Part shown: piece after piece, positions 1 through 64,000 of the stretch
Layout: each line of letters begins with the position of its first letter
Numbering within the stretch: the stretch's first letter is position 1
Assembly: GCF_013371465.1 (NCBI RefSeq)
Contig: NZ_JABWDU010000007.1
Coordinates: forward strand, 1-64,000
DNA: 64,000 nucleotides
Source: Ensifer oleiphilus
GTDB taxonomy: Bacteria > Pseudomonadota > Alphaproteobacteria > Rhizobiales > Rhizobiaceae
Direction: 5' to 3'
Notes under the pieces: generated by a model
The model's input: the letters and a program-made list of their open reading frames with translations, nothing else
Databases searched by the model: none
What the model was told of the DNA's origin: nothing
Made by a program: the position numbers and the translations under genes

Positions 1-336
1 GCCGACGTCACCCAGGCGATGGCGGTGGCGCGCGAAGAGACTTTCGGCCCGGTGGCGCCGCTGTTCCGCTTCAAGGATGAGGCTGATGTGATCGAGCAGG
101 CCAACGATACGGAATTCGGCCTTGCCTCCTATTTCTATGCGAAGGATCTGGCGCGGGTGTTCCGCGTGGCGGAAGCGCTAGAATACGGCATGGTCGGGGT
201 CAACACCGGGTTGATCTCGACGGCGGAGGCACCGTTCGGCGGCGTCAAGCTTTCCGGCCTTGGCCGCGAAGGCTCCAGATACGGCATCGAGGAATTCACC
301 GAGATCAAATATGTCTGCCTCGGCGGCGTTGCGTAA
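1..336 (+). CDS. NAD(P)-dependent succinate-semialdehyde dehydrogenase family protein, C-terminal part
   Basis: Only the last 111 residues are in the window and the reading frame is open to the left edge. The sequence shows the C-terminal landmarks of aldehyde dehydrogenases of the GabD type: [44 protein letters not shown] and an ending in KYVCLGG. The same tail occurs in the complete paralogue at 61685-63154, so both belong to one subfamily. The catalytic Cys and Glu would lie upstream of the window. A hairpin follows the stop codon. The substrate cannot be read from this fragment; an aldehyde acid produced by the neighbouring catabolic genes is possible. Confidence 0.9.
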
Positions 337-350
337 GGCCAGCCGCGAGA

Positions 351-379
351 AAGACCGCGGCGCCAGGCGTCGCGGTCTT
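351..379. terminator. hairpin between converging genes
   Basis: AAGACCGCG and CGCGGTCTT form a perfect 9-bp stem that extends inward by three more pairs (one G-U) around a 5-base loop. It sits between the end of the dehydrogenase (336) and the end of the reverse-strand transketolase subunit (427). There is no clear T-run on either side, so it is a terminator-like hairpin, possibly serving both directions. Confidence 0.5.
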
Positions 380-426
380 GACGAAGATGGTAGTCATGGA
401 AGCTGTGGCCTATCCGGCACGGTGGT

Positions 427-1413
427 TCAAGACACCCCTTCCAGCAGCTTGACGGCGCGCGCCTCAATCCCCTTCGCGTCGAGCTCGTAATGGACGTAGA
501 GGTGCGTCGGCGGCGCGATCAGGCTGTATTCGTCGTAGATGCCATGTCGGGTCAGCTTCACGGGCAGTCCTTCACTCGACAGCACCTCGGCGACCGCTCC
601 GCCGAGCCCTCCCAGCACATTGTGCTCTTCTACCGTCAAGATCTGCGGGCTTTGAGCCGCCGCCTCCAGGATCGCGTCGCGATCGATCGGCTTGACCGTG
701 GCCATGTCGATGAATCCAACGCTGGCGCCGGCGCGCCTCAGCGCGCGCGTTGCCTCGAGTGCAGGATGCACCGTGGATCCGGTCGCAATAATCGTCAGGT
801 CAGTTCCCGAAAAATGGGAAATCGCCTTGCCGATCGTAAACGGCTGGCGGTTCGCGTAGACCTCGGGATCACGCCCGCGCTGCGTCCGTATGTAAATCGG
901 ATGGGGATAGTCGTTTGAAGCCTTGATGACTTCCATCAGTTGGTTGCCGTCTGCCGGCGCGATCACGGTCAGGTTGGCGATCGAGCGCATGATTGCAAGA
1001 TCTTCCGTCGCATGATGCGAGGTGCCGTAAAACCCGAGCGAAATCCCTGCATGATGGCCGATCAGCCTGACTGGAAGTTTCGAATAGGCGACATCCATGC
1101 GGATCTGCTCGCAGCAAAGCAGTGCCAGAAAAGACGCAAACGTTGCCACATAGGGCTTCATTCCCACCGCAGCCATGCCGGCTGCAGCTGACACCATGTT
1201 CTGCTCGGAAATGCCGAATTGCACGAAGCGCTCCGGATGCAGGCGATGGAACTTGGAAAGGCCGTTTGAGTACTGGAGATCGGCCGTTCCTGCCACAACG
1301 GGTTCGCCCGCGGCGACGAGTTCCAGCAGGGCGTCGGAAAGCGCGTCGAGGCCCGGCGTCACCGCATTGAGCTGGCGGTACTGCCAGGACTTGTCTGAAA
1401 GCGGCTTGTTCAT
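427..1413 (-). CDS. transketolase, C-terminal subunit
   Basis: This 328-residue protein is the pyrimidine-binding plus C-terminal half of a split transketolase. Recognisable stretches are FGISEQNMVSAAAGMA, the HHATEDLAIMRSIANLTVIAPAD segment and a C-terminal domain with TVEEHNVLGGLGGAVAEVL. The chosen start MNKPLSDK lies one base after the stop of the partner subunit upstream, which indicates translational coupling; an upstream extension of the frame only runs through the partner gene. With the partner it should transfer two-carbon ketol units using thiamine diphosphate. The sugar substrate is unknown; split transketolases of this kind often serve catabolic pathways rather than the core pentose phosphate pathway. 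Confidence 0.9.
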   Translation of the reverse strand: MNKPLSDKSWQYRQLNAVTPGLDALSDALLELVAAGEPVVAGTADLQYSNGLSKFHRLHPERFVQFGISEQNMVSAAAGMAAVGMKPYVATFASFLALLCCEQIRMDVAYSKLPVRLIGHHAGISLGFYGTSHHATEDLAIMRSIANLTVIAPADGNQLMEVIKASNDYPHPIYIRTQRGRDPEVYANRQPFTIGKAISHFSGTDLTIIATGSTVHPALEATRALRRAGASVGFIDMATVKPIDRDAILEAAAQSPQILTVEEHNVLGGLGGAVAEVLSSEGLPVKLTRHGIYDEYSLIAPPTHLYVHYELDAKGIEARAVKLLEGVS

Positions 1414-1414
1414 T

Positions 1415-2302
1415 TCAGATCTCCATCGCTTTGATTTCGGCAATTGCCAACGCGGCATCCGAGGGGTCGAGATAGCCAAGATGCCAGCCTGGCTCGGTCT
1501 CCATGTAGGAGACGCCCTTACCCTTGATGGTCTCGGCAACGATCATGACGGGGCGTGCACGGTCGCGGTCGGCCTTGAGGGTCCGCAAAAGGGTCGCAAC
1601 GGCGGCAACATCGTGACCGTCTACGACATGGGTTTCCCAGCCGAAGGCCTGCCATTTCTCGACGATCGGTTCGACACCAATGATGTCGTCAACCGATCCG
1701 TCGAGCTGGTAGCCGTTGCGGTCGATGATGCCTATCAGCTTTCCGAGCCCGTTGTGCGCGCCGAAGAGGGCCGCTTCCCAGACCTGGCCCTCCTGCAGTT
1801 CCCCATCGCCGATCATCACGAAAGTGTAGAAATCCTTGCCGAGCATGCGTCCGGCAAGCGCCATGCCGCAACCGGCCGAAAGGGCGTGGCCGATCGAGCC
1901 TGAGCTGAAATCGATACCCGGAACCTTCGTCATGTCAGGGTGGTCGCCGAGCGGATTGCCGAGACGCGTATAGCCGTCGAGCAGACCGCGATGGATGAAG
2001 TCGAGGTCGGCGAGGATCGGAAAGAGCCCGACGGCTGCGTGCCCCTTGCCCATCATGAAACGATCGCGATCCTCCCATTTCGGTTCGCCCCGCTTCAGGT
2101 TCATCGCGTCGTAATAGAGCGCGGAGAACAGCTCGGCTGCGGAGAAGACGGAGGTGTAGTGGCCGACTTTTGCGATCTCAATCAGCCTGATTGTCTCGAG
2201 GCGACAGAATTTGGCTCGGTCCTTGAGGAATGCGATCTCCTCGTCACTTGGTCTGAGGCTGTTTCGGCCCCCGGTTGCTTCGATCTTGCCTGGTTGGGTC
2301 AC
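1415..2302 (-). CDS. transketolase, N-terminal (ThDP-binding) subunit
   Basis: The 295-residue protein carries the thiamine diphosphate/Mg motif as GDGELQEGQVWEAALFGAH followed by the closing Asn in DRNGYQLDG. It also has the family segments GHYTSVFSAAELFSALYY and GKGHAAVGLFPIL. The length fits the N-terminal half of a two-gene transketolase. It is the first gene of a reverse-strand pair and ends one base before the C-terminal subunit begins. The roughly 200 bases upstream separate it from the forward-strand amidohydrolase and should hold both promoters. A role in degrading a branched sugar, pentose or ketose fits the surrounding SDR and sugar-importer genes but is inference. Confidence 0.92.
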   Translation of the reverse strand: MTQPGKIEATGGRNSLRPSDEEIAFLKDRAKFCRLETIRLIEIAKVGHYTSVFSAAELFSALYYDAMNLKRGEPKWEDRDRFMMGKGHAAVGLFPILADLDFIHRGLLDGYTRLGNPLGDHPDMTKVPGIDFSSGSIGHALSAGCGMALAGRMLGKDFYTFVMIGDGELQEGQVWEAALFGAHNGLGKLIGIIDRNGYQLDGSVDDIIGVEPIVEKWQAFGWETHVVDGHDVAAVATLLRTLKADRDRARPVMIVAETIKGKGVSYMETEPGWHLGYLDPSDAALAIAEIKAMEI

Positions 2303-2502
2303 GTCCTGTCCTCGTCCTCAGCCGCGGATATCTCGTCCACGGGATGCTTGATCACAAGGCTTGTTTTAGCTGGAGATGCGCGCGGCCGCTCGCATGATTG
2401 TCTGAAAACAATCTTCAACTATTCCAAAGAAATGAATGGGTTGGCTCGTGCTACCTAGAGAAGGACGCAAGTGAAACGGCGATCTTCTTCAGGAGGTAAG
2501 CA

Positions 2503-3510
2503 ATGAAAGACGGGATGTTTGTTTTCGACGCGGCGGTCCATACGCAGGACTTCGGCGACAACCAGATCAAGCCGGGAAGCGACGGCAGGCGCGTCAAACT
2601 GCTGCGCTCGCAGATCGCCGGCTTCATCAATCTGACGGGCCGCCGGGGGCCACCCCCGGAAACCGAAACCTTCTCGAACCCCGATCTCGCATGGGGCAAC
2701 AAAATGCTCTTCGACAACTCGGATACGGATATGGCGAGCGCTTGCTCCGTGCCTTTGTTCTCGCACTGGCGGGCAGGGCTTGGCCCGGTCGAACTCAGCG
2801 ATGCCTTCGCCAAGTCGAATCCGAAGCGGGTCGTTCTGACCGGCGGGGTGGACCCGGCCTATCACGGGCTCGATTTCGCGCTGGAAGAGATGGAGCGTCA
2901 GGTCAAGGAACTCGGCGCCGTCAGCATGAAGTTCTACCAGTATCAGCGCCGTGGCTGTTCCTGGCGCGCGGATGATCGCGACATCGCCTATCCGCTCTGG
3001 GAAAAGGCGATCGAGCTCGGCATCAAGATGGTTCAGTTCCACAAGGGCTTCCCGCTGGAACTCGGCCCGGTCGAAGCCTTCAAGCCCAATGATATCCAGT
3101 ATGCCGCCGCCGACTTCCCGGAGCTGAACTTCGGAATTCACCACCTCGGTGACCCCTATGTCGACGAGACGATCTCGATCGCCAGCCGCTTCGACAACAT
3201 CTACCTGATCCTGCCGCTCTGGTTTAACCAGTACTACCTCCAGCCCTGGAAGATGCTGGCGAGGCTCGGCGAGGCGTTGCTCTATGTCGGTGCTGACCGC
3301 ATCTGCTATGGTTCGGAAGCCTTCATCTGGCCGCATGTCCAGACCTACATCGACACGCTCGCCAACCTCGAAATGCCGGAAGAACTGCAAGAGCGCTACG
3401 GCTATCCGGAAATCACTCGAGAGATGAAGGAAAACATCCTTGGAAAGGCGTTTGCCCGCGGCATGGGGATTGATATCGAAGCCAAGAAGATCGAACTGGG
3501 GCTCGTGTGA
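2503..3510 (+). CDS. amidohydrolase-family (amidohydrolase 2-type) TIM-barrel protein
   Basis: The 335-residue protein has the layout of amidohydrolase-2 metal-dependent hydrolases or decarboxylases: an N-terminal DAAVHTQ segment in place of the usual HxH, a central FHKGFPLELGP, GIHHLGDPYVDE and a late YVGADRICYGSEA strand with the expected acidic residue. A good ribosome binding site (AGGAGG) lies about 6 bases before the ATG. The NifU-type gene starts at its stop codon, so the two are probably co-translated. Family members hydrolyse C-N or C-O bonds or decarboxylate aromatic acids; the N-terminal departure from HxH makes the metal site uncertain and the substrate cannot be called. Confidence 0.8.
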   Translation: MKDGMFVFDAAVHTQDFGDNQIKPGSDGRRVKLLRSQIAGFINLTGRRGPPPETETFSNPDLAWGNKMLFDNSDTDMASACSVPLFSHWRAGLGPVELSDAFAKSNPKRVVLTGGVDPAYHGLDFALEEMERQVKELGAVSMKFYQYQRRGCSWRADDRDIAYPLWEKAIELGIKMVQFHKGFPLELGPVEAFKPNDIQYAAADFPELNFGIHHLGDPYVDETISIASRFDNIYLILPLWFNQYYLQPWKMLARLGEALLYVGADRICYGSEAFIWPHVQTYIDTLANLEMPEELQERYGYPEITREMKENILGKAFARGMGIDIEAKKIELGLV

Positions 3511-3818
3511 TGATGGTCCGTCGTGCGATATCGCCGGAGGCTCTCGAAGCTGCGTTTGCGCGCATCCGCCCCCTCATTCTTGGCCACGGCGGCGATATCG
3601 AGATCGCCGACATCAGCCCGGAGGGTGTCGTCAGTATCAAGCTCGTCGGCGCCTGCAAGGCTTGCCCCAACATGGCGATGACCTATGTCGGGCCGATACG
3701 CACCTATCTTATGGAAGTGGAAGGGGTGGCGGAGGTCCGCTGCGAACAGGTCAATGCGAGCATCAAGACGCTTGATCGTCTCGCTCGTCTACTGGGGTCG
3801 AGACCGCTTATTGCTTAA
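3510..3818 (+). CDS. NifU C-terminal-domain protein (Fe-S scaffold type)
   Basis: This small protein of about 102 residues matches the NifU C-terminal domain: RPLILGHGGDIEIADISPEGVVSIKLVGACKACPNMAMTY, with the conserved Cys-x-x-Cys (CKAC) that holds an iron-sulfur cluster between two subunits. The start is ambiguous: GTG 3507, ATG 3510 and ATG 3513 are all in frame and overlap or touch the stop of the preceding amidohydrolase gene. A strong terminator follows, so it is the last gene of a two-gene unit. A dedicated Fe-S or metal maturation role for the neighbouring hydrolase is possible. No other Fe-S assembly genes are nearby. Confidence 0.88.
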   Translation: MMVRRAISPEALEAAFARIRPLILGHGGDIEIADISPEGVVSIKLVGACKACPNMAMTYVGPIRTYLMEVEGVAEVRCEQVNASIKTLDRLARLLGSRPLIA

Positions 3819-3842
3819 ACGGGTTGTCTTGTGAAACGCCCG

Positions 3843-3876
3843 AAGCCGCGCCCCGCATGGAGCGCGGCTTTTTTTA
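3843..3876 (+). terminator. rho-independent terminator of the amidohydrolase/NifU unit
   Basis: AAGCCGCGC and GCGCGGCTT pair over 9 bp around a 10-base loop and run directly into seven T residues (3869-3875), 25 bases after the NifU-type stop codon. Confidence 0.92.
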
Positions 3877-3914
3877 TCCCGCGTCGCCCCTTCGATGTCT
3901 TGCCAAAAGAAATG

Positions 3915-3941
3915 CAAAACGGCGCGCCATTGGCGCGCCGT
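3915..3941 (-). terminator. terminator of the PRISE-type reductase gene
   Basis: On the reverse strand ACGGCGCGCC and GGCGCGCCGT form a perfect 10-bp stem with a 3-base loop, followed by TTTTGCATTTC. It lies 26 bases after the stop codon of the gene ending at 3967. Confidence 0.85.
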
Positions 3942-3966
3942 GGCTTCATTCGATTTTGCTTGTCGA

Positions 3967-5034
3967 TCAGGGAATGATGCGTTCGGCGCGCAGGCGGTCG
4001 AACACGTCGATGAAAGAGCGTTCCGTATCCTGCGTTTCGGTGAAGCCCAGCGCTCTTGCCTTGGCCATCGAGTGGACACATTCCATCGGGCGCCCGAGGT
4101 CGAGATCGGTGTGCCAGGCGGACGCGAGGCGATCGAGCTTGTTCGGCTGCAGGCCATGCTGGCCAACCAGTTTGGCCCAGTCACCGCCGAGATCCTTCAT
4201 CTGCTCGGCAAGCGAATTGTACTGGTCGGGATACTCGGCCACCGGCAAATCGAAGTAATCGGCAATCGTCTTCCAGAGCTGCTCCCAACGGAAGACATCG
4301 CCGTTAACTGCGTTGAAAGCTTCGTTTCGGGCATTCGGTTCCGTGCCGGCCCAGACGATCTGCTTGGCGAGGATGCGTGCGTCGGTTATGTCGTTGAGGC
4401 CGCGATAGGCGGTTGGGCTTCCCGGAAAGCGGAACGGACGGCCGGTCGCCTTGCAGATCGAGGCGTGCGTGGCGAGCGTCGAGCCGATGTTCATAAGGTT
4501 ACCGACCGCGTAGCCGATGATCGTATGGGAGCGGTGGACCGACCACCCGAAGTCATACTCGGCGGAATAGGCCATGACGATGTCTTCGAGCTCGTAGTAG
4601 AAGTTCTTCTTGGGCAGGCGCGGCGCCGTTTCACGGAAGGGCGTGATCGGCTGGACCTTGCCATAGTCCTCGAAAGGCCCAAGATAATGCTTCGTGCCGG
4701 TGACGACGCCGACATGCTGGACGCAACCCTTGTCCTTGAACGCATCGAGCACATTCTTCAGCATGTTGCCGTTGAGGCGAATGTTCTCGTCCTCGTTCGT
4801 TCCGAGCGTCCAGGAGCAGTAAAAAATGTGCGTCGGCGCCAGGTGGGAGAGGGCGGCAATTGCCTCGTCCCGCTTCAAGAGGTCAACGGTGTGAGGCTTG
4901 ATGTATGATGATCCAAGTGGTGGCCGGCGCGACGCACCGTGGATTTCCCAGCCGCCCAGGTCTCTGAGATGCTCAGCGACGTTCAGTCCGACGATACCCG
5001 TCGCACCGACGATCAATGCGCGTTTTTGATACAT
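3967..5034 (-). CDS. PRISE-type short-chain dehydrogenase/reductase (progesterone 5-beta-reductase/iridoid synthase-like)
   Basis: The 355-residue protein begins with a Rossmann motif, GATGIVG at residues 10-16, and the SRR segment that binds NADP phosphate. It has the two hallmarks of the PRISE group: TGTKHYLGP (Lys115) and NFYYELED (residues 144-151). Lys115 and Tyr147 are 32 residues apart, as are the catalytic Lys and Tyr of plant progesterone 5-beta-reductase. The family reduces activated C=C bonds of enones with NADPH. The gene diverges from the LysR gene at 5145, which is its likely regulator, and ends at its own terminator. Bacterial members are mostly uncharacterised, so the natural substrate is unknown. 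Confidence 0.85.
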   Translation of the reverse strand: MYQKRALIVGATGIVGLNVAEHLRDLGGWEIHGASRRPPLGSSYIKPHTVDLLKRDEAIAALSHLAPTHIFYCSWTLGTNEDENIRLNGNMLKNVLDAFKDKGCVQHVGVVTGTKHYLGPFEDYGKVQPITPFRETAPRLPKKNFYYELEDIVMAYSAEYDFGWSVHRSHTIIGYAVGNLMNIGSTLATHASICKATGRPFRFPGSPTAYRGLNDITDARILAKQIVWAGTEPNARNEAFNAVNGDVFRWEQLWKTIADYFDLPVAEYPDQYNSLAEQMKDLGGDWAKLVGQHGLQPNKLDRLASAWHTDLDLGRPMECVHSMAKARALGFTETQDTERSFIDVFDRLRAERIIP

Positions 5035-5116
5035 GGATTCCTCCCTTTGTCATGAATGAACGAGAGGATGACGGTTTGCCCGCTGGTCAGCTAGGCTGAC
5101 TTGAGGAATAACTGAA

Positions 5117-5131
5117 GTGAATAAAGTTCAC
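5117..5131. promoter_or_regulatory. short dyad in the reductase/LysR divergent promoter
   Basis: GTGAA-5-TTCAC is a perfect 5-bp dyad lying just before the LysR start codon in the 110-base divergent spacer. It could be an autoregulatory LysR site, but it is short and may be chance. Confidence 0.3.
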
Positions 5132-5144
5132 GATAGTGGCCAAT

Positions 5145-6035
5145 ATGCAGAACCGCGCGCTCGAAATGGAAGTCTTCGTGTCGATTGTAGAGGCCGGCAG
5201 CTTTTCAGCGGCTGCCCGCTTCTTCTCGATGTCGCCATCGGCCGTCAGCAAGCTGGTTACGCGACTTGAAAAACGCCTCGGCGTGCAGCTCGTGGTGCGC
5301 TCGACCCGCAGTTTCCGACTGACCTCGGAAGGGGCCGATTTTTACAAGACGTCTCGGGCGATCGTGCAGGAAATTGCCGAGGCGGAAGCAAAGATCGCGC
5401 GCAAGGCCGAGGCGGTTGGCGGGCTCTTGAAAGTCAGTACCAACCTGCCGTTCGGCACCCACGTGCTCTCGCCGCTCGTTGTGCGGTTTCTCGATGAAAA
5501 CCCGGGCATGCGCATCGAACTTGAATTCAGCGACGAGTCCGTCGACCTGATTGCGGAGAAGACGGATATCGCCATTCGCACGGGCGTCTTGCGCGATTCC
5601 TCTCTGCGGTCCCGACGGTTGCTCGGCTCACCAAGGCACATCGTTGCCTCACCGGACTACCTTTCGCGGCACGGAGAGCCGACGCGCCCAGAGGAACTGC
5701 GCCAACATGCATGCCTCACCTTCGGTGGCCGACCGCATCTCAATACCTGGCAGTTCAAGGACCCTGCCGATGGTGCATCGGTCCACATCGACGTTGGTGG
5801 CAGGCTGGTCGTCAACAACGGCGAATCCATGCGGCACTTTGCGTTGCAAGGGGCGGGGATCGCCCGGCTTTCTGCATTTCATATCAGTGGTGATCTTACC
5901 GAAGGACGCCTCGTCCGGCTGCTTGTGCCTTGGGATGCAGGGGAGACTGAACCCATATCAGCGATCTATTCGGCCCAGACGCATGTGCCGCAGAGAATTC
6001 GCAGGTTCCTAGACTTTCTGGGACGTTCGATCTGA
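5145..6035 (+). CDS. LysR-family transcriptional regulator
   Basis: The 296-residue protein has the N-terminal winged helix-turn-helix typical of LysR (EMEVFVSIVEAGSFSAAARFFSMSPSAVSKLVTRLEKRLGVQLVVRSTRSFRLTSEG) followed by a periplasmic-binding-like effector domain. Within it, LSRHGEPTRPEEL and a FLDFLGRS ending are typical of the CrgA/DsdC-like group. ATG 5145 is preferred, with GTG 5136 as the alternative; neither has a strong ribosome binding site. It is divergent from the PRISE-type reductase gene, the usual arrangement for a LysR activator and its target. The inducer is not visible. Confidence 0.92.
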   Translation: MQNRALEMEVFVSIVEAGSFSAAARFFSMSPSAVSKLVTRLEKRLGVQLVVRSTRSFRLTSEGADFYKTSRAIVQEIAEAEAKIARKAEAVGGLLKVSTNLPFGTHVLSPLVVRFLDENPGMRIELEFSDESVDLIAEKTDIAIRTGVLRDSSLRSRRLLGSPRHIVASPDYLSRHGEPTRPEELRQHACLTFGGRPHLNTWQFKDPADGASVHIDVGGRLVVNNGESMRHFALQGAGIARLSAFHISGDLTEGRLVRLLVPWDAGETEPISAIYSAQTHVPQRIRRFLDFLGRSI

Positions 6036-6042
6036 TGAGAAA

Positions 6043-6071
6043 TTATCAGTTGATAAATTATCACTTGATCA
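6043..6071. promoter_or_regulatory. tandem TTATCA-TGATAA palindromes, probable TetR operator
   Basis: TTATCAGTTGATAA (6043-6056) is a perfect 6+2+6 palindrome. TTATCACTTGATCA (6058-6071) repeats it 15 bases later with one mismatch. They sit in the 173-base spacer upstream of the TetR-family gene and are well placed for autorepression by that protein. Confidence 0.6.
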
Positions 6072-6208
6072 GCTTTGACGATGGTGTTACCTCTTATGTC
6101 AGCTCAGGGAGAGAGCATGGGAGGTTCCCGGCCGCCGTTAGGGTCGGAGCCAAGTCTGATTTTCAAAGCATGAGGACTGACGCCGCCAAGGTGTCAGAAC
6201 GATAGGCT

Positions 6209-6874
6209 ATGGCAAAAGCAGCACGAAAATACCTCGACGCGGCTGACCGCGAGCAACAGATCCTCGAATTTGCGATCGATTTCGTCGCCCAGCGAGGACT
6301 GCGCTTCACAACGCGCGAACTGGCCGATGCGCTCGGCGTTTCTCAGCCGCTGCTCTACAGGTACTTCAAGAACCGCGACGACCTGCTCCAGAAGATCTAT
6401 GACGAAGTCTACCTGAAGCGCTGGGATCCGGGCTGGAACGATCTGCTCGCCGATCGTTCGCTTTCGATCCGCGAACGCCTCGTCCGTTACCTTAAGGCCT
6501 ACACGGCTGCGATCCTCGACGAACGCTGGATCCGGATCTTCATCGCATCGGCGCTCGAAGACCCGCAGATCACCCAGAAATATCTTGGCCTGCTGCACGA
6601 AACGACCTTCCCGCTTATCTTCGCCGAAATCGCGGCCGAAGCAGGTGTCGAGGTTCCGACCGGGCCAAGGGCAGATGAACTGGTGCTCGAGATCGTCTGG
6701 GGCTTTCACTCCAGCTTCTTTTACATGGGCGTGCGCAAATACGTCTACCGCAACAAGATACCGGATGATCTCGATCCGATCATCCGCGCGCGCGTCGAAG
6801 TGTTCGTCACTGGACTTGCTGCGAGCATGGCTGACCTCGGACAGTTCTTGCCCGCAATGGAGGTGGCGCAATGA
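6209..6874 (+). CDS. TetR/AcrR-family transcriptional regulator
   Basis: The 221-residue protein carries an N-terminal TetR DNA-binding domain: ILEFAIDFVAQRGLRFTTRELADALGVSQPLLYRYFKNRDDLLQKIYDEVY at about residues 17-70. An all-helical ligand domain follows. Tandem palindromes about 140 bases upstream are likely its operator. Its stop overlaps the start of the LysR gene at 6871 by four bases (ATGA), so both regulators are made together. The ligand is unknown; the adjacent SDR and sugar-importer genes are plausible targets. Confidence 0.93.
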   Translation: MAKAARKYLDAADREQQILEFAIDFVAQRGLRFTTRELADALGVSQPLLYRYFKNRDDLLQKIYDEVYLKRWDPGWNDLLADRSLSIRERLVRYLKAYTAAILDERWIRIFIASALEDPQITQKYLGLLHETTFPLIFAEIAAEAGVEVPTGPRADELVLEIVWGFHSSFFYMGVRKYVYRNKIPDDLDPIIRARVEVFVTGLAASMADLGQFLPAMEVAQ

Positions 6875-7815
6875 ACAGCATCCAGGATCTTCGTGTCTTT
6901 TCAGAAATCGTCAAGTCGAACAGCTTTTCTCTCGCCGCGTCGAAGCTCGGCTTGTCGCCGGCGACCATGAGCGGGCGGCTGAAGGCGCTTGAATGTCACT
7001 TCGGGGTTGCTCTCTTGAAACGGACCACGCGTTCCCTCTGTCTGACCGAGGAGGGACGGTATCTCTTTGAAACGTCGCAGGCGATCCTTGAGGACTTCGA
7101 GCGGCTCGACAAGACGATGCGTCAGCGCAAGAAGAACCCGAATGGTACCGTGACGATTGCAGCGCCCTCGGAGTTCGGGCGGAAATATCTCATCCCTTTA
7201 ACCAATGAGTTCGGTACAGCGCATCCGGAGATCGGCTTTCGCCTCATCCTCGGAGACGACGACGTCAACCTGGTCGACGACGATTGCGATATCGTAATTC
7301 GCTTCGGTGCCGTGCCGGACAGCGCGCTGACCACCCGCAAGCTCGGCGAGAACCCCATGGTCATCTGCGCGGCGCCCGACTACCTGACGCGTAGGGGAGC
7401 ACCGGATGTGCCTTCCGATCTCGTGACGCACAACTGTCTCGTTTATCTCGACGGCAAGACCGCCGCCGACAAATGGGGTTTTGCAGTCGACGGTGAACCG
7501 ACACTTGTTCGCGTGAGCGGCAACCGCATCGTATCCGACAGGCAGGCGCTGATCGACTTGGCCAAGGCGGGCCAAGGGCTTGTTCGCGTGTCCTCCTGGG
7601 ACGTCGCGCGCGAACTGGAAGAAGGGGCGTTGGTTGCAGTCCTCAGGGACTTCGACTGCGACCCAGAGATCATCCATCTGCTGTCTGAACCGAGACACCG
7701 TTTGCCTCTGCGGACGGCCGAGTTCATCGATTTTGTCCTGCAGCGCGTTAAGCGCCTGAGCCGCAGCGCAGAGCTCTGCAGGAGCGAGTATCCAAGGCTG
7801 CGCGGCGCCGCCTGA
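6871..7815 (+). CDS. LysR-family transcriptional regulator
   Basis: The 314-residue protein starts with the LysR helix-turn-helix (DLRVFSEIVKSNSFSLAASKLGLSPATMSGRLKALECHFGVALLKRTTRSLCLTEEG) and continues with an effector-binding domain (NPMVICAAPDYLTRRGAPDVPSDL). It overlaps the TetR gene by ATGA and lies 75 bases before the SDR gene at 7891 on the same strand. A local role controlling the dehydrogenase/importer genes downstream is likely. It is a different LysR subtype from the one at 5145. Confidence 0.92.
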   Translation: MNSIQDLRVFSEIVKSNSFSLAASKLGLSPATMSGRLKALECHFGVALLKRTTRSLCLTEEGRYLFETSQAILEDFERLDKTMRQRKKNPNGTVTIAAPSEFGRKYLIPLTNEFGTAHPEIGFRLILGDDDVNLVDDDCDIVIRFGAVPDSALTTRKLGENPMVICAAPDYLTRRGAPDVPSDLVTHNCLVYLDGKTAADKWGFAVDGEPTLVRVSGNRIVSDRQALIDLAKAGQGLVRVSSWDVARELEEGALVAVLRDFDCDPEIIHLLSEPRHRLPLRTAEFIDFVLQRVKRLSRSAELCRSEYPRLRGAA

Positions 7816-7890
7816 TCACGTTCCAAATTGCCCCCATCTCGACGGTGCGTCTTTCCTGACCACCGAACGACGACGCATGGAGATTTTTCT

Positions 7891-8673
7891 ATGGATTACG
7901 GTCTTACCGGCAAACACGTGTTGGTGACGGGTGGCGCCACGGGCATCGGGCGCGCCATCGCATCGGGCTTTCTCGCCGAAGGCGCGGAAGTCACCGTGAG
8001 TGGCATCAGCGCTCCGGAGGTCGAGGAGGCGATTTTTGTCCTTGGAACGGGGTGTCGCGGCCTTGCCGGTGATCTCACGGCGCAGGGCGAGGCTGAGCGG
8101 CTTTATGCCTTCGCTTCATCCCATCGCCCCGTCGATATCCTCGTCAACAACATCGGCATTTTCGAAGTCCGCGATTTCTTCGAAACGACGGACGAACACT
8201 GGTTCCGTTCCTTCGATGTGAACGTCATGACGGGCGTGCGCATGTCGCGCCTGGTGCTGAAGGACATGCTGGCGCGGGGCGAAGGAAGCATCGTCTTCAT
8301 CAGCAGCGAAAGCGCCGTCAAGCCGCAGCCCTGGATGGCGCATTACGGCGCCATGAAAACCTGCCTGCTCGGTGTGTCGCGGGCGCTTGCGGAGTTGACC
8401 AGGGGCACCCGGGTCAGGGTCAACGCCATCCTGCCCGGTCCGACAAACACCGAGGCTGTGCGCCGCTACCACCAGGAAATTGCCGATGAAAAGGGCACGA
8501 CCCGCGAAGCGGTCGTATCCGAATACTTCGATGAAACCGAGCCGACATCGCTCATCCGGCGGATGATCGAGCCCGAAGAGGTGGCGCGCAGCGTTGTTCA
8601 TCTCGCAGCAAGCCAACACCTCAATGGCATGGCGATGCGTGCAGAGGGCGGCACGATCAGGGCCATTGTGTGA
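7891..8673 (+). CDS. SDR family oxidoreductase
   Basis: This 260-residue classical short-chain dehydrogenase shows the cofactor motif TGGATGIG near the N-terminus, NNIG in place of NNAG, the catalytic Ser in ISSESA and the YGAMK active-site Tyr/Lys. The start MDYGLTGKHVLVTGG is chosen because the Rossmann fold begins there; an in-frame extension back to 7828 has no family similarity. It is the first of three SDR genes that flank the ribose-type ABC importer, consistent with stepwise oxidation of an imported polyol, sugar or acid. The substrate is unknown. Confidence 0.9.
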   Translation: MDYGLTGKHVLVTGGATGIGRAIASGFLAEGAEVTVSGISAPEVEEAIFVLGTGCRGLAGDLTAQGEAERLYAFASSHRPVDILVNNIGIFEVRDFFETTDEHWFRSFDVNVMTGVRMSRLVLKDMLARGEGSIVFISSESAVKPQPWMAHYGAMKTCLLGVSRALAELTRGTRVRVNAILPGPTNTEAVRRYHQEIADEKGTTREAVVSEYFDETEPTSLIRRMIEPEEVARSVVHLAASQHLNGMAMRAEGGTIRAIV

Positions 8674-8773
8674 ACCTTCTTCAGCGCCGCTGAAGAGTGA
8701 ATTCAAGCCAACGTCCTCAATCCCAACAGCCAATCGGTTTATCAATAAAATCAGCAGGTTTCGGGAGGTGCAG

Positions 8774-9538
8774 GTGAACAAATTTGATCTCAGCGGCAAG
8801 CGCGCATTCGTCACCGGCGCCGGCAGCGGTCTGGGGCAGGCGATCGCCATTGCGCTTGCCGAGGCTGGTGCTGATGTCGCCTGTTTCGACCTGCCTGGGG
8901 CTGCCGGTCTGGGTGGGACGCTGGCGGCCATCTCTGACGCTGATCGAAAAGTGCTTTTACTCGACGGCGACGTCACCGATCCAGGTTCGATCGAATCCGC
9001 GTTCGACAGCGCCGAACGGGAGCTCGGCGAAATAGAGATCGCTGTCAACAGCGCCGGCATCGCCAATGTCGCTGCTGCCGAAACGATGCCTCAGTCCCAG
9101 TTCCTGAGGATGATGGATATCAACCTCAACGGGCTCTTCTGGTCTTGCCAGGTCGAGGGACGTCGCATGCTCGAACGGGGCCGCGGGTCGATCCTAAACA
9201 TGGCGTCGATCTGCGGCTCGACCGCGATCCCTGGTCTTGAGCAGGCGCACTACGACGCCACAAAGGCCGCAGTGATCCGCCTGACGAAGAGCCTTGCGGC
9301 CGAATGGGCCGGGCGGGGCGTACGCGTCAACTGCCTGAGCCCTGGCTTCATGGCAACGCCCATGAACAGCCGCCCGGAAGTGGCCGAGAACGTCCGTAGG
9401 TTCGCTGAGATGACGCCGATGAAACGCATGGGGCGGCCCCACGAAGTGGGCGGACCGGCGGTGTTTCTCGCGAGCGAGGCGGCGAGTTATTGCACCGGCG
9501 TCGATCTGAATATCGACGGCGGCTTTCTATCAATCTGA
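8774..9538 (+). CDS. SDR family oxidoreductase
   Basis: The 254-residue protein has TGAGSGLG at the cofactor site, NSAG, an active-site Ser in NMASICGS and YDATKAA with the catalytic Tyr and Lys. The C-terminus is the usual GVDLNIDGGFLSI. The start is GTG 8774, six bases after GGGAGG; a longer frame overlaps the previous gene and is not family-like. It sits between another SDR and the importer binding protein and is probably part of the same transcript. It resembles polyol or 3-oxoacyl-type dehydrogenases, but the substrate is not determinable. Confidence 0.9.
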   Translation: MNKFDLSGKRAFVTGAGSGLGQAIAIALAEAGADVACFDLPGAAGLGGTLAAISDADRKVLLLDGDVTDPGSIESAFDSAERELGEIEIAVNSAGIANVAAAETMPQSQFLRMMDINLNGLFWSCQVEGRRMLERGRGSILNMASICGSTAIPGLEQAHYDATKAAVIRLTKSLAAEWAGRGVRVNCLSPGFMATPMNSRPEVAENVRRFAEMTPMKRMGRPHEVGGPAVFLASEAASYCTGVDLNIDGGFLSI

Positions 9539-9560
9539 CGACAGAATGGGAGGAAAAATC

Positions 9561-10496
9561 ATGTCGACAGTTCTGAAATTCACAAGCGTGGCGATCATCG
9601 CCCTTTGGGCCGCATCTCCGGCACTCGCCAAACCGGTCAAGATCGGCTGGGTCCAGGGCAACGCCGCCTTCCAGGCCGAACAGCGCACCCAGGACGGCTT
9701 CAAGAAGTACCTGACCGACAACAATATCGACGATTGGGAAGTAACCTATCTCGATTCTGCCGGATCTGCCGAGAAGGTCGCAAACAACATCGAGGATGCG
9801 GTCAACCGCGGTGTCGACGTCATCTACGTCACCTACGCCGACCTGCGCGCATCCAGTAACGCTCTGAAGGGCGCAGAATCGGCGCACATCCCGGTTTACA
9901 CCGTCGATTCCGGCTGGATCCCGGGCTCGACCGCAGACATCACGACCAACAACTGGCAGATGTCCGCGGAGGTATCCCTGAGCCTGATCAGTCAGATGAA
10001 AGGCAAGGGCAACCTCATCATCATCACGACCGACAAGATCAAGCCGGTGCGCGAGCGTACCGATACGCTGCGCGCGATCCTGAAGGAATATCCGGACATC
10101 AAGGTCATCGGCGAATACAACTTTGATGTCGCCAATTTCTACCAGGAAACGCTGAACGCGGTGCAGGACTTTGGCACGCGCTACGGCGAAGAGATCGACG
10201 CCGTGTGGACCCCCTGGGACGAGCCGGCGCAGGCAGCCATTACCGCGCTCCAGGGCGCCGGACTGAACGTCCCGGTCTCGGGCATGGACGGGCATCCCGA
10301 AGCAATCAAGGCGATTTGCGAACCCAACTCCATGTTCGTTGCGACCGGACGGCAGCAGTTTGAGGAATGGGGCGTGAATCTCGCGACCTACGCCAAGCGC
10401 GTCATGGTGGACGGTGATCACCCGAAGGAAGTCACCAACGGCAAGGACATCGTCTACTACGGTGCTACGCTCTTCACTAAGGACAACTGCAAGTGA
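9561..10496 (+). CDS. sugar ABC transporter periplasmic binding protein (RbsB type)
   Basis: The 311-residue protein opens with a signal peptide (STVLKFTSVAIIALWAASPALA, cut after ALA) and a type I periplasmic-binding fold: KIGWVQGNAAFQAEQRTQDGFKK, the hinge segment IYVTYADLRASS, and SGMDGHPEAIKAI near the end. ATG 9561 follows GGGAGG by 6 bases. It is followed by a hairpin and then by the matching ATPase and permease genes, so it captures the substrate for that importer. The family binds ribose, xylose, erythritol, autoinducer-2 and similar small sugars or polyols. Confidence 0.93.
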   Translation: MSTVLKFTSVAIIALWAASPALAKPVKIGWVQGNAAFQAEQRTQDGFKKYLTDNNIDDWEVTYLDSAGSAEKVANNIEDAVNRGVDVIYVTYADLRASSNALKGAESAHIPVYTVDSGWIPGSTADITTNNWQMSAEVSLSLISQMKGKGNLIIITTDKIKPVRERTDTLRAILKEYPDIKVIGEYNFDVANFYQETLNAVQDFGTRYGEEIDAVWTPWDEPAQAAITALQGAGLNVPVSGMDGHPEAIKAICEPNSMFVATGRQQFEEWGVNLATYAKRVMVDGDHPKEVTNGKDIVYYGATLFTKDNCK

Positions 10497-10503
10497 ACCG
10501 GTC

Positions 10504-10528
10504 GGGCGGGCGGTGCCGCCGCCCGTCC
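10504..10528 (+). other. intercistronic hairpin after the binding-protein gene
   Basis: A 10-bp stem (one G-U pair) with a 5-base loop occupies the short spacer between the binding-protein stop and the ATPase gene. It lacks a T-run, so it more likely protects the upstream mRNA or attenuates downstream expression than terminates fully. Confidence 0.65.
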
Positions 10529-10544
10529 ATTTCGGAGGTCCAAT

Positions 10545-12080
10545 ATGTCGATTGTTCTTGATAACATCACCAAGCAATGGCCGGGGACGCTCGCGCTCGA
10601 CGGCGTGTCCATCGAGATCGTTGAGGGTCGCGTCCACGGCATCGTCGGTGAGAACGGCGCCGGCAAGACGACGCTCGTCAGTATATTGAGCGGCGCCGTC
10701 CAGCCGACGGCCGGCACGCTCAACATGGCCAGGCAGCCGGTCGCTTTCGAAAATCCGGCAGCCGCCGTTGCAAATGGCGTTTCGCTCGTTTCGCAAGAAG
10801 GCAGCCTCGTGCCGCATCTGACCGGCGCCGAGAACATCTGTCTCGGCTTCGAGCCGGTCAAAAGCCGCTTTTTTATCAACCGGCGCGAGGTTCAGCGGCA
10901 GGCGGAAAACCTGGCGAAACAGTGGTTCCCGGAAACGATGATCGCACTTGATCGCAAGGTTGATGAGCTTCCCTATGCCGACCAGAAGGTCATCGAAATC
11001 CTCAGGGCTCTGCACTCGCGACCAAAGGTCCTGATCCTCGACGAGCCAACGGCAACACTGCCGGCCAAGGAAAAACAAAGCCTCTGGACGCTGATCCGCC
11101 AACTGTCCGACGCCGGGATGGCGGTCGTCCTGATCAGCCACTTCCTTCAGGAGGTGATCGATCTTTGCGACGAGATCACGGTGCTGCAGGATGGCCGCAG
11201 AGTGAGCCACCTCTCCAATGTGGAGCATGACGTGAGCGAGCGTCAGCTGATCGACCTAATGCTCAATCGCGGGCAGGCCGGAAATCAAGATCGTTTGCTC
11301 GATGGCGCTCTCAAGGAGCGCAACCTTGCCGACGGAGCGGAGATCGTCGTCGATATTAAGGGCTGGCAGGGCGCGCGTTTCCTGATGGATGGGCTGGAGG
11401 TTCGTAGCGGCGAGATCGTCGGGTTGATCGGACTGACCGGTTCTGGGCACTTCGAGTTCGCCCAGTCCCTGTTTGAACCAAGCCTTGCCACGGCGGGTGA
11501 GTACCGCTTCAAGAGCAAGGATGTCGGGCGCGCCAGCGTGCGTGATATGAAACGGCGCGGTGCTGCGCTCATCCCTGACCATCGGATGATCAACGCCATG
11601 ATCGGCGACTGGACTGTGCGGGAGAACATGTCGATGGCTGGCATCCAGGAGACCAGCCTCAGGCCGTTCGGTGTGGTTCAGAACGGACGTGAGCGCGCCG
11701 AGACCCAACGCTTGATCAAGCGGCTCAACATCAAGACGTCGAGCACCGAAACGAAGATTGTCGAACTCAGCGGCGGCAACAAGCAAAAGGTTTCCGTTGC
11801 CAAATGGCAGTTCGCGTCCGAGGGCAAGTACAAGCTCTTCGTGTTTCTCGAACCAACCGAAGGCGTGGATGTCGGCGCCAAACGCGAGATCCATGATCTC
11901 ATCCTCTCACTGGCCGAACGCGGTGCCGCTGTCATCGTCGCTTCGAGCGATCTCCTTGAGGTCGCTCATGTGGCCGACCGGGTCGTAGCGTTCAGGAATG
12001 GTCACGCTGCCGACCAGATCGCCCGTCGCGACTTCAGTGAGGCTGTCTTCATCAACGCAATCGCGGGAGTGACCCAATGA
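10545..12080 (+). CDS. sugar ABC transporter ATPase (RbsA type, two nucleotide-binding domains)
   Basis: The 511-residue protein is a fused double ATPase. Domain 1 has Walker A GENGAGKTT and Walker B LILDEPTATLP, but its signature region reads LPYADQK instead of LSxGQxQ. Domain 2 has a degenerate Walker A (GLTGSGHFEF, usual for RbsA), a proper signature LSGGNKQK, and a Walker B reading LFVFLEPTEGVDV, where Leu replaces the catalytic-site Asp. One competent composite site (Walker A of domain 1 with the signature of domain 2) is therefore expected. It is coupled to the permease gene by an ATGA overlap. Confidence 0.93.
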   Translation: MSIVLDNITKQWPGTLALDGVSIEIVEGRVHGIVGENGAGKTTLVSILSGAVQPTAGTLNMARQPVAFENPAAAVANGVSLVSQEGSLVPHLTGAENICLGFEPVKSRFFINRREVQRQAENLAKQWFPETMIALDRKVDELPYADQKVIEILRALHSRPKVLILDEPTATLPAKEKQSLWTLIRQLSDAGMAVVLISHFLQEVIDLCDEITVLQDGRRVSHLSNVEHDVSERQLIDLMLNRGQAGNQDRLLDGALKERNLADGAEIVVDIKGWQGARFLMDGLEVRSGEIVGLIGLTGSGHFEFAQSLFEPSLATAGEYRFKSKDVGRASVRDMKRRGAALIPDHRMINAMIGDWTVRENMSMAGIQETSLRPFGVVQNGRERAETQRLIKRLNIKTSSTETKIVELSGGNKQKVSVAKWQFASEGKYKLFVFLEPTEGVDVGAKREIHDLILSLAERGAAVIVASSDLLEVAHVADRVVAFRNGHAADQIARRDFSEAVFINAIAGVTQ

Positions 12081-13066
12081 CCATGACAACAACTATTGCT
12101 CACGAGAAAGCGTCCCGCCCGATGCGTATTGGCATATTGGTCCAAAAGTACAGCACGCTTGCCGTTCTGATCGTCCTGTTTCTGGCATTTGCGATCGGCA
12201 CGGATCGGTTCTTCACCGGCACCAATCTCGTCAACATCCTTCAACAGATCTCGATGTTGACGATCGTCGCGGTCGGCCTGACCTTCGGTTTCGCTGCCAA
12301 GGAGATGGACCTTTCCGTTGGCTATGTCGTCGGCCTTGCCGGCTTGCTGGCACCCCTGTTGATGGTGGCTGGCGTGCCGATCCCGCTTGCGATCATGGGC
12401 GCCCTCGGCGCTGGCCTGGGCGTCGGCCTCATCAACTCTGCGCTTGTCGTTGGCGTCGGTGTTCCGTCGCTCATCGCGACGCTTGCCGCCGGCTCCATTT
12501 TGTGGGGCATCAACTTCATGATCTCCGGCGGCCGCGCGATCTATGGCGGCATTCCCGCCGAATATCTGGCGTTGGGGCAGGGCAAGGTCGCAGGCATACT
12601 GCCATACCCGGCACTGATCATGTTGATCATCGTTGCCGGCTCGTGGTTCGTAATGGAGCGGACAACCTTCGGCCGGTATCTCTATGCCGTTGGTGGCAAT
12701 GCACGCGCCGCCGAGCTATCCGGCATCAAGGTCCGCACCTACCGGGTCTATGGACTGGCGCTAAGCTCGCTCTTTGCCGCGATCTCCGGGATCATCCTGT
12801 CGGCTCGGCTTGGTTCTGGCCAGCCGAACGGTGGCGAAACCTACCTTTTGGACGGGCTTGCCGCCGTCTTCATCGGCATGACGATGCTTCGTCCCGGCAC
12901 GGCAACCGTCATGGGGACATTCTTCGGCGCGCTGCTGATTGGCATCATGAACAACGGCCTCAATCTTGTGGGCATGGACACCTACGTGCAGAGCATCGTC
13001 AAGGGCATCATCATCGTGATCGCCGTGTCGGTGGTCTCGCGCACGACGAAACTGAAACTCCTCTGA
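12077..13066 (+). CDS. sugar ABC transporter permease (RbsC type)
   Basis: The 329-residue integral membrane protein has about eight to ten hydrophobic segments and the RbsC/BPD_transp_2 signatures GRYLYAVGGNARAAELSGI, near the cytoplasmic coupling loop, and GGETYLLDGLAAVFIGMTML. It starts in an ATGA overlap with the ATPase gene and completes the importer with the binding protein at 9561. It probably acts as a homodimer. A further SDR gene follows about 105 bases later on the same strand. Confidence 0.93.
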   Translation: MTMTTTIAHEKASRPMRIGILVQKYSTLAVLIVLFLAFAIGTDRFFTGTNLVNILQQISMLTIVAVGLTFGFAAKEMDLSVGYVVGLAGLLAPLLMVAGVPIPLAIMGALGAGLGVGLINSALVVGVGVPSLIATLAAGSILWGINFMISGGRAIYGGIPAEYLALGQGKVAGILPYPALIMLIIVAGSWFVMERTTFGRYLYAVGGNARAAELSGIKVRTYRVYGLALSSLFAAISGIILSARLGSGQPNGGETYLLDGLAAVFIGMTMLRPGTATVMGTFFGALLIGIMNNGLNLVGMDTYVQSIVKGIIIVIAVSVVSRTTKLKLL

Positions 13067-13171
13067 GCGTGCGGCAGACGGAGACAACGCAGAAGAAACC
13101 TTGACGCGCTCTTCGGTAGCCGTGGCATCCTTGCCGCGGCAATCGAAGAGCATGTGGAGGAGACTGCAGCC

Positions 13172-13960
13172 ATGAACCTCAATCTTATAGACAAGGTCGT
13201 CATCGTCACTGGCGCAAGATCCGGAATCGGGCTGGAGACGGCGAAGATGTTCCTGGCCGAAGGCGCCTGCGTCTTGGGCGTCAGCCGCGACATGTCGCCG
13301 GTGACAGACCTCGCTTTCCAGGACCGCTGGCTTACATGCGAGGTCGATCTGGGAGCGAGGGGGGCCGGGGAGGTCGTTGCGGATACGGCGCTGAAAGCCT
13401 TTGGTCGCATCGACGTGCTTTTCAACAATGCCGGCATTTGTCCGACACGGAACGGATTTCTAGCGGTCTCGGACGAGGATTGGGCGCAGACGCTTAACGT
13501 CAATCTTATGGGTTACGTTCGCATGGCGCGGGCTGTGCTGCCAACAATGCTCGCGCAGAAAAAGGGCGTGCTTATCCATTGTGGGTCGGAAGCGGGGCGC
13601 ATGCCGCACCCGCTGCTGCCGGACTACAGCACCTCCAAGGCGGCGATCGCCCTTATGTCCAAGGCGCTTGCCCGCGAGTTCACGCCCAAGGGTGTTCGCT
13701 CGAATGTGGTCGCACCTGCCCACATTCGTACCGAACTATGGGATCGTCCGGGCGGGTTCCTTCATGCGCTCGCCGAGCGTTACGGCACAACGATCGACGG
13801 CGCGGTCGATGCGTTCCTTGCTGATTCCAGACTGCCCGCGGGGCGGCTTGGAACCGCCCGGGACGTGGCCACTGCGGTTGTCTACCTGGCCTCGGACCTT
13901 TCCGAGTTCATCAGCGGAGATGTGATCAATATCGATGGAGGGGTCATACCCACCACATGA
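13172..13960 (+). CDS. SDR family oxidoreductase
   Basis: The 262-residue classical SDR has TGARSGIG, NNAG, the Ser in HCGSEAG and YSTSKAA with catalytic Tyr/Lys, ending in GDVINIDGGVIP. ATG 13172 is chosen because GGAGGAG lies about ten bases upstream; an in-frame GTG at 13154 overlaps that site. It follows the importer on the same strand and is followed by a cupin gene, so it probably belongs to the same catabolic unit. Confidence 0.9.
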   Translation: MNLNLIDKVVIVTGARSGIGLETAKMFLAEGACVLGVSRDMSPVTDLAFQDRWLTCEVDLGARGAGEVVADTALKAFGRIDVLFNNAGICPTRNGFLAVSDEDWAQTLNVNLMGYVRMARAVLPTMLAQKKGVLIHCGSEAGRMPHPLLPDYSTSKAAIALMSKALAREFTPKGVRSNVVAPAHIRTELWDRPGGFLHALAERYGTTIDGAVDAFLADSRLPAGRLGTARDVATAVVYLASDLSEFISGDVINIDGGVIPTT

Positions 13961-13973
13961 CGGAGAAACCGGG

Positions 13974-14375
13974 ATGATGCAGATGACTGAGAGCAGCGTT
14001 GGAATGCCGAAGGCTTTTCGCGACGAGATTGCGAATGCGGGCGAGCGGGTCGGACAAGTTCTCGTGTCGGAGACCGAACTCGTGCGTGTCTGGCACATAA
14101 GCCTTGCCCCCGGCGAACGGCTCGGCTTTCATCGACATGAACTGGATTATTGCTGGATTGCACTGACGTCCGGACGGTCTCGCTCGATGCACTCGGACGG
14201 CAACACAGTCGTTACCGACTATCGCGCGGGCGACTGTAAGGTCTTCGCCTTTGCTGCCGACGAGGCAATGGTTCACGATCTGACGAACATTGGCGGGACG
14301 CACCTCGCCTTCACTACGATCGAATTCAAGGGCTCGCTGCGTGTCGGCGAAACAAGTAGTTTTAAGGCAATCTAG
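13974..14375 (+). CDS. cupin-domain protein
   Basis: The protein of about 133 residues is a single small beta-barrel cupin. The first motif is visible as LAPGERLGFHRHELDYCWIALTSG (metal-ligand His pair and acidic residue) and the second, weaker one as VHDLTNIGGTHLAFTTIEF. Alternative starts at 13977 and 13983 are in frame. It begins 14 bases after the SDR stop codon. Such cupins are isomerases, dioxygenases or sugar-binding accessory proteins; the function here is unknown, but the position suggests a role in the same pathway. Confidence 0.8.
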   Translation: MMQMTESSVGMPKAFRDEIANAGERVGQVLVSETELVRVWHISLAPGERLGFHRHELDYCWIALTSGRSRSMHSDGNTVVTDYRAGDCKVFAFAADEAMVHDLTNIGGTHLAFTTIEFKGSLRVGETSSFKAI

Positions 14376-14816
14376 TTGGACCCGTCGGATTGGAGGAAAT
14401 TGCACGCTTCGGCGAAGGCTTCAGGAGCTCAGTGCTTTGTTAGTTTCCAATGTGCGCGTCCAATATTGCGTAAAGGATCGGCTGGAATTGCTCATCAGTC
14501 GGGCATTGCCAATCACGAAGATGGGCCGTTGCGGATAATCTGAAGCGCAGCGAGGAAGCAGGCTGCTTCCCGTGCAGCTTGCGATACGTCCGCGGGAGCG
14601 ACGTCGAGACCGACCGTGACCTTTCAGCGGCGCAAACGCCGTTTGACCCGGTATATAGCAGACAGCTGGAAAAGCCGGCGACTACTCCAGTCGCCACACC
14701 TCGACGACACGTAGGCCACCGCACATGGAACGAGCGAAACCTCTTTGATGGCCTCGTTGGATTGGAAGTTGTACCGGAAACTCTCCGAATGCGTGGTATC
14801 CGCGCGCGCACACGAA
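14376..14816. other. spacer with no recognisable gene
   Basis: About 440 bases lie between the cupin stop and the end of the reverse-strand binding protein. Short open frames exist on both strands, but none has family similarity, a good start site or typical codon use. It may contain remnants of a lost gene. Confidence 0.4.
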
Positions 14817-15683
14817 CTATGGCACGTGTTGCATTATGATTTGCGTGTGCAGCATCGGCGCTTCGCCTCCGAAATAGGTCTCCAGCAGCGGCAGAAACTC
14901 ATCCGACAGATAGAAGTCTGTCAGCGCGCGGTCCGCCAATAGACGGAAGTCGGCGTCGTTGCGACGCAACGCGATCGCATAGGGTTCATGCGTGATCAGG
15001 CGATCTCCGACCGCGAGCGAGGATGGATCGCGCGCCCGCTTGGCAAGGTTGATGAGCAGAACCTGATCGGCGATGTAGGCATCGATCCGGCGGTCCTCTA
15101 GCGCCCTGAGCCCATCCTCATGCGTGTTGAAATCGGCAAGTCTCGTCGTCGATTCCTGGACTGCGAGTTGCTCGCGAAGCGTGCCTGCGGTCGTCGTGTT
15201 GGCGCGCATACCGATCACGTTTGTAGCAGCGCGCTCGCTGACGGTGTGAACGGTCGATCCGGTGCGGAAGAGCCCCTGCAGGTAGCTGGGCGAATCCTTG
15301 CGCAGCAAGGCGCTCGCGCCGGTGAGAAAGATTGGCTGTGAGAAATCGACGATTTCCCGCCTCTTCAAGTTCACGGTGATGGAACCGCAAAGCAAATCGA
15401 TATCTTCATTCTCAACCGCGTCGAAGCCGCCGGCGAGGGTCATCTCGACAAATTCGCGTTTCAGTTGCGGAGATTGATGTTCGATCTCGTCAGCAATCTT
15501 GCGGCACAGGTCGATGGCATATCCCACCGGCTCGGTCCCTTGCTGGGCGGAGGAAAATGGCGCTTGACCAGAGATGTAACCGATACGCACGGTTCCACGC
15601 TCCGTAATGGTGTCGAGCGTTGCGGCGGCGGTCGCCAAAGCCGAAAAGCAAAGGGCGAGGCTTACCAGCAGAAACCGTCTCAT
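14817..15683 (-). CDS. polar amino acid-type solute-binding protein (family 3)
   Basis: The 288-residue protein has a signal peptide (RRFLLVSLALCFSALATAAA) and the SBP family 3 pattern: RGTVRIGYISGQAPFS, PVGYAIDLCRKIADEI, the DLLCGSITVNLKRREIVDFSQPIFLTG segment that contains the ligand-contact motif, and LRRNDADFRLLADRALTDFY. It resembles glutamate/aspartate-binding proteins (GltI type). No permease or ATPase gene is adjacent, so it is an orphan binding protein that may serve another importer or a sensory role. It is transcribed away from the tRNA-like element. Confidence 0.88.
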   Translation of the reverse strand: MRRFLLVSLALCFSALATAAATLDTITERGTVRIGYISGQAPFSSAQQGTEPVGYAIDLCRKIADEIEHQSPQLKREFVEMTLAGGFDAVENEDIDLLCGSITVNLKRREIVDFSQPIFLTGASALLRKDSPSYLQGLFRTGSTVHTVSERAATNVIGMRANTTTAGTLREQLAVQESTTRLADFNTHEDGLRALEDRRIDAYIADQVLLINLAKRARDPSSLAVGDRLITHEPYAIALRRNDADFRLLADRALTDFYLSDEFLPLLETYFGGEAPMLHTQIIMQHVP

Positions 15684-15863
15684 GCGAATGGCCGTGCTGG
15701 TCTGAGGGGCACCTGCATGATCATTATCTCCCGGAAAACGGTATCGATCTCAAAGGCGTATATCCAGCTTATGGACTGCCCCTCATATGTCAACCAATGA
15801 CGCGAGGTGTCGCTCGGCGGCATCGCCGATCGGCCACGACTGCGAGGGATTCAGTCGTATGGT

Positions 15864-15936
15864 GGACACGGGCAGGACTCGAACCTGCGACCAATCAGGC
15901 CTCAGCCGACGGCTCTAACGACAGGAATACCACGTC
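15864..15936 (-). pseudogene. degenerate tRNA-like sequence
   Basis: On the reverse strand the 73 bases fold in tRNA register. The acceptor is GACGTGG/CCGTGTC (with G-U pairs), the anticodon arm GTCGG-CTGAGGC-CTGAT has anticodon position GAG, the variable loop has 5 bases, and the T arm GCAGG-TTCGAGT-CCTGC is perfect. The 3' side of the D arm (GTCGTTAGAGC) is intact, but its 5' strand reads TTCC where GCTC is needed, so the D stem fails. Discriminator and tail read C-ACC rather than N-CCA. A GAG anticodon would mean leucine, yet leucine tRNAs need a long variable arm. A decayed tRNA or tRNA-derived integration scar is the best reading. Confidence 0.5.
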
Positions 15937-16007
15937 GACTACTGCCTCGGTCTGGAAGTTGGTCGGGCCATCTGGCCGCGATACAGATTGCGATTGAAAA
16001 AGTGGGA

Positions 16008-16047
16008 GCAGAGCTATACTAAATGTGAGGATTTAGTATAGCTCTGC
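16008..16047. promoter_or_regulatory. 17-bp perfect inverted repeat upstream of the nucleotidyltransferase gene
   Basis: GCAGAGCTATACTAAAT and its exact complement ATTTAGTATAGCTCTGC flank the 6-base spacer GTGAGG. The inner halves share TACTAAA/TTTAGTA with the second palindrome 9 bases downstream. No T-run follows, so an operator or structured leader is more likely than a terminator. Confidence 0.8.
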
Positions 16048-16055
16048 GTTCTCGG

Positions 16056-16087
16056 CGCTGTACTAAAAACTCCGATTTAGTACAGCG
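16056..16087. promoter_or_regulatory. 12-bp perfect inverted repeat directly before the nucleotidyltransferase start
   Basis: CGCTGTACTAAA and TTTAGTACAGCG are exact complements separated by 8 bases and end 8 bases before the ATG at 16095. The shared TACTAAA/TTTAGTA halves make four half-sites within 80 bases. If transcribed, this hairpin would sequester the ribosome binding site region. Confidence 0.8.
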
Positions 16088-16094
16088 AGGCAAC

Positions 16095-17180
16095 ATGAAG
16101 CAGATCGATCTCATGTATCGCACCATGACCGCCGAACTCGGTCAACGGCTGCTCGATGCTTCTTTCTCGGCCGACTTTCCGGTTGAAGGCCGCTTCGTCG
16201 GGGTCAACAACAAGGGCCGGAAATACTGGTACTTCGACAAGCCGCCGGAAGGAGAGGGGTATCGCCAACAGCGCCGCTATGTTGGACCGGCCGACGATCC
16301 GGAGATCAACAAACGGGTCGAGGATTTCAAGGCGATCAAAGACGATGCCAAAGCTCGCCGCAAATTCGTCTCGACGCTCGTTCGCGAGGCTGGGTTGCCG
16401 GAACCCGATCGTTTTACCGGTGATGTCGTCGAAGCTCTTGCCAATGCCGGAATCTTCCGCCTGCGGGCCTGCCTCGTTGGATCGGTCGCCTTCTCGACCT
16501 ACGCGGGACACCTGGGCGTCCGTCTGCCTGCTGCCTCATTCCAGACCGGAGATGCGGACTTCGCCCAGGACTATGCGATCTCGGCCGACGTCGGGGACAG
16601 CCTTCCACCTATTCTCGATATCCTGAAGGGCCTCGATCCGACATTCCGGCCGGTGTTGCATCGCTCGGGGTCGCCGCGTGTGACCGGCTTCATCAATCGC
16701 AGTGGCTACAAGGTCGAGTTCCTGACCGGAAACAGGGGATCAGATGACCACATGGACAAACCGGCCGACATGCCCGCCCTTGGTGGAGCCTCGGCAGAAC
16801 CCCTGAGATTCTTGGACTTCCTGATCTATGAGCCGATCAGGGCCGTCATGCTGCACAAGTCAGGCATCAGCGTAATCGTACCAGCTCCGGAGCGCTACGC
16901 GGTCCACAAGCTGATCGTCGCCAGCCGCCGCGCCGTTGACACGCTTGGTTCCGCGAAACGAGACAAGGACTTGAGGCAAGCCGGTCTCCTGTTCGAAGCG
17001 CTAGATGTCGCCAATCGGCTCAATGAGCTGTCGGACGCATTGCACGAGGCATGCGAGAGGGGAGTGGCCTGGCGCTCCGCGATCAGGACCGGGATCGGCC
17101 ACATGAGCCGGGCTGATCGGGCGAAGACGGAAGCGTTGTTCAAAGAACTCGGCGTCGATCCATTTAAGGAAGATAGGTGA
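16095..17180 (+). CDS. GSU2403-family nucleotidyltransferase-fold protein
   Basis: The 361-residue protein has an N-terminal helical region and then a nucleotidyltransferase fold: CLVGSVAFSTYAGHLG (Gly-Ser at 129-130) and TGDADFAQ with the metal-binding Asp153 and Asp155. The segment after it (APERYAVHKLIVASRR) resembles that of AbiEii-like enzymes. Members of this group are uncharacterised; relatives include toxin nucleotidyltransferases of type IV toxin-antitoxin systems. No cognate antitoxin gene is adjacent, but two palindromes cover its promoter, and a HigBA module lies next door. GAGGCAAC upstream serves as a modest ribosome site. A defence or regulatory role is inference. Confidence 0.85.
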   Translation: MKQIDLMYRTMTAELGQRLLDASFSADFPVEGRFVGVNNKGRKYWYFDKPPEGEGYRQQRRYVGPADDPEINKRVEDFKAIKDDAKARRKFVSTLVREAGLPEPDRFTGDVVEALANAGIFRLRACLVGSVAFSTYAGHLGVRLPAASFQTGDADFAQDYAISADVGDSLPPILDILKGLDPTFRPVLHRSGSPRVTGFINRSGYKVEFLTGNRGSDDHMDKPADMPALGGASAEPLRFLDFLIYEPIRAVMLHKSGISVIVPAPERYAVHKLIVASRRAVDTLGSAKRDKDLRQAGLLFEALDVANRLNELSDALHEACERGVAWRSAIRTGIGHMSRADRAKTEALFKELGVDPFKEDR

Positions 17181-17403
17181 GGCTTCACCGCATTCTTATT
17201 ACCAGCTCGTTTCTGACCAAAAACCCGCGCCGATGCCGATCTTTGGGTGGCGGAACCAATGGCTCAATTGCCGTCGACGCTTACCTTGCCAAGTAGTGAC
17301 TGGAGCACTTGCGCGGGCGCAGCGGGTTCTGGTTTGTTATGGCTTTGTAAGTTCAGGGACGCATAATGTATCGTTTGGAAGGCGGTGTACTGCGCAGGAC
17401 CGA

Positions 17404-17703
17404 TTACACCGCTCTATCGATTTCTGGGATCAACTCCAGTTCGCCACGGAGCGCTATTTTCTCTGTCTTGAGGTTGAAGCTGGTCTGAATGTTCATCCAA
17501 AATTCGGGCGTTGTGCGGAAGTACTTAGCAAGGCGCAGGGCGGTATCTGTGGTTATCGGTGTTTGCTCGGCCGCTATGCGTTCGATGCGGGTGCGAGGAA
17601 CATTGAGCTTTTTCGCCAATGCACCGGCACTCATGTTCAGAGGACGTAGGTACTCCTCGCGGAGGATTTCGCCCGGATGGACCGGTGGAAGAATATGGGT
17701 CAT
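17404..17703 (-). CDS. higA: HigA-type antitoxin, XRE-family addiction-module protein
   Basis: The 99-residue protein begins PPVHPGEILREEYLRPLNMSAGALAKKLNVPRTRIERI, the signature start of HigA antitoxins with a helix-turn-helix, and contains TTDTALRLAKYFRTTPEFWMNIQ. The start at 17703 is preferred because GGGAGCTTGAG lies just before it; ATG 17724 is an in-frame alternative. It follows the toxin gene, the toxin-first order typical of higBA. It should neutralise HigB and repress the operon through the dyads upstream of higB. Confidence 0.95.
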   Translation of the reverse strand: MTHILPPVHPGEILREEYLRPLNMSAGALAKKLNVPRTRIERIAAEQTPITTDTALRLAKYFRTTPEFWMNIQTSFNLKTEKIALRGELELIPEIDRAV

Positions 17704-17733
17704 CTCAAGCTCCCTGTGTGCCACGATTGGCTC

Positions 17734-18015
17734 TCAATGGTAGTCAACAATTTCGACGTCTTCGATGCCTGCATCTGTCCATACGAAACATATGCGCCAC
17801 TGATCATTGCTCCGGATCGAGTGCTGGCCTTCCCTGTCGCCCTTCAGCGCTTCAAGTCGATTTCCCGGGGACGAACGCAAGTCGTCGAGAACAGCAGCAC
17901 TGTTCAGAATCGTCAATTTGCGAATTGCCGACCTCACGATATCTGAAGGAAAGCCTTTTGGTGTCTTGCCGCATGCAACGGCCTCGGTTCTGGCGTCCTT
18001 AAATGACCTGATCAC
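17734..18015 (-). CDS. higB: HigB-type toxin (RelE/ParE superfamily mRNA interferase)
   Basis: The 93-residue protein matches HigB: MIRSFKDARTE near the start, LDDLRSSPGNRLEALKGDREGQHSIRSNDQWRICFVW and EDVEIVDYH at the end. The length is full for the family, and the Arg/His residues of the substrate groove (R..QHSIRSNDQWR) are present, so it is probably active. It cleaves ribosome-bound mRNA in characterised homologues. It is the first gene of the toxin-antitoxin pair. Confidence 0.95.
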   Translation of the reverse strand: MIRSFKDARTEAVACGKTPKGFPSDIVRSAIRKLTILNSAAVLDDLRSSPGNRLEALKGDREGQHSIRSNDQWRICFVWTDAGIEDVEIVDYH

Positions 18016-18033
18016 GTCTGGCTCTTCATAAGT

Positions 18034-18089
18034 GTATCATACGGTGATACGAGTGAAGGTCAACACAAAACGTATCATCGCGCGATACG
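18034..18089. promoter_or_regulatory. two GTATC/GATAC dyads upstream of higB
   Basis: GTATCA-5-TGATAC (18034-18050) and CGTATC-7-GATACG (18071-18089) are two related dyads 38 bases apart, directly upstream of the higB start at 18015. Their position fits autorepression by HigA. Confidence 0.65.
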
Positions 18090-18547
18090 GATTCGCAATG
18101 GCTGGCTCATACATATTTGGAGGTCATGGAGCTCGGTTCAATTCCTCTCAAGGCGTGAAACTCGCCCTGCAGTGACAGCGGCATTCCGGGCAGATCGATA
18201 CGGACCGTGTTCGTTTACTTCTCCGTCACCAATGAGTGCCACTCACTATGCAAGAGTGGTGAAGCCATATGACTGCAGAAGATCAGAGTCATCGGCCTGG
18301 TTGGTATTCCAAAGGCGGGTGTCTGCCGCCGAGAGCCGCGATTTCGATCCGACAAGCAAGTATGATCGGCTCCAACCGGACGGATCGCTGACTGAGGGAT
18401 TTTTTTCGCGATTGGTGAAAGTCGTCGATCCCTCTACCAATCGCAGAACTCGACTGCAGCTTTCAATGCCCTTGATATCGCTGGAAGAACGACTAATTGG
18501 GCTCGGAAAATCATGTGCGACGACAGAGCTTGGGGGCTTGGTTTTCT
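18090..18547. other. spacer with no convincing gene
   Basis: About 460 bases separate the higBA promoter from the PAS-kinase gene. Open frames of 134-138 codons overlap on both strands here, but they show no known domain and no clear ribosome site. The last part must hold the kinase promoter. Confidence 0.4.
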
Positions 18548-20371
18548 GTGACTTCACTTGGACAACACCGCTATCCGGCTTCCGCTGAGATCGCGCGTAT
18601 GATTGAAGACGGGAATTGGGACGAGTCGATCCTGGGGCCGCCCTCGGCATGGCCGGCCTGCTTGAAGTCTGCCGTCGACATCATGCTTCCATCGCACGCC
18701 CAGATCGTGATGTTTTGGGGCGAGCAGTACGTCGCCCTCTACAACGACGCTTACGCTCCGTCCATCGGCCTCAGGCATCCTCAGGCGTTCGGGCGCCCGG
18801 CAAAGGAGAACTGGAGCGAGCTCTGGGAAGACCTCAAGCCGTTGCTCGATCGGGTCCTTCACGGTGGCGAGACGGTGTCTGCCAAGGATCGCCAATTCTA
18901 CATCGAGCGTCACGGGCATCCGGAACAAGTTTACTTCGACATCTCCTACTCGCCGATCAAAGACGAGAACGGCAAAATCCGCGGCGTCTTCTGCATCGTC
19001 AGCGAGACTACGGAAAGGGTGCGCTCGCAGCAGGCCCTCAAGGAAAGCGAGGAACGTCTGCGGGTGCTTTTTTCCCAGTCCGCCGCAGGTATCGGGCAGA
19101 CTGATCTTTCAGGCCGGTTGGTCCTCGTCAACCAGCGCTTCTGCGAGATGCTCGGCTATCGAAGAGACGACCTGGTCGGCGTTCGGTTTCAGGACATCAC
19201 GTATCCAGACGACCTCGCGGAAGCCGAGCGACGGTTCGAGCGCCTCGTCAACATCGGCGAATCCTTCGACATGGAGAAGAGGTGCGTCAGAAAGGACGGG
19301 TCCCTCGTATGGACGGCGATATCGGTTTCGGCGCTCAGGGGTGACGATGGCCGGATCCGGCAGGTTGGATTCATTGCCATCGACATTTCGGCGAGCAAGG
19401 ATGCGCAAGAGGCGGAACGCCACCTGGCTGCGATCATCGAGTCCTCGAACGATGCGATCCTCGGTATCGATCTCGGCATGACGATCACAAACTGGAACGC
19501 TGCCGCCGAGAAGCTGTACGGATATTCGCGAGATGAGGCGGTCGGAAAGTCCGTTTTGATGCTTGTGCCGGAGGAGCGGCACGACGAGGAGCCGAAGATC
19601 CTGCGGCAGGTCAGCGCCGGGAGCGTCGTAGAGCCCTACGAAACGCAGCGTCGAAGAAAGGATGGTCGTCTTGTCGACGTCCAACTCAGCGTTTCTCCTA
19701 TATATGACAGCAGCGGAAAGACGATCGGCGCCTCGAAGATATCCCAGGACATCACGGCCAGAAAGGAGGCTGAACGTCTGCAGACGGTTTTGATCGGTGA
19801 ACTCAATCATCGCGTCAAGAACGTCTTTGCCACCGTGCTCGCCATCGCGAACCAGACCCTGGGGCGGAGCGGGACGGTGCAGGACGAAGTGGGTGCCTTC
19901 CAGGAACGGCTCACGTCGATGGCGAAGGCGCATGATCTGCTCACGCATCGGGACTGGCAGCGCGCCGATCTTTTGGCGCTGGTCAGGCAAGTGCTTGAGC
20001 CTTATCCCCCGGAACGTTTCAAGATTGAGGGACCTCCCGTGCTTCTACCGCAAAAGGCAGTTGTCTCGTTCTCTTTGGCTATCCACGAGTTGGCGACGAA
20101 CGCCGCAAAATATGGCGCATTGTCTGCTGCTCAGGGCAAGGTCCGGATCTCCTGGCGCCTTGGGGAGGGGCATGAGGGAGCGAATGCCAGGTTGCACTTT
20201 AGGTGGGCTGAACAAGGTGGTCCCACCGTGAAGCCGCCAACAAAGAAGGGCTTCGGTTCGCGTCTGGTTGAGAGGTTTCTCGCGGCCGAGCTGAACGGCC
20301 GGTCGACAATCAGCTACGATCCTGCAGGGGTCGTCTGCGAAATCGACGCGGTGCTCGACATAGATGCGTGA
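18548..20371 (+). CDS. multi-PAS HWE-family sensor histidine kinase
   Basis: The protein of about 607 residues has three PAS-type sensor domains at roughly 40-155, 170-285 and 293-405 (e.g. GYRRDDLVGVRFQDITYPDD, GYSRDEAVGKSVLMLVPEERHDEE). An HWE kinase module follows, with the phospho-acceptor His421 in GELNHRVKNVFATVLAIANQT and an N-box IHELATNAAKYGALS. No membrane segment is seen, so it is cytoplasmic. Start GTG 18548 fits the family N-terminus; TTG 18497 is possible. The LOV kinase and a receiver protein lie downstream and may be partners in a phosphorelay. Confidence 0.92.
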   Translation: MTSLGQHRYPASAEIARMIEDGNWDESILGPPSAWPACLKSAVDIMLPSHAQIVMFWGEQYVALYNDAYAPSIGLRHPQAFGRPAKENWSELWEDLKPLLDRVLHGGETVSAKDRQFYIERHGHPEQVYFDISYSPIKDENGKIRGVFCIVSETTERVRSQQALKESEERLRVLFSQSAAGIGQTDLSGRLVLVNQRFCEMLGYRRDDLVGVRFQDITYPDDLAEAERRFERLVNIGESFDMEKRCVRKDGSLVWTAISVSALRGDDGRIRQVGFIAIDISASKDAQEAERHLAAIIESSNDAILGIDLGMTITNWNAAAEKLYGYSRDEAVGKSVLMLVPEERHDEEPKILRQVSAGSVVEPYETQRRRKDGRLVDVQLSVSPIYDSSGKTIGASKISQDITARKEAERLQTVLIGELNHRVKNVFATVLAIANQTLGRSGTVQDEVGAFQERLTSMAKAHDLLTHRDWQRADLLALVRQVLEPYPPERFKIEGPPVLLPQKAVVSFSLAIHELATNAAKYGALSAAQGKVRISWRLGEGHEGANARLHFRWAEQGGPTVKPPTKKGFGSRLVERFLAAELNGRSTISYDPAGVVCEIDAVLDIDA

Positions 20372-20620
20372 GCCAGGAAACAGTCCGGTTGAATGGCGAC
20401 GACCGATGCCTCGCCCCGAGGTCCACCGCCAGCTCAAGGTCACTTCTTGGCAGGCTTTGGCTTCCGATTTTTGATTCCTTGAATTCGAAATTCTTCGGCC
20501 TAATTGCCTCTCCCGACATCTCTCATTTTTGGGGGATACAAAGAGACGAGCCGCATTCTGGGCGATGGAACTAGACGGCACACGCCGCATTAAGTCTGAT
20601 TACTAAACAACCAGGCCGCC

Positions 20621-21748
20621 ATGCAGGAATATGATCAGAGACGTACAGACGCGCGAGACGCCGGACAGCGCCTTGTTGCGCGACACGTGCGCGAAGACCC
20701 TTTTGCAGCCGCCTTCAAGGCGACGCGGATGCCGATGATTGTCACCGATCCGACCCAAGCTGACAATCCCATTATCTTCTGCAACGCTGCCTTCGAGAAG
20801 CTCACCGGCTATTCAAGCGTCGAAGTTGTGGGGCGCAACTGTCGCTTTCTACAAGGCGGGGATACCAATCCGGAAACCGTAGCGCGGATCCGCTCGGCAA
20901 TCGACGCCGGATCAGATATCGCAGTCGACATCCTCAACTACAGGAAAAACGGCCAGTCGTTTTGGAACGCGCTGTTCCTGTCCCCGGTTCGCGACGACAA
21001 TGACAAGATCGTCTATTTCTTCGCGTCGCAGCTCGACTTCACCAACGTCAAAAGCAGGGAGGCAGAACTTGCCGCTGCCCGCCACCAGGCTGAAGAGGCC
21101 GTGGCCGAGGCAACGAGGAACCTGCGAGCCGCGCTCGCCACGCGCACGTTGCTCGTGCATGAAGTCGATCATCGCGTTAAGAACAATCTTCTGACGATGG
21201 CGTCGATCGTGAAGATGCAGGCGCGATTGACAAAGGACGAGGGTCAACGGTCTGCGTTGATGTCGGTACTCAACCGCATCGAGGCGATCAGCACCGTCCA
21301 GCGAAAGTTGTTTACGACCGACGATGTCGCCCGGTTCGACATTGCCGACTTCGCTCGGGAGCTGGCGACCGACCTTGTGGGAGCCATAAAGCGTGACGAC
21401 ATCCACCTTACCCTTGATCTCACCCCGGTCTACGTACCTGCGGTAAAGGCCTCTCCGCTGTCATTGATAGTCAACGAACTCGTCGGCGATGCCGTACGCC
21501 GGGGCCTCAGCGATGGTGGAGGGGAGATCCATATCCTCGTCAAACGGCTGAACGGTCATTTCCTCATTCGGGTCGAGGATACCTCCGAACCCGTCGAACC
21601 CGATGAAACCAGCGCCGAGTTGGGTCGGATGCTGCTCGAGGCTTCGGCACGCCAGGTTGAGGCCAGGATCGAGCGAACCCAGGCGGGCAGGCGAACGATC
21701 GTTGACGTTACGCTGCTTGTGGAAAGCGAAAAGGATGTACCCTATTGA
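20621..21748 (+). CDS. LOV-domain (blue-light) HWE/HisKA_2-type histidine kinase
   Basis: The 375-residue protein has an N-terminal LOV domain at about 25-145, recognised by GRNCRFLQG with the photo-adduct Cys74 and by NYRKNGQSFWNALFLSPV. A kinase module follows with His184 in HEVDHRVKNNLLTMASI. The N-box Asn285 is present (VNELVGDAVRRG), but the glycine-rich ATP lid is eroded: SAELGRMLLEASA stands where GTGLG would be expected. It should bind flavin and respond to blue light, as LOV kinases of Brucella, Caulobacter and Rhizobium do. The receiver gene overlaps its stop codon, so they form a light-sensing pair. Confidence 0.93.
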   Translation: MQEYDQRRTDARDAGQRLVARHVREDPFAAAFKATRMPMIVTDPTQADNPIIFCNAAFEKLTGYSSVEVVGRNCRFLQGGDTNPETVARIRSAIDAGSDIAVDILNYRKNGQSFWNALFLSPVRDDNDKIVYFFASQLDFTNVKSREAELAAARHQAEEAVAEATRNLRAALATRTLLVHEVDHRVKNNLLTMASIVKMQARLTKDEGQRSALMSVLNRIEAISTVQRKLFTTDDVARFDIADFARELATDLVGAIKRDDIHLTLDLTPVYVPAVKASPLSLIVNELVGDAVRRGLSDGGGEIHILVKRLNGHFLIRVEDTSEPVEPDETSAELGRMLLEASARQVEARIERTQAGRRTIVDVTLLVESEKDVPY

Positions 21749-22167
21749 AAGTCATGATCGTCGAGGACGAGATGCTGCTCGCCATGGAACTGGAGAGCGA
21801 AGTGGAGGCGGCGGGCCATTCGGTCGTCGGGGTTGCGGCAAGCAGTGGGCAGGCAGCCGACATCGTCCGCGACGCGCCGCCGGAGTTTGCTTTCGTCGAT
21901 ATCAACCTGCAGGACGGCCCAACGGGTATTAACGTGGGACGTATGCTCGCCGAGAAGCGCATTCCCTACGTCTTCGTCAGCGGCAACATCAAGAAACTTC
22001 CAGACGACTTCGCAGGCGCGATCGGGGCAATCGAGAAGCCTTACACGATAAACGGCATGGCGAACGCGCTAGCCTACATCTCGGCATTGGTACAAGGAGA
22101 CGACAGCATGCCGCCGCCTGCCAGCCTTGTGCTTGCGCAAGACGCTCCGAGGCCTGTCCGCAATTAA
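21745..22167 (+). CDS. single-domain response regulator
   Basis: The 140-residue protein is a receiver domain with acidic pocket VEDE at 7-9, phosphorylation site Asp52 in FVDINL, Ser79 and Lys98 in EKPY, plus a short Pro-rich tail. It has no output domain. Translation starts at TTG 21745, overlapping the stop of the LOV kinase gene (TTGA), so kinase and receiver are coupled. Homologous receivers paired with HWE kinases act as phosphate sinks or shuttles toward the PhyR general-stress pathway; that role here is inference. Confidence 0.92.
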   Translation: MKVMIVEDEMLLAMELESEVEAAGHSVVGVAASSGQAADIVRDAPPEFAFVDINLQDGPTGINVGRMLAEKRIPYVFVSGNIKKLPDDFAGAIGAIEKPYTINGMANALAYISALVQGDDSMPPPASLVLAQDAPRPVRN

Positions 22168-22246
22168 TCATCTTCACATGCTATCGTTTTCGACGCCCTG
22201 TCGCGCTACTGCATGGCGCTGGTCGGTGATGATCAGAACGGCTTAT

Positions 22247-22506
22247 GGGGTCAGTCTTGGGTGCCGATTGACAGCGACGAAGATGGCGGTGGCCAATTCC
22301 CGAACCAGCGGCTCATTGATGGGCGTATTGGCGAAGTCGAAGTCGTCGATATCCTTGGCGAGCGGCAGCTTGGCGATGCTGAGCTGGTAGCGAATGGAGC
22401 GGGCCTGCTTCTCGGCGATATCCGACTAGAGGAGACCGCCGAGGATGCGGGGCAGCCTTGGGAGCAATTTTCCGCGTTTGAACTGGCTGTGATTCAACTT
22501 CTTCAC
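22247..22506 (-). pseudogene. IS21-family istB remnant
   Basis: Reverse-strand translation gives PRILGGLL, an in-frame TAG stop, then SDIAEKQARSIRYQLSIAKL and PLAKDIDDFDFANTPINEPL, VRELA. This is the N-terminal region of the IS21 helper ATPase IstB just before the Walker A site. The reading then runs into a stop, and the ATP-binding domain and istA are absent. It is a fragment broken by at least one nonsense change and a truncation. It lies between the light-sensing genes and the catabolic block and marks a past insertion or rearrangement. Confidence 0.8.
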
Positions 22507-22625
22507 GGCTATTAGGACCGCGTTTGGTCTTGAGATTTGAAAAAGAGGCTGAAAATTGCTTCAGCTCTGCTTTGCCAGGCGATCGTTTAAGAACTAAGGA
22601 CATTCAGTATTCGTTCATTTGCGGC

Positions 22626-23411
22626 CTAGATTTCCGCGTGGCCTTCCAGATAGAAGACGCAGCTGCCCTCAAGTTCTACTCGACCACCTGAAATCAAACA
22701 CACGACCTCGCCGCCGCGGCGGGATGCTTGATAAGCGCGAAAAGCCGACTTTCCTGTTTTCGCCGCCCAGTAAGGTGCTAGCATGCAGTGAGCGGCGCCC
22801 GTCACGGGATCTTCCGGGACGCCCTTGGCGGGCGCAAAGTATCGGCTCACAAAATCATAGCGCTCGTCACCTGCTGCTGTGACGATGACACCCGGTCGAT
22901 CAAGGTCAGCGATTGCCCTGAAGTCGGGTGCGAGCGTGCGGACGCTGCGGGCATCCTCCAGCAAGACAAGGTAATTGAACGGGCTGCTGAAGACTTCTAT
23001 TGGAACGGCGCCTAGGGCCTCGGCTAATCCCGATGGGGTAGAAGTTTTTTCAGACGGCCGGGACGGAAAATCCATAACGTATCCGTTTTGCTTGCGATGG
23101 ATCGCCAAAGGGCCGCTTGCCGTATTGAAGACGACGCTGTTGCGGCCTGGCTCCAGTCGTTCCATCACGACGGCGGCACTTGCCAAAGTCGCATGACCGC
23201 ACAGGGGAACCTCCACAGCCGGGGTGAACCAGCGCAGATGATACTGCCCGGACTGAGGAACCAGAAAGGCGGTTTCAGCGAGGTTGTTTTCGGCTGCGAT
23301 TGCCTGCAACACCGCATCGTCCAGGTAACTTGGCAGGACCATGACCGCGGCGGGGTTTCCGGCAAAGAGCCTGTCTGTGAAGGCGTCGATTTGAAATATA
23401 GGAACGCGCAT
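22626..23411 (-). CDS. PhzF-family isomerase/epimerase-like protein
   Basis: The 261-residue protein starts MRVPIFQIDAFTDRLFAGNPAAVM and carries the family landmarks AAENNLAETAFLVP (catalytic Glu region), LRWFTPAVEVPLCGHATLASA and SRYFAPAKGVPEDPVTGAAHCMLAPYW. PhzF-like proteins are two-domain diaminopimelate-epimerase-fold enzymes that isomerise unsaturated acids; most outside phenazine clusters are of unknown substrate. A longer frame to 23480 was rejected because the family N-terminus begins at 23411. It ends the long reverse-strand catabolic block. Confidence 0.9.
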   Translation of the reverse strand: MRVPIFQIDAFTDRLFAGNPAAVMVLPSYLDDAVLQAIAAENNLAETAFLVPQSGQYHLRWFTPAVEVPLCGHATLASAAVVMERLEPGRNSVVFNTASGPLAIHRKQNGYVMDFPSRPSEKTSTPSGLAEALGAVPIEVFSSPFNYLVLLEDARSVRTLAPDFRAIADLDRPGVIVTAAGDERYDFVSRYFAPAKGVPEDPVTGAAHCMLAPYWAAKTGKSAFRAYQASRRGGEVVCLISGGRVELEGSCVFYLEGHAEI

Positions 23412-23488
23412 GCCGTGGGATCTCCTCGCACCGATGTGCAAAACCAAAAGAGGGTAAAATAGCGCATGCCCTAAGGACAATTACGGTC

Positions 23489-24271
23489 CTATATTCCGCG
23501 AATTGCCCCGCCATCCACCCGGATTTTTGATCCGGTAATGTAGGAAGCGCGCTCAGACGCCAGAAACACGGCGACGTCGGCAAATTCGTCCGGGCGCCCG
23601 TAACGGCCGACGGGAATGCTGGCGGCAGATGCGGCGGCAATGTCTGCGGGGCTGCGTTCGGAGCGTTTGGCCGCACTTGCGTCGAGTTCATCGACGCGTT
23701 GCGTGTGGATGCGGCCGGGCAAGAGTACGTTGACCGTAACACCATCGGCTGCGACCTCGTCGGCGAGTGTTTTCGACCATCCCACAATGGCCGACCGGAT
23801 ACCGTTGGAAAGGGCCAGCCTTGGGATGGGTTGCTCTACACCGGACGACGTCAAAGTGATGATCCTGCCCCATCTCCTTGCCCGCATAGGGGGCAAAAGC
23901 CGGCCAGTCAGGTGGAACAGGTTTGCGGCCATCGTCTCGAATTGGATAAGCCAGTCTGCGCGCGAAGCCTCGACAGCGGAGGCGGGGGGCGGCCCTCCGG
24001 TGTTGTTGATGACAATGTCGACGCCGCCCTTTGCCAGCAGGCGATCGGCAAGGTCATCAACGCTCCTCAAATCGCCGAGGTCCAGTGGGATGGGTGACAC
24101 AACTCCAGTGCCTTGCGGTAAGGCGTGGGCCCAGGCTTCGGTCTTCTCCACCGACCGTGCTGCGGCAAAAACTGTTGCGCCTTCTGCGGCGAGACCGGAG
24201 GCGATGGCTGCGCCCAGACCACGGCTTGCGCCGAGCACCAGAGCCGTTTTGTCTTTAAGTCCAAGGTTCAT
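23489..24271 (-). CDS. SDR family oxidoreductase, BKR-like subgroup lacking the active-site Tyr
   Basis: The 260-residue protein has the SDR cofactor motif GASRGLG and NNTGG, but where YxxxK is expected it reads ALSNGIRSAIVGWSK, so the catalytic Tyr and Lys are absent. This is a known divergent SDR subgroup annotated as 3-oxoacyl-ACP-reductase-like, whose chemistry is unclear. The Ser region (TLTSSG) and C-terminal GSKIRVDGG are kept. Its start overlaps the stop of the DapA-family gene by four bases, so it is co-translated in the catabolic operon. Confidence 0.88.
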   Translation of the reverse strand: MNLGLKDKTALVLGASRGLGAAIASGLAAEGATVFAAARSVEKTEAWAHALPQGTGVVSPIPLDLGDLRSVDDLADRLLAKGGVDIVINNTGGPPPASAVEASRADWLIQFETMAANLFHLTGRLLPPMRARRWGRIITLTSSGVEQPIPRLALSNGIRSAIVGWSKTLADEVAADGVTVNVLLPGRIHTQRVDELDASAAKRSERSPADIAAASAASIPVGRYGRPDEFADVAVFLASERASYITGSKIRVDGGAIRGI

Positions 24272-25200
24272 TGTCCAAGCTCCAGCAGGCGTTTCGTCTG
24301 TCGTTCAATAAGCCGTTCGATTTCGGAGACATCGTCCTTCGACAGGATCGTACCGGGTTTGCGCAAGGTGGACGATGTGATTGCGCCGCGCTTGGCCATC
24401 ACGTATTTGCGAATGGAGAGGCCCAGACCAGGTTGCTGTTCGTAACGTGCAAGCGGAAGGTAGGCGTCGAAGATATTCTGCGCCTGCGCCGCATCGCCTT
24501 CGCGGTGGAGATGCACGACGTCCCGCATCATTTCGGGATAGGCAAAACCGGTCATGGCACCATCTGCACCGCGCGCCATTTCTTCCGGCAGAAACAGGCC
24601 GCCGTTTCCGCACAGGATCGATATATGGCGCTTGCCATGCTCGTTCGCGGTCTTGCGCAATGCGGTAATCTTGGCAAGGCCCGGCCAGTCTTCGTGCTTC
24701 AGGCACACGCAGGTTGGAACCTGGTCTATGATAGCCTGAATGACGGACACCGGAATTGTCACGGACGTCACCAGCGGGAAGTCCTGTAGGACGAATGGGA
24801 CGTCGCCGAGGAAATCGGCCGCTTGCTGGTAGTAGTTGACAATCTGCTGGTCGTTTCGAAGGGTCGCCGGCGGAGCGATCATGACACCCGCCGCGCCGTC
24901 CTCCATGACCATGTCGGTCAGCGTCTTCATCGAGGCGAAACCGGTAGACGACACTCCTGCGACGACCGGCACCCGTCCGTTGACGCGCTTCAAAATACGC
25001 CGGACGTAGACCTGCGACTCATCTGTGGTCAGCTTCTGTGCTTCACCCATCATGCCGAGCACCGTAAGGCCGGTAGCACCTCGTTCCAGATAGAAATCGA
25101 CCATCCGATCGGTGCTCTCGAGATCGAGCGCGCCCGTGTCGGTGAATGGCGTCAGTGCGATGATATAGACGCCGTTTGCGTCCTCGGTCAGTCTACCCAT
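24268..25200 (-). CDS. dihydrodipicolinate synthase (DapA)-family lyase/aldolase
   Basis: The protein of about 310 residues is a TIM-barrel class I aldolase: GVYIIALTPFTDTGALD, LTVLGMMGEAQKLT and the Schiff-base Lys in VCLKHEDWPG. The proton-relay Tyr of DapA (YNVP) is replaced, reading LQDFP, so it is not a true DHDPS. Related enzymes cleave or condense pyruvate with aldehydes in sugar-acid or amino-acid catabolism. ATG 25200 has AGGA in front; ATG 25212 overlaps the upstream stop codon (ATGA) and is the alternative. A lyase step in the ureide-type pathway is possible. Confidence 0.88.
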   Translation of the reverse strand: MGRLTEDANGVYIIALTPFTDTGALDLESTDRMVDFYLERGATGLTVLGMMGEAQKLTTDESQVYVRRILKRVNGRVPVVAGVSSTGFASMKTLTDMVMEDGAAGVMIAPPATLRNDQQIVNYYQQAADFLGDVPFVLQDFPLVTSVTIPVSVIQAIIDQVPTCVCLKHEDWPGLAKITALRKTANEHGKRHISILCGNGGLFLPEEMARGADGAMTGFAYPEMMRDVVHLHREGDAAQAQNIFDAYLPLARYEQQPGLGLSIRKYVMAKRGAITSSTLRKPGTILSKDDVSEIERLIERQTKRLLELGQ

Positions 25201-25208
25201 GGCGGTCC

Positions 25209-26669
25209 TCATTCAGTTTTAGCGTTTGCGTTGGGATAACGGGCCGCGCCGAAGAAGCCTTCCGGCAGACCAATCATGGATTTCAGGTTCATGCGGGCGA
25301 CGAGATCGTCGGCCTCTGCGTTGGCCGCGTTTAGAATCGCCTCCATATCCGCCTTGACCGGCAGACCGCCCTCCAGCAGGATCTCGCCATCGATCACGAC
25401 CATGTCGACATCGTTGCCATTGGCGAAATAAACCGCGCGGAAAGCCGGCATCTGGAAGGGCGCCAGATGCGGGCGGGCCATGTCAATGACGACAATATCG
25501 GCCTTCTTTCCAGCCTGAAGAGATCCAATCTCGCCTTCGAGGCCAAGCGCTGTAGCAGCATCGATCGTAGCCATCTCCAAGACTTTTCCAGGTGGAAGCA
25601 CCGAGGGGTCGCGAAAGAACGTGCGGTGATAATGCATGCACTGCTGCATGTGGCGGAACATGTCGGAGGAACGATCTGGCGCCGTCGCGTCGGAGCCGAG
25701 AGCGACGACCACGCCGGCCTCCAGCATTTCGACTGCCGGGCATCGGCCGAGGATGGAGGCGATCGCGCTTGGGTTATGGGCAATGCGCGTCCCGGTATCG
25801 GCGACGATACGGATTTCCTCGGCACTCAGGTCGATAGCGTGCGACAGCAACGCATCCGGTCCGAGCATGCCAATATTCTTGGCGCGCTGGACCGAGCCGC
25901 GCCAGTGTCCGTCCTGCGTGAAGATCACACCTGCCTCGCGCGACAGGGCGCGAACGGTCTGCGTCTGGCGCACGGCCGCCTCGTAATCTCCTGAAGACAG
26001 CGTCGCGGCGTGCTCGTCTCGCAACACCGGTGTCAGGAGGGCGATACGGATGCGGCCCTTGCCGTGCCACTGTTCAAGCAATTCGCGCGAGACTGCGAAC
26101 TGGTCTTCGAATGTCACAGCACGTTCGCTGCGCTTATCACCGTCCCAACGCGCATAGGTGCGCGGGTGTGGCGGGCGCGTAGTTCCGACTGCAACCACCG
26201 ACCGCGTGCCGATGGCTGCAACGCCCTCGCAATGCGCTGTCCCATAGTCCGCGTCGTCGGTGCGCATGATTGTGTCGCCGCCGCCCAGCAGCGATACACC
26301 GCACGTCACACCGAAACGCAACCGCTCCAGCGCAGCAAGCTGCGCTTCCGCATGCCAGAATTCGGGCGTCGTCCCGACCGTGTAGGCAGCATTGACGAGC
26401 TCTTCCCAGTGGCCCGCCTGTTCCATGCCCATCGTTTTGATCAGACCGTGGCCGGCATGCGCGTGAACGTCGATCAGACCTGGAATAAGGACCCTGCCAG
26501 TTGTGTGGATGGTGCGCCCGGCCCGATAGCGTGACGCTAGAAGTGCGGACGGGCCGACGTCGATAATCCGGTCGGCGCTCACTGCAATCGCACCGTCGTC
26601 GATGACGCGGCGTCTGTCATCCATTGTGATGATCGTGCCGCCGGAGAACAGCAGGTCGATGTCAATCAT
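25209..26669 (-). CDS. amidohydrolase (TRZ/ATZ, cytosine deaminase-like)
   Basis: The 486-residue protein has the metallo-dependent hydrolase pattern: N-terminal beta-sandwich, PGLIDVHAHAGHG with the HxH ligands, later His in QDGHWRGS and SHAIDLSAEE, the terminal Asp in GSDATAPDRSSDMF and a C-terminal sandwich (KKADIVVIDMARPHLAPF). It belongs with deaminases and dechlorinases such as AtzA/TrzN, SsnA and guanine/8-oxoguanine deaminase. Start MIDIDLLFSGG overlaps the preceding binding-protein gene by eight bases. It probably deaminates or hydrolyses a ring nitrogen compound taken up by the adjacent importer. Confidence 0.9.
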   Translation of the reverse strand: MIDIDLLFSGGTIITMDDRRRVIDDGAIAVSADRIIDVGPSALLASRYRAGRTIHTTGRVLIPGLIDVHAHAGHGLIKTMGMEQAGHWEELVNAAYTVGTTPEFWHAEAQLAALERLRFGVTCGVSLLGGGDTIMRTDDADYGTAHCEGVAAIGTRSVVAVGTTRPPHPRTYARWDGDKRSERAVTFEDQFAVSRELLEQWHGKGRIRIALLTPVLRDEHAATLSSGDYEAAVRQTQTVRALSREAGVIFTQDGHWRGSVQRAKNIGMLGPDALLSHAIDLSAEEIRIVADTGTRIAHNPSAIASILGRCPAVEMLEAGVVVALGSDATAPDRSSDMFRHMQQCMHYHRTFFRDPSVLPPGKVLEMATIDAATALGLEGEIGSLQAGKKADIVVIDMARPHLAPFQMPAFRAVYFANGNDVDMVVIDGEILLEGGLPVKADMEAILNAANAEADDLVARMNLKSMIGLPEGFFGAARYPNANAKTE

Positions 26670-28134
26670 GGTGGTCAGCCGCCTGCCCAAAATCTGGCAG
26701 CATGGTCACGTCTAGGACCGCGTCCGGCCGCATACGCCATTGTGGATGTTTGCCGGCCAGTCCCGTAACGCGCAGGGGATTGTAAAGATAAAGCCACGGC
26801 GGATCCTGCTGCAACAGGCGATAGGTGCTTGCGTAAATTGCGGCACGCGCCGTGTTGTCGGTGGTTCGACGGCCCTCGTCGATGAGTCGCTCGACCTCGC
26901 CATTGTGGTAGCCGAGCCACCAGGAGCCGCGTGTACGCGCATCGATCTTCTCGGCAAGCACGCGGAAGGTGCTGAGCGGACTGGAATCGAAAACGCACAT
27001 GTCGTGCACCTTCTTCAAGCGCACGCCATGGGCGTAGGCCTCGCGGTCTTCGTGGCGATGAACACGGAACGATATACCGATGTCGGCAAGTTGGAGTCCG
27101 ATCGCTGCCGTCAGCGCTTCTGCTTCGTCGGGCAGGCGTGTTGGGCAATCGACGTTGATGACCAAGCCACCGCCATGGCCGGCATCGATCAAGAGCCGCT
27201 TTGCTTCAGCAAGATCACGCGACATGTCGAGTGCGCTATCCTCGGCGCCAAAATGGGAGGGACTGACGAAGCCAAGGAGCGGGCGAGCCGCGCCGCCGAC
27301 CACCGTCTCGACCAATGCGTTGCGGTCGAGCGCCAGGTTGGTAGCGCGGCGAACACGCGGGTCGGCAAACGGGCCGCTGGCGCTGTTGAAGAGGTAAATA
27401 ATGGAGACCGGCACCAGCGAAACGATGCGGGTATGGCCTCCGGTGTCGTCTAGATCACAGGATTGCTGAGAGCCAAGGCTGTTTGCAACTTGCGCATTGC
27501 CGGCAAGGAGCATGTTTTGTCGCCGGCTTGCGTCTGGCTCGAGGAGGAAGCGGATACCCGCGTTTGCCGGTCTTGCGCCATGCCAGCCTTCGAAGCGCGA
27601 GCCAGTGATCTCGTAACCTTCTGTAAACGTTTCAAAACGGTAGGGCCCGGTTCCGATCGGAGTGGTCGCGTCACCGCGCTCATAGCGCTCCAGTGCAGCT
27701 GGCGCGATGACATAGCCGTAGACGAGGACGTCGAGAAGATCTGCCATGGGGTGGGTAAGCGCGATCTTGACCGTTCTGCGATCTGGCGCGGAGATTTGCG
27801 CGTCGCCAAGATACTGATGCCAGACGCCTGGCGCGCCGAGCGTATATCCCTTGTCTGCCCGCGCCATGCGGCGCAGTGACAGGATGACTGCAGTCGCGTC
27901 GCAGTCGCTGCCGTCATGAAAGAGAAGGTTTTCGCGCAGAACGAACGTCCAGTCGCGCGCATCGCGGGACACAATCCAGCTCTCTGCGATCGCAGGACTG
28001 TAGCCGCCGTCTTTTCCGAAGCGTACAAGTCCGTCGAAAAAGGCGTCGAACACGCACAGGACGTCATTTGCGTCAGTGCAATCATGAGGGTCTTCGAGCC
28101 GTAGCCGTGGTTGAACGATGGTTGCTGTGGTCAT
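26662..28134 (-). CDS. oligopeptide-type solute-binding protein (SBP family 5) without signal peptide
   Basis: The 490-residue protein shows SBP_bac_5 features: SPAIAESWIVSRDARDWTFVLREN, FHDGSDCDATAVILSLRRM, TPIGTGPYRF and DPRVRRATNLALDRN. The N-terminus MTTATIVQPRLRLEDPHDCTD has no hydrophobic signal sequence, and the frame offers no upstream extension with one, so secretion is not evident. It is coupled by ATGA to the ATPase gene upstream. The same operon encodes a second, normally exported SBP at 32081-33649. It may be a decayed, cytoplasmic or mis-started paralogue. Confidence 0.85.
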   Translation of the reverse strand: MTTATIVQPRLRLEDPHDCTDANDVLCVFDAFFDGLVRFGKDGGYSPAIAESWIVSRDARDWTFVLRENLLFHDGSDCDATAVILSLRRMARADKGYTLGAPGVWHQYLGDAQISAPDRRTVKIALTHPMADLLDVLVYGYVIAPAALERYERGDATTPIGTGPYRFETFTEGYEITGSRFEGWHGARPANAGIRFLLEPDASRRQNMLLAGNAQVANSLGSQQSCDLDDTGGHTRIVSLVPVSIIYLFNSASGPFADPRVRRATNLALDRNALVETVVGGAARPLLGFVSPSHFGAEDSALDMSRDLAEAKRLLIDAGHGGGLVINVDCPTRLPDEAEALTAAIGLQLADIGISFRVHRHEDREAYAHGVRLKKVHDMCVFDSSPLSTFRVLAEKIDARTRGSWWLGYHNGEVERLIDEGRRTTDNTARAAIYASTYRLLQQDPPWLYLYNPLRVTGLAGKHPQWRMRPDAVLDVTMLPDFGQAADHHD

Positions 28135-29159
28135 GTCGGGAAGGCCTCCGGAACGGTATCGTGCAAATGGCAGGCAACGCTGCCCCCGCCGCGCTGTGGA
28201 AGAAGCGCCGGACGCTCCACCGCACAGCGCGCAAAGGCAAGCGGACAGCGGGTTCGAAAACAGCAGCCGGACGGTAGATTGAGTGCGCTCGGCACCTCTC
28301 CGGTGATTTCCGCCTGCGGCTTGCGCAATGCCTTGTCGACGTTTGGCGCGGCTGAAAGCAAAGCCTGCGTGTAGGGGTGCCGGGGAGTGGCAAAAAGCTG
28401 GTCGCGCGAAGCTGTCTCGACCATGAAGCCGAGATACATGACGGCAACCCGGTCGGCGATGTGGTGGACGACCGAAAGGTCATGCGAGACGAATAGATAA
28501 GACAGGCCGAATTCGTCGCGCAGGTCCATCATCAGGTTGAGGATTTGCGCCTGGATCGAGACGTCGAGTGCGGAGACCGGCTCGTCGGCTATGATCAGCT
28601 TGGGCCTTACCGACAAGGCGCGGGCAATTCCGATACGCTGGCGCTGCCCTCCAGAGAACTGATGGGGATAGCGGTTTGCCTGTTCCGCATTGAGACCGAC
28701 GCGCGCGAGGAGCTTGATTGCCTCCGCATCAATGTCGCTGCTGCTCATTCTCCGGTCGGATTGCGCGCGCAGTGGTTCGATGACGATGTCTTTAATGCGC
28801 TGGCGCGGATTGAGGGAGGCGTAGGGGTCCTGAAAGATCATCTGAAGCTCGCGCCGGACCGGCCTGAGTTCTTTCTGGTTCAGGCAGGACACTTCTTTGC
28901 CATCGATGCGAATCTCACCGGACGTCGGGGCGTGAATACGGGCAATCGTTTTTGCGACGGTCGATTTTCCGCAACCGGATTCCCCGACCAGAGCGAGTAC
29001 CTCTCCTGGCGCGATCGACAGCGATACGCTGTTGACCGCGTTCACCACCTTAGGCGGCGCAAGCAGTTTTCCGCCAGTGAACCGAAGGCGATCGAAAATT
29101 CCGTCGCCGACGGTGAAGGATTTAACGAGGTTTCTGACGTCGAGAACGGGTTGCGTCAT
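28131..29159 (-). CDS. oligopeptide ABC transporter ATPase (DppF/OppF type)
   Basis: The 342-residue protein has Walker A GESGCGKST, signature FSGGQRQRIGIARAL, Walker B LIIADEPVSALD and the OppF/DppF C-terminal cluster (TGEVPSALNLPSGCCFRTRCPLA). Start MTQPVLDVRN overlaps the stop of the partner ATPase gene by ATGA; an in-frame extension to 29264 lies inside that gene and is rejected. It energises uptake together with the other ATPase and two permeases. Confidence 0.95.
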   Translation of the reverse strand: MTQPVLDVRNLVKSFTVGDGIFDRLRFTGGKLLAPPKVVNAVNSVSLSIAPGEVLALVGESGCGKSTVAKTIARIHAPTSGEIRIDGKEVSCLNQKELRPVRRELQMIFQDPYASLNPRQRIKDIVIEPLRAQSDRRMSSSDIDAEAIKLLARVGLNAEQANRYPHQFSGGQRQRIGIARALSVRPKLIIADEPVSALDVSIQAQILNLMMDLRDEFGLSYLFVSHDLSVVHHIADRVAVMYLGFMVETASRDQLFATPRHPYTQALLSAAPNVDKALRKPQAEITGEVPSALNLPSGCCFRTRCPLAFARCAVERPALLPQRGGGSVACHLHDTVPEAFPT

Positions 29160-30136
29160 CAGAGCGTCTCCTGGAGCGGAAAGTGACAGGCAGCATCGAG
29201 CGATCCACGCACTGGGGCAAGTTCGGGGGAGCGTTCGGCACAAAGGGGCTGAGCGTGTGCGCATCGGCCGCGAAATGAACAGCCGGCGCCCAGAGTGCGA
29301 ATATCGGGCACAGTTCCCGGAATTTGCCGTAGACGGCGCTGACGGTCGGTGATGCGAGGAATGCTGTCTAGCAAGCCGCGCGTATAAGGATGCGCCGGGC
29401 TCCTGATGACCTCTTCGGTTAGCCCGCGTTCGACGACCTTGCCGCAGTAAAGCACCACAACGCGGTCAGCCATTTCCGACACCACCGCAAGGTCGTGTGT
29501 GATGAGAATCATTGCGGCTCCGGTCTCCTGAACCTGGCGACGCATGAGCTTGAGGATCTGTGACTGGACCGTTACGTCAAGGGCTGTCGTCGGCTCATCG
29601 GCGATGATGAGGCGCGAGCCGGCCAAAAGGGCGATAGCGATGACGACACGCTGCCGCATACCGCCGGAAAACTGGTGCGGATAGGCATCCAGCCGGCTTT
29701 CGGCTCCTGATATGCCGACGTCCTCCAACATACGAATGCAACGAATACGTCTGGCCGCCTCGTCGAGATTGGTATGCAGCCGCAATACCTCGTCCATCTG
29801 TCTGCCAATCGTATAGACCGGATTCAGCGAGGTCATGGGGTCCTGGAAGACCATGGCGATATCACGCCCGCGTACGTTGCGCATCTCGCGTTCGCCGAGC
29901 TTTGAGATGTCGCGACCGTCAAATCGGATTTCGCCACCGGCAATGCGTCCGGGGGGATCGACGAGCCCGAGAATCGAAAAGCCTATGACCGACTTGCCGC
30001 CACCGGATTCTCCGACAAGACCAACGATCTCGCCGGCCTTGACGTTGAAGCTAACCCCGTCCACGGCCTTCACGAGCCCGCCGAACGTCTGGAAATGAGT
30101 CTGAAGTTCCCGCAGATCAAGTAGCGGTTCTGCCAT
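29159..30136 (-). CDS. oligopeptide ABC transporter ATPase (DppD/OppD type)
   Basis: The 325-residue protein has Walker A GESGGGKSV, the Q-loop in VFQDPMTSLNP, signature FSGGMRQRVVIA, Walker B LIIADEPTTALDV and the Cys-containing tail (PDIRTLGAGCSFRGRCAHAQPLC) typical of OppD/DppD. Start MAEPLLDLREL has GAGGGAGG upstream; ATG 30154 is an in-frame alternative. It pairs with the ATPase at 28131. Confidence 0.95.
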   Translation of the reverse strand: MAEPLLDLRELQTHFQTFGGLVKAVDGVSFNVKAGEIVGLVGESGGGKSVIGFSILGLVDPPGRIAGGEIRFDGRDISKLGEREMRNVRGRDIAMVFQDPMTSLNPVYTIGRQMDEVLRLHTNLDEAARRIRCIRMLEDVGISGAESRLDAYPHQFSGGMRQRVVIAIALLAGSRLIIADEPTTALDVTVQSQILKLMRRQVQETGAAMILITHDLAVVSEMADRVVVLYCGKVVERGLTEEVIRSPAHPYTRGLLDSIPRITDRQRRLRQIPGTVPDIRTLGAGCSFRGRCAHAQPLCAERSPELAPVRGSLDAACHFPLQETL

Positions 30137-30157
30137 GCGCGCGTCCTCCCTCATGGC

Positions 30158-31030
30158 TCAGCGAAGCCGCGGATTGAGTTCGTCGCGCAAGAAGTCGCCG
30201 AACAGGTTTATGCCGAACACCAGGAACATGATGAAGAGGCCGGGAAAGGCCGACGTCCACCAGATGCCGGAGAAAAGAACGTCGAAACCTTCCTTGACCA
30301 GCAATCCCAGCGAAGGCTCGGTGATGGGGACACCGACGCCCAGAAAGCTCAGTGATGCCTCGATAAGGATGAAACTGCCCACTTGGATTGTCGAGACAAC
30401 GATCAGCGGTGTCAGGACGTTGGGCAGCACATGGCGGCGGATGATCTCGGTGTCGCTGAGGCCTGCCACGCGCGCCGCCTGGATATATTCCTTCTGGATT
30501 TCGCTGAGTGTCGAGCCTCGCACGGTGCGCGCATAGACGACCCATCCGACAGCAGTCAGCGCGATAAGGATCATGCCTATCCCGTTGCCGAATGCCGACA
30601 TCAGGAACAGGGCGATCAGCATCGATGGGAAGGAAAGCTGGATGTCGGCAACCCGCATGATGACGGCGTCCAGCATGCCCCCGTAGTAACCGGATATGAG
30701 GCCGAGGATGGTGCCGATCACGCAGGAACAAGCCATCGCTGCAATGCCTATGAAGGCGGAGATCCGCGCGCCATATATGATCGAGGCCAGGACATCGCGG
30801 CCCTGTCCGTCTGTGCCAAGAAGGTAACGCGGATGGCCGCCTTCCAGCCAAACGGGAGGCTTGAAACTGTCCATCAGCTCCAGCTGCGAAACGTCGTAAG
30901 GATCCTGCCAAACAAGCAAGGGGCCGAAAATGGCCAGGAACGCAAAGGCAAGGACGAGCAAGCTGCCCAACACCGCGGGAATATTGTGGCGGTAGTTGTG
31001 AACGAACTCGGAGGAAAGCAATCGCTGCAT
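30158..31030 (-). CDS. oligopeptide ABC transporter permease (DppC type)
   Basis: The 290-residue membrane protein has an N-terminal transmembrane helix (AVLGSLLVLAFAFLAIFGPLLV), the LLGTDGQGRDVLASIIYGARISAFIG segment characteristic of DppC/OppC, and five further hydrophobic helices including the EAA-type loop ARVAGLSDTEIIRRHVLPNVLTPL. It lies 7 bases after the DppB-type gene. Confidence 0.95.
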   Translation of the reverse strand: MQRLLSSEFVHNYRHNIPAVLGSLLVLAFAFLAIFGPLLVWQDPYDVSQLELMDSFKPPVWLEGGHPRYLLGTDGQGRDVLASIIYGARISAFIGIAAMACSCVIGTILGLISGYYGGMLDAVIMRVADIQLSFPSMLIALFLMSAFGNGIGMILIALTAVGWVVYARTVRGSTLSEIQKEYIQAARVAGLSDTEIIRRHVLPNVLTPLIVVSTIQVGSFILIEASLSFLGVGVPITEPSLGLLVKEGFDVLFSGIWWTSAFPGLFIMFLVFGINLFGDFLRDELNPRLR

Positions 31031-31037
31031 CTGGCCC

Positions 31038-32003
31038 TCACTTGACGGTGATACGAGGGTCGATCACCGTATAGACGATGTCGACGAGGAAGTTGATGAC
31101 GACGAAAATGAAGGCGGTCAGCATCAGGTAGACAACGATGACGGGTCGGTCGCCGCGATAGATGGAATCGATCAGGAGCTTGCCAGTGCCCGGCCAGGCA
31201 AAGATCGTTTCGGTGATGGTTGCAAACGCGATCAGGTCGCCAAGCTGTAGGCCGAAGATTGTTACGACGGGAATGAGCGCATTCTTCAAGCCGTGTGCGA
31301 AGAGGATGTGTGTTCGCGAGGCGCCTTTTGCGCGGGCAAACCGGATATAGTCTTGCCGCATGACCTCCATCATGCCAGCGCGTGTGATGCGCAGGATGAT
31401 GGCGAGGGTGGCCAGTGCCAGGGTAACAGCCGGAAGAAGGATATGCGACCAACCATCCGCCGTGAAGATCGAGAGGCGCAGCCCGAGAATTTCGATAGTC
31501 TCGCCCCGGCCCGATGACGGAAGAAGCGGGTGGCGTACCGAAAAGAAGTAGATCAGCATCATGCCAACCCAGAATCCCGGCAAGGAGATACCGAAAAGAG
31601 ATCCGGCCATGATGCCGCGAGAGGCGGTGCGGTTCGGGTTGGCGCCGGCGTAGACGCCGAGTGGAATGGCTATCACTGTGGCAAATGCCATGGCAACCAG
31701 AACCATTTCTATGGTGGCAGGCAGGCGCTCGAGGATGAGGTCCATCGCCGGCTGCCGGAAGACGTAGGATCGCCCGAAATCGCCCTGCAGCAGGTTGGAC
31801 AGAAAGATCCAATACTGGCTGAAGAGCGATTGATCGAGACCCAGGAGACGTCGCGCCTGCTCGATTTCGGCTTGTGTGGAATCGATTGGGATCACCATGA
31901 AGACCGGATCTCCGGTGAAGCTCATCATCAAGAAGACGATGATTGACACGACAAAGAGAACCAGCACCATCTGCAGGAGCCGTTTTATTGTGTAACCGAG
32001 CAA
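31038..32003 (-). CDS. oligopeptide ABC transporter permease (DppB type)
   Basis: The protein of about 321 residues has the DppB layout: first helix YTIKRLLQMVLVLFVVSIIVFLMM, SLLFGISLPGFWVGMMLIYFFSV, the EAA loop YIRFARAKGASRTHILFAHGLKNALIPV and VNFLVDIVYTVIDPRI at the end. TTG 32003 is proposed as start: the only upstream candidate in frame, GTG 32060, lies inside the hairpin that follows the binding-protein gene and has no ribosome site. The start therefore remains uncertain. Confidence 0.92.
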   Translation of the reverse strand: MLGYTIKRLLQMVLVLFVVSIIVFLMMSFTGDPVFMVIPIDSTQAEIEQARRLLGLDQSLFSQYWIFLSNLLQGDFGRSYVFRQPAMDLILERLPATIEMVLVAMAFATVIAIPLGVYAGANPNRTASRGIMAGSLFGISLPGFWVGMMLIYFFSVRHPLLPSSGRGETIEILGLRLSIFTADGWSHILLPAVTLALATLAIILRITRAGMMEVMRQDYIRFARAKGASRTHILFAHGLKNALIPVVTIFGLQLGDLIAFATITETIFAWPGTGKLLIDSIYRGDRPVIVVYLMLTAFIFVVINFLVDIVYTVIDPRITVK

Positions 32004-32039
32004 GACCGATGTTCCATCAGATTCGAGACTGAAAGGAAG

Positions 32040-32061
32040 GGCGCCGGGTTTGTCCGGCACC
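32040..32061 (-). other. intercistronic hairpin between binding protein and permease genes
   Basis: On the reverse strand GGTGCCGG and CCGGCGCC pair over 8 bp (one G-U) around a 6-base loop, 19 bases after the stop of the binding protein, followed by a pyrimidine-rich stretch but no strict T-run. Confidence 0.7.
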
Positions 32062-32080
32062 CTCGTGGGCTTAAGGCTTG

Positions 32081-33649
32081 CTATTCCTTCACGTCGATCT
32101 GGTAGGCCCAGAGGAACTTGTCGGCCCGAGGCGTGATCTCGACATTCGTCTTGGCCGCATAGAGATCCTGTTCGTAGTGAAGCGGGATCATCGGGATATC
32201 CGTCATGAGAATCTTAGTCGCCTGCTGGAGAAATTCATCGCGTTCAACGAGTTTCGACGTAGCGTCAGCCTTGTCGATGAGGTCGTCCACCTGCGCGTTG
32301 GAGTAACTGCCGCGGTTGACCTGACCGTAGCCCTCCTTCTTGCCGCGTGAGTAGAACATGACGCTGTACATCGAACCGCCGTCACCCGAGGGAACATCCC
32401 AGCCACTCATGATCAGGCTGGACTTGTCGCTGGGCACACGGATGTAGCTGAAGAAGTTAGACTTCGGCATCAGGTTAAGCTTCAGGTTGATCTTGATCTT
32501 GCCCAGCATGCTGGCGAGTGCCTGCACGATCTGCTGATCGTTGACATAGCGGTTGTTGGTGGCGTCGAGCGTTACTGTGAAGCCATCGGCATACCCTGCC
32601 TCAGCCATGAGGGCTGCCGCTTTCCCCGGGTCGAACGGATACAAATCACGAAAGCTCGCCCCATCCACATAACCGGTGTGGGAGGCCGGCACGTACTGTT
32701 CGGACGGCGTCGACAGGCCGTTCATAATCACCTTCTTGATGGCGCTGACATCTATGGCGCGCACCATCGCCTCACGCACGCGGCGATCGGTCATCGGGTT
32801 CTTGTCCAGATCGATGGTCGGGCTCTTGTCGCGCTGGTCGATCGACAGAACGACATTGAGCAGGCTTGGCCGTGTCAGAACCTTGTAGCGCTCATCGGTT
32901 TTGACGCGTTCGACGTCGCGCACGTTGAGGTCCTGGATCACATCGACTTCGCCGGTCAAGAGTGCCGCCGTTCGTGTTGCGCCATTGGTGATCGGACGGA
33001 AGATCACCGTGTCAAGCTTTGCTGGGCCTGCGTAGTAATCCTTGTTCGCCTCCAGCTTGATGTGATCTTCCTTGACCCATTCAACGAGCTTGTAGGGACC
33101 TGTGCCGATCGGCTTCAAGTCTGCCTGTTCGTCGCCGGCTTCCTTGACGTATTTTTCGTTGAGGATGAGAACCGCAGCGAGGTCGTTCGGCAGCACCGCA
33201 TAGGGACGCGGTGTCTTGATTTCGACTGTGTGGTCGTCGATCGCCTTGAACGAGGCGATGTTGGCCCCGAGATTGGCCATCAGCGACTTCTTCAACCGAT
33301 CGAGGGTGAACACCACGTCTGATGCCTTCAACTCCTCGCCATTATGGAATTTGACGCCCTTGCGCAAGCTGAAGAGCCATGTGGTGTCGTCGGTGAGCTT
33401 CCAGCTTTCCGCAAGGCCCGGACCAAAGGTAAGGTCGGCGTTTCGGCGTACCAGGGGGTCGTAGATATGATAAAACAAGATGTTGCTCGATAGCTCCTCG
33501 CCCGCCTGAGGGTCGAGGTTGACAGCATCGGACGTGAGGCCGACGGTCAGCGACTTAGCGTCGAGTTGGCTGCTCAAGGCAGTTGAGGCTAGAAGGAGAG
33601 CACCTGCAAACAGAATTCCTTTTGTTGCAATCATGCGTAGGTTCATCAT
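32081..33649 (-). CDS. oligopeptide-type solute-binding protein (SBP family 5), exported
   Basis: The protein of about 522 residues has a signal peptide (MIATKGILFAGALLLASTALSSQLDA) and SBP_bac_5 features: LTVGLTSDAVNLDPQAGEELSSNILFYHIYDPLV, FHNGEELKASDVVFTLDRLKK, PIGTGPYKLVEWVKED and DRRVREAMVRAIDV. ATG 33649 follows AAAGGGG; ATG 33646 is adjacent. It is the binding component of the importer encoded downstream. Related proteins bind peptides, glutathione, opines or other N-containing compounds; the hydantoinase-type genes around it suggest ureides, N-carbamoyl amino acids or short peptides (inference). Confidence 0.93.
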   Translation of the reverse strand: MMNLRMIATKGILFAGALLLASTALSSQLDAKSLTVGLTSDAVNLDPQAGEELSSNILFYHIYDPLVRRNADLTFGPGLAESWKLTDDTTWLFSLRKGVKFHNGEELKASDVVFTLDRLKKSLMANLGANIASFKAIDDHTVEIKTPRPYAVLPNDLAAVLILNEKYVKEAGDEQADLKPIGTGPYKLVEWVKEDHIKLEANKDYYAGPAKLDTVIFRPITNGATRTAALLTGEVDVIQDLNVRDVERVKTDERYKVLTRPSLLNVVLSIDQRDKSPTIDLDKNPMTDRRVREAMVRAIDVSAIKKVIMNGLSTPSEQYVPASHTGYVDGASFRDLYPFDPGKAAALMAEAGYADGFTVTLDATNNRYVNDQQIVQALASMLGKIKINLKLNLMPKSNFFSYIRVPSDKSSLIMSGWDVPSGDGGSMYSVMFYSRGKKEGYGQVNRGSYSNAQVDDLIDKADATSKLVERDEFLQQATKILMTDIPMIPLHYEQDLYAAKTNVEITPRADKFLWAYQIDVKE

Positions 33650-33693
33650 CGTATTCCCCTTTTTTTGTTGGTGATGAGAAGCATGCGAAGCGG

Positions 33694-34092
33694 TCAGCGA
33701 AGCACGGACTGCACCTCGATCTGGTAACCTTCCGGGTCTTCGAAAACGAAAGCGCGAATGCCAAGGCCTGCGCTGTCGCGCGGCTGCGTCAGGCTCGGCG
33801 CCTGTTTGGCGGCGAGATAGGCATGCCAAGCATCGACGTCTGGCACGCGGATGCATAATTGCACCGGCTTGATGGGGTGCGTCTGGTGCATGCCGCGCGT
33901 TTCGTCTACCAGCCCGACATAGGCACTTTGTGCGATACGGAGTACTTTTGACCAGCCTTGGTCAACCTCAAGCGGAAAGCCCAAAATTTCGTTGTAGAAA
34001 GCAAAGGCCCTTGGCAGGTTCTTGTAGTAGAAGAAGGTGATAGCCTTCTCCACATGTCCATCGTTCGGGCGGGCGGTGTTGGCGAGGCTCAT
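33694..34092 (-). CDS. VOC-family (glyoxalase/bleomycin resistance-like) protein
   Basis: The 132-residue protein has one vicinal-oxygen-chelate fold: AITFFYYKNLPRAFAFYNEILGFPL, VQLCIRVPDVDAWHAYLAAKQ and AFVFEDPEGYQIEVQS with the C-terminal Glu ligand. Start MSLANTARP overlaps the allantoinase-like stop by ATGA. VOC proteins include isomerases, lyases and dioxygenases; epimerases or ring-opening enzymes of this fold would fit here, but no substrate can be assigned. Confidence 0.88.
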   Translation of the reverse strand: MSLANTARPNDGHVEKAITFFYYKNLPRAFAFYNEILGFPLEVDQGWSKVLRIAQSAYVGLVDETRGMHQTHPIKPVQLCIRVPDVDAWHAYLAAKQAPSLTQPRDSAGLGIRAFVFEDPEGYQIEVQSVLR

Positions 34093-35465
34093 CTGTTCGT
34101 TTCTCCGGTGAACCAACTGGTTGAACCGCGCGGGACAAAATGCCCGTCGCCCGGTCGATTGAGGACGCGCTGGCCGTCGTATGCCAGGCGTCCGGCGAGG
34201 AATGTGGCGGTGACGCGTCCGGCAAAGCGGCGGCCGTCATATGGGCTCCAGCGCAGCCCGTCCTGGGCCTTTGCGGAATCCCAGACAACGTCGGCTTCTT
34301 CAAAGATTGTGAGGTCCGCATCGGCGCCTGGAACGATCGCGCCCTTTCGCTGTGAAAGGCCGAAGAATCGGGCGGGACGTGCGCAGAGTTGGTCGACCGT
34401 TAGCCGGATCGCATCCGTGCACCTGGCTCGTGCCGCCGTGTAGAAGGCAGGCAAAAGGGTCTCCATTCCTGGCACGCCCGCGCCGGCATCGAAGATGCTA
34501 TCGGTGAACTTGTTGTCGATCGGCCAGCTGGAATGATCCGAGCTAACGAAGGCTACGCGATCCGACGTTATGTCGCCCCACAGCGCCTCAATCATGCCCG
34601 GCCGGATCGGCGGGTTTACTTTCATGCGGGCGCCGAGTTCCGCACCATCGCGTTCCGGGTCGAAGCAGAAGTAGTGTACGCAGGTCTCACCGGTGGCACG
34701 GTGTCCATCTTGACGGTAGTGGTCAACGATTTGGAAGCCGCGCGGATGGCTGATGTGAACAATATGAGCATGGGCGCCCGCTGCGGCGGCAAGTTCAAGG
34801 AAATGCGCCGTCGACGCAAGCTCTGCGGCCGGTGGCCGGCTTTGCGAATGAACCGCAATGCCGTCAAGACCGGCCTTGCGTGCACGTTCGACGCGCGACC
34901 TGACAATCTCCTGGTCTTCATTGTGTAGCCCGACCGGCAAATCGGTGGCCGCAAGGGCTTCGAGCAAATCGAGCGTCAGAGCGGCGTCGACCCGCGGGAA
35001 GCGTGTTGGACTGCTTTCGAAAGCCGAAATCTTGAATGCAACGACACCGCCGTGCTCAAGTCTCTTTATGTGATCGAGTGGTTGGCCGGGCATCACCGTC
35101 GCATAGAGAGCGACATCGGCATGTGCATAACGGCCGATCGCGTCGATCTTGGCCGTCAGATGGTCCGGCGTACTTAAGGGCGAGGGGTTATCATATGGCA
35201 TATCGACAATCGTCGTGACGCCGCCTGCGATCGCCGAACGAGTGGTCGGCTCCAGTCCCGCAAGGCCAAGATAGCTGCCGGCATGTGTCTGACCATCCAC
35301 AACACCGGGTATTACATATCGATCGCCGGCGTCATGGAATTCGGCTGCGTCCGGCTCTGGCCCATCCCCTACGGCTTGGATTTTCCCGTGTGTGACGGCA
35401 ACCCATCCGTCATTGAGGATGCCGCGCGGCGTGACAATCCGGCCGCGAATGATCAGGTCAGTCAT
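34089..35465 (-). CDS. allantoinase/dihydroorotase-like cyclic amidohydrolase
   Basis: The 458-residue protein has the D-hydantoinase/allantoinase layout: IPGVVDGQTHAG, GGVTTIVDMPYDNPSPL, the Lys for carbamylation in VVAFKISAFES, HNEDQE, HIVHISH and FVSSDHSSWP, ending with a C-terminal sandwich. The first metal ligand is altered: the HxH of the family reads Gln-Thr-His. It sits directly after the hydantoin racemase gene (ATGA overlap) and before the VOC gene. It may open a cyclic ureide or imide ring, if the altered metal site still works. Confidence 0.88.
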   Translation of the reverse strand: MTDLIIRGRIVTPRGILNDGWVAVTHGKIQAVGDGPEPDAAEFHDAGDRYVIPGVVDGQTHAGSYLGLAGLEPTTRSAIAGGVTTIVDMPYDNPSPLSTPDHLTAKIDAIGRYAHADVALYATVMPGQPLDHIKRLEHGGVVAFKISAFESSPTRFPRVDAALTLDLLEALAATDLPVGLHNEDQEIVRSRVERARKAGLDGIAVHSQSRPPAAELASTAHFLELAAAAGAHAHIVHISHPRGFQIVDHYRQDGHRATGETCVHYFCFDPERDGAELGARMKVNPPIRPGMIEALWGDITSDRVAFVSSDHSSWPIDNKFTDSIFDAGAGVPGMETLLPAFYTAARARCTDAIRLTVDQLCARPARFFGLSQRKGAIVPGADADLTIFEEADVVWDSAKAQDGLRWSPYDGRRFAGRVTATFLAGRLAYDGQRVLNRPGDGHFVPRGSTSWFTGETNR

Positions 35466-36121
35466 CGGCCTCTCCCCAGGTAGCCTAGGTCAGCATGCGT
35501 GCAGGCAAGCGCGACGCCGGCCTGAACAGGATCGATGACTGGCAGGCGGAGCCGGTCCTGAAGTGCCTCGCGGTAGGAGCCAAGACCCGCGCAGCCCAGG
35601 ATGATGACGTTGGCGCCATCCTCGTCGCGCAACTGCGCGGCTGTGGCGGACACGCGATCGACAACATCCGTTTCGACCAACTCAGCGATCGTCATGTCAA
35701 TGGAGCGGTCGCCGACAAGGCGCGCCTGCAGGGTCAGTTTTTCTAGATAGCGGCGGTGACGGGCGATCGATGAAGGGCCGAGTGACACGATACCGAAACG
35801 CTCGCCCAGGCCAAGCGCGGCGAGATATGCAGCTTCTGCAATTCCGGTCACCGGAACACATGCAGCATCGCGCACGGCATCGATGCCGGGGTCCGAAAAA
35901 CAGCTGACCACGACGGCATCGGCGCTTGCACCGCGCACCGCTTCGATCAGATGCGGGACCACTTCTTCGACATGTCTATCCGTCTCTATGCCTATCGGTG
36001 ATTTGGCAAGTTCGATGCACCGAATAGCATGGCGGCGGTCAGCGAAAGGGCCGAGACAGGTCTCCATCGATCGCGTGACCGCCTTTGAGCTGTTCGGATT
36101 GATAACAAGAATATTGCCCAC
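35462..36121 (-). CDS. Asp/Glu/hydantoin racemase family protein
   Basis: The 219-residue protein starts ILVINPNSSKAVTRSME and has the two catalytic Cys contexts SCFSDPG and LGCAGLG of the hydantoin racemase (HyuE) branch. Such enzymes racemise 5-substituted hydantoins so that stereospecific hydantoinases can use both forms. It is first in the reverse operon that continues with the allantoinase-like gene and is divergent from the GntR gene at 36296. Confidence 0.92.
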   Translation of the reverse strand: MGNILVINPNSSKAVTRSMETCLGPFADRRHAIRCIELAKSPIGIETDRHVEEVVPHLIEAVRGASADAVVVSCFSDPGIDAVRDAACVPVTGIAEAAYLAALGLGERFGIVSLGPSSIARHRRYLEKLTLQARLVGDRSIDMTIAELVETDVVDRVSATAAQLRDEDGANVIILGCAGLGSYREALQDRLRLPVIDPVQAGVALACTHADLGYLGRGR

Positions 36122-36170
36122 GCGGCCTCCACGAACCGGTAAACCTTCCGGTTTTCGCTTGATATGCCAT

Positions 36171-36182
36171 GTAGTATACTAC
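36171..36182. promoter_or_regulatory. GTAGTATACTAC palindrome, probable GntR/FCD operator
   Basis: This perfect 12-bp palindrome contains the TNGTNNNACNA pattern of FadR/FCD-type GntR regulators. It lies in the divergent spacer between the hydantoin racemase gene and the GntR gene, 50 bases before the former's start. Confidence 0.65.
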
Positions 36183-36295
36183 GAAATATTTCATGTCAAA
36201 GGGTGATGTGATTGCATGTTCGACAAACATCGACCACAACGGAAACAAGCGCGACCGCGCAAGTGCATGACGTCGAACAGGAGAGACCATTGGGC

Positions 36296-36997
36296 ATGAC
36301 AGCGGCAAATGGTGAGGGTGTGGCTGGCAAACCCCGGAAGCAGTCGTTGACCGAAATGGCCTATGTGTCAGTTCGCGAGCAGATCCTCCTCGGTCTCCTC
36401 CGGCCGGGGGCGGAGTTTTCCGAACTAGAGTTGGCCGAGCAGCTTGCTATGAGCAAGACGCCCGTGCGCGAGGCGCTTGGCCGGATGGTGGCCGAAGGTC
36501 TGATCGAGGCCTTTCCGCGGCGTGGCTACCGCGTAACGCCCGTGACCGTGAAGGATATCAATGATCTCTTCGCAATCCGGGCGATGACGGAGGGTACGGC
36601 AGCTGCAATGGCCGCCGTCAATCTTAGCGCCGAAGAACTTGATCATCTCGATGTGTTGGCCAACGCGCATTATGAGCCAACGGAGGGGATGACTATCCAT
36701 TCCTTCGTCAAGGCGAACCGAGATTTTCACATGGCGATTGCTCACGGTTCGGACAATCCGCGACTTTCTGCCATGGTCGCAACGCATCTGGACGAATGCG
36801 CGCGGCTTTTCTATCTCGGTGCTCGCAGCAGGGACGTGAACCCCGAGACCAACGATGACCATCGGCACATCGTCAATGTATTGCGGTGCAGGGATAGCGA
36901 AAAAGCGCGGGCAGCGATGGTTGAGCACAGCGAGCATACTCGGCAGGGCGTGTTGAAAGCGCTGATCTCGAACGACATAAGCGACCTGCACATCTAA
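36296..36997 (+). CDS. GntR-family regulator with FCD effector domain
   Basis: The protein of about 233 residues has a winged helix-turn-helix (VREQILLGLLRPGAEFSELELAEQLAMSKTPVREALGRMVAEGLIEAFPRRGYRV) and an all-helical FCD domain with the metal-binding Asp/His pattern (FVKANRDFHMAIAHGSDNPRL, HRHIVNVLRCRD). AGGAGAG precedes both TTG 36290 and ATG 36296. It is divergent from the racemase operon and probably represses it until a pathway intermediate, often a carboxylate, binds. Confidence 0.92.
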   Translation: MTAANGEGVAGKPRKQSLTEMAYVSVREQILLGLLRPGAEFSELELAEQLAMSKTPVREALGRMVAEGLIEAFPRRGYRVTPVTVKDINDLFAIRAMTEGTAAAMAAVNLSAEELDHLDVLANAHYEPTEGMTIHSFVKANRDFHMAIAHGSDNPRLSAMVATHLDECARLFYLGARSRDVNPETNDDHRHIVNVLRCRDSEKARAAMVEHSEHTRQGVLKALISNDISDLHI

Positions 36998-37151
36998 AAC
37001 ACAACCCTCTTCAGAGCCAGAGAACGGTTTGGCGCGGAGTATATCGAGTCTTAGGTTCCGCCATCGCCCTTCTCAAATTCATCCCGTCGGTGCAGAGCGT
37101 TACGCTTGCCTTCTGGAGAAGTGGCGGACGGCAGTTCCAATGATATAGTCG

Positions 37152-38570
37152 CTAACTGTTCGCCCTACTGTGAGCGAGCGAGGACCTGGCCCTATCGAGA
37201 TAGTTGCCCGATCCCTTTGCGCCAACCAGCGTTGCTCCGTCAGTGACCGTTTTTCCACGCACGAGTACCCGAACCGGCCAGCCCGTCACATCGAGCCCCT
37301 CGTAGGGTGTATAGTCAGACCCATGGTGCAGAATGTCATTGGTAATCTTTACCGACTTGTTGGGGTCCCAAAGTGCTATATCCGCATCCGAGCCGATCGC
37401 GATCGTCCCTTTCTGGGGATAGAGGCCATAGAGCTTGGCATGGTTGGTGGAGGACAGGGCAACGAACCGGTTGAGGTCGATCCGGCCCTTGCCGACGCCT
37501 TCGGAAAATAGGATCGGTAGCCGCGTCTCAACACCCGGGATGCCATTCGGGATCCAGCGAAAATTCCGTTTCCCTTTTCCATTCAGCTTGCCCTGATCGT
37601 CCTCGAAGCGAAAAGGGCAGTGGTCTGAGGAAAACACGTCGAACGTGCCATTTTGCAGCCCCTCCCAGCAGGCGGCCTGGCTTTGCTTGTCGCGTGGGGG
37701 CGGCGAGCAGACGAATTTCGCACCGTCCAGTTCGGTGGCGTCTAGGTCGTCCGCCGTCAACATGAGGTACTGCGGGCAGGTTTCCCCGGCAACCTTGCTG
37801 CCGCGAGCGCGTGCGCGCTGGATTTCCTCCATGGCCTCGCGGTTGGAGACATGGACGATGACAATCGGTGTCTCGACGATTTCAGCCAGCGACAACGCCC
37901 GGTGGGTCGCCTCGCGCTCGGCAGCGACGGGACGGCTGGTGGCATGATATTTCGGCGCCAGTTCGCCGTTCTTCTCATGGCGGCCGATCAGGAAACGGAT
38001 GGCATCCTCATTTTCGCAATGGACCATCACCAGCGCGCCGGACGAGCGCGCGCTGTCAAGCGTCGCCAGAATCTCGTCATCGCGAAGGCGCAGATTGTCA
38101 TAGGTCATGAAGACCTTGATCGAGGTATAGCCGTCCTCGACCAGGGCAGGTAGCTCCTGACCCAGCACATAGCCGGTCGGATCGGTGACAACGATGTGAA
38201 AGCTGACGTCGATATAGCATTCACCCTTCGCCTTCTCGTGATAGACCTTGAGCGATTCCCTCAGCGTCGTGCCTTTTTCCTGCATGCAGAAAGGCATGAC
38301 CGTGGTGTTGCCGCCAAAAGCTGCTGACAGTGTGCCGCTGGCAAAATCATCGGCCATGACGATGCCGTCTCCGGACGGCTGTGCAAGGTGCACGTGGCTG
38401 TCGATCCCCCCGGGCATGACATAGGGGCCGCTCGCATCGATGATCTCCGCCGCGTCAAAAAGGTTGTCGGCGAGGGCTATTATGCAGCCGTCCTGGATGC
38501 CGACATCGCACCGGAAGGTATCGCTGGCGGTAACGATCGTTCCGTTGCGGATAATCGTATCGAATTTCAT
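37152..38570 (-). CDS. hydA: dihydropyrimidinase / D-hydantoinase
   Basis: The 472-residue protein matches D-hydantoinase along its length: MPGGIDSHVHLAQP with the HxH ligands, the carbamylated Lys in YTSIKVFMTYDN, HCENEDAI, IVHVSNREAMEEI, ETCPQYLMLT and FSSDHCPFRFEDDQG with the final Asp, plus GIPGVETRLPILFSEGV. It hydrolyses dihydropyrimidines or 5-substituted hydantoins to N-carbamoyl amino acids. It is followed in the genome by the GntR gene and preceded on its own strand by the class V PLP enzyme gene, with which it forms an operon (17-base spacing). Confidence 0.95.
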   Translation of the reverse strand: MKFDTIIRNGTIVTASDTFRCDVGIQDGCIIALADNLFDAAEIIDASGPYVMPGGIDSHVHLAQPSGDGIVMADDFASGTLSAAFGGNTTVMPFCMQEKGTTLRESLKVYHEKAKGECYIDVSFHIVVTDPTGYVLGQELPALVEDGYTSIKVFMTYDNLRLRDDEILATLDSARSSGALVMVHCENEDAIRFLIGRHEKNGELAPKYHATSRPVAAEREATHRALSLAEIVETPIVIVHVSNREAMEEIQRARARGSKVAGETCPQYLMLTADDLDATELDGAKFVCSPPPRDKQSQAACWEGLQNGTFDVFSSDHCPFRFEDDQGKLNGKGKRNFRWIPNGIPGVETRLPILFSEGVGKGRIDLNRFVALSSTNHAKLYGLYPQKGTIAIGSDADIALWDPNKSVKITNDILHHGSDYTPYEGLDVTGWPVRVLVRGKTVTDGATLVGAKGSGNYLDRARSSLAHSRANS

Positions 38571-38587
38571 GCGGCGTTCTTCCCGGT

Positions 38588-39871
38588 TCAGGCTGCCGTG
38601 GTGACGGTGCTGTCGGGAGACCCGAGGATCTGATCCAGCGCCGCGGTCATTCGGTCGATTTCCTCGATGGTGTTGTAGTGGACCATCGAGACACGGACCA
38701 TGCCATTGTTTTCGGTGAGATCGAGATATTCCGCCAGCCGACGCGAGTGAAAGTCGCCGAAGCGGATAGCGATCCGATGCGCATCCATCGCCTTGCAGAT
38801 CTCGGCGGAATCGCGGCCATCGAATACGAAGCTGATGGTCGGGATGCGGTTGCCGTCGCGGTTTGTACTCTGCCCGATGATCCGGCAGTCGTTGCGGCCA
38901 CGAAGATAACCGAGAAGCCGGTCGACGAGACCATTTTCCTGCAACGTGATCGCGCCATAGGCCGCGACTATCTTTTCACGGATGGAGCCCGTTTCTCCGG
39001 CTTTTTCGCCGAGTTCGCTGAGGTAGTCGACGATACCGCAGGTGGAATAGGCGAGCTCATAGTTCGGGTTGCCTGGCTCGAGTTTACCCGGCACTTTGTC
39101 CTTGCCGTAGAAGTAGTGGTAGAGCGTGTCGAGTTCGAGCAGATGCTCGTACTTACCGTACATCAGTGCGTAATGTGGACCATAGGTCTTATAGAGGCTG
39201 AAGACGTAGTAATCGACATTCCAGTCCTGCACATCGACCGCGCGGTGCGGCGCATAGGCGACGGCGTCGACGCAGATGCGCGCCCCCTTGGAGTGCACGA
39301 AATCGGCGATCTCCCGCACCGGATTGATCGAGCCGAGGATGTTCGACACATGGGTAATGCAGACAAGCTTCGTGCGCTCTGACATTAGCGGTTCGAGATC
39401 GGCAAGATCGAGCGCGAAAGTGTCCTTGTTCAGCGGCCAGAACTTGACGACCATGCCGGCATCTTGCAGCCGATCCCAGGGCCCGATATTGGATTCGTGG
39501 TCGGCAATGGTGACGACGATCTCGTCGCCTGGGGCCAATTGGCTGGTCATGGCGCGGGCCAGGTTCTGCAGGAGCGCGGTTGTCGAGTTGCCGAAGACAA
39601 TTTCCTCCGGCCGCCTTGCATTGACGAGATGCATTGCGGCGGTGCGGGCTTCATAGAGGGCCTTTGCGGCGGCCTGCGAAACCTCGTAACTGCCTCCGAT
39701 CTGGACGTTCTTGTCATAGAGGAAGGTATTGATCCGCTCGACGGCGCGCTTCAGGATCTGCGATCCGCCGGCATTGTCGAAAAAGGTCCAGCCATGGGAA
39801 AGACCGGGAAACTGACTACGGACGAAGTCGATATCCAGTCTGTCCTGCGTCGGGGTGTTTTGGTTCGGCAT
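38588..39871 (-). CDS. class V aminotransferase / cysteine desulfurase-like PLP enzyme
   Basis: The 427-residue protein belongs to the cysteine desulfurase-like VC1184 type: DFVRSQFPGLSHGWTFFDNAGGSQ near the start, IVFGNSTTALLQNLARAM, THVSNILGSINPVREIADFVHSKGARICVDAVAYAPH and the PLP Lys in FSLYKTYGPHYALMYG. The usual reactive Cys loop of true desulfurases is not evident. It lies between the amino-acid importer and the hydantoinase gene. It could act on an amino acid released from hydantoin hydrolysis, but the reaction is unknown. Confidence 0.88.
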   Translation of the reverse strand: MPNQNTPTQDRLDIDFVRSQFPGLSHGWTFFDNAGGSQILKRAVERINTFLYDKNVQIGGSYEVSQAAAKALYEARTAAMHLVNARRPEEIVFGNSTTALLQNLARAMTSQLAPGDEIVVTIADHESNIGPWDRLQDAGMVVKFWPLNKDTFALDLADLEPLMSERTKLVCITHVSNILGSINPVREIADFVHSKGARICVDAVAYAPHRAVDVQDWNVDYYVFSLYKTYGPHYALMYGKYEHLLELDTLYHYFYGKDKVPGKLEPGNPNYELAYSTCGIVDYLSELGEKAGETGSIREKIVAAYGAITLQENGLVDRLLGYLRGRNDCRIIGQSTNRDGNRIPTISFVFDGRDSAEICKAMDAHRIAIRFGDFHSRRLAEYLDLTENNGMVRVSMVHYNTIEEIDRMTAALDQILGSPDSTVTTAA

Positions 39872-39900
39872 GTGGTCCTCCAGACCGTCTTTTGTTTTTC

Positions 39901-40638
39901 TCAGTGGTTGAGAACAGCGCGCAGGAATCCCCGTGTCCGTTCTTCCTTGGGATTGTCGAAGATTTCGCCGGGCGTGCCCTGTTCGATGATGCGGCCGCCA
40001 TCCATGAAGATGACGCGGTCGGCCACCTGCCGGGCAAAGCCCATCTCGTGCGTGACCACGATCATCGTCACGCCGGTACCGGCAAGCCTCTTCATCACAT
40101 CCAGCACCTCGCCGACCATTTCCGGGTCAAGCGACGATGTCGGCTCATCGAACAGCATCACCTTTGGCTCCATCGCTAAAGCGCGGGCAATCGCAACGCG
40201 TTGTTGTTGTCCGCCCGACAGCTTTCCTGGATATTTCTCCGCCTGTTCGGCAATGCCGACACGGGCCAGAAGCTCGCGCGCCTTGCGCTCGGCATCGGCC
40301 GATTTCGTGCCGCGTACTCGCATCGGGGCGAGCATGACGTTTTTCAGAACCGTTAGGTGCGGGAAGAGGTTGAAGGATTGGAACACCATGCCCACTTCGG
40401 CCCGCACCTTTGCCAGCGCCTTGCCCGGTCCAACGGTGACACCATCGACCACAATGCTGCTATCGCTGGAAAAAGCCTCAAGCCGGTTGATGCAGCGGAT
40501 GAGGGTGGACTTGCCAGAACCGGATGGCCCGATGACGCAGACGACTTCCCCCTCGTCGATGTCGAGATCGATGCCGTGCAGCACAGTAAATATGCCGTAG
40601 GCTTTTTTCAGATTGGTGATCTGGATGAGCGGTCTCAT
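39901..40638 (-). CDS. polar amino acid ABC transporter ATPase (GlnQ type)
   Basis: The 245-residue protein has Walker [14 protein letters not shown]-loop [15 protein letters not shown], signature [15 protein letters not shown], Walker [17 protein letters not shown] and the switch His in [16 protein letters not shown]. It overlaps the permease gene by ATGA and works with it and the binding protein at 41372-42172. Confidence 0.96.
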
Positions 40639-41309
40639 GCGCGCTTCTCCCCGCCGAAGCGTTTTTCAAGGCGCGCAACGATGCTGACCAGCGGCCAGAG
40701 CAGGGCAACATAGATCAGTGCCGCGCCGATCAGCGGCGTCGGATTGGCTGAGAGGGCTTGCGCCTGGGTGGCCTGTTTTAGAAGATCGGGCATGGCGACG
40801 ACGGAGGCGAGGGCGGTGTCCTTAAGTACATTGATGCAATTGTTGGTGAGCGGGGGAATGACGATCTTGATGGCTTGCGGCAGGATCACGTCGATCATCA
40901 TGTGGCGGCTCGAAAGCCCCAGCGCCTGCGATGCCTCGAACTGGCCATGTGGAATGGCCTCGATGCCGGCACGGAAAATCTCAGCTGTATAGGCCGATGA
41001 CACCAGGGTCAGTGCCACGACGGCGGAGACAAAAGGCGAGAACCGGATGCCGACGAAGGGCAGGGCGTAATAGACGACGATCAGCAGCACCAGGAGAGGG
41101 ATCGAGCGGAAGATGTCGATATAGATCTTTGCGAGGAACGGAACCGGGCCGGCTCCGTAAAGCCGGACGAGCGCCAGAAACAGGCCGCCGACCAGGCCGA
41201 CAATGATGCTTGTGATGCCGATTTCCAGCGTCACCAAAAGCCCGGATAAAAGCAGCGGGAAGGTTTCGATCAGGATCGGTATATTGAAGAAGGTATTGAG
41301 CAGATTCAT
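40635..41309 (-). CDS. polar amino acid ABC transporter permease (HisM/GlnP type)
   Basis: The 224-residue protein has the family helices [34 protein letters not shown] and [24 protein letters not shown], and the EAA loop [46 protein letters not shown]. Only one permease gene is present, so the channel is probably a homodimer. It lies downstream of the binding-protein gene beyond a hairpin. Confidence 0.95.
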
Positions 41310-41326
41310 GAGGCCACCGGCTTTGG

Positions 41327-41360
41327 ATGTGATGGCGGCGCGCTGACGCCGTCATCACAT
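41327..41360 (-). other. intercistronic hairpin between binding protein and permease genes
   Basis: A 13-bp stem with one G-U or mismatched pair (ATGTGATGRCGGC and its complement) and an 8-base loop fills most of the 62-base spacer after the binding-protein stop. No T-run follows. Confidence 0.7.
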
Positions 41361-41371
41361 GGGATCACGGT

Positions 41372-42172
41372 TTACTTCGCGGACGGCATATCCATGACCA
41401 TAACGCTCGATGTCGTGTCTTCGGCCTTGGCGCCGAACCAGGTCTCGTGCAGCTTGGCGACGAACCCTTCCTTCTTCAGCGTCGAAATGACCGCATTGAC
41501 CTCTGTAGCCAATGGATCGCCCTTATTGAACATGACGGAGTATTTCTCGCCCGTCGTTATGCGCTCCACCACCTTCAGTTCCGGCTTGTCCTTCACGTAG
41601 TACTGAAGTGCCGGAATGTCGCTGATATAGCCGTCGATGCGGCCAGCAGCCAGGTCTAGCATGGCGGGCGACAGGCCCTCGAACTTGCGGATTTCGCCAA
41701 GTTTGTACTTTGCCGTATTGGTTGTCGCCCACATGTCGCCGGTCGAGCCTGTATCGACGCCGACGACTTTGCCTTCCATAGCCGGAACTCCAGAAATGCC
41801 GCTGGAGGCCAACACTGTCAACGACTGGTCACTGTCATAATATGGCTGCGCGAAAGTGACGGATTCCAGGCGCTTTTCGGTGATCGTGATGGACGAGACG
41901 GCCATGTTGATGCGGCCGGACTGCACGGCGGAAAACAGCCCGCTGAAGGGGATGTTGACAAATTCGACCGACTTGCCGAGCCGCTTGCCGATTTCGGTCA
42001 CGAGATCGATCTCAAAGCCGACGGTCTTGCCCGATGCATCCTGAAATTCCCATGGGACATTGCCAATATTTGCGCCGACGGTGAGGTCGGCTGCGATGGC
42101 CGAGGATGCAAAACCCGCCGTAGCAAGCAGGGCTGATAGGATGGTGGACTTGATGAGGGTGAGCGTTTTCAT
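41372..42172 (-). CDS. amino acid ABC transporter substrate-binding protein (family 3)
   Basis: The 266-residue protein has a signal peptide (TLIKSTILSALLATAGFASSAIAA) and family 3 features: LTVGANIGNVPWEFQDASGKTVGFEIDLVTEIGKRLG, INMAVSSITITEKRLESVTFAQPYY, VGVDTGSTGDMWA and AGRIDGYISDIPALQYYV. It is the first gene of the importer operon. A cyclic-ureide-derived amino acid is a plausible ligand from context. Confidence 0.95.
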   Translation of the reverse strand: MKTLTLIKSTILSALLATAGFASSAIAADLTVGANIGNVPWEFQDASGKTVGFEIDLVTEIGKRLGKSVEFVNIPFSGLFSAVQSGRINMAVSSITITEKRLESVTFAQPYYDSDQSLTVLASSGISGVPAMEGKVVGVDTGSTGDMWATTNTAKYKLGEIRKFEGLSPAMLDLAAGRIDGYISDIPALQYYVKDKPELKVVERITTGEKYSVMFNKGDPLATEVNAVISTLKKEGFVAKLHETWFGAKAEDTTSSVMVMDMPSAK

Positions 42173-42228
42173 GAGGTTCCCCTTGATTTTTTGGCCTTAA
42201 CACGTTTACGCTTGTTTTCTGGTCTAAC

Positions 42229-42248
42229 TGGTCAGACCGGTCCGACCA
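42229..42248. promoter_or_regulatory. TGGTCNGACCGGTCNGACCA palindrome, probable GntR operator
   Basis: This 20-base sequence is a perfect palindrome apart from the two N positions (A and C) and contains overlapping TGGTNNNACC boxes of the PdhR/FCD type. It lies in the spacer between the divergent amino-acid binding-protein gene and the GntR gene at 42332. Confidence 0.65.
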
Positions 42249-42331
42249 AGGAAGCATGCCTCTTTGGCAATTGCAAGATATGCTGCCAATAAAATAGACT
42301 GTGCGAGATAATAGGCGGTGCGCTATTGCGC

Positions 42332-43054
42332 ATGGCGCCAATGGGACGGATGGATCACACGAGAATGCTGAACAGAACCTTGGTCCCTCAGTCGGTCGCC
42401 CGCGAAATCCAGAGCATGATCCAGGATGGCACTCTTCAGCTTGGCGAGAAGATTCCATCGCAACGGGAGTTCTCGCAGAAATTCGGCATCAGCCGGGCGT
42501 CGCTGCGCGAGGCCTTGTTGACCCTAGAGACACTTGGCTTGCTGAAGACAGAGGCGGGACGTGGGACATTCGTTTCAGGCGGTCCATCCTCGGTATCCAA
42601 CCATATGGCGCCCTGGCGCTATTCTGGCAGTTATTCGGTGTTCGACGTCTTTCAGACCCGCATTATGCTGGAGGGGCAGATCGCCAGTCTTTCAGCCGGT
42701 AGGCTCATGGCAAGCCAGTTGGAGCAGATGGAGGATGCTACTCGGCAGATGGAAGAGTGCTGGGCGAAAGGTGATCTCTTGGCCAATGTCGAAGCGGACT
42801 TGGACTTCCATGCGATCATTGCATCGGCCTGCAGCAATACCATGCTGCGAGCACTCTATCAAACCGTGCGCGATCAAATCACGGAAACCCAGCGACAGCC
42901 TATCCCCATTACCGACCCTGCCCGCATGACCGCGTCCATCGCAGAGCACCGTCGCATCATTGCGGCCCTTCGTTCCAATGATCCTACCGCCGCGCGTGCT
43001 GAAATGGAAATGCACATCCGCAACACCGCACATTGTGCGGGGCTCGAGCCTTAA
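42332..43054 (+). CDS. GntR-family regulator with FCD effector domain
   Basis: The protein of about 240 residues has the winged helix (SVAREIQSMIQDGTLQLGEKIPSQREFSQKFGISRASLREALLTLETLGLLKTEAGRGTFV) and an FCD domain (VEADLDFHAIIASACSNTMLRALYQ, EHRRIIAALRSNDPTAARAEMEMHI). The start is uncertain: TTG 42326, ATG 42332, 42341, 42350 and 42365 are all in frame. It diverges from the amino-acid importer operon and probably controls it and the hydantoinase genes. Confidence 0.9.
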   Translation: MAPMGRMDHTRMLNRTLVPQSVAREIQSMIQDGTLQLGEKIPSQREFSQKFGISRASLREALLTLETLGLLKTEAGRGTFVSGGPSSVSNHMAPWRYSGSYSVFDVFQTRIMLEGQIASLSAGRLMASQLEQMEDATRQMEECWAKGDLLANVEADLDFHAIIASACSNTMLRALYQTVRDQITETQRQPIPITDPARMTASIAEHRRIIAALRSNDPTAARAEMEMHIRNTAHCAGLEP

Positions 43055-43119
43055 AGACATTGGCTAGGAGCTTGCTCCCTGAACAGTTAGCTTAGGCTTA
43101 TCAGAAATGCTTGGCCACC

Positions 43120-43669
43120 CTAACGTTCCGTTTATCAGTCCGACCGCAAATCCCGGGAACCGAATTCACATCTAAATTGAGGGACGCGATGACCCGCGGT
43201 TCCGGGGATATCGCGGCCAGATCAATCTCGGTTTCATCCGCCCGGTCGAGAACATCAGCTCCCTCCGGTTCTTCTCGATCGCGCATGAACGCTACCTGTT
43301 GGCGGTGGAGAAAAGGAGCGCGTTGCTTTCCCGCAGCGAGATTGGCATCGAGGATCTTAAGGGTGAGAAGATCATCTCGTTCTCGCGGCAGAACCTGTCC
43401 TACACGGAACGCTATTTCGCGGAGAAGTTCGAGGAGCACGATCTTGCAAAGAGCGTTGCGTACTCGCTGGTGTCGCTTGTCTCGGCCGGACTTGGCATGG
43501 GCTTTGCGCCGGAATGGACGCTGGATCTGACCAATCGCAATTTCGAGCTCAGGAAGGTGAGGGATGTCGACTTCAGGATCGGGCTTGGGGTTGCGTGGTC
43601 CAAGGATGATCCGACGCCCGTGATGACATCATCGATATCGCGCGGTCGCTGGTCAGGGTGGGAAGGTGA
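43120..43669 (+). pseudogene. LysR-family regulator remnant, frameshifted and N-terminally truncated
   Basis: Pieces of a LysR effector domain lie in three frames. GTEFTSKLRDAMTRG is in one; GQINLGFIRPVENISSLRFF, SIAHERYLLAVEK, IGIEDLKGEKIISFSRQNLS, GLGMGFAPEWTLDL and FRIGLGVAWSKDDPTP are in a second; DDIIDIARSLVRVGR followed by a stop is in a third (near 43620). The DNA-binding domain is missing. The frameshifts near 43200 and 43618 and the missing 5' part make it a pseudogene. Confidence 0.85.
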
Positions 43670-43795
43670 GGGACGACCTTGCGTTGATCGCTACCATTGC
43701 TGCCACACGGCCGCGCAGCTCGAAAGATGTGGCGCGAGGCGCATAACCTCTAAAGCGCCGTGGTCACGACCTGAGTTGCGACGTCGATCAGGCCC

Positions 43796-44140
43796 CTAGA
43801 GCGAAGTTTGCAAGCTGGCTCGGACTCGTATGCGACCTTGGCGCATGCCATTTTCATGCGATGCGCTCGTATTGCTGACAGGCGGTGGATTGCCATGGAT
43901 CGCAACGAGGAGCCGGGTTACTTCTTGTTCAATTCCTCTGCTTGCCACCTCGTACTCGAATAGAAGTCTTTGGTCTGGCTGCTCCGGCTCTCGCAATTCC
44001 TCCAACCGCGCGGCTGCGAGTGCGTATGCCTCAAAAAGGTCGTTAAGCTCCGCCGAACGGGGCTCGGTTTCGATCGCGCGCCGAAACTTCGGCATCCTCG
44101 CACTCAAACGGTGACGTCCTAGTTCCCTGAGCTTCTGCAT
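43796..44140 (-). CDS. hypothetical protein, conserved-looking small helical protein
   Basis: The 114-residue protein is preceded by a strong ribosome site (GGGAGAGGGAA) and has a charged, mostly helical sequence with the segment SAELNDLFEAYALAAARLEELREPEQPDQRLLFEYEVASRGIEQEVTRLL. I recognise no family. It lies in the decayed zone next to the LysR pseudogene, on the opposite strand. Small rhizobial cytoplasmic proteins of this kind are common, and the function is unknown. Confidence 0.6.
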   Translation of the reverse strand: MQKLRELGRHRLSARMPKFRRAIETEPRSAELNDLFEAYALAAARLEELREPEQPDQRLLFEYEVASRGIEQEVTRLLVAIHGNPPPVSNTSASHENGMRQGRIRVRASLQTSL

Positions 44141-44400
44141 TTCCCTCTCCCTTTTGGTGAAATCTAAGAAGGCGCCGCCAAGGATGAGTTAAGCTGAAAA
44201 TTCAATTGCGAGAGATCTCGCTATTTAGCCGACAAGCCAAAATCATGATCGCAAGCATCAATGCGCCCGATCAATGACCTGCTCAGTCGTGTCGCGGCGC
44301 TGGGAATATCACGGGACTTGGGCGCCCTCTTCACGACCTGCGTTAAGACCGCGACCACTAGACTAGTCAACGCCACGGCGGTTCCGTCTTGTTATGATCC

Positions 44401-44562
44401 ATAACCCCCGAGCGCCGTCGTCGGTCGACCGCCGAGAAGCTCGCCCTCGTTCAGGAGACGTATGAAGCGGATGCGACGGTCACCATCGTCGCGCGGCGTC
44501 ACGGCATCCAGTCGAACCAGCTGTTCAATTGGCGCAAGCCTTCCGAGCGTAGCGAGCAGCAT
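44401..44562 (+). pseudogene. transposase OrfA fragment (IS3/IS66-type helix-turn-helix)
   Basis: The frame reads ITPERRRRSTAEKLALVQET, then YEADATVTIVARRHGIQSNQ and LFNWRKPSE, the N-terminal DNA-binding part of IS3/IS66-type OrfA proteins. It has no start codon in place and the downstream frame loses similarity, so only a scrap of the element is left. Confidence 0.7.
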
Positions 44563-44834
44563 AAGGGGCATGGGTTGGAACATGTGAGGTTGCCACTGCG
44601 TCGGCGCGGCCCTCGCCCTGGCAACCGCTTTCGGATCGGTCGCCGCTGGCGCTGCGGCGTGGGCTGCGAAGGCCGCGTTGCGCGCAACAGCAAAGCCAAG
44701 TTCGCCGTTTGCCCAACAGCGGGCGGCAACTACGGCTTGTCTGGGCCGGGATCGAGTGGGCATTGTGTATTAGACGCAAGGTTCCGCAGCCTAGAAGTCG
44801 CATTTCACAGGTACCAATATGCGAATGCTGTTCG
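44563..44834. other. stretch with no recognisable gene
   Basis: Between the transposase scrap and the end of the cold-shock region there is no supported coding sequence. Long open frames here only reflect high GC on both strands. Confidence 0.4.
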
Positions 44835-44868
44835 GCGAAGCCCCGGCGCCAATGTGCCGGGGCTTCGC
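44835..44868. terminator. perfect 13-bp hairpin downstream of the cold-shock gene
   Basis: GCGAAGCCCCGGC and its exact complement GCCGGGGCTTCGC flank an 8-base loop, 84 bases beyond the cold-shock stop codon. A T-run is missing on both sides, so termination is probable but not certain. Confidence 0.5.
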
Positions 44869-44952
44869 GGCATTCCGGCCCAATCTACGCGCCATCTTGA
44901 TCAGAGCGCTTCCATTTTTCAGGGGCCGAAATATGGGTTTAAGCCGACGAAC

Positions 44953-45156
44953 TCAAGCGGTGGTGACGTTTTCGGCTTTCGATTTGCCTGTCTTGCGATC
45001 TTGGCCGAGTTCATACGTGACTTTCTGGCCTTCACGCAGCGAGCCGCCGTAGCCGATGGCAGACACATGCACGAACACATCAGCGCCGCCGTTGTCTGGA
45101 GTGATGAAGCCGAAACCCTTGTCCTGATTGAAAAACTTAACGGTACCTGATGCCAC
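44953..45156 (-). CDS. cspA: cold-shock protein (CspA family)
   Basis: The 67-residue protein is a complete cold-shock domain: [31 protein letters not shown] with both RNA-binding motifs (KGFGFI and VFVH) and [25 protein letters not shown]. It binds single-stranded RNA/DNA and melts mRNA structure. It stands alone between mobile-element scraps. Such genes occur in many copies in rhizobia, so this symbol marks the family rather than a specific orthologue. Confidence 0.97.
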
Positions 45157-45378
45157 GGTGTCCCCCTGGTGCTATGGCCTAATTGCCGGCAAAACCTTAG
45201 CGACGGAAGCGGGCAGCGGCAAACGGGAATGTGGCGCAGGAGTTATCTTTCCATCAGTCGCATACACGCTCGCGTCGAGCGATGCCGGCGGATGTCAGTC
45301 GCGCGAGGATTGTTCGACTTATGCCAAGCGAAAACGGACCTTCGGACCGCCGCTCAAGTACCGCGGTGTTCGCGGAGT

Positions 45379-45684
45379 TCAATCGGGCTTCCCGTTGCGG
45401 CTGCGCTTCTGGAGCAGTTTCACATATTTACGCCGGATATCGTCGACGGATACGTCACCATTGATCCAGAGCTGTAACAGTGCGTGGAATTCGGGGTGAT
45501 CGTCGATCGGAAAACCGAAATCGCGCCACTTGGCTAGAGCGCGATTGGCGATGTCTTTGCGGTTCGTCGTATTTCTCCATTCGCTTTCGCATGCGTTCCG
45601 CTGGCGCAGATTCGTTCGTCTGCGACAGCGCCACGCAATGTAGCATCGATATTGCCGATGTCCGGCATTGGCCGGTGCAATCAT
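45379..45684 (-). CDS. hypothetical protein
   Basis: The C-terminal part, TNRKDIANRALAKWRDFGFPIDDHPEFHALLQLWINGDVSVDDIRRKYVKLLQKR, looks like a genuine folded helical protein. The first 35 or so residues are low-complexity and Arg/Cys-rich, so the real start is uncertain and may be a non-ATG codon further in. I do not recognise the family. It diverges from the first SyrB-like gene 57 bases away. Confidence 0.5.
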   Translation of the reverse strand: MIAPANAGHRQYRCYIAWRCRRRTNLRQRNACESEWRNTTNRKDIANRALAKWRDFGFPIDDHPEFHALLQLWINGDVSVDDIRRKYVKLLQKRSRNGKPD

Positions 45685-45741
45685 TGACTCTGCGCTTTGC
45701 CCATCGGAAAAGTATGTAGGCTTAGAGAGGGATTAAAACTC

Positions 45742-46158
45742 ATGGCAGACGAGATTAAACCGGACGACGACGCTGTCGTCGCCGAAGCGACCACGCCGGT
45801 AGAGGTGGCAGCGCCCAAGAAGCGCGGTCCGAGGGCGAAGAAGGTTGCTTCTGACGTGGCCTCAGAGGAGGCGGGCGCGCCGAAGGTCAAGAGAGGCAGG
45901 AAGCCTAAGGCGAAGCCGACCGAGATGAAAGATGCGCAGCAGTCTCCGGCGGCTGCCAAGACCAGAGCCAAGGGTGTCGAAAAGGCCGGCGCAAAAAGCG
46001 CGGCCCCAAAAGCGGCGGCTGAAGCCCCGATTTCCGTCCTGGACGAAATCGCCGCTCTTCTTCAGCTCGAAGAAGAGAATGCACGGCTGCGCAAGGCACT
46101 CGGTGAAAAACTGCGGGCGGAGAATGCCGATCTCCGTAAACGCCTCGGGCTTGCCTGA
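45742..46158 (+). CDS. SyrB-like protein (first of three)
   Basis: The 138-residue protein has an acidic start (MADEIKPDDDAVV), a long Lys/Ala/Pro-rich middle with AT-hook-like KRGPRAKK and KRGRKPKAKP, and a C-terminal coiled-coil ISVLDEIAALLQLEEENARL that runs through LRKALGEKLRAENADLRKRL. This is the pattern of Sinorhizobium SyrB/SyrB2-type regulators. The AT-hook GRKP suggests DNA binding. A hairpin follows, and two relatives with the same type of tail are encoded downstream. Confidence 0.85.
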   Translation: MADEIKPDDDAVVAEATTPVEVAAPKKRGPRAKKVASDVASEEAGAPKVKRGRKPKAKPTEMKDAQQSPAAAKTRAKGVEKAGAKSAAPKAAAEAPISVLDEIAALLQLEEENARLRKALGEKLRAENADLRKRLGLA

Positions 46159-46172
46159 TGCATATCCTGAGA

Positions 46173-46196
46173 GGCCGATCGTTTCCGCGATCGGCC
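46173..46196 (+). terminator. hairpin after the first SyrB-like gene
   Basis: GGCCGATCG and CGATCGGCC form a perfect 9-bp stem with a 6-base loop, 14 bases after the stop codon. No T-run follows. Confidence 0.55.
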
Positions 46197-46249
46197 ATCG
46201 TCATCACATCGCAAGGACGGGCTGCCAAAGCCCGGGATGACGAGGCACT

Positions 46250-46780
46250 ATGAAATCACCATGGAAGTTTCTGCTTGATCTGGCGTCTCGAGGAACTGCC
46301 ACCGAGCAAGCAAAGAACGCGCCCGAGATCGAGACCAAGAAACCGGAGGTACTCCCGGCCCCCGCTGTGGGAGCACCAATAGCCTCGATCGTTGAGGCGG
46401 CGACTTCGACGGATACCGTGGCGAATGGATCGGCAAACGATCGCGTCCTCGAAGCAGCTCCCATTGTTGAGGAAACAGTCGGTCGCAACGCACCCTCAAC
46501 CGACCTCGCTGATCAGGCACCGGCCCACGACCAACAAAATCCGTCCGAAGACAGTCCAATCAAGCGGCAAACTCGGCTCAAACGATCGATCGCCCGGAAT
46601 GTTGCGCCGGCCACTCGGGTCGAGTATGGCTCTGGAAACGCCCACGTTCCTGCGCCGCAAATGACCTTCTCTGAAGAGGTTCTGGCCCTGGAGGAGGATA
46701 TTGGGCAACTGAGGCGGCAGCTGGCAGAAAAACTGACTTCGCAGAACGCCCAACTCAAAAAGATGCTTGAGCGGTTTTAA
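46250..46780 (+). CDS. SyrB-like protein (second of three)
   Basis: The 176-residue protein has a long low-complexity acidic/Ala-rich region and a C-terminal coiled coil (FSEEVLALEEDIGQLRRQLAEKLTSQNAQLKKMLERF) that aligns with the tails of its two neighbours. The N-terminus MKSPWKFLLDLASR differs from the first copy. A basic patch (RQTRLKRSIARN) could contact DNA. It is probably a diverged duplicate whose role may be regulatory. Confidence 0.75.
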   Translation: MKSPWKFLLDLASRGTATEQAKNAPEIETKKPEVLPAPAVGAPIASIVEAATSTDTVANGSANDRVLEAAPIVEETVGRNAPSTDLADQAPAHDQQNPSEDSPIKRQTRLKRSIARNVAPATRVEYGSGNAHVPAPQMTFSEEVLALEEDIGQLRRQLAEKLTSQNAQLKKMLERF

Positions 46781-46820
46781 TGCGCCGTGCCCGGCCAACG
46801 CTCCCGACCAGTGGACACCG

Positions 46821-47351
46821 ATGAAACCACACCAGCGAAAGTTTATCGTCGAATTCAAATCGCCCCGCCGACGCTCGACAATCCGGCCAGCCTCTATTTG
46901 GGGCGATACTGATCTAAAGGCGCTTGTGCGCAAGTCGGAGAGCGAGGCTCCGCACCTGTTTGCAGCGGTCGACCAACCGGCGGGTATTGGTCCGGGGCCG
47001 AGCGCTGCGGTCGGCGTTGAAATTGAAAGCGTGCTCGATAGCGTCTCACACGTTGCCGATGCCATTGCCGCGCCGCAAGAGGTTACTGTTCCGCCGGATC
47101 GCGCTGAAGACGCTTCAGCCTTGCACGCAGATGTGATCCCTGCGACGAAGACGGCGCCGCAACTTTACAAGGTCCCGCGGCAAGCGCGTGGACGCCGCGC
47201 ACGAAGCAACGCCAGTGAGGCTCCGATTCAAGTTTCGGTTGACGATCTCGCCGCGCTTGAGGAAGAAAATCGCAGATTAAAAGCGCTACTGGCGCATCGG
47301 CTGCGCCAGGAAAATGCTCGGCTTGGAAGCATGCTCGCACGGTTCAAATGA
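46821..47351 (+). CDS. SyrB-like protein (third of three)
   Basis: The 176-residue protein starts MKPHQRKFIVEFKSPRRRS, has a variable middle, the basic patch VPRQARGRRARS and the tail VSVDDLAALEEENRRLKALLAHRLRQENARLGSML, the same coiled-coil signature as the two genes before it. An earlier in-frame ATG at 46767 overlaps the previous gene; 46821 is preferred because family-like sequence begins there. Confidence 0.75.
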   Translation: MKPHQRKFIVEFKSPRRRSTIRPASIWGDTDLKALVRKSESEAPHLFAAVDQPAGIGPGPSAAVGVEIESVLDSVSHVADAIAAPQEVTVPPDRAEDASALHADVIPATKTAPQLYKVPRQARGRRARSNASEAPIQVSVDDLAALEEENRRLKALLAHRLRQENARLGSMLARFK

Positions 47352-47429
47352 GCAATCTGATCTCCGGCCGAAGTGACGGCTCTTGTGGCCGCTTGCGACC
47401 GCCGCGAAGCTTCTTATCTGATTGCCATC

Positions 47430-47675
47430 CTACCGCCAATAGCTTCTCCCTGTGTCGACCGACGATCGGCCCATAACGTAACCAATCGCGAACGCGAGAA
47501 GGCCAATCGTCATCGTCACGCCGGTTGCAGTGTATGGGTGTTGAACCGCCCCGGCCGCCAGCGCGTTCGCTTCACGACTGACGGCGTCGGTGGCTGTCTT
47601 CGCGATCTTGCGGGCACCTGTCGGTGGTTCAGTTGGTGTGCCGGTGAAGCCGGCGCTCAATTCGTCTTTGGCCAT
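47430..47675 (-). CDS. small membrane-anchored protein (DUF883/ElaB-like)
   Basis: The 81-residue protein has a hydrophilic helical N-terminus (MAKDELSAGFTG, TGARKIAKTATDAVSREANALAAG) and one C-terminal membrane helix (GVTMTIGLLAFAIGYVMGRSS), the topology of DUF883/ElaB ribosome-associated inner-membrane proteins. AGGAG lies 7 bases before the ATG. The assignment rests on topology, so it is moderate. Confidence 0.75.
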   Translation of the reverse strand: MAKDELSAGFTGTPTEPPTGARKIAKTATDAVSREANALAAGAVQHPYTATGVTMTIGLLAFAIGYVMGRSSVDTGRSYWR

Positions 47676-47840
47676 TTCTGTTTCTCCTGTTGGGCTGTGG
47701 GAGAAACTGATGACGCGGCGAGAGGTTCCTAAGCCGCAACGCCGTGTCCAACGGCGACGGCACCTGGAGCATTGGTCTTCCCCGTTCATGGGGGGGCAGC
47801 CGGGCAGGGTCATTGTGAACGTCACAAAGAGGAGTTTGCT

Positions 47841-48167
47841 ATGAAAAGGCTCTTATCTGTCTTCGCAGCGATTGGTCTGGCTGCGTCTTTCGCCATGCCG
47901 CTAAGCGCCGCTCCGGTTTTCGTGCCAAAACCCGAACAGGTGCAGACAAACACTGTCGAACAAGTCAAGCACCGTGGCCATCGGCATTGGCGCGCGGATC
48001 GCCGATGGGATAGACGGCACGCTTGGCGTGACTGCCGCTACTACGGTGGATGCTACCCGCGTCATTACGGGTATTATGGCGGCTACCGTGATCGCGGCTA
48101 CTATGGCTACAACGACAACTACCGCTACCAGCGTCGATCAGGCGTCACCGTCTACTTCAATTTTTAG
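47841..48167 (+). CDS. BA14K-family secreted or outer-membrane-associated protein
   Basis: The 108-residue protein has a signal peptide (MKRLLSVFAAIGLAASFAMPLSAA), then RGHRHWRADRRWDRRHAWRDCRYYGGCYPRHYGYYGGYR and a Tyr/Gly/Arg-rich tail ending VTVYFNF. His/Arg/Tyr-rich tails of this kind define the BA14K family of Rhizobiales, first known as Brucella immunoreactive proteins. AAAGAGGAG precedes the ATG. Its role is unknown, possibly envelope stress. Confidence 0.85.
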   Translation: MKRLLSVFAAIGLAASFAMPLSAAPVFVPKPEQVQTNTVEQVKHRGHRHWRADRRWDRRHAWRDCRYYGGCYPRHYGYYGGYRDRGYYGYNDNYRYQRRSGVTVYFNF

Positions 48168-48186
48168 CGGGAAGCGCGATAGCACA

Positions 48187-48375
48187 TCAATGCACCAACC
48201 CCGAACGGCGCCGGATGAACAGCAAATTCAACAGGTCGGCGAGATCGTCGGCCTGCGCCATCTGCGGGCCAACTTGCTCGACCTCGTTCACAAGCGCTCG
48301 CATGCCAGTGAAGATGTCGTACACCGTCCGCGTGCCGCCTGATTCTTTGCGAAGGTCGTAGGCATTCTCTGTCAT
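48187..48375 (-). CDS. small hypothetical protein
   Basis: The 62-residue protein MTENAYDLRKESGGTRTVYDIFTGMRALVNEVEQVG, QMAQADDLADLLNLLFIRRRSGLVH has a good ribosome site (GAGGAA) 6 bases before its ATG. Its regular helical pattern suggests a real gene. It is convergent with the BA14K gene, 19 bases apart. I do not recognise the family. Confidence 0.65.
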   Translation of the reverse strand: MTENAYDLRKESGGTRTVYDIFTGMRALVNEVEQVGPQMAQADDLADLLNLLFIRRRSGLVH

Positions 48376-49215
48376 GGGATTCCTCGCTGATGGTCGAGGG
48401 CATTTTGGCATTCACGCGGCCGATGGCGAATTCTCCGCGGGAAGCATATGCTGGTCTGGTTATGGTAACCGCTGCGATTTGGTTCAAAAAAATCAGGAGA
48501 ATACGCGCTCCTCGAGATAGTGAGCGATCCTGTCACGCATGGCATTGGAAGGCGGGGTAGCATGCGCGACTTCGCGTGGGCGGCTCTCGCGCAACGGCGC
48601 GGATTTCCTGTTCGGCTCCACGCCTGCCGGAAGTTGCCGTGCTTAAAGCTGTGAGTGAGACAGCCGAACGCTTAAACCAGGTTTGGTGGTCGCTGCCCGA
48701 ACGTGCCGTCATTCCGGGAATAGTGCTGGAAAGGGTGGACACCCACATAAAGCTCATGACGCCAAGACTCGGCACTTGCGCTGATTGGCGATGGTGTCGT
48801 CCCCTAGACGTTTATAAACCGTTCGCAGTTGCTTGCTAGATGTGCCTAGCGGGTCGAGGGTTGAATTCCGTTCAAGACCCAACATCGGTGAGTTGTAATG
48901 ACGGGACTTGGTCTCTGGAACCTCGGCGAACCAACGTCCTGACCTGCACAACAACGAACAAACGGTACTCACACATTGGGAGCCCCCGAAGCCAGGACCC
49001 CGATGCAATTTCGGCCAATCACTACTGCAGAAATCGGCTTAGGCTGGTTTCCATTGCTGCCGGACGCTCTGCCAAGAAAAGGCGCGTCGTCACGTTCGAC
49101 GGGCTGTGCTAGACCTTTCTGTCTTCGTCGTTTTGAGAGACGGATCGGCGATTTCGCAGATCCGGCGTTAAGAGATGCGGACCGCGGGCTAATTCCGAAG
49201 CCGCTTGTCTCTTCC
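48376..49215. other. long stretch without a supported gene
   Basis: About 840 bases hold only short, overlapping frames. The frame at 48576-48839 has a stretch AVLKAVSETAERLNQVWWSLPERAVIPGIVLERV that looks protein-like, but no domain or ribosome site supports it. Gene remnants or a small unannotated protein are possible. Confidence 0.4.
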
Positions 49216-50253
49216 TCAACTGCTCCGGCGATGCTGCAGCGTAAAGCGGGTGTCGATCGTCAATTGCCTCTCGGGCTTTTCGCCGTTGAGGTGATCTTCG
49301 ATCAGCCGCGCGGCTTCGCGGCCGATGAGGTCGCCGGAGGGGCGGATCGTGGTGAGCGGCGGGTTGCAGGCGGCGCTGAAGCTCAGGTCGCCGAAGCCAA
49401 CTACGGCGAGCCGCTCAGGCACGGCGACCCCCAGGCGATTGCAGGCGAAGAGAGCACCGAGCGCAATATGATCGTTAGAGCAGGCGATGCCGTCGGCATT
49501 GGGATAAAGCCTAAGCGCTTCGGAAAGCAGCATGGCGCCGATCTCGGCGGAAGCGGTGTCGGGATGTTCCACGACTTGAGCCGCTGCGCCGCCGGTGCGC
49601 GCGGCTTGCAAGAAGCCGTCGCAGCGTTGCTTGGCGCGACGGTCCTGGTGCATGCGCGCGCCGAGGAAGACCAGGTTGCGGCGGCCTTGCTGGATGAGGT
49701 GCGCGGCGGCGGCGATGCCGACCTGGTCGTGATGGAAGCCGATGGCGGAATCGATCTGCGGTCCGCCCAATTCCCAGATCTCGATGACAGGGATGGTGAC
49801 GTTGGCGAGCAGGCGGCGGGTCGACGCGCTGTGGGAAAGGCCGGTCAGGACGATGGCAGCCGGGGCCCAGGAGAGCGCCATGCGCACCAGTTCCTCCTCC
49901 TCGAGTTCGTCATACTCCGTATGGCCGAGGATGAGCTGCAGGCGCTGCTTCTTCAGCGCGGCCTGCATGGCGGAAACCGTCTCGGCGAAGAAGGCATTGC
50001 GCACTGACGGCACAATGATGCTGACGGCGCGGGAGGAGGCGGCTGCGAGCCCGCCGGCCATGAGGTTCGGCACATAGTTGAGCTTGTCGATCGCTCGGCT
50101 GATCGCCTGGCTCGCGCTTGGGGAGACCGCATCCGGCTTGCGCAGGAAGAGCGAAACCGTGGAGGGTGAGACATTGGCCAGTTCGGCCACGTCGGTCATC
50201 GTCACGGACTGCATCTTGCGGCGATTGCGTGGTTTTCTAACGATTCTTTCCAT
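49216..50253 (-). CDS. LacI-family transcriptional regulator, probable repressor of the sulfoquinovose cluster
   Basis: The 345-residue protein has the LacI headpiece (VTMTDVAELANVSPSTVSLFLRKPDAVSPSASQAISRAIDKLNYVPNLMAGGLA) and a periplasmic-binding-like core (SIIVPSVRNAFFAETVSAMQ, GFHHDQVGIAAAAHLIQQGRRNLVFLG, PLTTIRPSGDLIGREAARLIEDHL). It resembles gluconate-type GntR of the LacI family. It diverges from the importer and sulfo-ED genes; two CGTAGCGCTAT sites flank the spacer. LacI-type repressors with an SQ-derived inducer are usual in such clusters. Confidence 0.93.
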   Translation of the reverse strand: MERIVRKPRNRRKMQSVTMTDVAELANVSPSTVSLFLRKPDAVSPSASQAISRAIDKLNYVPNLMAGGLAAASSRAVSIIVPSVRNAFFAETVSAMQAALKKQRLQLILGHTEYDELEEEELVRMALSWAPAAIVLTGLSHSASTRRLLANVTIPVIEIWELGGPQIDSAIGFHHDQVGIAAAAHLIQQGRRNLVFLGARMHQDRRAKQRCDGFLQAARTGGAAAQVVEHPDTASAEIGAMLLSEALRLYPNADGIACSNDHIALGALFACNRLGVAVPERLAVVGFGDLSFSAACNPPLTTIRPSGDLIGREAARLIEDHLNGEKPERQLTIDTRFTLQHRRSS

Positions 50254-50262
50254 GCCTATCTC

Positions 50263-50273
50263 CGTAGCGCTAT
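50263..50273. promoter_or_regulatory. CGTAGCGCTAT site 1, probable LacI operator
   Basis: CGTAGCGCTAT with the TAGCGCTA palindrome, 10 bases before the LacI start codon (on its upstream side). The same 11 bases recur at 50436-50446. Confidence 0.65.
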
Positions 50274-50435
50274 TATAGTATTTATAGCATGTGTTTTGGC
50301 GTGCAGCAACGAAAAAGAAGTGCAGCTATTTGCTCAATATCATGAAAATGCTGCGATATTTCGGATGGTTTGCTTCTTTTCATTTCGGTGCGTGGCAAAA
50401 AATAAGTTTTTCGCTGCTGCTTGCATGATCAAAAT

Positions 50436-50446
50436 CGTAGCGCTAT
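50436..50446. promoter_or_regulatory. CGTAGCGCTAT site 2, probable LacI operator
   Basis: The second copy lies within AATCGTAGCGCTATGATT, an 18-base near-perfect dyad, 50 bases before the ATPase gene. Binding here would block the importer and catabolic operon promoter. Confidence 0.7.
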
Positions 50447-50495
50447 GATTGGCCATCACATCGGGGAAGCCCCGTTGCGCGCTTGGGAGAGAGGA

Positions 50496-52848
<2,353 letters not shown>

Positions 52849-52855
52849 TCGGAAC

Positions 52856-52880
52856 TGCCGGAAGGGTTTTCCTTCCGGCA
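52856..52880 (+). other. intercistronic hairpin after the binding-protein gene
   Basis: TGCCGGAAGG and CCTTCCGGCA form a perfect 10-bp stem with loop GTTTT, 8 bases after the binding-protein stop and 31 bases before the permease start. No T-run follows. Confidence 0.75.
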
Positions 52881-52910
52881 CCCCAACCTGAACCGTCGGG
52901 AGTTGCACCG

Positions 52911-53846
52911 GTGACAAACACCTCCACCCTCATTGCGGCACGCCCCGCCGATCGCGGCCCGCCGGCCTGGACGCGCTGGCTCGATCTTGGCGACCGGGCG
53001 CTCGCCGTGGTCCTGCTTGCGCCCGCGGCCATCCTTCTCGCGCTGATCATCGTCTATCCGGTGCTGCGCCTCGGCTATACCAGCTTCTTCAGCCTGTCAT
53101 TGACGTCAGGCCTGCCGGGGGAGTTCGTCGGGCTGGAAAATTACAGCCTGATGCTGGAAGACCCGGTTTTTTGGGAAACCACCTGGAACACCGTGCTCAT
53201 CACACTCATTACCGTGCCCGGCGCTCTCCTGGCCGGGCTGGCACTGGCCCTGCTCGCGAACCTCCCCTTCGGCGTGCAGTGGCCGGTGCGCCTATCCCTG
53301 CTCATCCCTTGGGCGCTGCCGCTTTCGTTCGCCGGCCTGATCTTCGCCTGGTTCTTCCATTCGGAATACGGCGTCGTCAACGACGTACTGAACCGCATGG
53401 GTTTCGAGGGCATCATCTGGTTCAACTCGCCGAACTGGGCCTTCGCCGCCATCTGTCTGACGATCATCTGGAAGACCTCGTCGTTCATGGCGCTGATCAT
53501 CCTTGCCGGCCTCCAGACGATCCCGCGTTCGCTCTATGAGGCAGCCGATGTCGACGGCGCCGGCCGCATCCGCCAGTTCTTCGAGATCACGCTGCCGCTC
53601 CTGAAACCCTCCATCGTCGTGGCGCTGATCTTCCGCACCATCACGGCACTGCAGACCTTCGACATTCCCTACATGATGACCGGCGGCGGCCCCGGCACTT
53701 CCACTGCCACGCTCGCCATGTACATCCACCAGAACACGGTCTCCTTCCTAGACCTCGGCTACGGATCGGCGCTCGCCGTCGTGATGTTCGCCCTGTCGAT
53801 GTGCGTGACCGCCGTCTATCTCCGCGCCATCCGGACCAAGGAGTAA
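52911..53846 (+). CDS. sugar ABC transporter permease (MalF/UgpA type)
   Basis: The 311-residue protein has six transmembrane helices (LAVVLLAPAAILLALIIVYPVLRLGYTSFF at the start) and the EAA-type loop QTIPRSLYEAADVDGAGRIRQFFEITLPLLKPSIVVALIFRTI. GTG 52911 follows GGGAG by 7 bases. It pairs with the MalG-type gene 3 bases downstream. Confidence 0.95.
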   Translation: MTNTSTLIAARPADRGPPAWTRWLDLGDRALAVVLLAPAAILLALIIVYPVLRLGYTSFFSLSLTSGLPGEFVGLENYSLMLEDPVFWETTWNTVLITLITVPGALLAGLALALLANLPFGVQWPVRLSLLIPWALPLSFAGLIFAWFFHSEYGVVNDVLNRMGFEGIIWFNSPNWAFAAICLTIIWKTSSFMALIILAGLQTIPRSLYEAADVDGAGRIRQFFEITLPLLKPSIVVALIFRTITALQTFDIPYMMTGGGPGTSTATLAMYIHQNTVSFLDLGYGSALAVVMFALSMCVTAVYLRAIRTKE

Positions 53847-53849
53847 GCC

Positions 53850-54704
53850 ATGAGCGCAGTCGCTAACCCCGGTTTCTCCTCGCTCCTCTCCGGCCGTCCG
53901 CTGCGTTTCATCGCCGGTGGCGCGCTGATCGTGAACGGCATGTTCCCGGCGCTGTGGATCCTCTTCACCTCGCTGAAGACGGAAGCCGAACTCACCGCCA
54001 AGCCGATCACCTGGGTGCCGCATGCCCCGACGCTTTCGAACTACATGCAGGCCTTCTCCGACCAGCCGCTGCACATCTTCCTGTTCAACAGCTTCATGGT
54101 GGCGCTGCTTTCCACCGGTCTGACGCTGCTCGTCTCGGTGCTGGCGGCCTATGCGCTGGCGCGGCTGAACCTACGCTATCGCGGCCTCATCCTGTCTCTA
54201 ATCATCGCCGTCTCCACGTTCCCGCTGGTGACGCTTCTCGTGCCGCTCTTCGAAATCATGCGCACGCTGAACCTACTCAACACCTGGGTCGCGCTGGTGC
54301 TGCCCTATACGGTGCTGTCGCTGCCGGTCTGCACGCTGATGCTCGTCTCCTTCTTCGAGGGCATCCCGCGCGATCTCGAAAACGCGGCGATGATCGACGG
54401 TTGCACGCGCATGGGGGCGTTGTTCAAGGTGGTCGTACCGCTCTGCGCGCCGGGCGTCTTTACCGCCGGCATCCTGGCCTTCGTCAATGCCTGGGACGAG
54501 TTCCTGCTGGCGCTCTCCTTCAATTCCAACCCGACGCTGCGCACGCTCCCAGTCGGCATCCAGCTCTACCAGGGCGAGTTCGCCTTCCCCTGGCCGGTCA
54601 TCTCCGCAGCCCTCGTTGTCGGCATCGTGCCGGTCGCCGTTCTGATCGTCATCTTCCAGGAACGTGTCGTCTCTGGCCTCACCGCTGGGGGGATCAAGGG
54701 ATGA
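53850..54704 (+). CDS. sugar ABC transporter permease (MalG/UgpE type)
   Basis: The 284-residue protein has MalG features: GGALIVNGMFPALWILFTSLK, LRYRGLILSLIIAVSTFPLVTLLVPLFEIMRTLNLLNTW and the EAA loop EGIPRDLENAAMIDGCTRMGALFKVVVPLCAPGV. Its stop overlaps the dehydratase start (ATGA), tying transport and catabolism in one transcript. Confidence 0.95.
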   Translation: MSAVANPGFSSLLSGRPLRFIAGGALIVNGMFPALWILFTSLKTEAELTAKPITWVPHAPTLSNYMQAFSDQPLHIFLFNSFMVALLSTGLTLLVSVLAAYALARLNLRYRGLILSLIIAVSTFPLVTLLVPLFEIMRTLNLLNTWVALVLPYTVLSLPVCTLMLVSFFEGIPRDLENAAMIDGCTRMGALFKVVVPLCAPGVFTAGILAFVNAWDEFLLALSFNSNPTLRTLPVGIQLYQGEFAFPWPVISAALVVGIVPVAVLIVIFQERVVSGLTAGGIKG

Positions 54705-56434
54705 GGAAGCGTGACCTTTCGGAGCTGCGCAGCCAGCGCTGGTTTGCCTCCGACGACATGCGGGCCTTCGCGCACCGCCAGCGCACCCAACAGATGGGTA
54801 TGCGCCGCGAAGAATTCATGGGCCGGCCGGTCATCGGCATCATCAACACCTGGAGTGAGATGAGCCCCTGCCACGCGCATCTCCGCGACCGGGCCGAGGC
54901 CGTCAAGCGCGGCGTCTGGCAGATGGGCGGCTATCCCGTCGAATTGCCGGCGATCTCTGTCGGCGAAGTCATGGTCAAGCCGACGACGATGCTCTATCGC
55001 AATTTCCTCGCAATGGAATGCGAGGAACTGCTGCGCTGCCACCCGATCGACGGCGCCGTGCTGCTCGGCGGCTGCGACAAGTCCACCCCGGCGCTGCTGA
55101 TGGGCGCCTTCTCGATGGATATTCCCGTGATCTTCTGCCCCGCCGGACCGATGTCGAACGGCCAGTGGCGCGGCGTGAAGACTGGCGCGGGCACCCACAC
55201 CAAGAAATACTGGGACGAGCTTCGCGCCGGCAACATCACCCGCGAGGACTGGGTGGACCTCGAAAGTCGCATGACGCGCTCGCCCGGTACCTGCAACACC
55301 ATCGGCACCGCCTCGACCATGACTTCCATAGTCGATGCGATGGGCATGACGCTCTCTGGTGCCTCCTCCATCCCCGCCGTCGATTCCGGTCATACGCGCA
55401 TGGCGTCCGCCTGCGGCGTGCGTATCGTCGAAATGGTCTGGGAAGACCTGAAGCCGTCAAAAATCCTCGACCGAGATAGTTTTTTGAACGGCCTCGTCGC
55501 CTATATGGCGCTCGGTGGTTCCACGAATGCCGCCGTGCATCTCATCGCCATGGCCAAGCGCGTCGGCGTGCAGCTGACGCTGGACGACATGGCAGCAATG
55601 GCCGGCAAGGTCCCGGTGGTCGCCAATGTCTTCCCGTCAGGCGAATATCTGATGGAGGACTTCTATTTTGCCGGCGGCATCAATGCGCTGCTGAAAAAAC
55701 TGTCGCAGCACCTCAACCTCGACCGCCCGACCGTCAATGGCCGCTCGCTCGGTGAGAACATCGCGTCGGCCGATTGCTGGAACGACGAGGTGATCCGCGG
55801 CGAGGACAACCCCGTCGTGCCGCTCTCGCGCGGCAAGACGCTGGAAGTCCTGCGCGGCAATCTCGCGCCGAACGGCGCTGTAATGAAATCCTCCGCCGCC
55901 AATCCGAAATTCCTGAAGCATGTCGGTCCGGCCATCGTCTTCGATGATCCGCGCACGATGAACAAGACGCTCGACGACCCAGATCTCGACATCACGGAAG
56001 ATACCGTCATCGTGCTGCGCAATGCCGGCCCGGTCGGTGCGCCCGGCATGCCGGAATGGGGCAACCTGCCGATCCCGAAGAAACTGCTGAAGCAGGGCGT
56101 GCGCGACATGGTTCGCATCTGCGACGGCCGAATGAGCGGCACCCACTACGGTACCTGCATCCTGCACGTCTCGCCGGAAGCCGCCATCGGGGGGCCGCTG
56201 GCACTGCTCAGGACCGGCGACCTGATCGACCTCGATGTCGGCGCCGGCACCATCAACATGCGGGTTTCCGATGATGAGCTGGCGCGCCGTCGCGCCGAGT
56301 GGAAGCCGTCCGCTCCTATCTACGAACGCTCCTTCGCCGCCCTCTACCAGCGCCATGTCAGCCAGGCGCACGAGGGCTGCGACTTCGACTTCTTGACCGG
56401 CACACAAGCCGTGCCCGAACCGCCGATCTACTGA
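54701..56434 (+). CDS. IlvD/Edd-family dehydratase, probable 6-deoxy-6-sulfogluconate dehydratase
   Basis: The 577-residue protein belongs to the IlvD/Edd family, arabonate/xylonate dehydratase branch. The three iron-sulfur ligands are present as Cys57 (MSPCHAHL), Cys125 (GGCDKSTPALLMG) and Cys198 (GTCNTIGTASTM). In the sulfo-Entner-Doudoroff pathway this family converts 6-deoxy-6-sulfogluconate to 2-keto-3,6-dideoxy-6-sulfogluconate. The whole set of partner genes is present downstream, which supports the role; a sugar-acid dehydratase for arabonate would be the alternative. Start ATG 54701 overlaps the permease stop. Confidence 0.88.
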   Translation: MRKRDLSELRSQRWFASDDMRAFAHRQRTQQMGMRREEFMGRPVIGIINTWSEMSPCHAHLRDRAEAVKRGVWQMGGYPVELPAISVGEVMVKPTTMLYRNFLAMECEELLRCHPIDGAVLLGGCDKSTPALLMGAFSMDIPVIFCPAGPMSNGQWRGVKTGAGTHTKKYWDELRAGNITREDWVDLESRMTRSPGTCNTIGTASTMTSIVDAMGMTLSGASSIPAVDSGHTRMASACGVRIVEMVWEDLKPSKILDRDSFLNGLVAYMALGGSTNAAVHLIAMAKRVGVQLTLDDMAAMAGKVPVVANVFPSGEYLMEDFYFAGGINALLKKLSQHLNLDRPTVNGRSLGENIASADCWNDEVIRGEDNPVVPLSRGKTLEVLRGNLAPNGAVMKSSAANPKFLKHVGPAIVFDDPRTMNKTLDDPDLDITEDTVIVLRNAGPVGAPGMPEWGNLPIPKKLLKQGVRDMVRICDGRMSGTHYGTCILHVSPEAAIGGPLALLRTGDLIDLDVGAGTINMRVSDDELARRRAEWKPSAPIYERSFAALYQRHVSQAHEGCDFDFLTGTQAVPEPPIY

Positions 56435-56447
56435 GGGACCTATATCC

Positions 56448-57251
56448 ATGAGCAGCAACAACCCCTTCAAGTCCTGGCTCGGCGACACGACGCGCGCCAC
56501 CCCGCTCGGCACCTGGCTGATGGCCGCAGCACCCGCGACGGCCGAAGCCCTCGGCTATGGCGGCTTTGATTTCCTCGTGGTCGACATGGAGCATGTGCCG
56601 GTCGAGTTCACCGATCTCGCCCATATCCTGCGCGCCATCGGCTGCACACCGGCCGACGCTGTGGTACGGCTCGCCTGGAACGACCAGGTGCTCGTCAAGC
56701 GCGCGCTGGATGCCGGCGCACGCACCGTCATGCTGCCCTTCGTGCAGACGGCGGAAGAGGCGAGAGCCGCGGCATCCTATACCCGCTATCCGCCACACGG
56801 CATTCGCGGTGTCGCTGCCGTGCATCGCGGCTCGCACTTCGGTACGATCCCGAACTACCTCAAGACCGCCAATGACGACATCTGCACCATCGTCCAGCTC
56901 GAAACGCCGGAAGCGATCGAACGCTTGCCGGAAATTGCCGCCGTTGAAGGCATTGATGCACTCTTCGTCGGCCCCGGCGATCTTTCCGCCGCCATGGGCC
57001 ATATCGGCAATATCGCGCACCCGGAGGTGCAGGCGCTGATCGAGAAGGCGGCCAAGGACGCACATGCCGCCGGCAAGCCGGTCGGCATAGTCGGCCCCAA
57101 TCCGGACATGGTGAAACGCTTCATCGGCTATGGCTACGACTATGCCGCCATCGCCTCCGATATCGCCATGATGACCGGCCGTGCCAACGATTGGCTCTGC
57201 CAGTTGAGGGGCGTAACGCAGACGTCTGTCGCTGCGACGGCGGCATATTGA
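56448..57251 (+). CDS. HpcH/HpaI-family aldolase, probable KDSG aldolase
   Basis: The 267-residue class II aldolase has LMAAAPATAEALGYGGFDFLVVDMEHVPVEF (catalytic His49), VVRLAWND (Arg74), FVGPGDLSAAMGHIG with metal-ligand Asp and GIVGPNPDMVKRFIGYGYDYAAI. Members cleave 2-keto-3-deoxy acids. In a sulfo-ED cluster it cleaves KDSG to pyruvate and sulfolactaldehyde. It begins 13 bases after the dehydratase stop. Confidence 0.88.
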   Translation: MSSNNPFKSWLGDTTRATPLGTWLMAAAPATAEALGYGGFDFLVVDMEHVPVEFTDLAHILRAIGCTPADAVVRLAWNDQVLVKRALDAGARTVMLPFVQTAEEARAAASYTRYPPHGIRGVAAVHRGSHFGTIPNYLKTANDDICTIVQLETPEAIERLPEIAAVEGIDALFVGPGDLSAAMGHIGNIAHPEVQALIEKAAKDAHAAGKPVGIVGPNPDMVKRFIGYGYDYAAIASDIAMMTGRANDWLCQLRGVTQTSVAATAAY

Positions 57252-57261
57252 GGAATTGACG

Positions 57262-58913
<1,652 letters not shown>

Positions 58914-58923
58914 AGGTTTCACC

Positions 58924-60915
58924 ATGCTCCTCGAAAAGACCGCCAACGGCTTCTCGCTCTCCCTCGACGGCCGCACTGTCCTCAGCCACACAGCGGATAC
59001 CCCTGCTATCTTCGCCGGCCGCGGCGAGGAGCGGATGGACATGTATTGCGGCAATTTCGATATCGAGGACTATGTCATCGAGCGCGTCGCGCTTGCCCAT
59101 GCCGAGGTCGAGGGCGACACGATCCACCTTTCCAGCGCTCCCGGTCAGCCCGTGCGCCTCGTTCTGACAGTGGGCGGCGACAGCTTGCGGCTGCATGCGC
59201 CGGATACGTCCATTAACCGTCTCTGGGTGCGCACCGTCGCGGAAAAGGACGAGCATGTTTGGGGCGGCGGCGAGCAGATGTCCTATTTCGACCTGCGCGG
59301 CCGCCGCTTCCCGCTCTGGACGTCGGAACCCGGCGTCGGCCGCGACAAGACGACGGAGATCACATTCAAGTCCGACGTATCAGGCAAGGCGGGCGGCGAC
59401 TATTACAATACCAACTATCCGCAGCCGACCTACGTTTCGTCCCGGCGCTATGCGCTGCATGTCGATACGACCGCCTATGCCGTCTTCGATTTCCGCCGCG
59501 AGGCTTTTCATGAGGTGGAAATCTGGGCCGTGCCGGAGCGGATCGAATTCTTCGCGGCCGCCAACTTCCGAGATCTCGTCTCCAAACTCTCGCTGCGCTT
59601 CGGCCGCCAGCCTAAGCTTCCCGATTGGGTTTATGGCGGTGCGATCATCGGCCTAAAGGATGGGAAGACATCCTTCGAGCGGCTGGACAAGATCCGCGCT
59701 GCAGGCGTCAAGGTCTCGGGTCTCTGGTGCGAGGACTGGGTGGGCCTGCGCCACACCACGTTTGGCGCGCGCCTGTTCTGGGATTGGGTCGGTAACGACG
59801 AGCGTTATCCCAACCTGCGCCAGAAGATCGCCGAACTGGCCGATGAGAACATCCGCTTCCTTGGCTATGTGAACCCCTATCTCTGCGTGGATGGTTCGCT
59901 CTTCCCGGAGGCCGAAGCGAACGGCTATTTCGCGACCGATGCCAAGGGAAAAACCGCCCTGGTCGATTTTGGCGAGTTTGATTGCGGCGTAGTCGATTTT
60001 ACCAATCGCGATGCGGCGGCCTGGTTCGCCGAGCGGGTGATCGGTGAGAACATGTTGGATTTCGGCCTTTCCGGCTGGATGGCGGATTTTGGCGAATACC
60101 TGCCGATCGACGTCAACCTCAAGAATGGGATGAACGCCAAGCTGATGCACAATGCCTGGCCGACGCTCTGGGCCGAGGTGAATGCCCGCGCCGTGGAAAG
60201 CCGCGGCAAAACCGGTGATACGCTGTTCTTTATGCGTGCGGGCTATACCGGCGTACAGGCCCATTGCCCGCTTTTGTGGGGCGGCGACCAGTCGGTGGAT
60301 TTCTCCCGCCATGACGGCCTCGCCACTGTGATCTCCGGCGCGCTTTCCTCCGGCCTGCTCGGCAACGCCTATCACCATTCCGATATCGGCGGTTACACCA
60401 GCCTGTTCGGCAATGTGCGCACGGCCGAACTGCTGATGCGCTGGGCCGAGATGGCGGCCTTCACGCCGGTCATGCGCACCCATGAAGGCAACCGCCCGCG
60501 CGACAATCTCCAAATCGACCAGGACGCGGCAGTGCTCGCCCATTTCGCCCGTATGACAGCTATCTACGTTCATCTCACGCCCTACCTGAGGGCGCTTTCG
60601 GCCGAGGCTGCCGAGACCGGTCTGCCCGTGCAGCGTCCGCTCTTCCTGCACCACGAGGACGACCGCGCCACCTATGCCATCCAAGATGCCTATCTCTACG
60701 GCGCCGACCTGTTGGTCGCCCCCGTCTGGAGGGCGGGCGAGACGGAGCGCATGGTCTACCTGCCGAAGGGTGAGCGCTGGGTGCATGTGTGGACCGGCGT
60801 CGCACACGAGGGCGGCCGCGAGGTGACGGTTTCCGCACCGCTCGGCCAGCCGTCCGTCTTCTATCGCAAGGGTGCAGCGCGCGAAGAACTCTTCGCGGGG
60901 ATCGGGACGCTCTGA
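58924..60915 (+). CDS. GH31 glycoside hydrolase, sulfoquinovosidase (YihQ type)
   Basis: The 663-residue protein matches sulfoquinovosidases (YihQ) in GGGEQMSYFDLRGRRFPLWT near residue 115-133, then in the catalytic nucleophile region GWMADFGEYLP (Asp388) and acid/base GGDQSVDF (Asp455), 67 residues apart as in YihQ. The sulfonate-binding residues known from YihQ align as Arg283 and Trp286 (GARLFWDW) and Tyr491 (GGYTSLF). This points to hydrolysis of sulfoquinovosides to SQ rather than a general alpha-glucosidase. ATG 58924 is chosen as the family start. Confidence 0.93.
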   Translation: MLLEKTANGFSLSLDGRTVLSHTADTPAIFAGRGEERMDMYCGNFDIEDYVIERVALAHAEVEGDTIHLSSAPGQPVRLVLTVGGDSLRLHAPDTSINRLWVRTVAEKDEHVWGGGEQMSYFDLRGRRFPLWTSEPGVGRDKTTEITFKSDVSGKAGGDYYNTNYPQPTYVSSRRYALHVDTTAYAVFDFRREAFHEVEIWAVPERIEFFAAANFRDLVSKLSLRFGRQPKLPDWVYGGAIIGLKDGKTSFERLDKIRAAGVKVSGLWCEDWVGLRHTTFGARLFWDWVGNDERYPNLRQKIAELADENIRFLGYVNPYLCVDGSLFPEAEANGYFATDAKGKTALVDFGEFDCGVVDFTNRDAAAWFAERVIGENMLDFGLSGWMADFGEYLPIDVNLKNGMNAKLMHNAWPTLWAEVNARAVESRGKTGDTLFFMRAGYTGVQAHCPLLWGGDQSVDFSRHDGLATVISGALSSGLLGNAYHHSDIGGYTSLFGNVRTAELLMRWAEMAAFTPVMRTHEGNRPRDNLQIDQDAAVLAHFARMTAIYVHLTPYLRALSAEAAETGLPVQRPLFLHHEDDRATYAIQDAYLYGADLLVAPVWRAGETERMVYLPKGERWVHVWTGVAHEGGREVTVSAPLGQPSVFYRKGAAREELFAGIGTL

Positions 60916-60917
60916 TC

Positions 60918-61688
60918 ATGGATACCGTGAGCCTTGCCGTCCTGCTGCTGCTTGCGGCGGGCGCTTCCTATGTGCAGACTTTGACCGGCTTTGCGCTTGG
61001 TCTGCTGATGATGGGCGGGGTGGGGTTGACGGGCGTCGTACCGCTGGAAGACGCCGCCGTGCTCGTCGGCGTGCTCGGCATCGTCAACGCCGTGCAGGTG
61101 CTCGCCAAGGGCTGGCGCGCCATCGCGCGCCGTGAATTCCTGTTGGTGATCTTCATCAGCCTTGCCTTCCTCGTGCTTGGCTACTGGCTGCTCGGGCTGC
61201 TGCTCACGGCCTCGCTCGACTGGCTGAAGCTGGTACTCGGTGCGATCATCGTCCTGTCAAGCATCCAGCTTCTGCTCCAGCCCGCACCGCTGGAAAAACC
61301 CTCAGGGCCGGCATCCTTCCTGTTCTTCGGCGCGATTGCCGGCGTGATGGGCGGCCTGTTCTCCACTGCCGGGCCGCCGCTCGTCTATCATTTCTATCGC
61401 CAGCCGCTCCGGCCTGTCGCCATTCGCGAAACGCTCGTCGCCATCTTTGCTGTCAACGGGGTGTTGCGTCTGCTGCTCGTTGCCGGGGCGGGCAATATCC
61501 CTTCGACCGCCCTCTGGTGGGGACTGCTCTGCATTCCCGTCGTCATGGGTTTCACCCTGCTTGCGCGCCGCTATCCGCCGCCGCTGACGCCCACCGGCAT
61601 GCGGCGCGTCGCTTTCTCGCTGCTGTTCCTCTCCGGCCTGTCGCTCGCCGGACCCGCCTTCCTCAAGCTTTTCGGAGATTTTTCATGA
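60918..61688 (+). CDS. TauE/SafE-family membrane exporter, probable sulfolactate exporter
   Basis: The 256-residue protein has about eight membrane segments (VSLAVLLLLAAGASYVQTLTGFALGLLMMGGVGLTGVV at the start; GAIAGVMGGLFSTAGPPLVYHFYRQP in the middle) and the TauE/SafE layout. Exporters of this family carry organosulfonates out of cells in sulfoglycolysis clusters. The start ATG 60918 follows the SQase stop by 2 bases. Confidence 0.9.
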   Translation: MDTVSLAVLLLLAAGASYVQTLTGFALGLLMMGGVGLTGVVPLEDAAVLVGVLGIVNAVQVLAKGWRAIARREFLLVIFISLAFLVLGYWLLGLLLTASLDWLKLVLGAIIVLSSIQLLLQPAPLEKPSGPASFLFFGAIAGVMGGLFSTAGPPLVYHFYRQPLRPVAIRETLVAIFAVNGVLRLLLVAGAGNIPSTALWWGLLCIPVVMGFTLLARRYPPPLTPTGMRRVAFSLLFLSGLSLAGPAFLKLFGDFS

Positions 61689-63154
61689 CTCACCCGCTCA
61701 AGACCGCGCTCAAGGATGCCAGCTTGCTTGCCGACAAGGCCTTCGTCGCCGGACGCTGGGCCTCGGCTGCTGACGGCCGCACCTTTGCCGTCACCGATCC
61801 CTTCGACGGCTCCCATATCGCCGATGTGCCCTCGCTCTCGCGCGCGGAGGTGGCTGCAGCTATCGACGCGGCCGAGACTGCCCAAAAGCTCTGGGCGAAG
61901 TGCACCGCCAAGGAACGCGCCAAGGTGATCAACGCCTGGTTCCAGCTCATCCTCGAAAATGCCGACGACCTGGCGCTGATCCTCACCAGCGAACAAGGCA
62001 AGCCGCTCGCCGAAGCGAAGGGCGAGGTGATCTCGAACGCCGCCTATCTCGAATGGTTTGCCGAGGAAGCCAAGCGCATCGACGGCGACATCATTCCTGG
62101 TGCCAATACCAGCCAACGCATCATGGTGCTGAAGCAGCCAGTCGGTGTCTGCGCTGCGATCACGCCCTGGAACTTCCCGAACGGCATGATCACCCGCAAG
62201 GCCGGCCCGGCACTCGCGGCGGGTTGTAGCATGCTTTTGAAGCCTGCTTCGCAGACACCGCTTTCAGCGCTGGCGCTCGCCGTGCTTGCCGAGCGGGCAG
62301 GGGTGCCTGCGGGCGTGTTCTCCGTCGTTACCGGCGAGGCGCGGCCGATTGGGTCGGAATTCTGCCATAATCCAAAGATCGCCAAGATCACCTTCACCGG
62401 CTCCACCGGCGTCGGCCGCTGGTTGATGAAGGAGGCCGCCGACAGCATCAAGCGCCTCTCGCTGGAACTCGGCGGCAATGCGCCCTTTATCGTCTTTGAC
62501 GATGCCGACCTCGATGCGGCTGTCGAAGGCGCGATGATTTCGAAATTCCGCAATGCCGGCCAGACCTGCGTCTGCGCCAACCGCATCTATGTGCAGGAAA
62601 GCGTAGTCGAAGCCTTTTCGGAAAAGCTGCTCGCCAAGGTCTCCAGTTTGAAGCTCGGCCGCGGCACGGAAGTCGGCACCACGCAAGGCCCGCTAATCGA
62701 CGACAAGGCCGTCGCCAAGATGGAAGAACACGTTGCCGACGCGCTGGAGAAAGGCGGCAGGCTACTTATCGGCGGCAAGCGCAGTGCGCTCGGCGGCAGC
62801 TTCTACGAGCCGACGGTCATTGCCGGCGTGACGCAGGCGATGAAGGTCGCGAGCGAGGAGACCTTTGCGCCGCTCGCTCCGATCATCTCGTTCACGGACG
62901 AGGACGACGTGATCGCCATGGCCAATGACAGCGAATATGGCCTCGCCTCCTATTTCTATGCGAAGGACATGGCGCGCGTCTGGCGCGTCGCCGAGGCGCT
63001 GGAAGCCGGCATGGTTGGTGTCAACACCGGCATGATCGCCAACGAGATGGCGCCATTTGGCGGCATCAAGCAGTCCGGTCTCGGCCGTGAGGGTTCGAAA
63101 TACGGCATCGAGGGGTTCCTTGAGCTGAAATATGTCTGCCTCGGCGGGCTCTAA
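61685..63154 (+). CDS. GabD-like aldehyde dehydrogenase, probable sulfolactaldehyde dehydrogenase
   Basis: The 489-residue aldehyde dehydrogenase has PWNFPNGMITRKAGPALAAG (Arg171 at the acid-binding position), TGSTGVGRWL, the catalytic Glu261 (LELGGNAPF) and Cys295 (GQTCVCANR). GabD relatives in SQ clusters oxidise sulfolactaldehyde to sulfolactate. It starts in an ATGA overlap with the exporter gene. The C-terminal region is close to that of the partial paralogue at the left edge of the window. Confidence 0.9.
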   Translation: MTHPLKTALKDASLLADKAFVAGRWASAADGRTFAVTDPFDGSHIADVPSLSRAEVAAAIDAAETAQKLWAKCTAKERAKVINAWFQLILENADDLALILTSEQGKPLAEAKGEVISNAAYLEWFAEEAKRIDGDIIPGANTSQRIMVLKQPVGVCAAITPWNFPNGMITRKAGPALAAGCSMLLKPASQTPLSALALAVLAERAGVPAGVFSVVTGEARPIGSEFCHNPKIAKITFTGSTGVGRWLMKEAADSIKRLSLELGGNAPFIVFDDADLDAAVEGAMISKFRNAGQTCVCANRIYVQESVVEAFSEKLLAKVSSLKLGRGTEVGTTQGPLIDDKAVAKMEEHVADALEKGGRLLIGGKRSALGGSFYEPTVIAGVTQAMKVASEETFAPLAPIISFTDEDDVIAMANDSEYGLASYFYAKDMARVWRVAEALEAGMVGVNTGMIANEMAPFGGIKQSGLGREGSKYGIEGFLELKYVCLGGL

Positions 63155-63156
63155 CC

Positions 63157-64000
63157 ATGGCGGCCTTCGACTACGACATCCTCGTCATCGGCGGTGGCAT
63201 CAACGGCTGCGGCGTTGCGCGCGATGCGGCGGGGCGCGGCTACAAGGTGCTGCTCGCGGAAATGAATGATCTCGCGACCGGCACGTCGTCGGCATCGACG
63301 AAGCTCATCCACGGCGGCCTGCGCTATCTGGAACACCGTGAGTTCCGGCTGGTGCGGGAAGCGCTGATGGAGCGGGAGGTGCTCTGGCAAATGGCTCCCC
63401 ATATCATCTGGCCGCTTCGCTTCGTGCTGCCGCATCATGAAGGGCTTCGCCCGGCATGGCTGCTGCGGCTGGGGCTTTTCCTCTACGACCATATCGGCGG
63501 TCGGAAGCGCCTGCCGCCGACAAGGGTCCTGGACCTGACGAAACACGCGGCGGGCAAGCCTCTTAAGGACGGCTATGCTAAGGGGTTCGAATATTCCGAT
63601 GCCTGGGTGCAGGACGCTCGACTGGTGGTCCTCAACGCTCGAGACGCGGCCGATCGCGGCGCGGAGATTATGACACGTAGCGAAGTCATCCGCATCGAAC
63701 GCAGCAATGGCGGTTTCGTTGCCGAGATCGCCGACCGGGCGACGAAGATCTGCCGGACGGTCAGCCCCCGCCTCGTGGTCAACGCCGCCGGACCCTGGGT
63801 GGACCAGGTTATCGAGCTTGCCGCCCGTGGGGGCAATGTGAGGAATGTCCGGCTCGTGCAGGGCAGCCATATCGTCGTTCCCAAGCTGTTTGACCATGAC
63901 AAGGCCTACATCTTCCAGAACACCGACAAGCGCATCGTTTTCGCCATTCCCTACGAGGGCGATTTCACGTTGATCGGCACGACTGATCGCGACTTTTCCG
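63157..64000 (+). CDS. glpD: aerobic glycerol-3-phosphate dehydrogenase, 5' part
   Basis: The first 281 residues are visible and the gene runs off the right edge. YDILVIGGGINGCGVARDAAGRGYKVLLAEMNDLATGTSSASTKLIHGGLRYLEHREFRLVREAL is the FAD-binding start of GlpD; VVNAAGPWVDQV and FAIPYEGDFTLIGTTDRD are further GlpD landmarks. It oxidises sn-glycerol 3-phosphate to dihydroxyacetone phosphate at the membrane. It starts 2 bases after the SLA dehydrogenase stop, so it is co-transcribed with the SQ genes. Confidence 0.95.
   Translation, partial: MAAFDYDILVIGGGINGCGVARDAAGRGYKVLLAEMNDLATGTSSASTKLIHGGLRYLEHREFRLVREALMEREVLWQMAPHIIWPLRFVLPHHEGLRPAWLLRLGLFLYDHIGGRKRLPPTRVLDLTKHAAGKPLKDGYAKGFEYSDAWVQDARLVVLNARDAADRGAEIMTRSEVIRIERSNGGFVAEIADRATKICRTVSPRLVVNAAGPWVDQVIELAARGGNVRNVRLVQGSHIVVPKLFDHDKAYIFQNTDKRIVFAIPYEGDFTLIGTTDRDFS

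Follow-up and report, generated by a model that had tools for sequence, protein, structure and literature searches.

The window, i.e. the whole stretch of 64,000 nucleotides of Ensifer oleiphilus DNA that was analysed, carries a sulfo-Entner-Doudoroff (sulfo-ED) locus of 12 genes at positions 49216-63154, where open reading frames (ORFs) and family profiles define a complete predicted route for sulfoquinovose (SQ), together with a LacI regulator and the four genes of an ABC importer. A preliminary description of this DNA had named the same twelve genes, which were recovered as ORFs at or very near the positions proposed there, with their families confirmed. The end of the cluster, placed there at 63154, had to be moved, since glpD and glpK appear to continue the operon; these glycerol genes and the putative operators had been left out. 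The features are the following.

49216..50253, minus strand: LacI-family regulator, divergent from the operon (ORF; Pfam LacI and Peripla_BP_3)
50263..50276, no strand: predicted LacI operator 1, CGTAGCGCTATTAT (pattern match and conserved core)
50436..50449, no strand: predicted LacI operator 2, CGTAGCGCTATGAT (pattern match and conserved core)
50496..51572, plus strand: ABC importer ATPase, UgpC/MalK type (NCBIfam NF008653, over cut-off)
51613..52848, plus strand: SmoF-like periplasmic binding protein, predicted ligand sulfoquinovosyl glycerol, SQGro (SmoF 7nbz is its best solved relative)
52911..53846, plus strand: ABC permease 1 (PF00528)
53850..54704, plus strand: ABC permease 2 (PF00528)
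54701..56434, plus strand: IlvD/Edd dehydratase, predicted sulfogluconate dehydratase (PF00920)
56448..57251, plus strand: HpcH/HpaI aldolase, predicted KDSG aldolase (PF03328)
57256..58146, plus strand: SMP-30 lactonase, predicted sulfogluconolactonase (PF08450)
58155..58913, plus strand: SDR, sulfoquinovose dehydrogenase by homology (PF13561; best solved relative PpSQDH)
58924..60915, plus strand: GH31 sulfoquinovosidase by homology (best solved relatives 5ohy, 5ohs)
60918..61688, plus strand: TauE/SafE exporter, predicted sulfolactate/sulfonate exporter (PF01925)
61685..63154, plus strand: GabD-like sulfolactaldehyde dehydrogenase by homology (PF00171; best solved relative RlGabD 8c54)
63157..64671, plus strand, the window ending at 64000: glpD, glycerol-3-phosphate dehydrogenase (NCBIfam NF008899)
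contig 64701-66203, after glpD and beyond the window edge: glpK, glycerol kinase (TIGR01311)

From the second permease through the GabD-like gene, spacings between genes range from -4 to +13 bp. Gene order is kept across Shinella, Ensifer and Rhizobium records, and the flanks are unlike one another in four annotated sister cassettes, except for neighbours common to two Shinella plasmids; conserved order within differing flanks indicates that the cluster is not a chance assembly.

The steps of the sulfo-ED pathway are given by protein family in PMC9594981 (section 5), and the aldehyde dehydrogenase family in PMC10599462 (section 4). All published families, PF13561, PF08450, PF00920, PF03328 and PF00171, were found at the locus, with predicted substrates. 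In addition, the best solved relative of four proteins (SDR, GH31, GabD-like and binding protein) is an SQ-pathway protein, with a wide score gap in each case. The presence of all family-level steps and the affinities of these four proteins support the sulfo-ED reading already put forward in the preliminary description.

The SDR is closest to PpSQDH (302 bits; runner-up 218), with 147 of 252 aligned residues identical (58%). Nine of the 11 PpSQDH residues checked are the same, namely the Asn-Ser-Tyr-Lys tetrad, the NAD-related Asp45, the sugar contacts Asp99, Arg101 and Gln198 and the sulfonate residue Arg152 (PpSQDH numbering); Arg154, a water-mediated sulfonate contact, and the C-terminal Gln are both replaced by Asn. 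The GabD-like protein matches RlGabD (8c54) with 904.6 bits (runner-up 672.5), and shares all eight residues checked, including Arg171, Arg289, Cys295 and Glu261; at the Arg171/Arg289 positions some SLA dehydrogenases have His/Asn (PMC10599462). Sulfo-ED loci of the L015 type have no SLA dehydrogenase. The binding protein matches SmoF (7nbz) with 705.9 bits, the runner-up scoring 240.7. For the GH31 protein, 5ohy and 5ohs score 1233 and 1231 bits, the runner-up 872, and NCBIfam PRK10426 is matched with 957.9 bits (cut-off 553). It contains Arg283, Trp286, Asp455 and Tyr491, which we take to be the acid/base Asp and the sulfonate residues of sulfoquinovosidases. Three other positions considered, numbered Gln262, Gln288 and Asp395, are occupied by Val, Trp and Ile, respectively; this numbering was taken as wrong. 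Inspection of the GH31 protein by eye revealed no signal peptide.

The LacI protein is best fitted by the NCBIfam models GntR and IdnR, each below its cut-off. The operator pattern has two matches in the window, a number reached by none of 100 shuffles, and its AGCGCT core is found in all 28 lacI-ugpC spacers examined. Genome-wide, allowing at most one mismatch, 8 matches were obtained (two of them being one site on both strands) versus 19 in the reversed control, hence no enrichment. Because of this comparison, a third exact copy, located upstream of a gene for a FAD-dependent oxidoreductase on another contig (C22), was treated as a chance match, and the operator prediction is confined to the pair in the lacI-ugpC spacer.

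The glpD gene lies 2 bp past the GabD-like gene, and glpK 29 bp past glpD. Their products score 738.6 bits against NF008899 (cut-off 360) and 687.9 bits against TIGR01311 (cut-off 590.35), respectively. Around the glp end, neither promoter-like sites (none found, 1.6 on average in shuffles) nor terminator-like sites (8 found, 7.1 on average) were in excess. We read glpD-glpK as a putative dedicated glycerol arm for SQ-glycerol. The 2-bp spacing argues against the alternative by which the cluster is a plain sulfo-ED one and glpDK a chance neighbour for general glycerol use; so do the separate copies present in the genome, one for GlpK (64%, E<=1e-60) and two for GlpD (62% and 50%, E<=1e-40). 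The distribution of glpK speaks for such an alternative: it is present in 15 of 34 mapped sulfo-ED loci and was not seen in the other 19, one of which (L020) ends too early to judge, so the glycerol arm is not needed. Rhizobium Root1212, whose cassette is the nearest in the tree to that of the window, has no glycerol arm. Furthermore, the cassette glpK is the sole GlpK detected (E<=1e-100) in two genomes, G217 and G384, and may therefore serve general glycerol use there.

Sequence relationships point the other way. Among 394 genomes of the family, the four GlpK proteins that match best (828-1149 bits, that of this strain among them) are all encoded within sulfo-ED cassettes, the fifth, with 777 bits, lying outside, and the link between glpK and the cassette recurs in two Microvirga plasmids. 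GlpK sequences from 11 Rhizobiaceae cassettes group together on a single branch (100/100 in one tree; SH-aLRT 98 in another), and the GlpD of the window shares one with those of Sinorhizobium BG8 and Microvirga VF16 (100/99). On these grounds, a chance neighbourhood is considered unlikely. A GlpK encoded outside any cassette (genome G285, locus L145) groups as sister to the Rhizobiaceae branch and, once Microvirga is added, is placed within the wider one, which limits cassette exclusiveness to the Rhizobiaceae branch. Two MAG loci, L023 and L034, included in the 15 with glpK, were excluded from the cassette lineage: their GlpK and GlpD fall outside the cassette branches, and three of their four glp genes are on the strand opposite to the SDR. 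Leaving these two out, 13 loci with glpK were measured; in 11 of them, all except the window and BG8, glpK is separated from the preceding gene by 114-258 bp, and its co-transcription is less sure there.

The observed genes, their order, homology and residues, the conserved palindromes and the cassette-tied glp lineages make it very probable that the locus is a LacI-controlled sulfo-ED operon using SQGro, with a dedicated glpD-glpK in this strain. SQGro, which is what remains of plant sulfolipid once its lipid part is removed, would enter through the ABC importer and be split into SQ and glycerol by a cytoplasmic GH31 enzyme. SQ would be oxidised by the SDR and delactonised by the SMP-30 protein; dehydration by the IlvD/Edd protein and cleavage by the HpcH/HpaI aldolase would then yield pyruvate and sulfolactaldehyde, the latter being converted by GabD to sulfolactate, for export by TauE. 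A search of the genome with PF04295, the family to which SuyB presumably belongs, revealed no sulfolactate lyase, the lone PF04295 protein (501 aa) best fitting the galactarate dehydratase model, below cut-off. The same transcript would run on into glpD-glpK, so that the freed glycerol would give glycerol 3-phosphate and dihydroxyacetone phosphate. LacI would act on the two palindromes of the divergent spacer, to be released by a pathway ligand.

On balance, we favour a history in which the Hyphomicrobiales sulfo-ED cassette long had its own GlpK and GlpD, lost repeatedly or passed between cassettes; SQGro, rather than free SQ, would hence be the evolved substrate, glycerol giving the triose phosphate that sulfo-ED does not make. 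Of the six SQ carbons, sulfo-ED by itself retains three as pyruvate, the remainder being exported as sulfolactate; the glycerol arm, if true, would raise the carbon kept from SQGro from 3/9 to 6/9 and feed gluconeogenesis. Which sulfolipid fragment is taken up by soil bacteria becomes testable. Much organic sulfur is stored in plant sulfolipid, with SQ production of about 10 billion tons a year (PMC12890257).

The roles of dehydratase, aldolase and lactonase are predicted from family and linkage. None of their solved relatives is sulfo-active by name; those nearest to the aldolase are HpaI-type aldolases. The dehydratase scores 918.5 bits against NCBIfam NF009559, the L-arabinonate dehydratase model (cut-off 882), a name also carried by the dehydratases of sister cassettes, and the best NCBIfam model for the SDR is D-xylose 1-dehydrogenase, below its cut-off. 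A route for a non-sulfonated sugar acid (L-arabinonate, xylonate or a relative), having families in common with sulfo-ED by chance, could be read from these names. The preliminary description had listed arabonate/xylonate or gluconate enzymes as closest homologues among the findings that would contradict it; for the dehydratase this holds in name, but its nearest solved relative (614.5 bits) is not L-arabinonate dehydratase, which is close behind (603.7). Among solved chains, however, SQ-pathway proteins are nearest to the SDR, to the glycosidase, to the aldehyde dehydrogenase and to the binding protein, and a GH31 gene and a TauE-type exporter also occur in the four annotated sister cassettes; such a route is therefore highly improbable. 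Equally hard to credit is a sulfofucose ED pathway of the Paracoccus wurundjeri type, whose dehydrogenase, lactonase and aldolase are of the same families but whose dehydratase is PF13378/PF02746 instead of the PF00920 found here, the operon moreover having a sulfoquinovosidase-nearest gene and the E. coli and A. tumefaciens sulfoquinovosidases being cited as inactive on a sulfofucoside (PMC12421959).

The sulfo-ED pathway is already known in rhizobia, and the glycerol genes extend a known type of SQ cluster. The nearest solved binding protein and glycosidase, SmoF (7nbz) and 5ohs/5ohy (AtSQase), are presumably Agrobacterium proteins. In Agrobacterium, SQ is degraded by a C-S cleaving pathway, whereas here the SmoF-like importer and GH31 are followed by sulfo-ED. 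Enzyme families are the same as those of sulfo-ED in Rhizobium leguminosarum SRDI565 (PMC9594981, PMC12890257, PMC10599462), and the R. leguminosarum plasmid Vaf-108 has an identical gene order, with neither glpD nor glpK in that stretch. For Pseudomonas putida SQ1, the SDR alone was compared, the catalytic and main sulfonate residues of PpSQDH being kept; a mutarotase gene is named for P. putida in PMC5902678, whereas no separate one was found by family among the 14 genes of the Ensifer locus (the 12 plus glpD and glpK). Literature searches found no published case of a glycerol kinase in a sulfo-ED cluster. One is present in the sulfo-SFT cluster of Eubacterium rectale, where it is proposed to aid the use of SQGro-derived glycerol (PMC11968277); pathway and phylum are different there, and the Ensifer locus has glpD in addition to glpK, both of lineages tied to the cassette.

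The twelve genes grouped by the preliminary description into a sulfo-Entner-Doudoroff (sulfo-ED) cluster for sulfoquinovose (SQ) all have open frames, belong to the Pfam families it named and are packed as closely as stated, with spacings of -4 to +13 bp from the second permease gene through the last gene. The sulfo-ED assignment is right, and mostly already known: the route is reported for P. putida and R. leguminosarum in PMC9594981, PMC12890257 and PMC12133307, and an Ensifer strain with sulfo-ED is named in PMC10599462. The new parts of this analysis are two glycerol genes, following what had been taken as the cluster end, and a pair of predicted operators, which had been left out. The host genome comprises 6.76 Mb in 32 contigs, one of which, C30 (356,445 bases), begins with the window.

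49216-63154: cassette, with genes for LacI, a four-gene ABC importer (ugpC first), IlvD/Edd dehydratase, HpcH/HpaI aldolase, SMP-30 lactonase, SDR (predicted SQ dehydrogenase), GH31 enzyme, TauE and GabD-like aldehyde dehydrogenase (predicted sulfolactaldehyde dehydrogenase)
63157-64671: glpD, glycerol-3-phosphate dehydrogenase, running past the window edge
64701-66203: glpK, glycerol kinase, past the window edge

Sequence comparison with solved proteins supports an SQ-type assignment for four proteins. The nearest solved match of the binding protein is SmoF, a sulfoquinovosyl glycerol binding protein (705.9 bits; second match, 240.7), and that of the SDR is the P. putida sulfoquinovose dehydrogenase (302 bits; second, 218). 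The GH31 enzyme is nearest to 5ohy and 5ohs (1233 and 1231 bits; following one, 872), which we take to be Agrobacterium sulfoquinovosidase, and the aldehyde dehydrogenase to 8c54 (904.6 bits; second, 672.5), labelled succinate semialdehyde dehydrogenase in the search result and presumably RlGabD of R. leguminosarum. At positions taken from two structure papers (PMC12133307; PMC10599462), 8 of 8 residues are identical in the aldehyde dehydrogenase and 9 of 11 in the SDR, where Arg154 and the C-terminal Gln are both replaced by Asn. Among solved relatives of the dehydratase, aldolase and lactonase, no protein is sulfo-active by name, and the substrates of these three enzymes therefore rest on family and linkage. 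The dehydratase is classified by NCBIfam, above cut-off, as L-arabinonate dehydratase; since the cassette dehydratase carries the identical label in Shinella, Ensifer, Rhizobium and Microvirga records, the label cannot separate a sulfo-ED from an arabinonate reading. A rival sulfofucose route of the Paracoccus wurundjeri type has three families in common with the cassette, but its dehydratase is PF13378/PF02746 (PMC12421959), and the one found here is PF00920.

The glpD gene starts 2 bp past the aldehyde dehydrogenase gene, and glpK 29 bp past glpD. Elsewhere in the host genome there are one other GlpK (64% identical) and two other GlpD (62% and 50%). Inspected by eye, the GH31 protein has an N-terminus without signal sequence, while the binding protein, closest to an SQ-glycerol binder, has one; glycerol would therefore be released in the cytoplasm, so that a kinase, and not an importer, would be needed. 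We infer from these sequence features that intracellular glycerol may be the reason for glp genes in the cassette; sulfo-ED would yield pyruvate, and glycerol triose phosphate. Among the open-licence papers searched, judged by titles and the starts of abstracts, only one on E. rectale (PMC11968277) seems to report glp genes in an SQ cluster; there the glycerol kinase of a sulfo-SFT cluster has the same proposed role.

Sulfo-ED loci were collected from several sources. The SDR was matched at E<=1e-75 in 18 of 394 family genomes, own included, and 20 kb around it were taken in the 17 others; dehydratase, aldolase and SDR occur together in 8 of the 18 stretches, four of them with glpK. The window's own glpK was mapped on the fetched stretch L008. 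At genus level, 2 of 16 genomes, own included, have the SDR at E<=1e-60. Thirteen of 25 loci from named genomes carry the three genes, and seven of these glpK; one of the six others, L020, ends just past the SDR. Among 604 plasmid records with a match, 16 were taken, mostly best rows, Microvirga VF16 being chosen for its glpD match; the Ensifer adhaerens plasmid NZ_CP118612.1 has an SDR match at 68239. In the maps, tblastn matches covering less than half of the query, or less than 40% in later maps, were dropped. Merging of duplicate records left 34 distinct sulfo-ED loci, which are not independent, because several are near relatives; glpK is found in 15, and glpD too in 6 of those. L178 and L179 were kept out, as no SDR adjoins their dehydratase and aldolase.

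Sulfo-ED loci (34): window, L012-L020, L022, L023, L033, L034, L037, L039-L042, L060, L061, L067, L069, L070, L073, L082-L088, L176, L177
With glpK (15): window, L015-L018, L022, L023, L034, L060, L061, L084, L085, L087, L176, L177
With glpK and glpD (6): window, L023, L034, L060, L176, L177

The operon end takes several forms. The aldehyde dehydrogenase gene is terminal in R. leguminosarum Vaf-108, Shinella and E. adhaerens; glpK is added in R. grahamii, and glpD plus glpK in the window and Sinorhizobium BG8. In Rhizobium grahamii BG7 (L084, 16450-17216) the cassette TauE is split into two overlapping match pieces, as if frame-shifted or misassembled. Eight loci (L015-L018, L022, L061, L085, L087) have TauE followed by glpK, with no match to the aldehyde dehydrogenase within the fetched stretch; all but L018 also have, past glpK, a second HpcH/HpaI relative 40-44% identical to the cassette aldolase. 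Two genomes of this type were searched in full: G217 and G384 have aldehyde dehydrogenases at best 62 and 64% identical, compared with 85, 89 and 92% for the remaining cassette copies in the search, and in both the cassette glpK encodes the sole GlpK at E<=1e-100. Two Microvirga loci have TauE followed by glpK and glpD, with only a distant (26%) aldehyde dehydrogenase; in Microvirga VF16 a DNA match to the cassette aldehyde dehydrogenase lies on another replicon (H22).

A GlpK search of the 394 family genomes gave matches at E<=1e-219 in 36, the top four being cassette GlpK (1149, 990, 840 and 828 bits). Surroundings were inspected for the best 7 of the 36: the fifth (G285, 777 bits) has no other cassette gene in the 20 kb stretch taken, and those ranked sixth and seventh (G056, G381) lie among genes related to ABC transporters, with a glpD too in G381 and a fragment of one at the stretch edge in G056. 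Six of the 29 remaining genomes (G035, G042, G052, G136, G205, G367) have an SDR match too, on a contig separate from GlpK except in G205, where the two are ~140 kb apart. GlpK from 11 Rhizobiaceae cassettes forms a single branch against 34 other rows (SH-aLRT 98), recovered at 100/100 in a smaller tree; with Microvirga VF16 in and cassette rows L016 and L017 out, the G285 copy falls inside the branch. A single branch likewise unites the GlpD proteins from the window, from BG8 and from Microvirga VF16 (100/99, tree without Microvirga ossetica). In a phylogeny built from ten concatenated cassette proteins and covering 26 of the 34 loci, at least four changes in glpK are required. Given one GlpK branch and scattered cassettes without glpK, either repeated loss of an old glpK or its passage between cassettes would fit.

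In five family genomes (L063-L066, L068) the SDR is accompanied by a GH31 gene that resembles the sulfoquinovosidase at 66-69% and by an ABC importer of another kind, with the lactonase in four of the five; dehydratase and aldolase have no match in the 20 kb stretches taken, and the route past SQ oxidation may differ. The two Shinella strains of L039 and L041 have, on a different plasmid (H19, H20; NZ_OZ000531, NZ_OZ012597), a site with genes for aldehyde dehydrogenase, tagatose-bisphosphate aldolase, a sugar kinase and UgpC; the set resembles a cluster of the sulfo-EMP type, alongside sulfo-ED in the same cell.

A search of the window for the predicted operator CGTAGCGCTATNAT with up to one mismatch gave two sites, both of them exact and within the lacI-ugpC spacer; two occurrences were reached in 0 of 100 shuffles. 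The one-mismatch pattern showed no genome-wide enrichment in the host. In the 28 of 34 loci where lacI adjoins ugpC, near relatives included, no spacer lacks the AGCGCT core, 27 have two copies of it, and at least one full TAGCGCTA is present in 27. On two Shinella plasmids this palindrome also separates the gene for a further SmoF-like binding protein (60-61%) from that for a Gfo/Idh/MocA oxidoreductase (L039, 6503 and 6620; L041, 6627); these genes adjoin the cassette, as if forming a common regulon.
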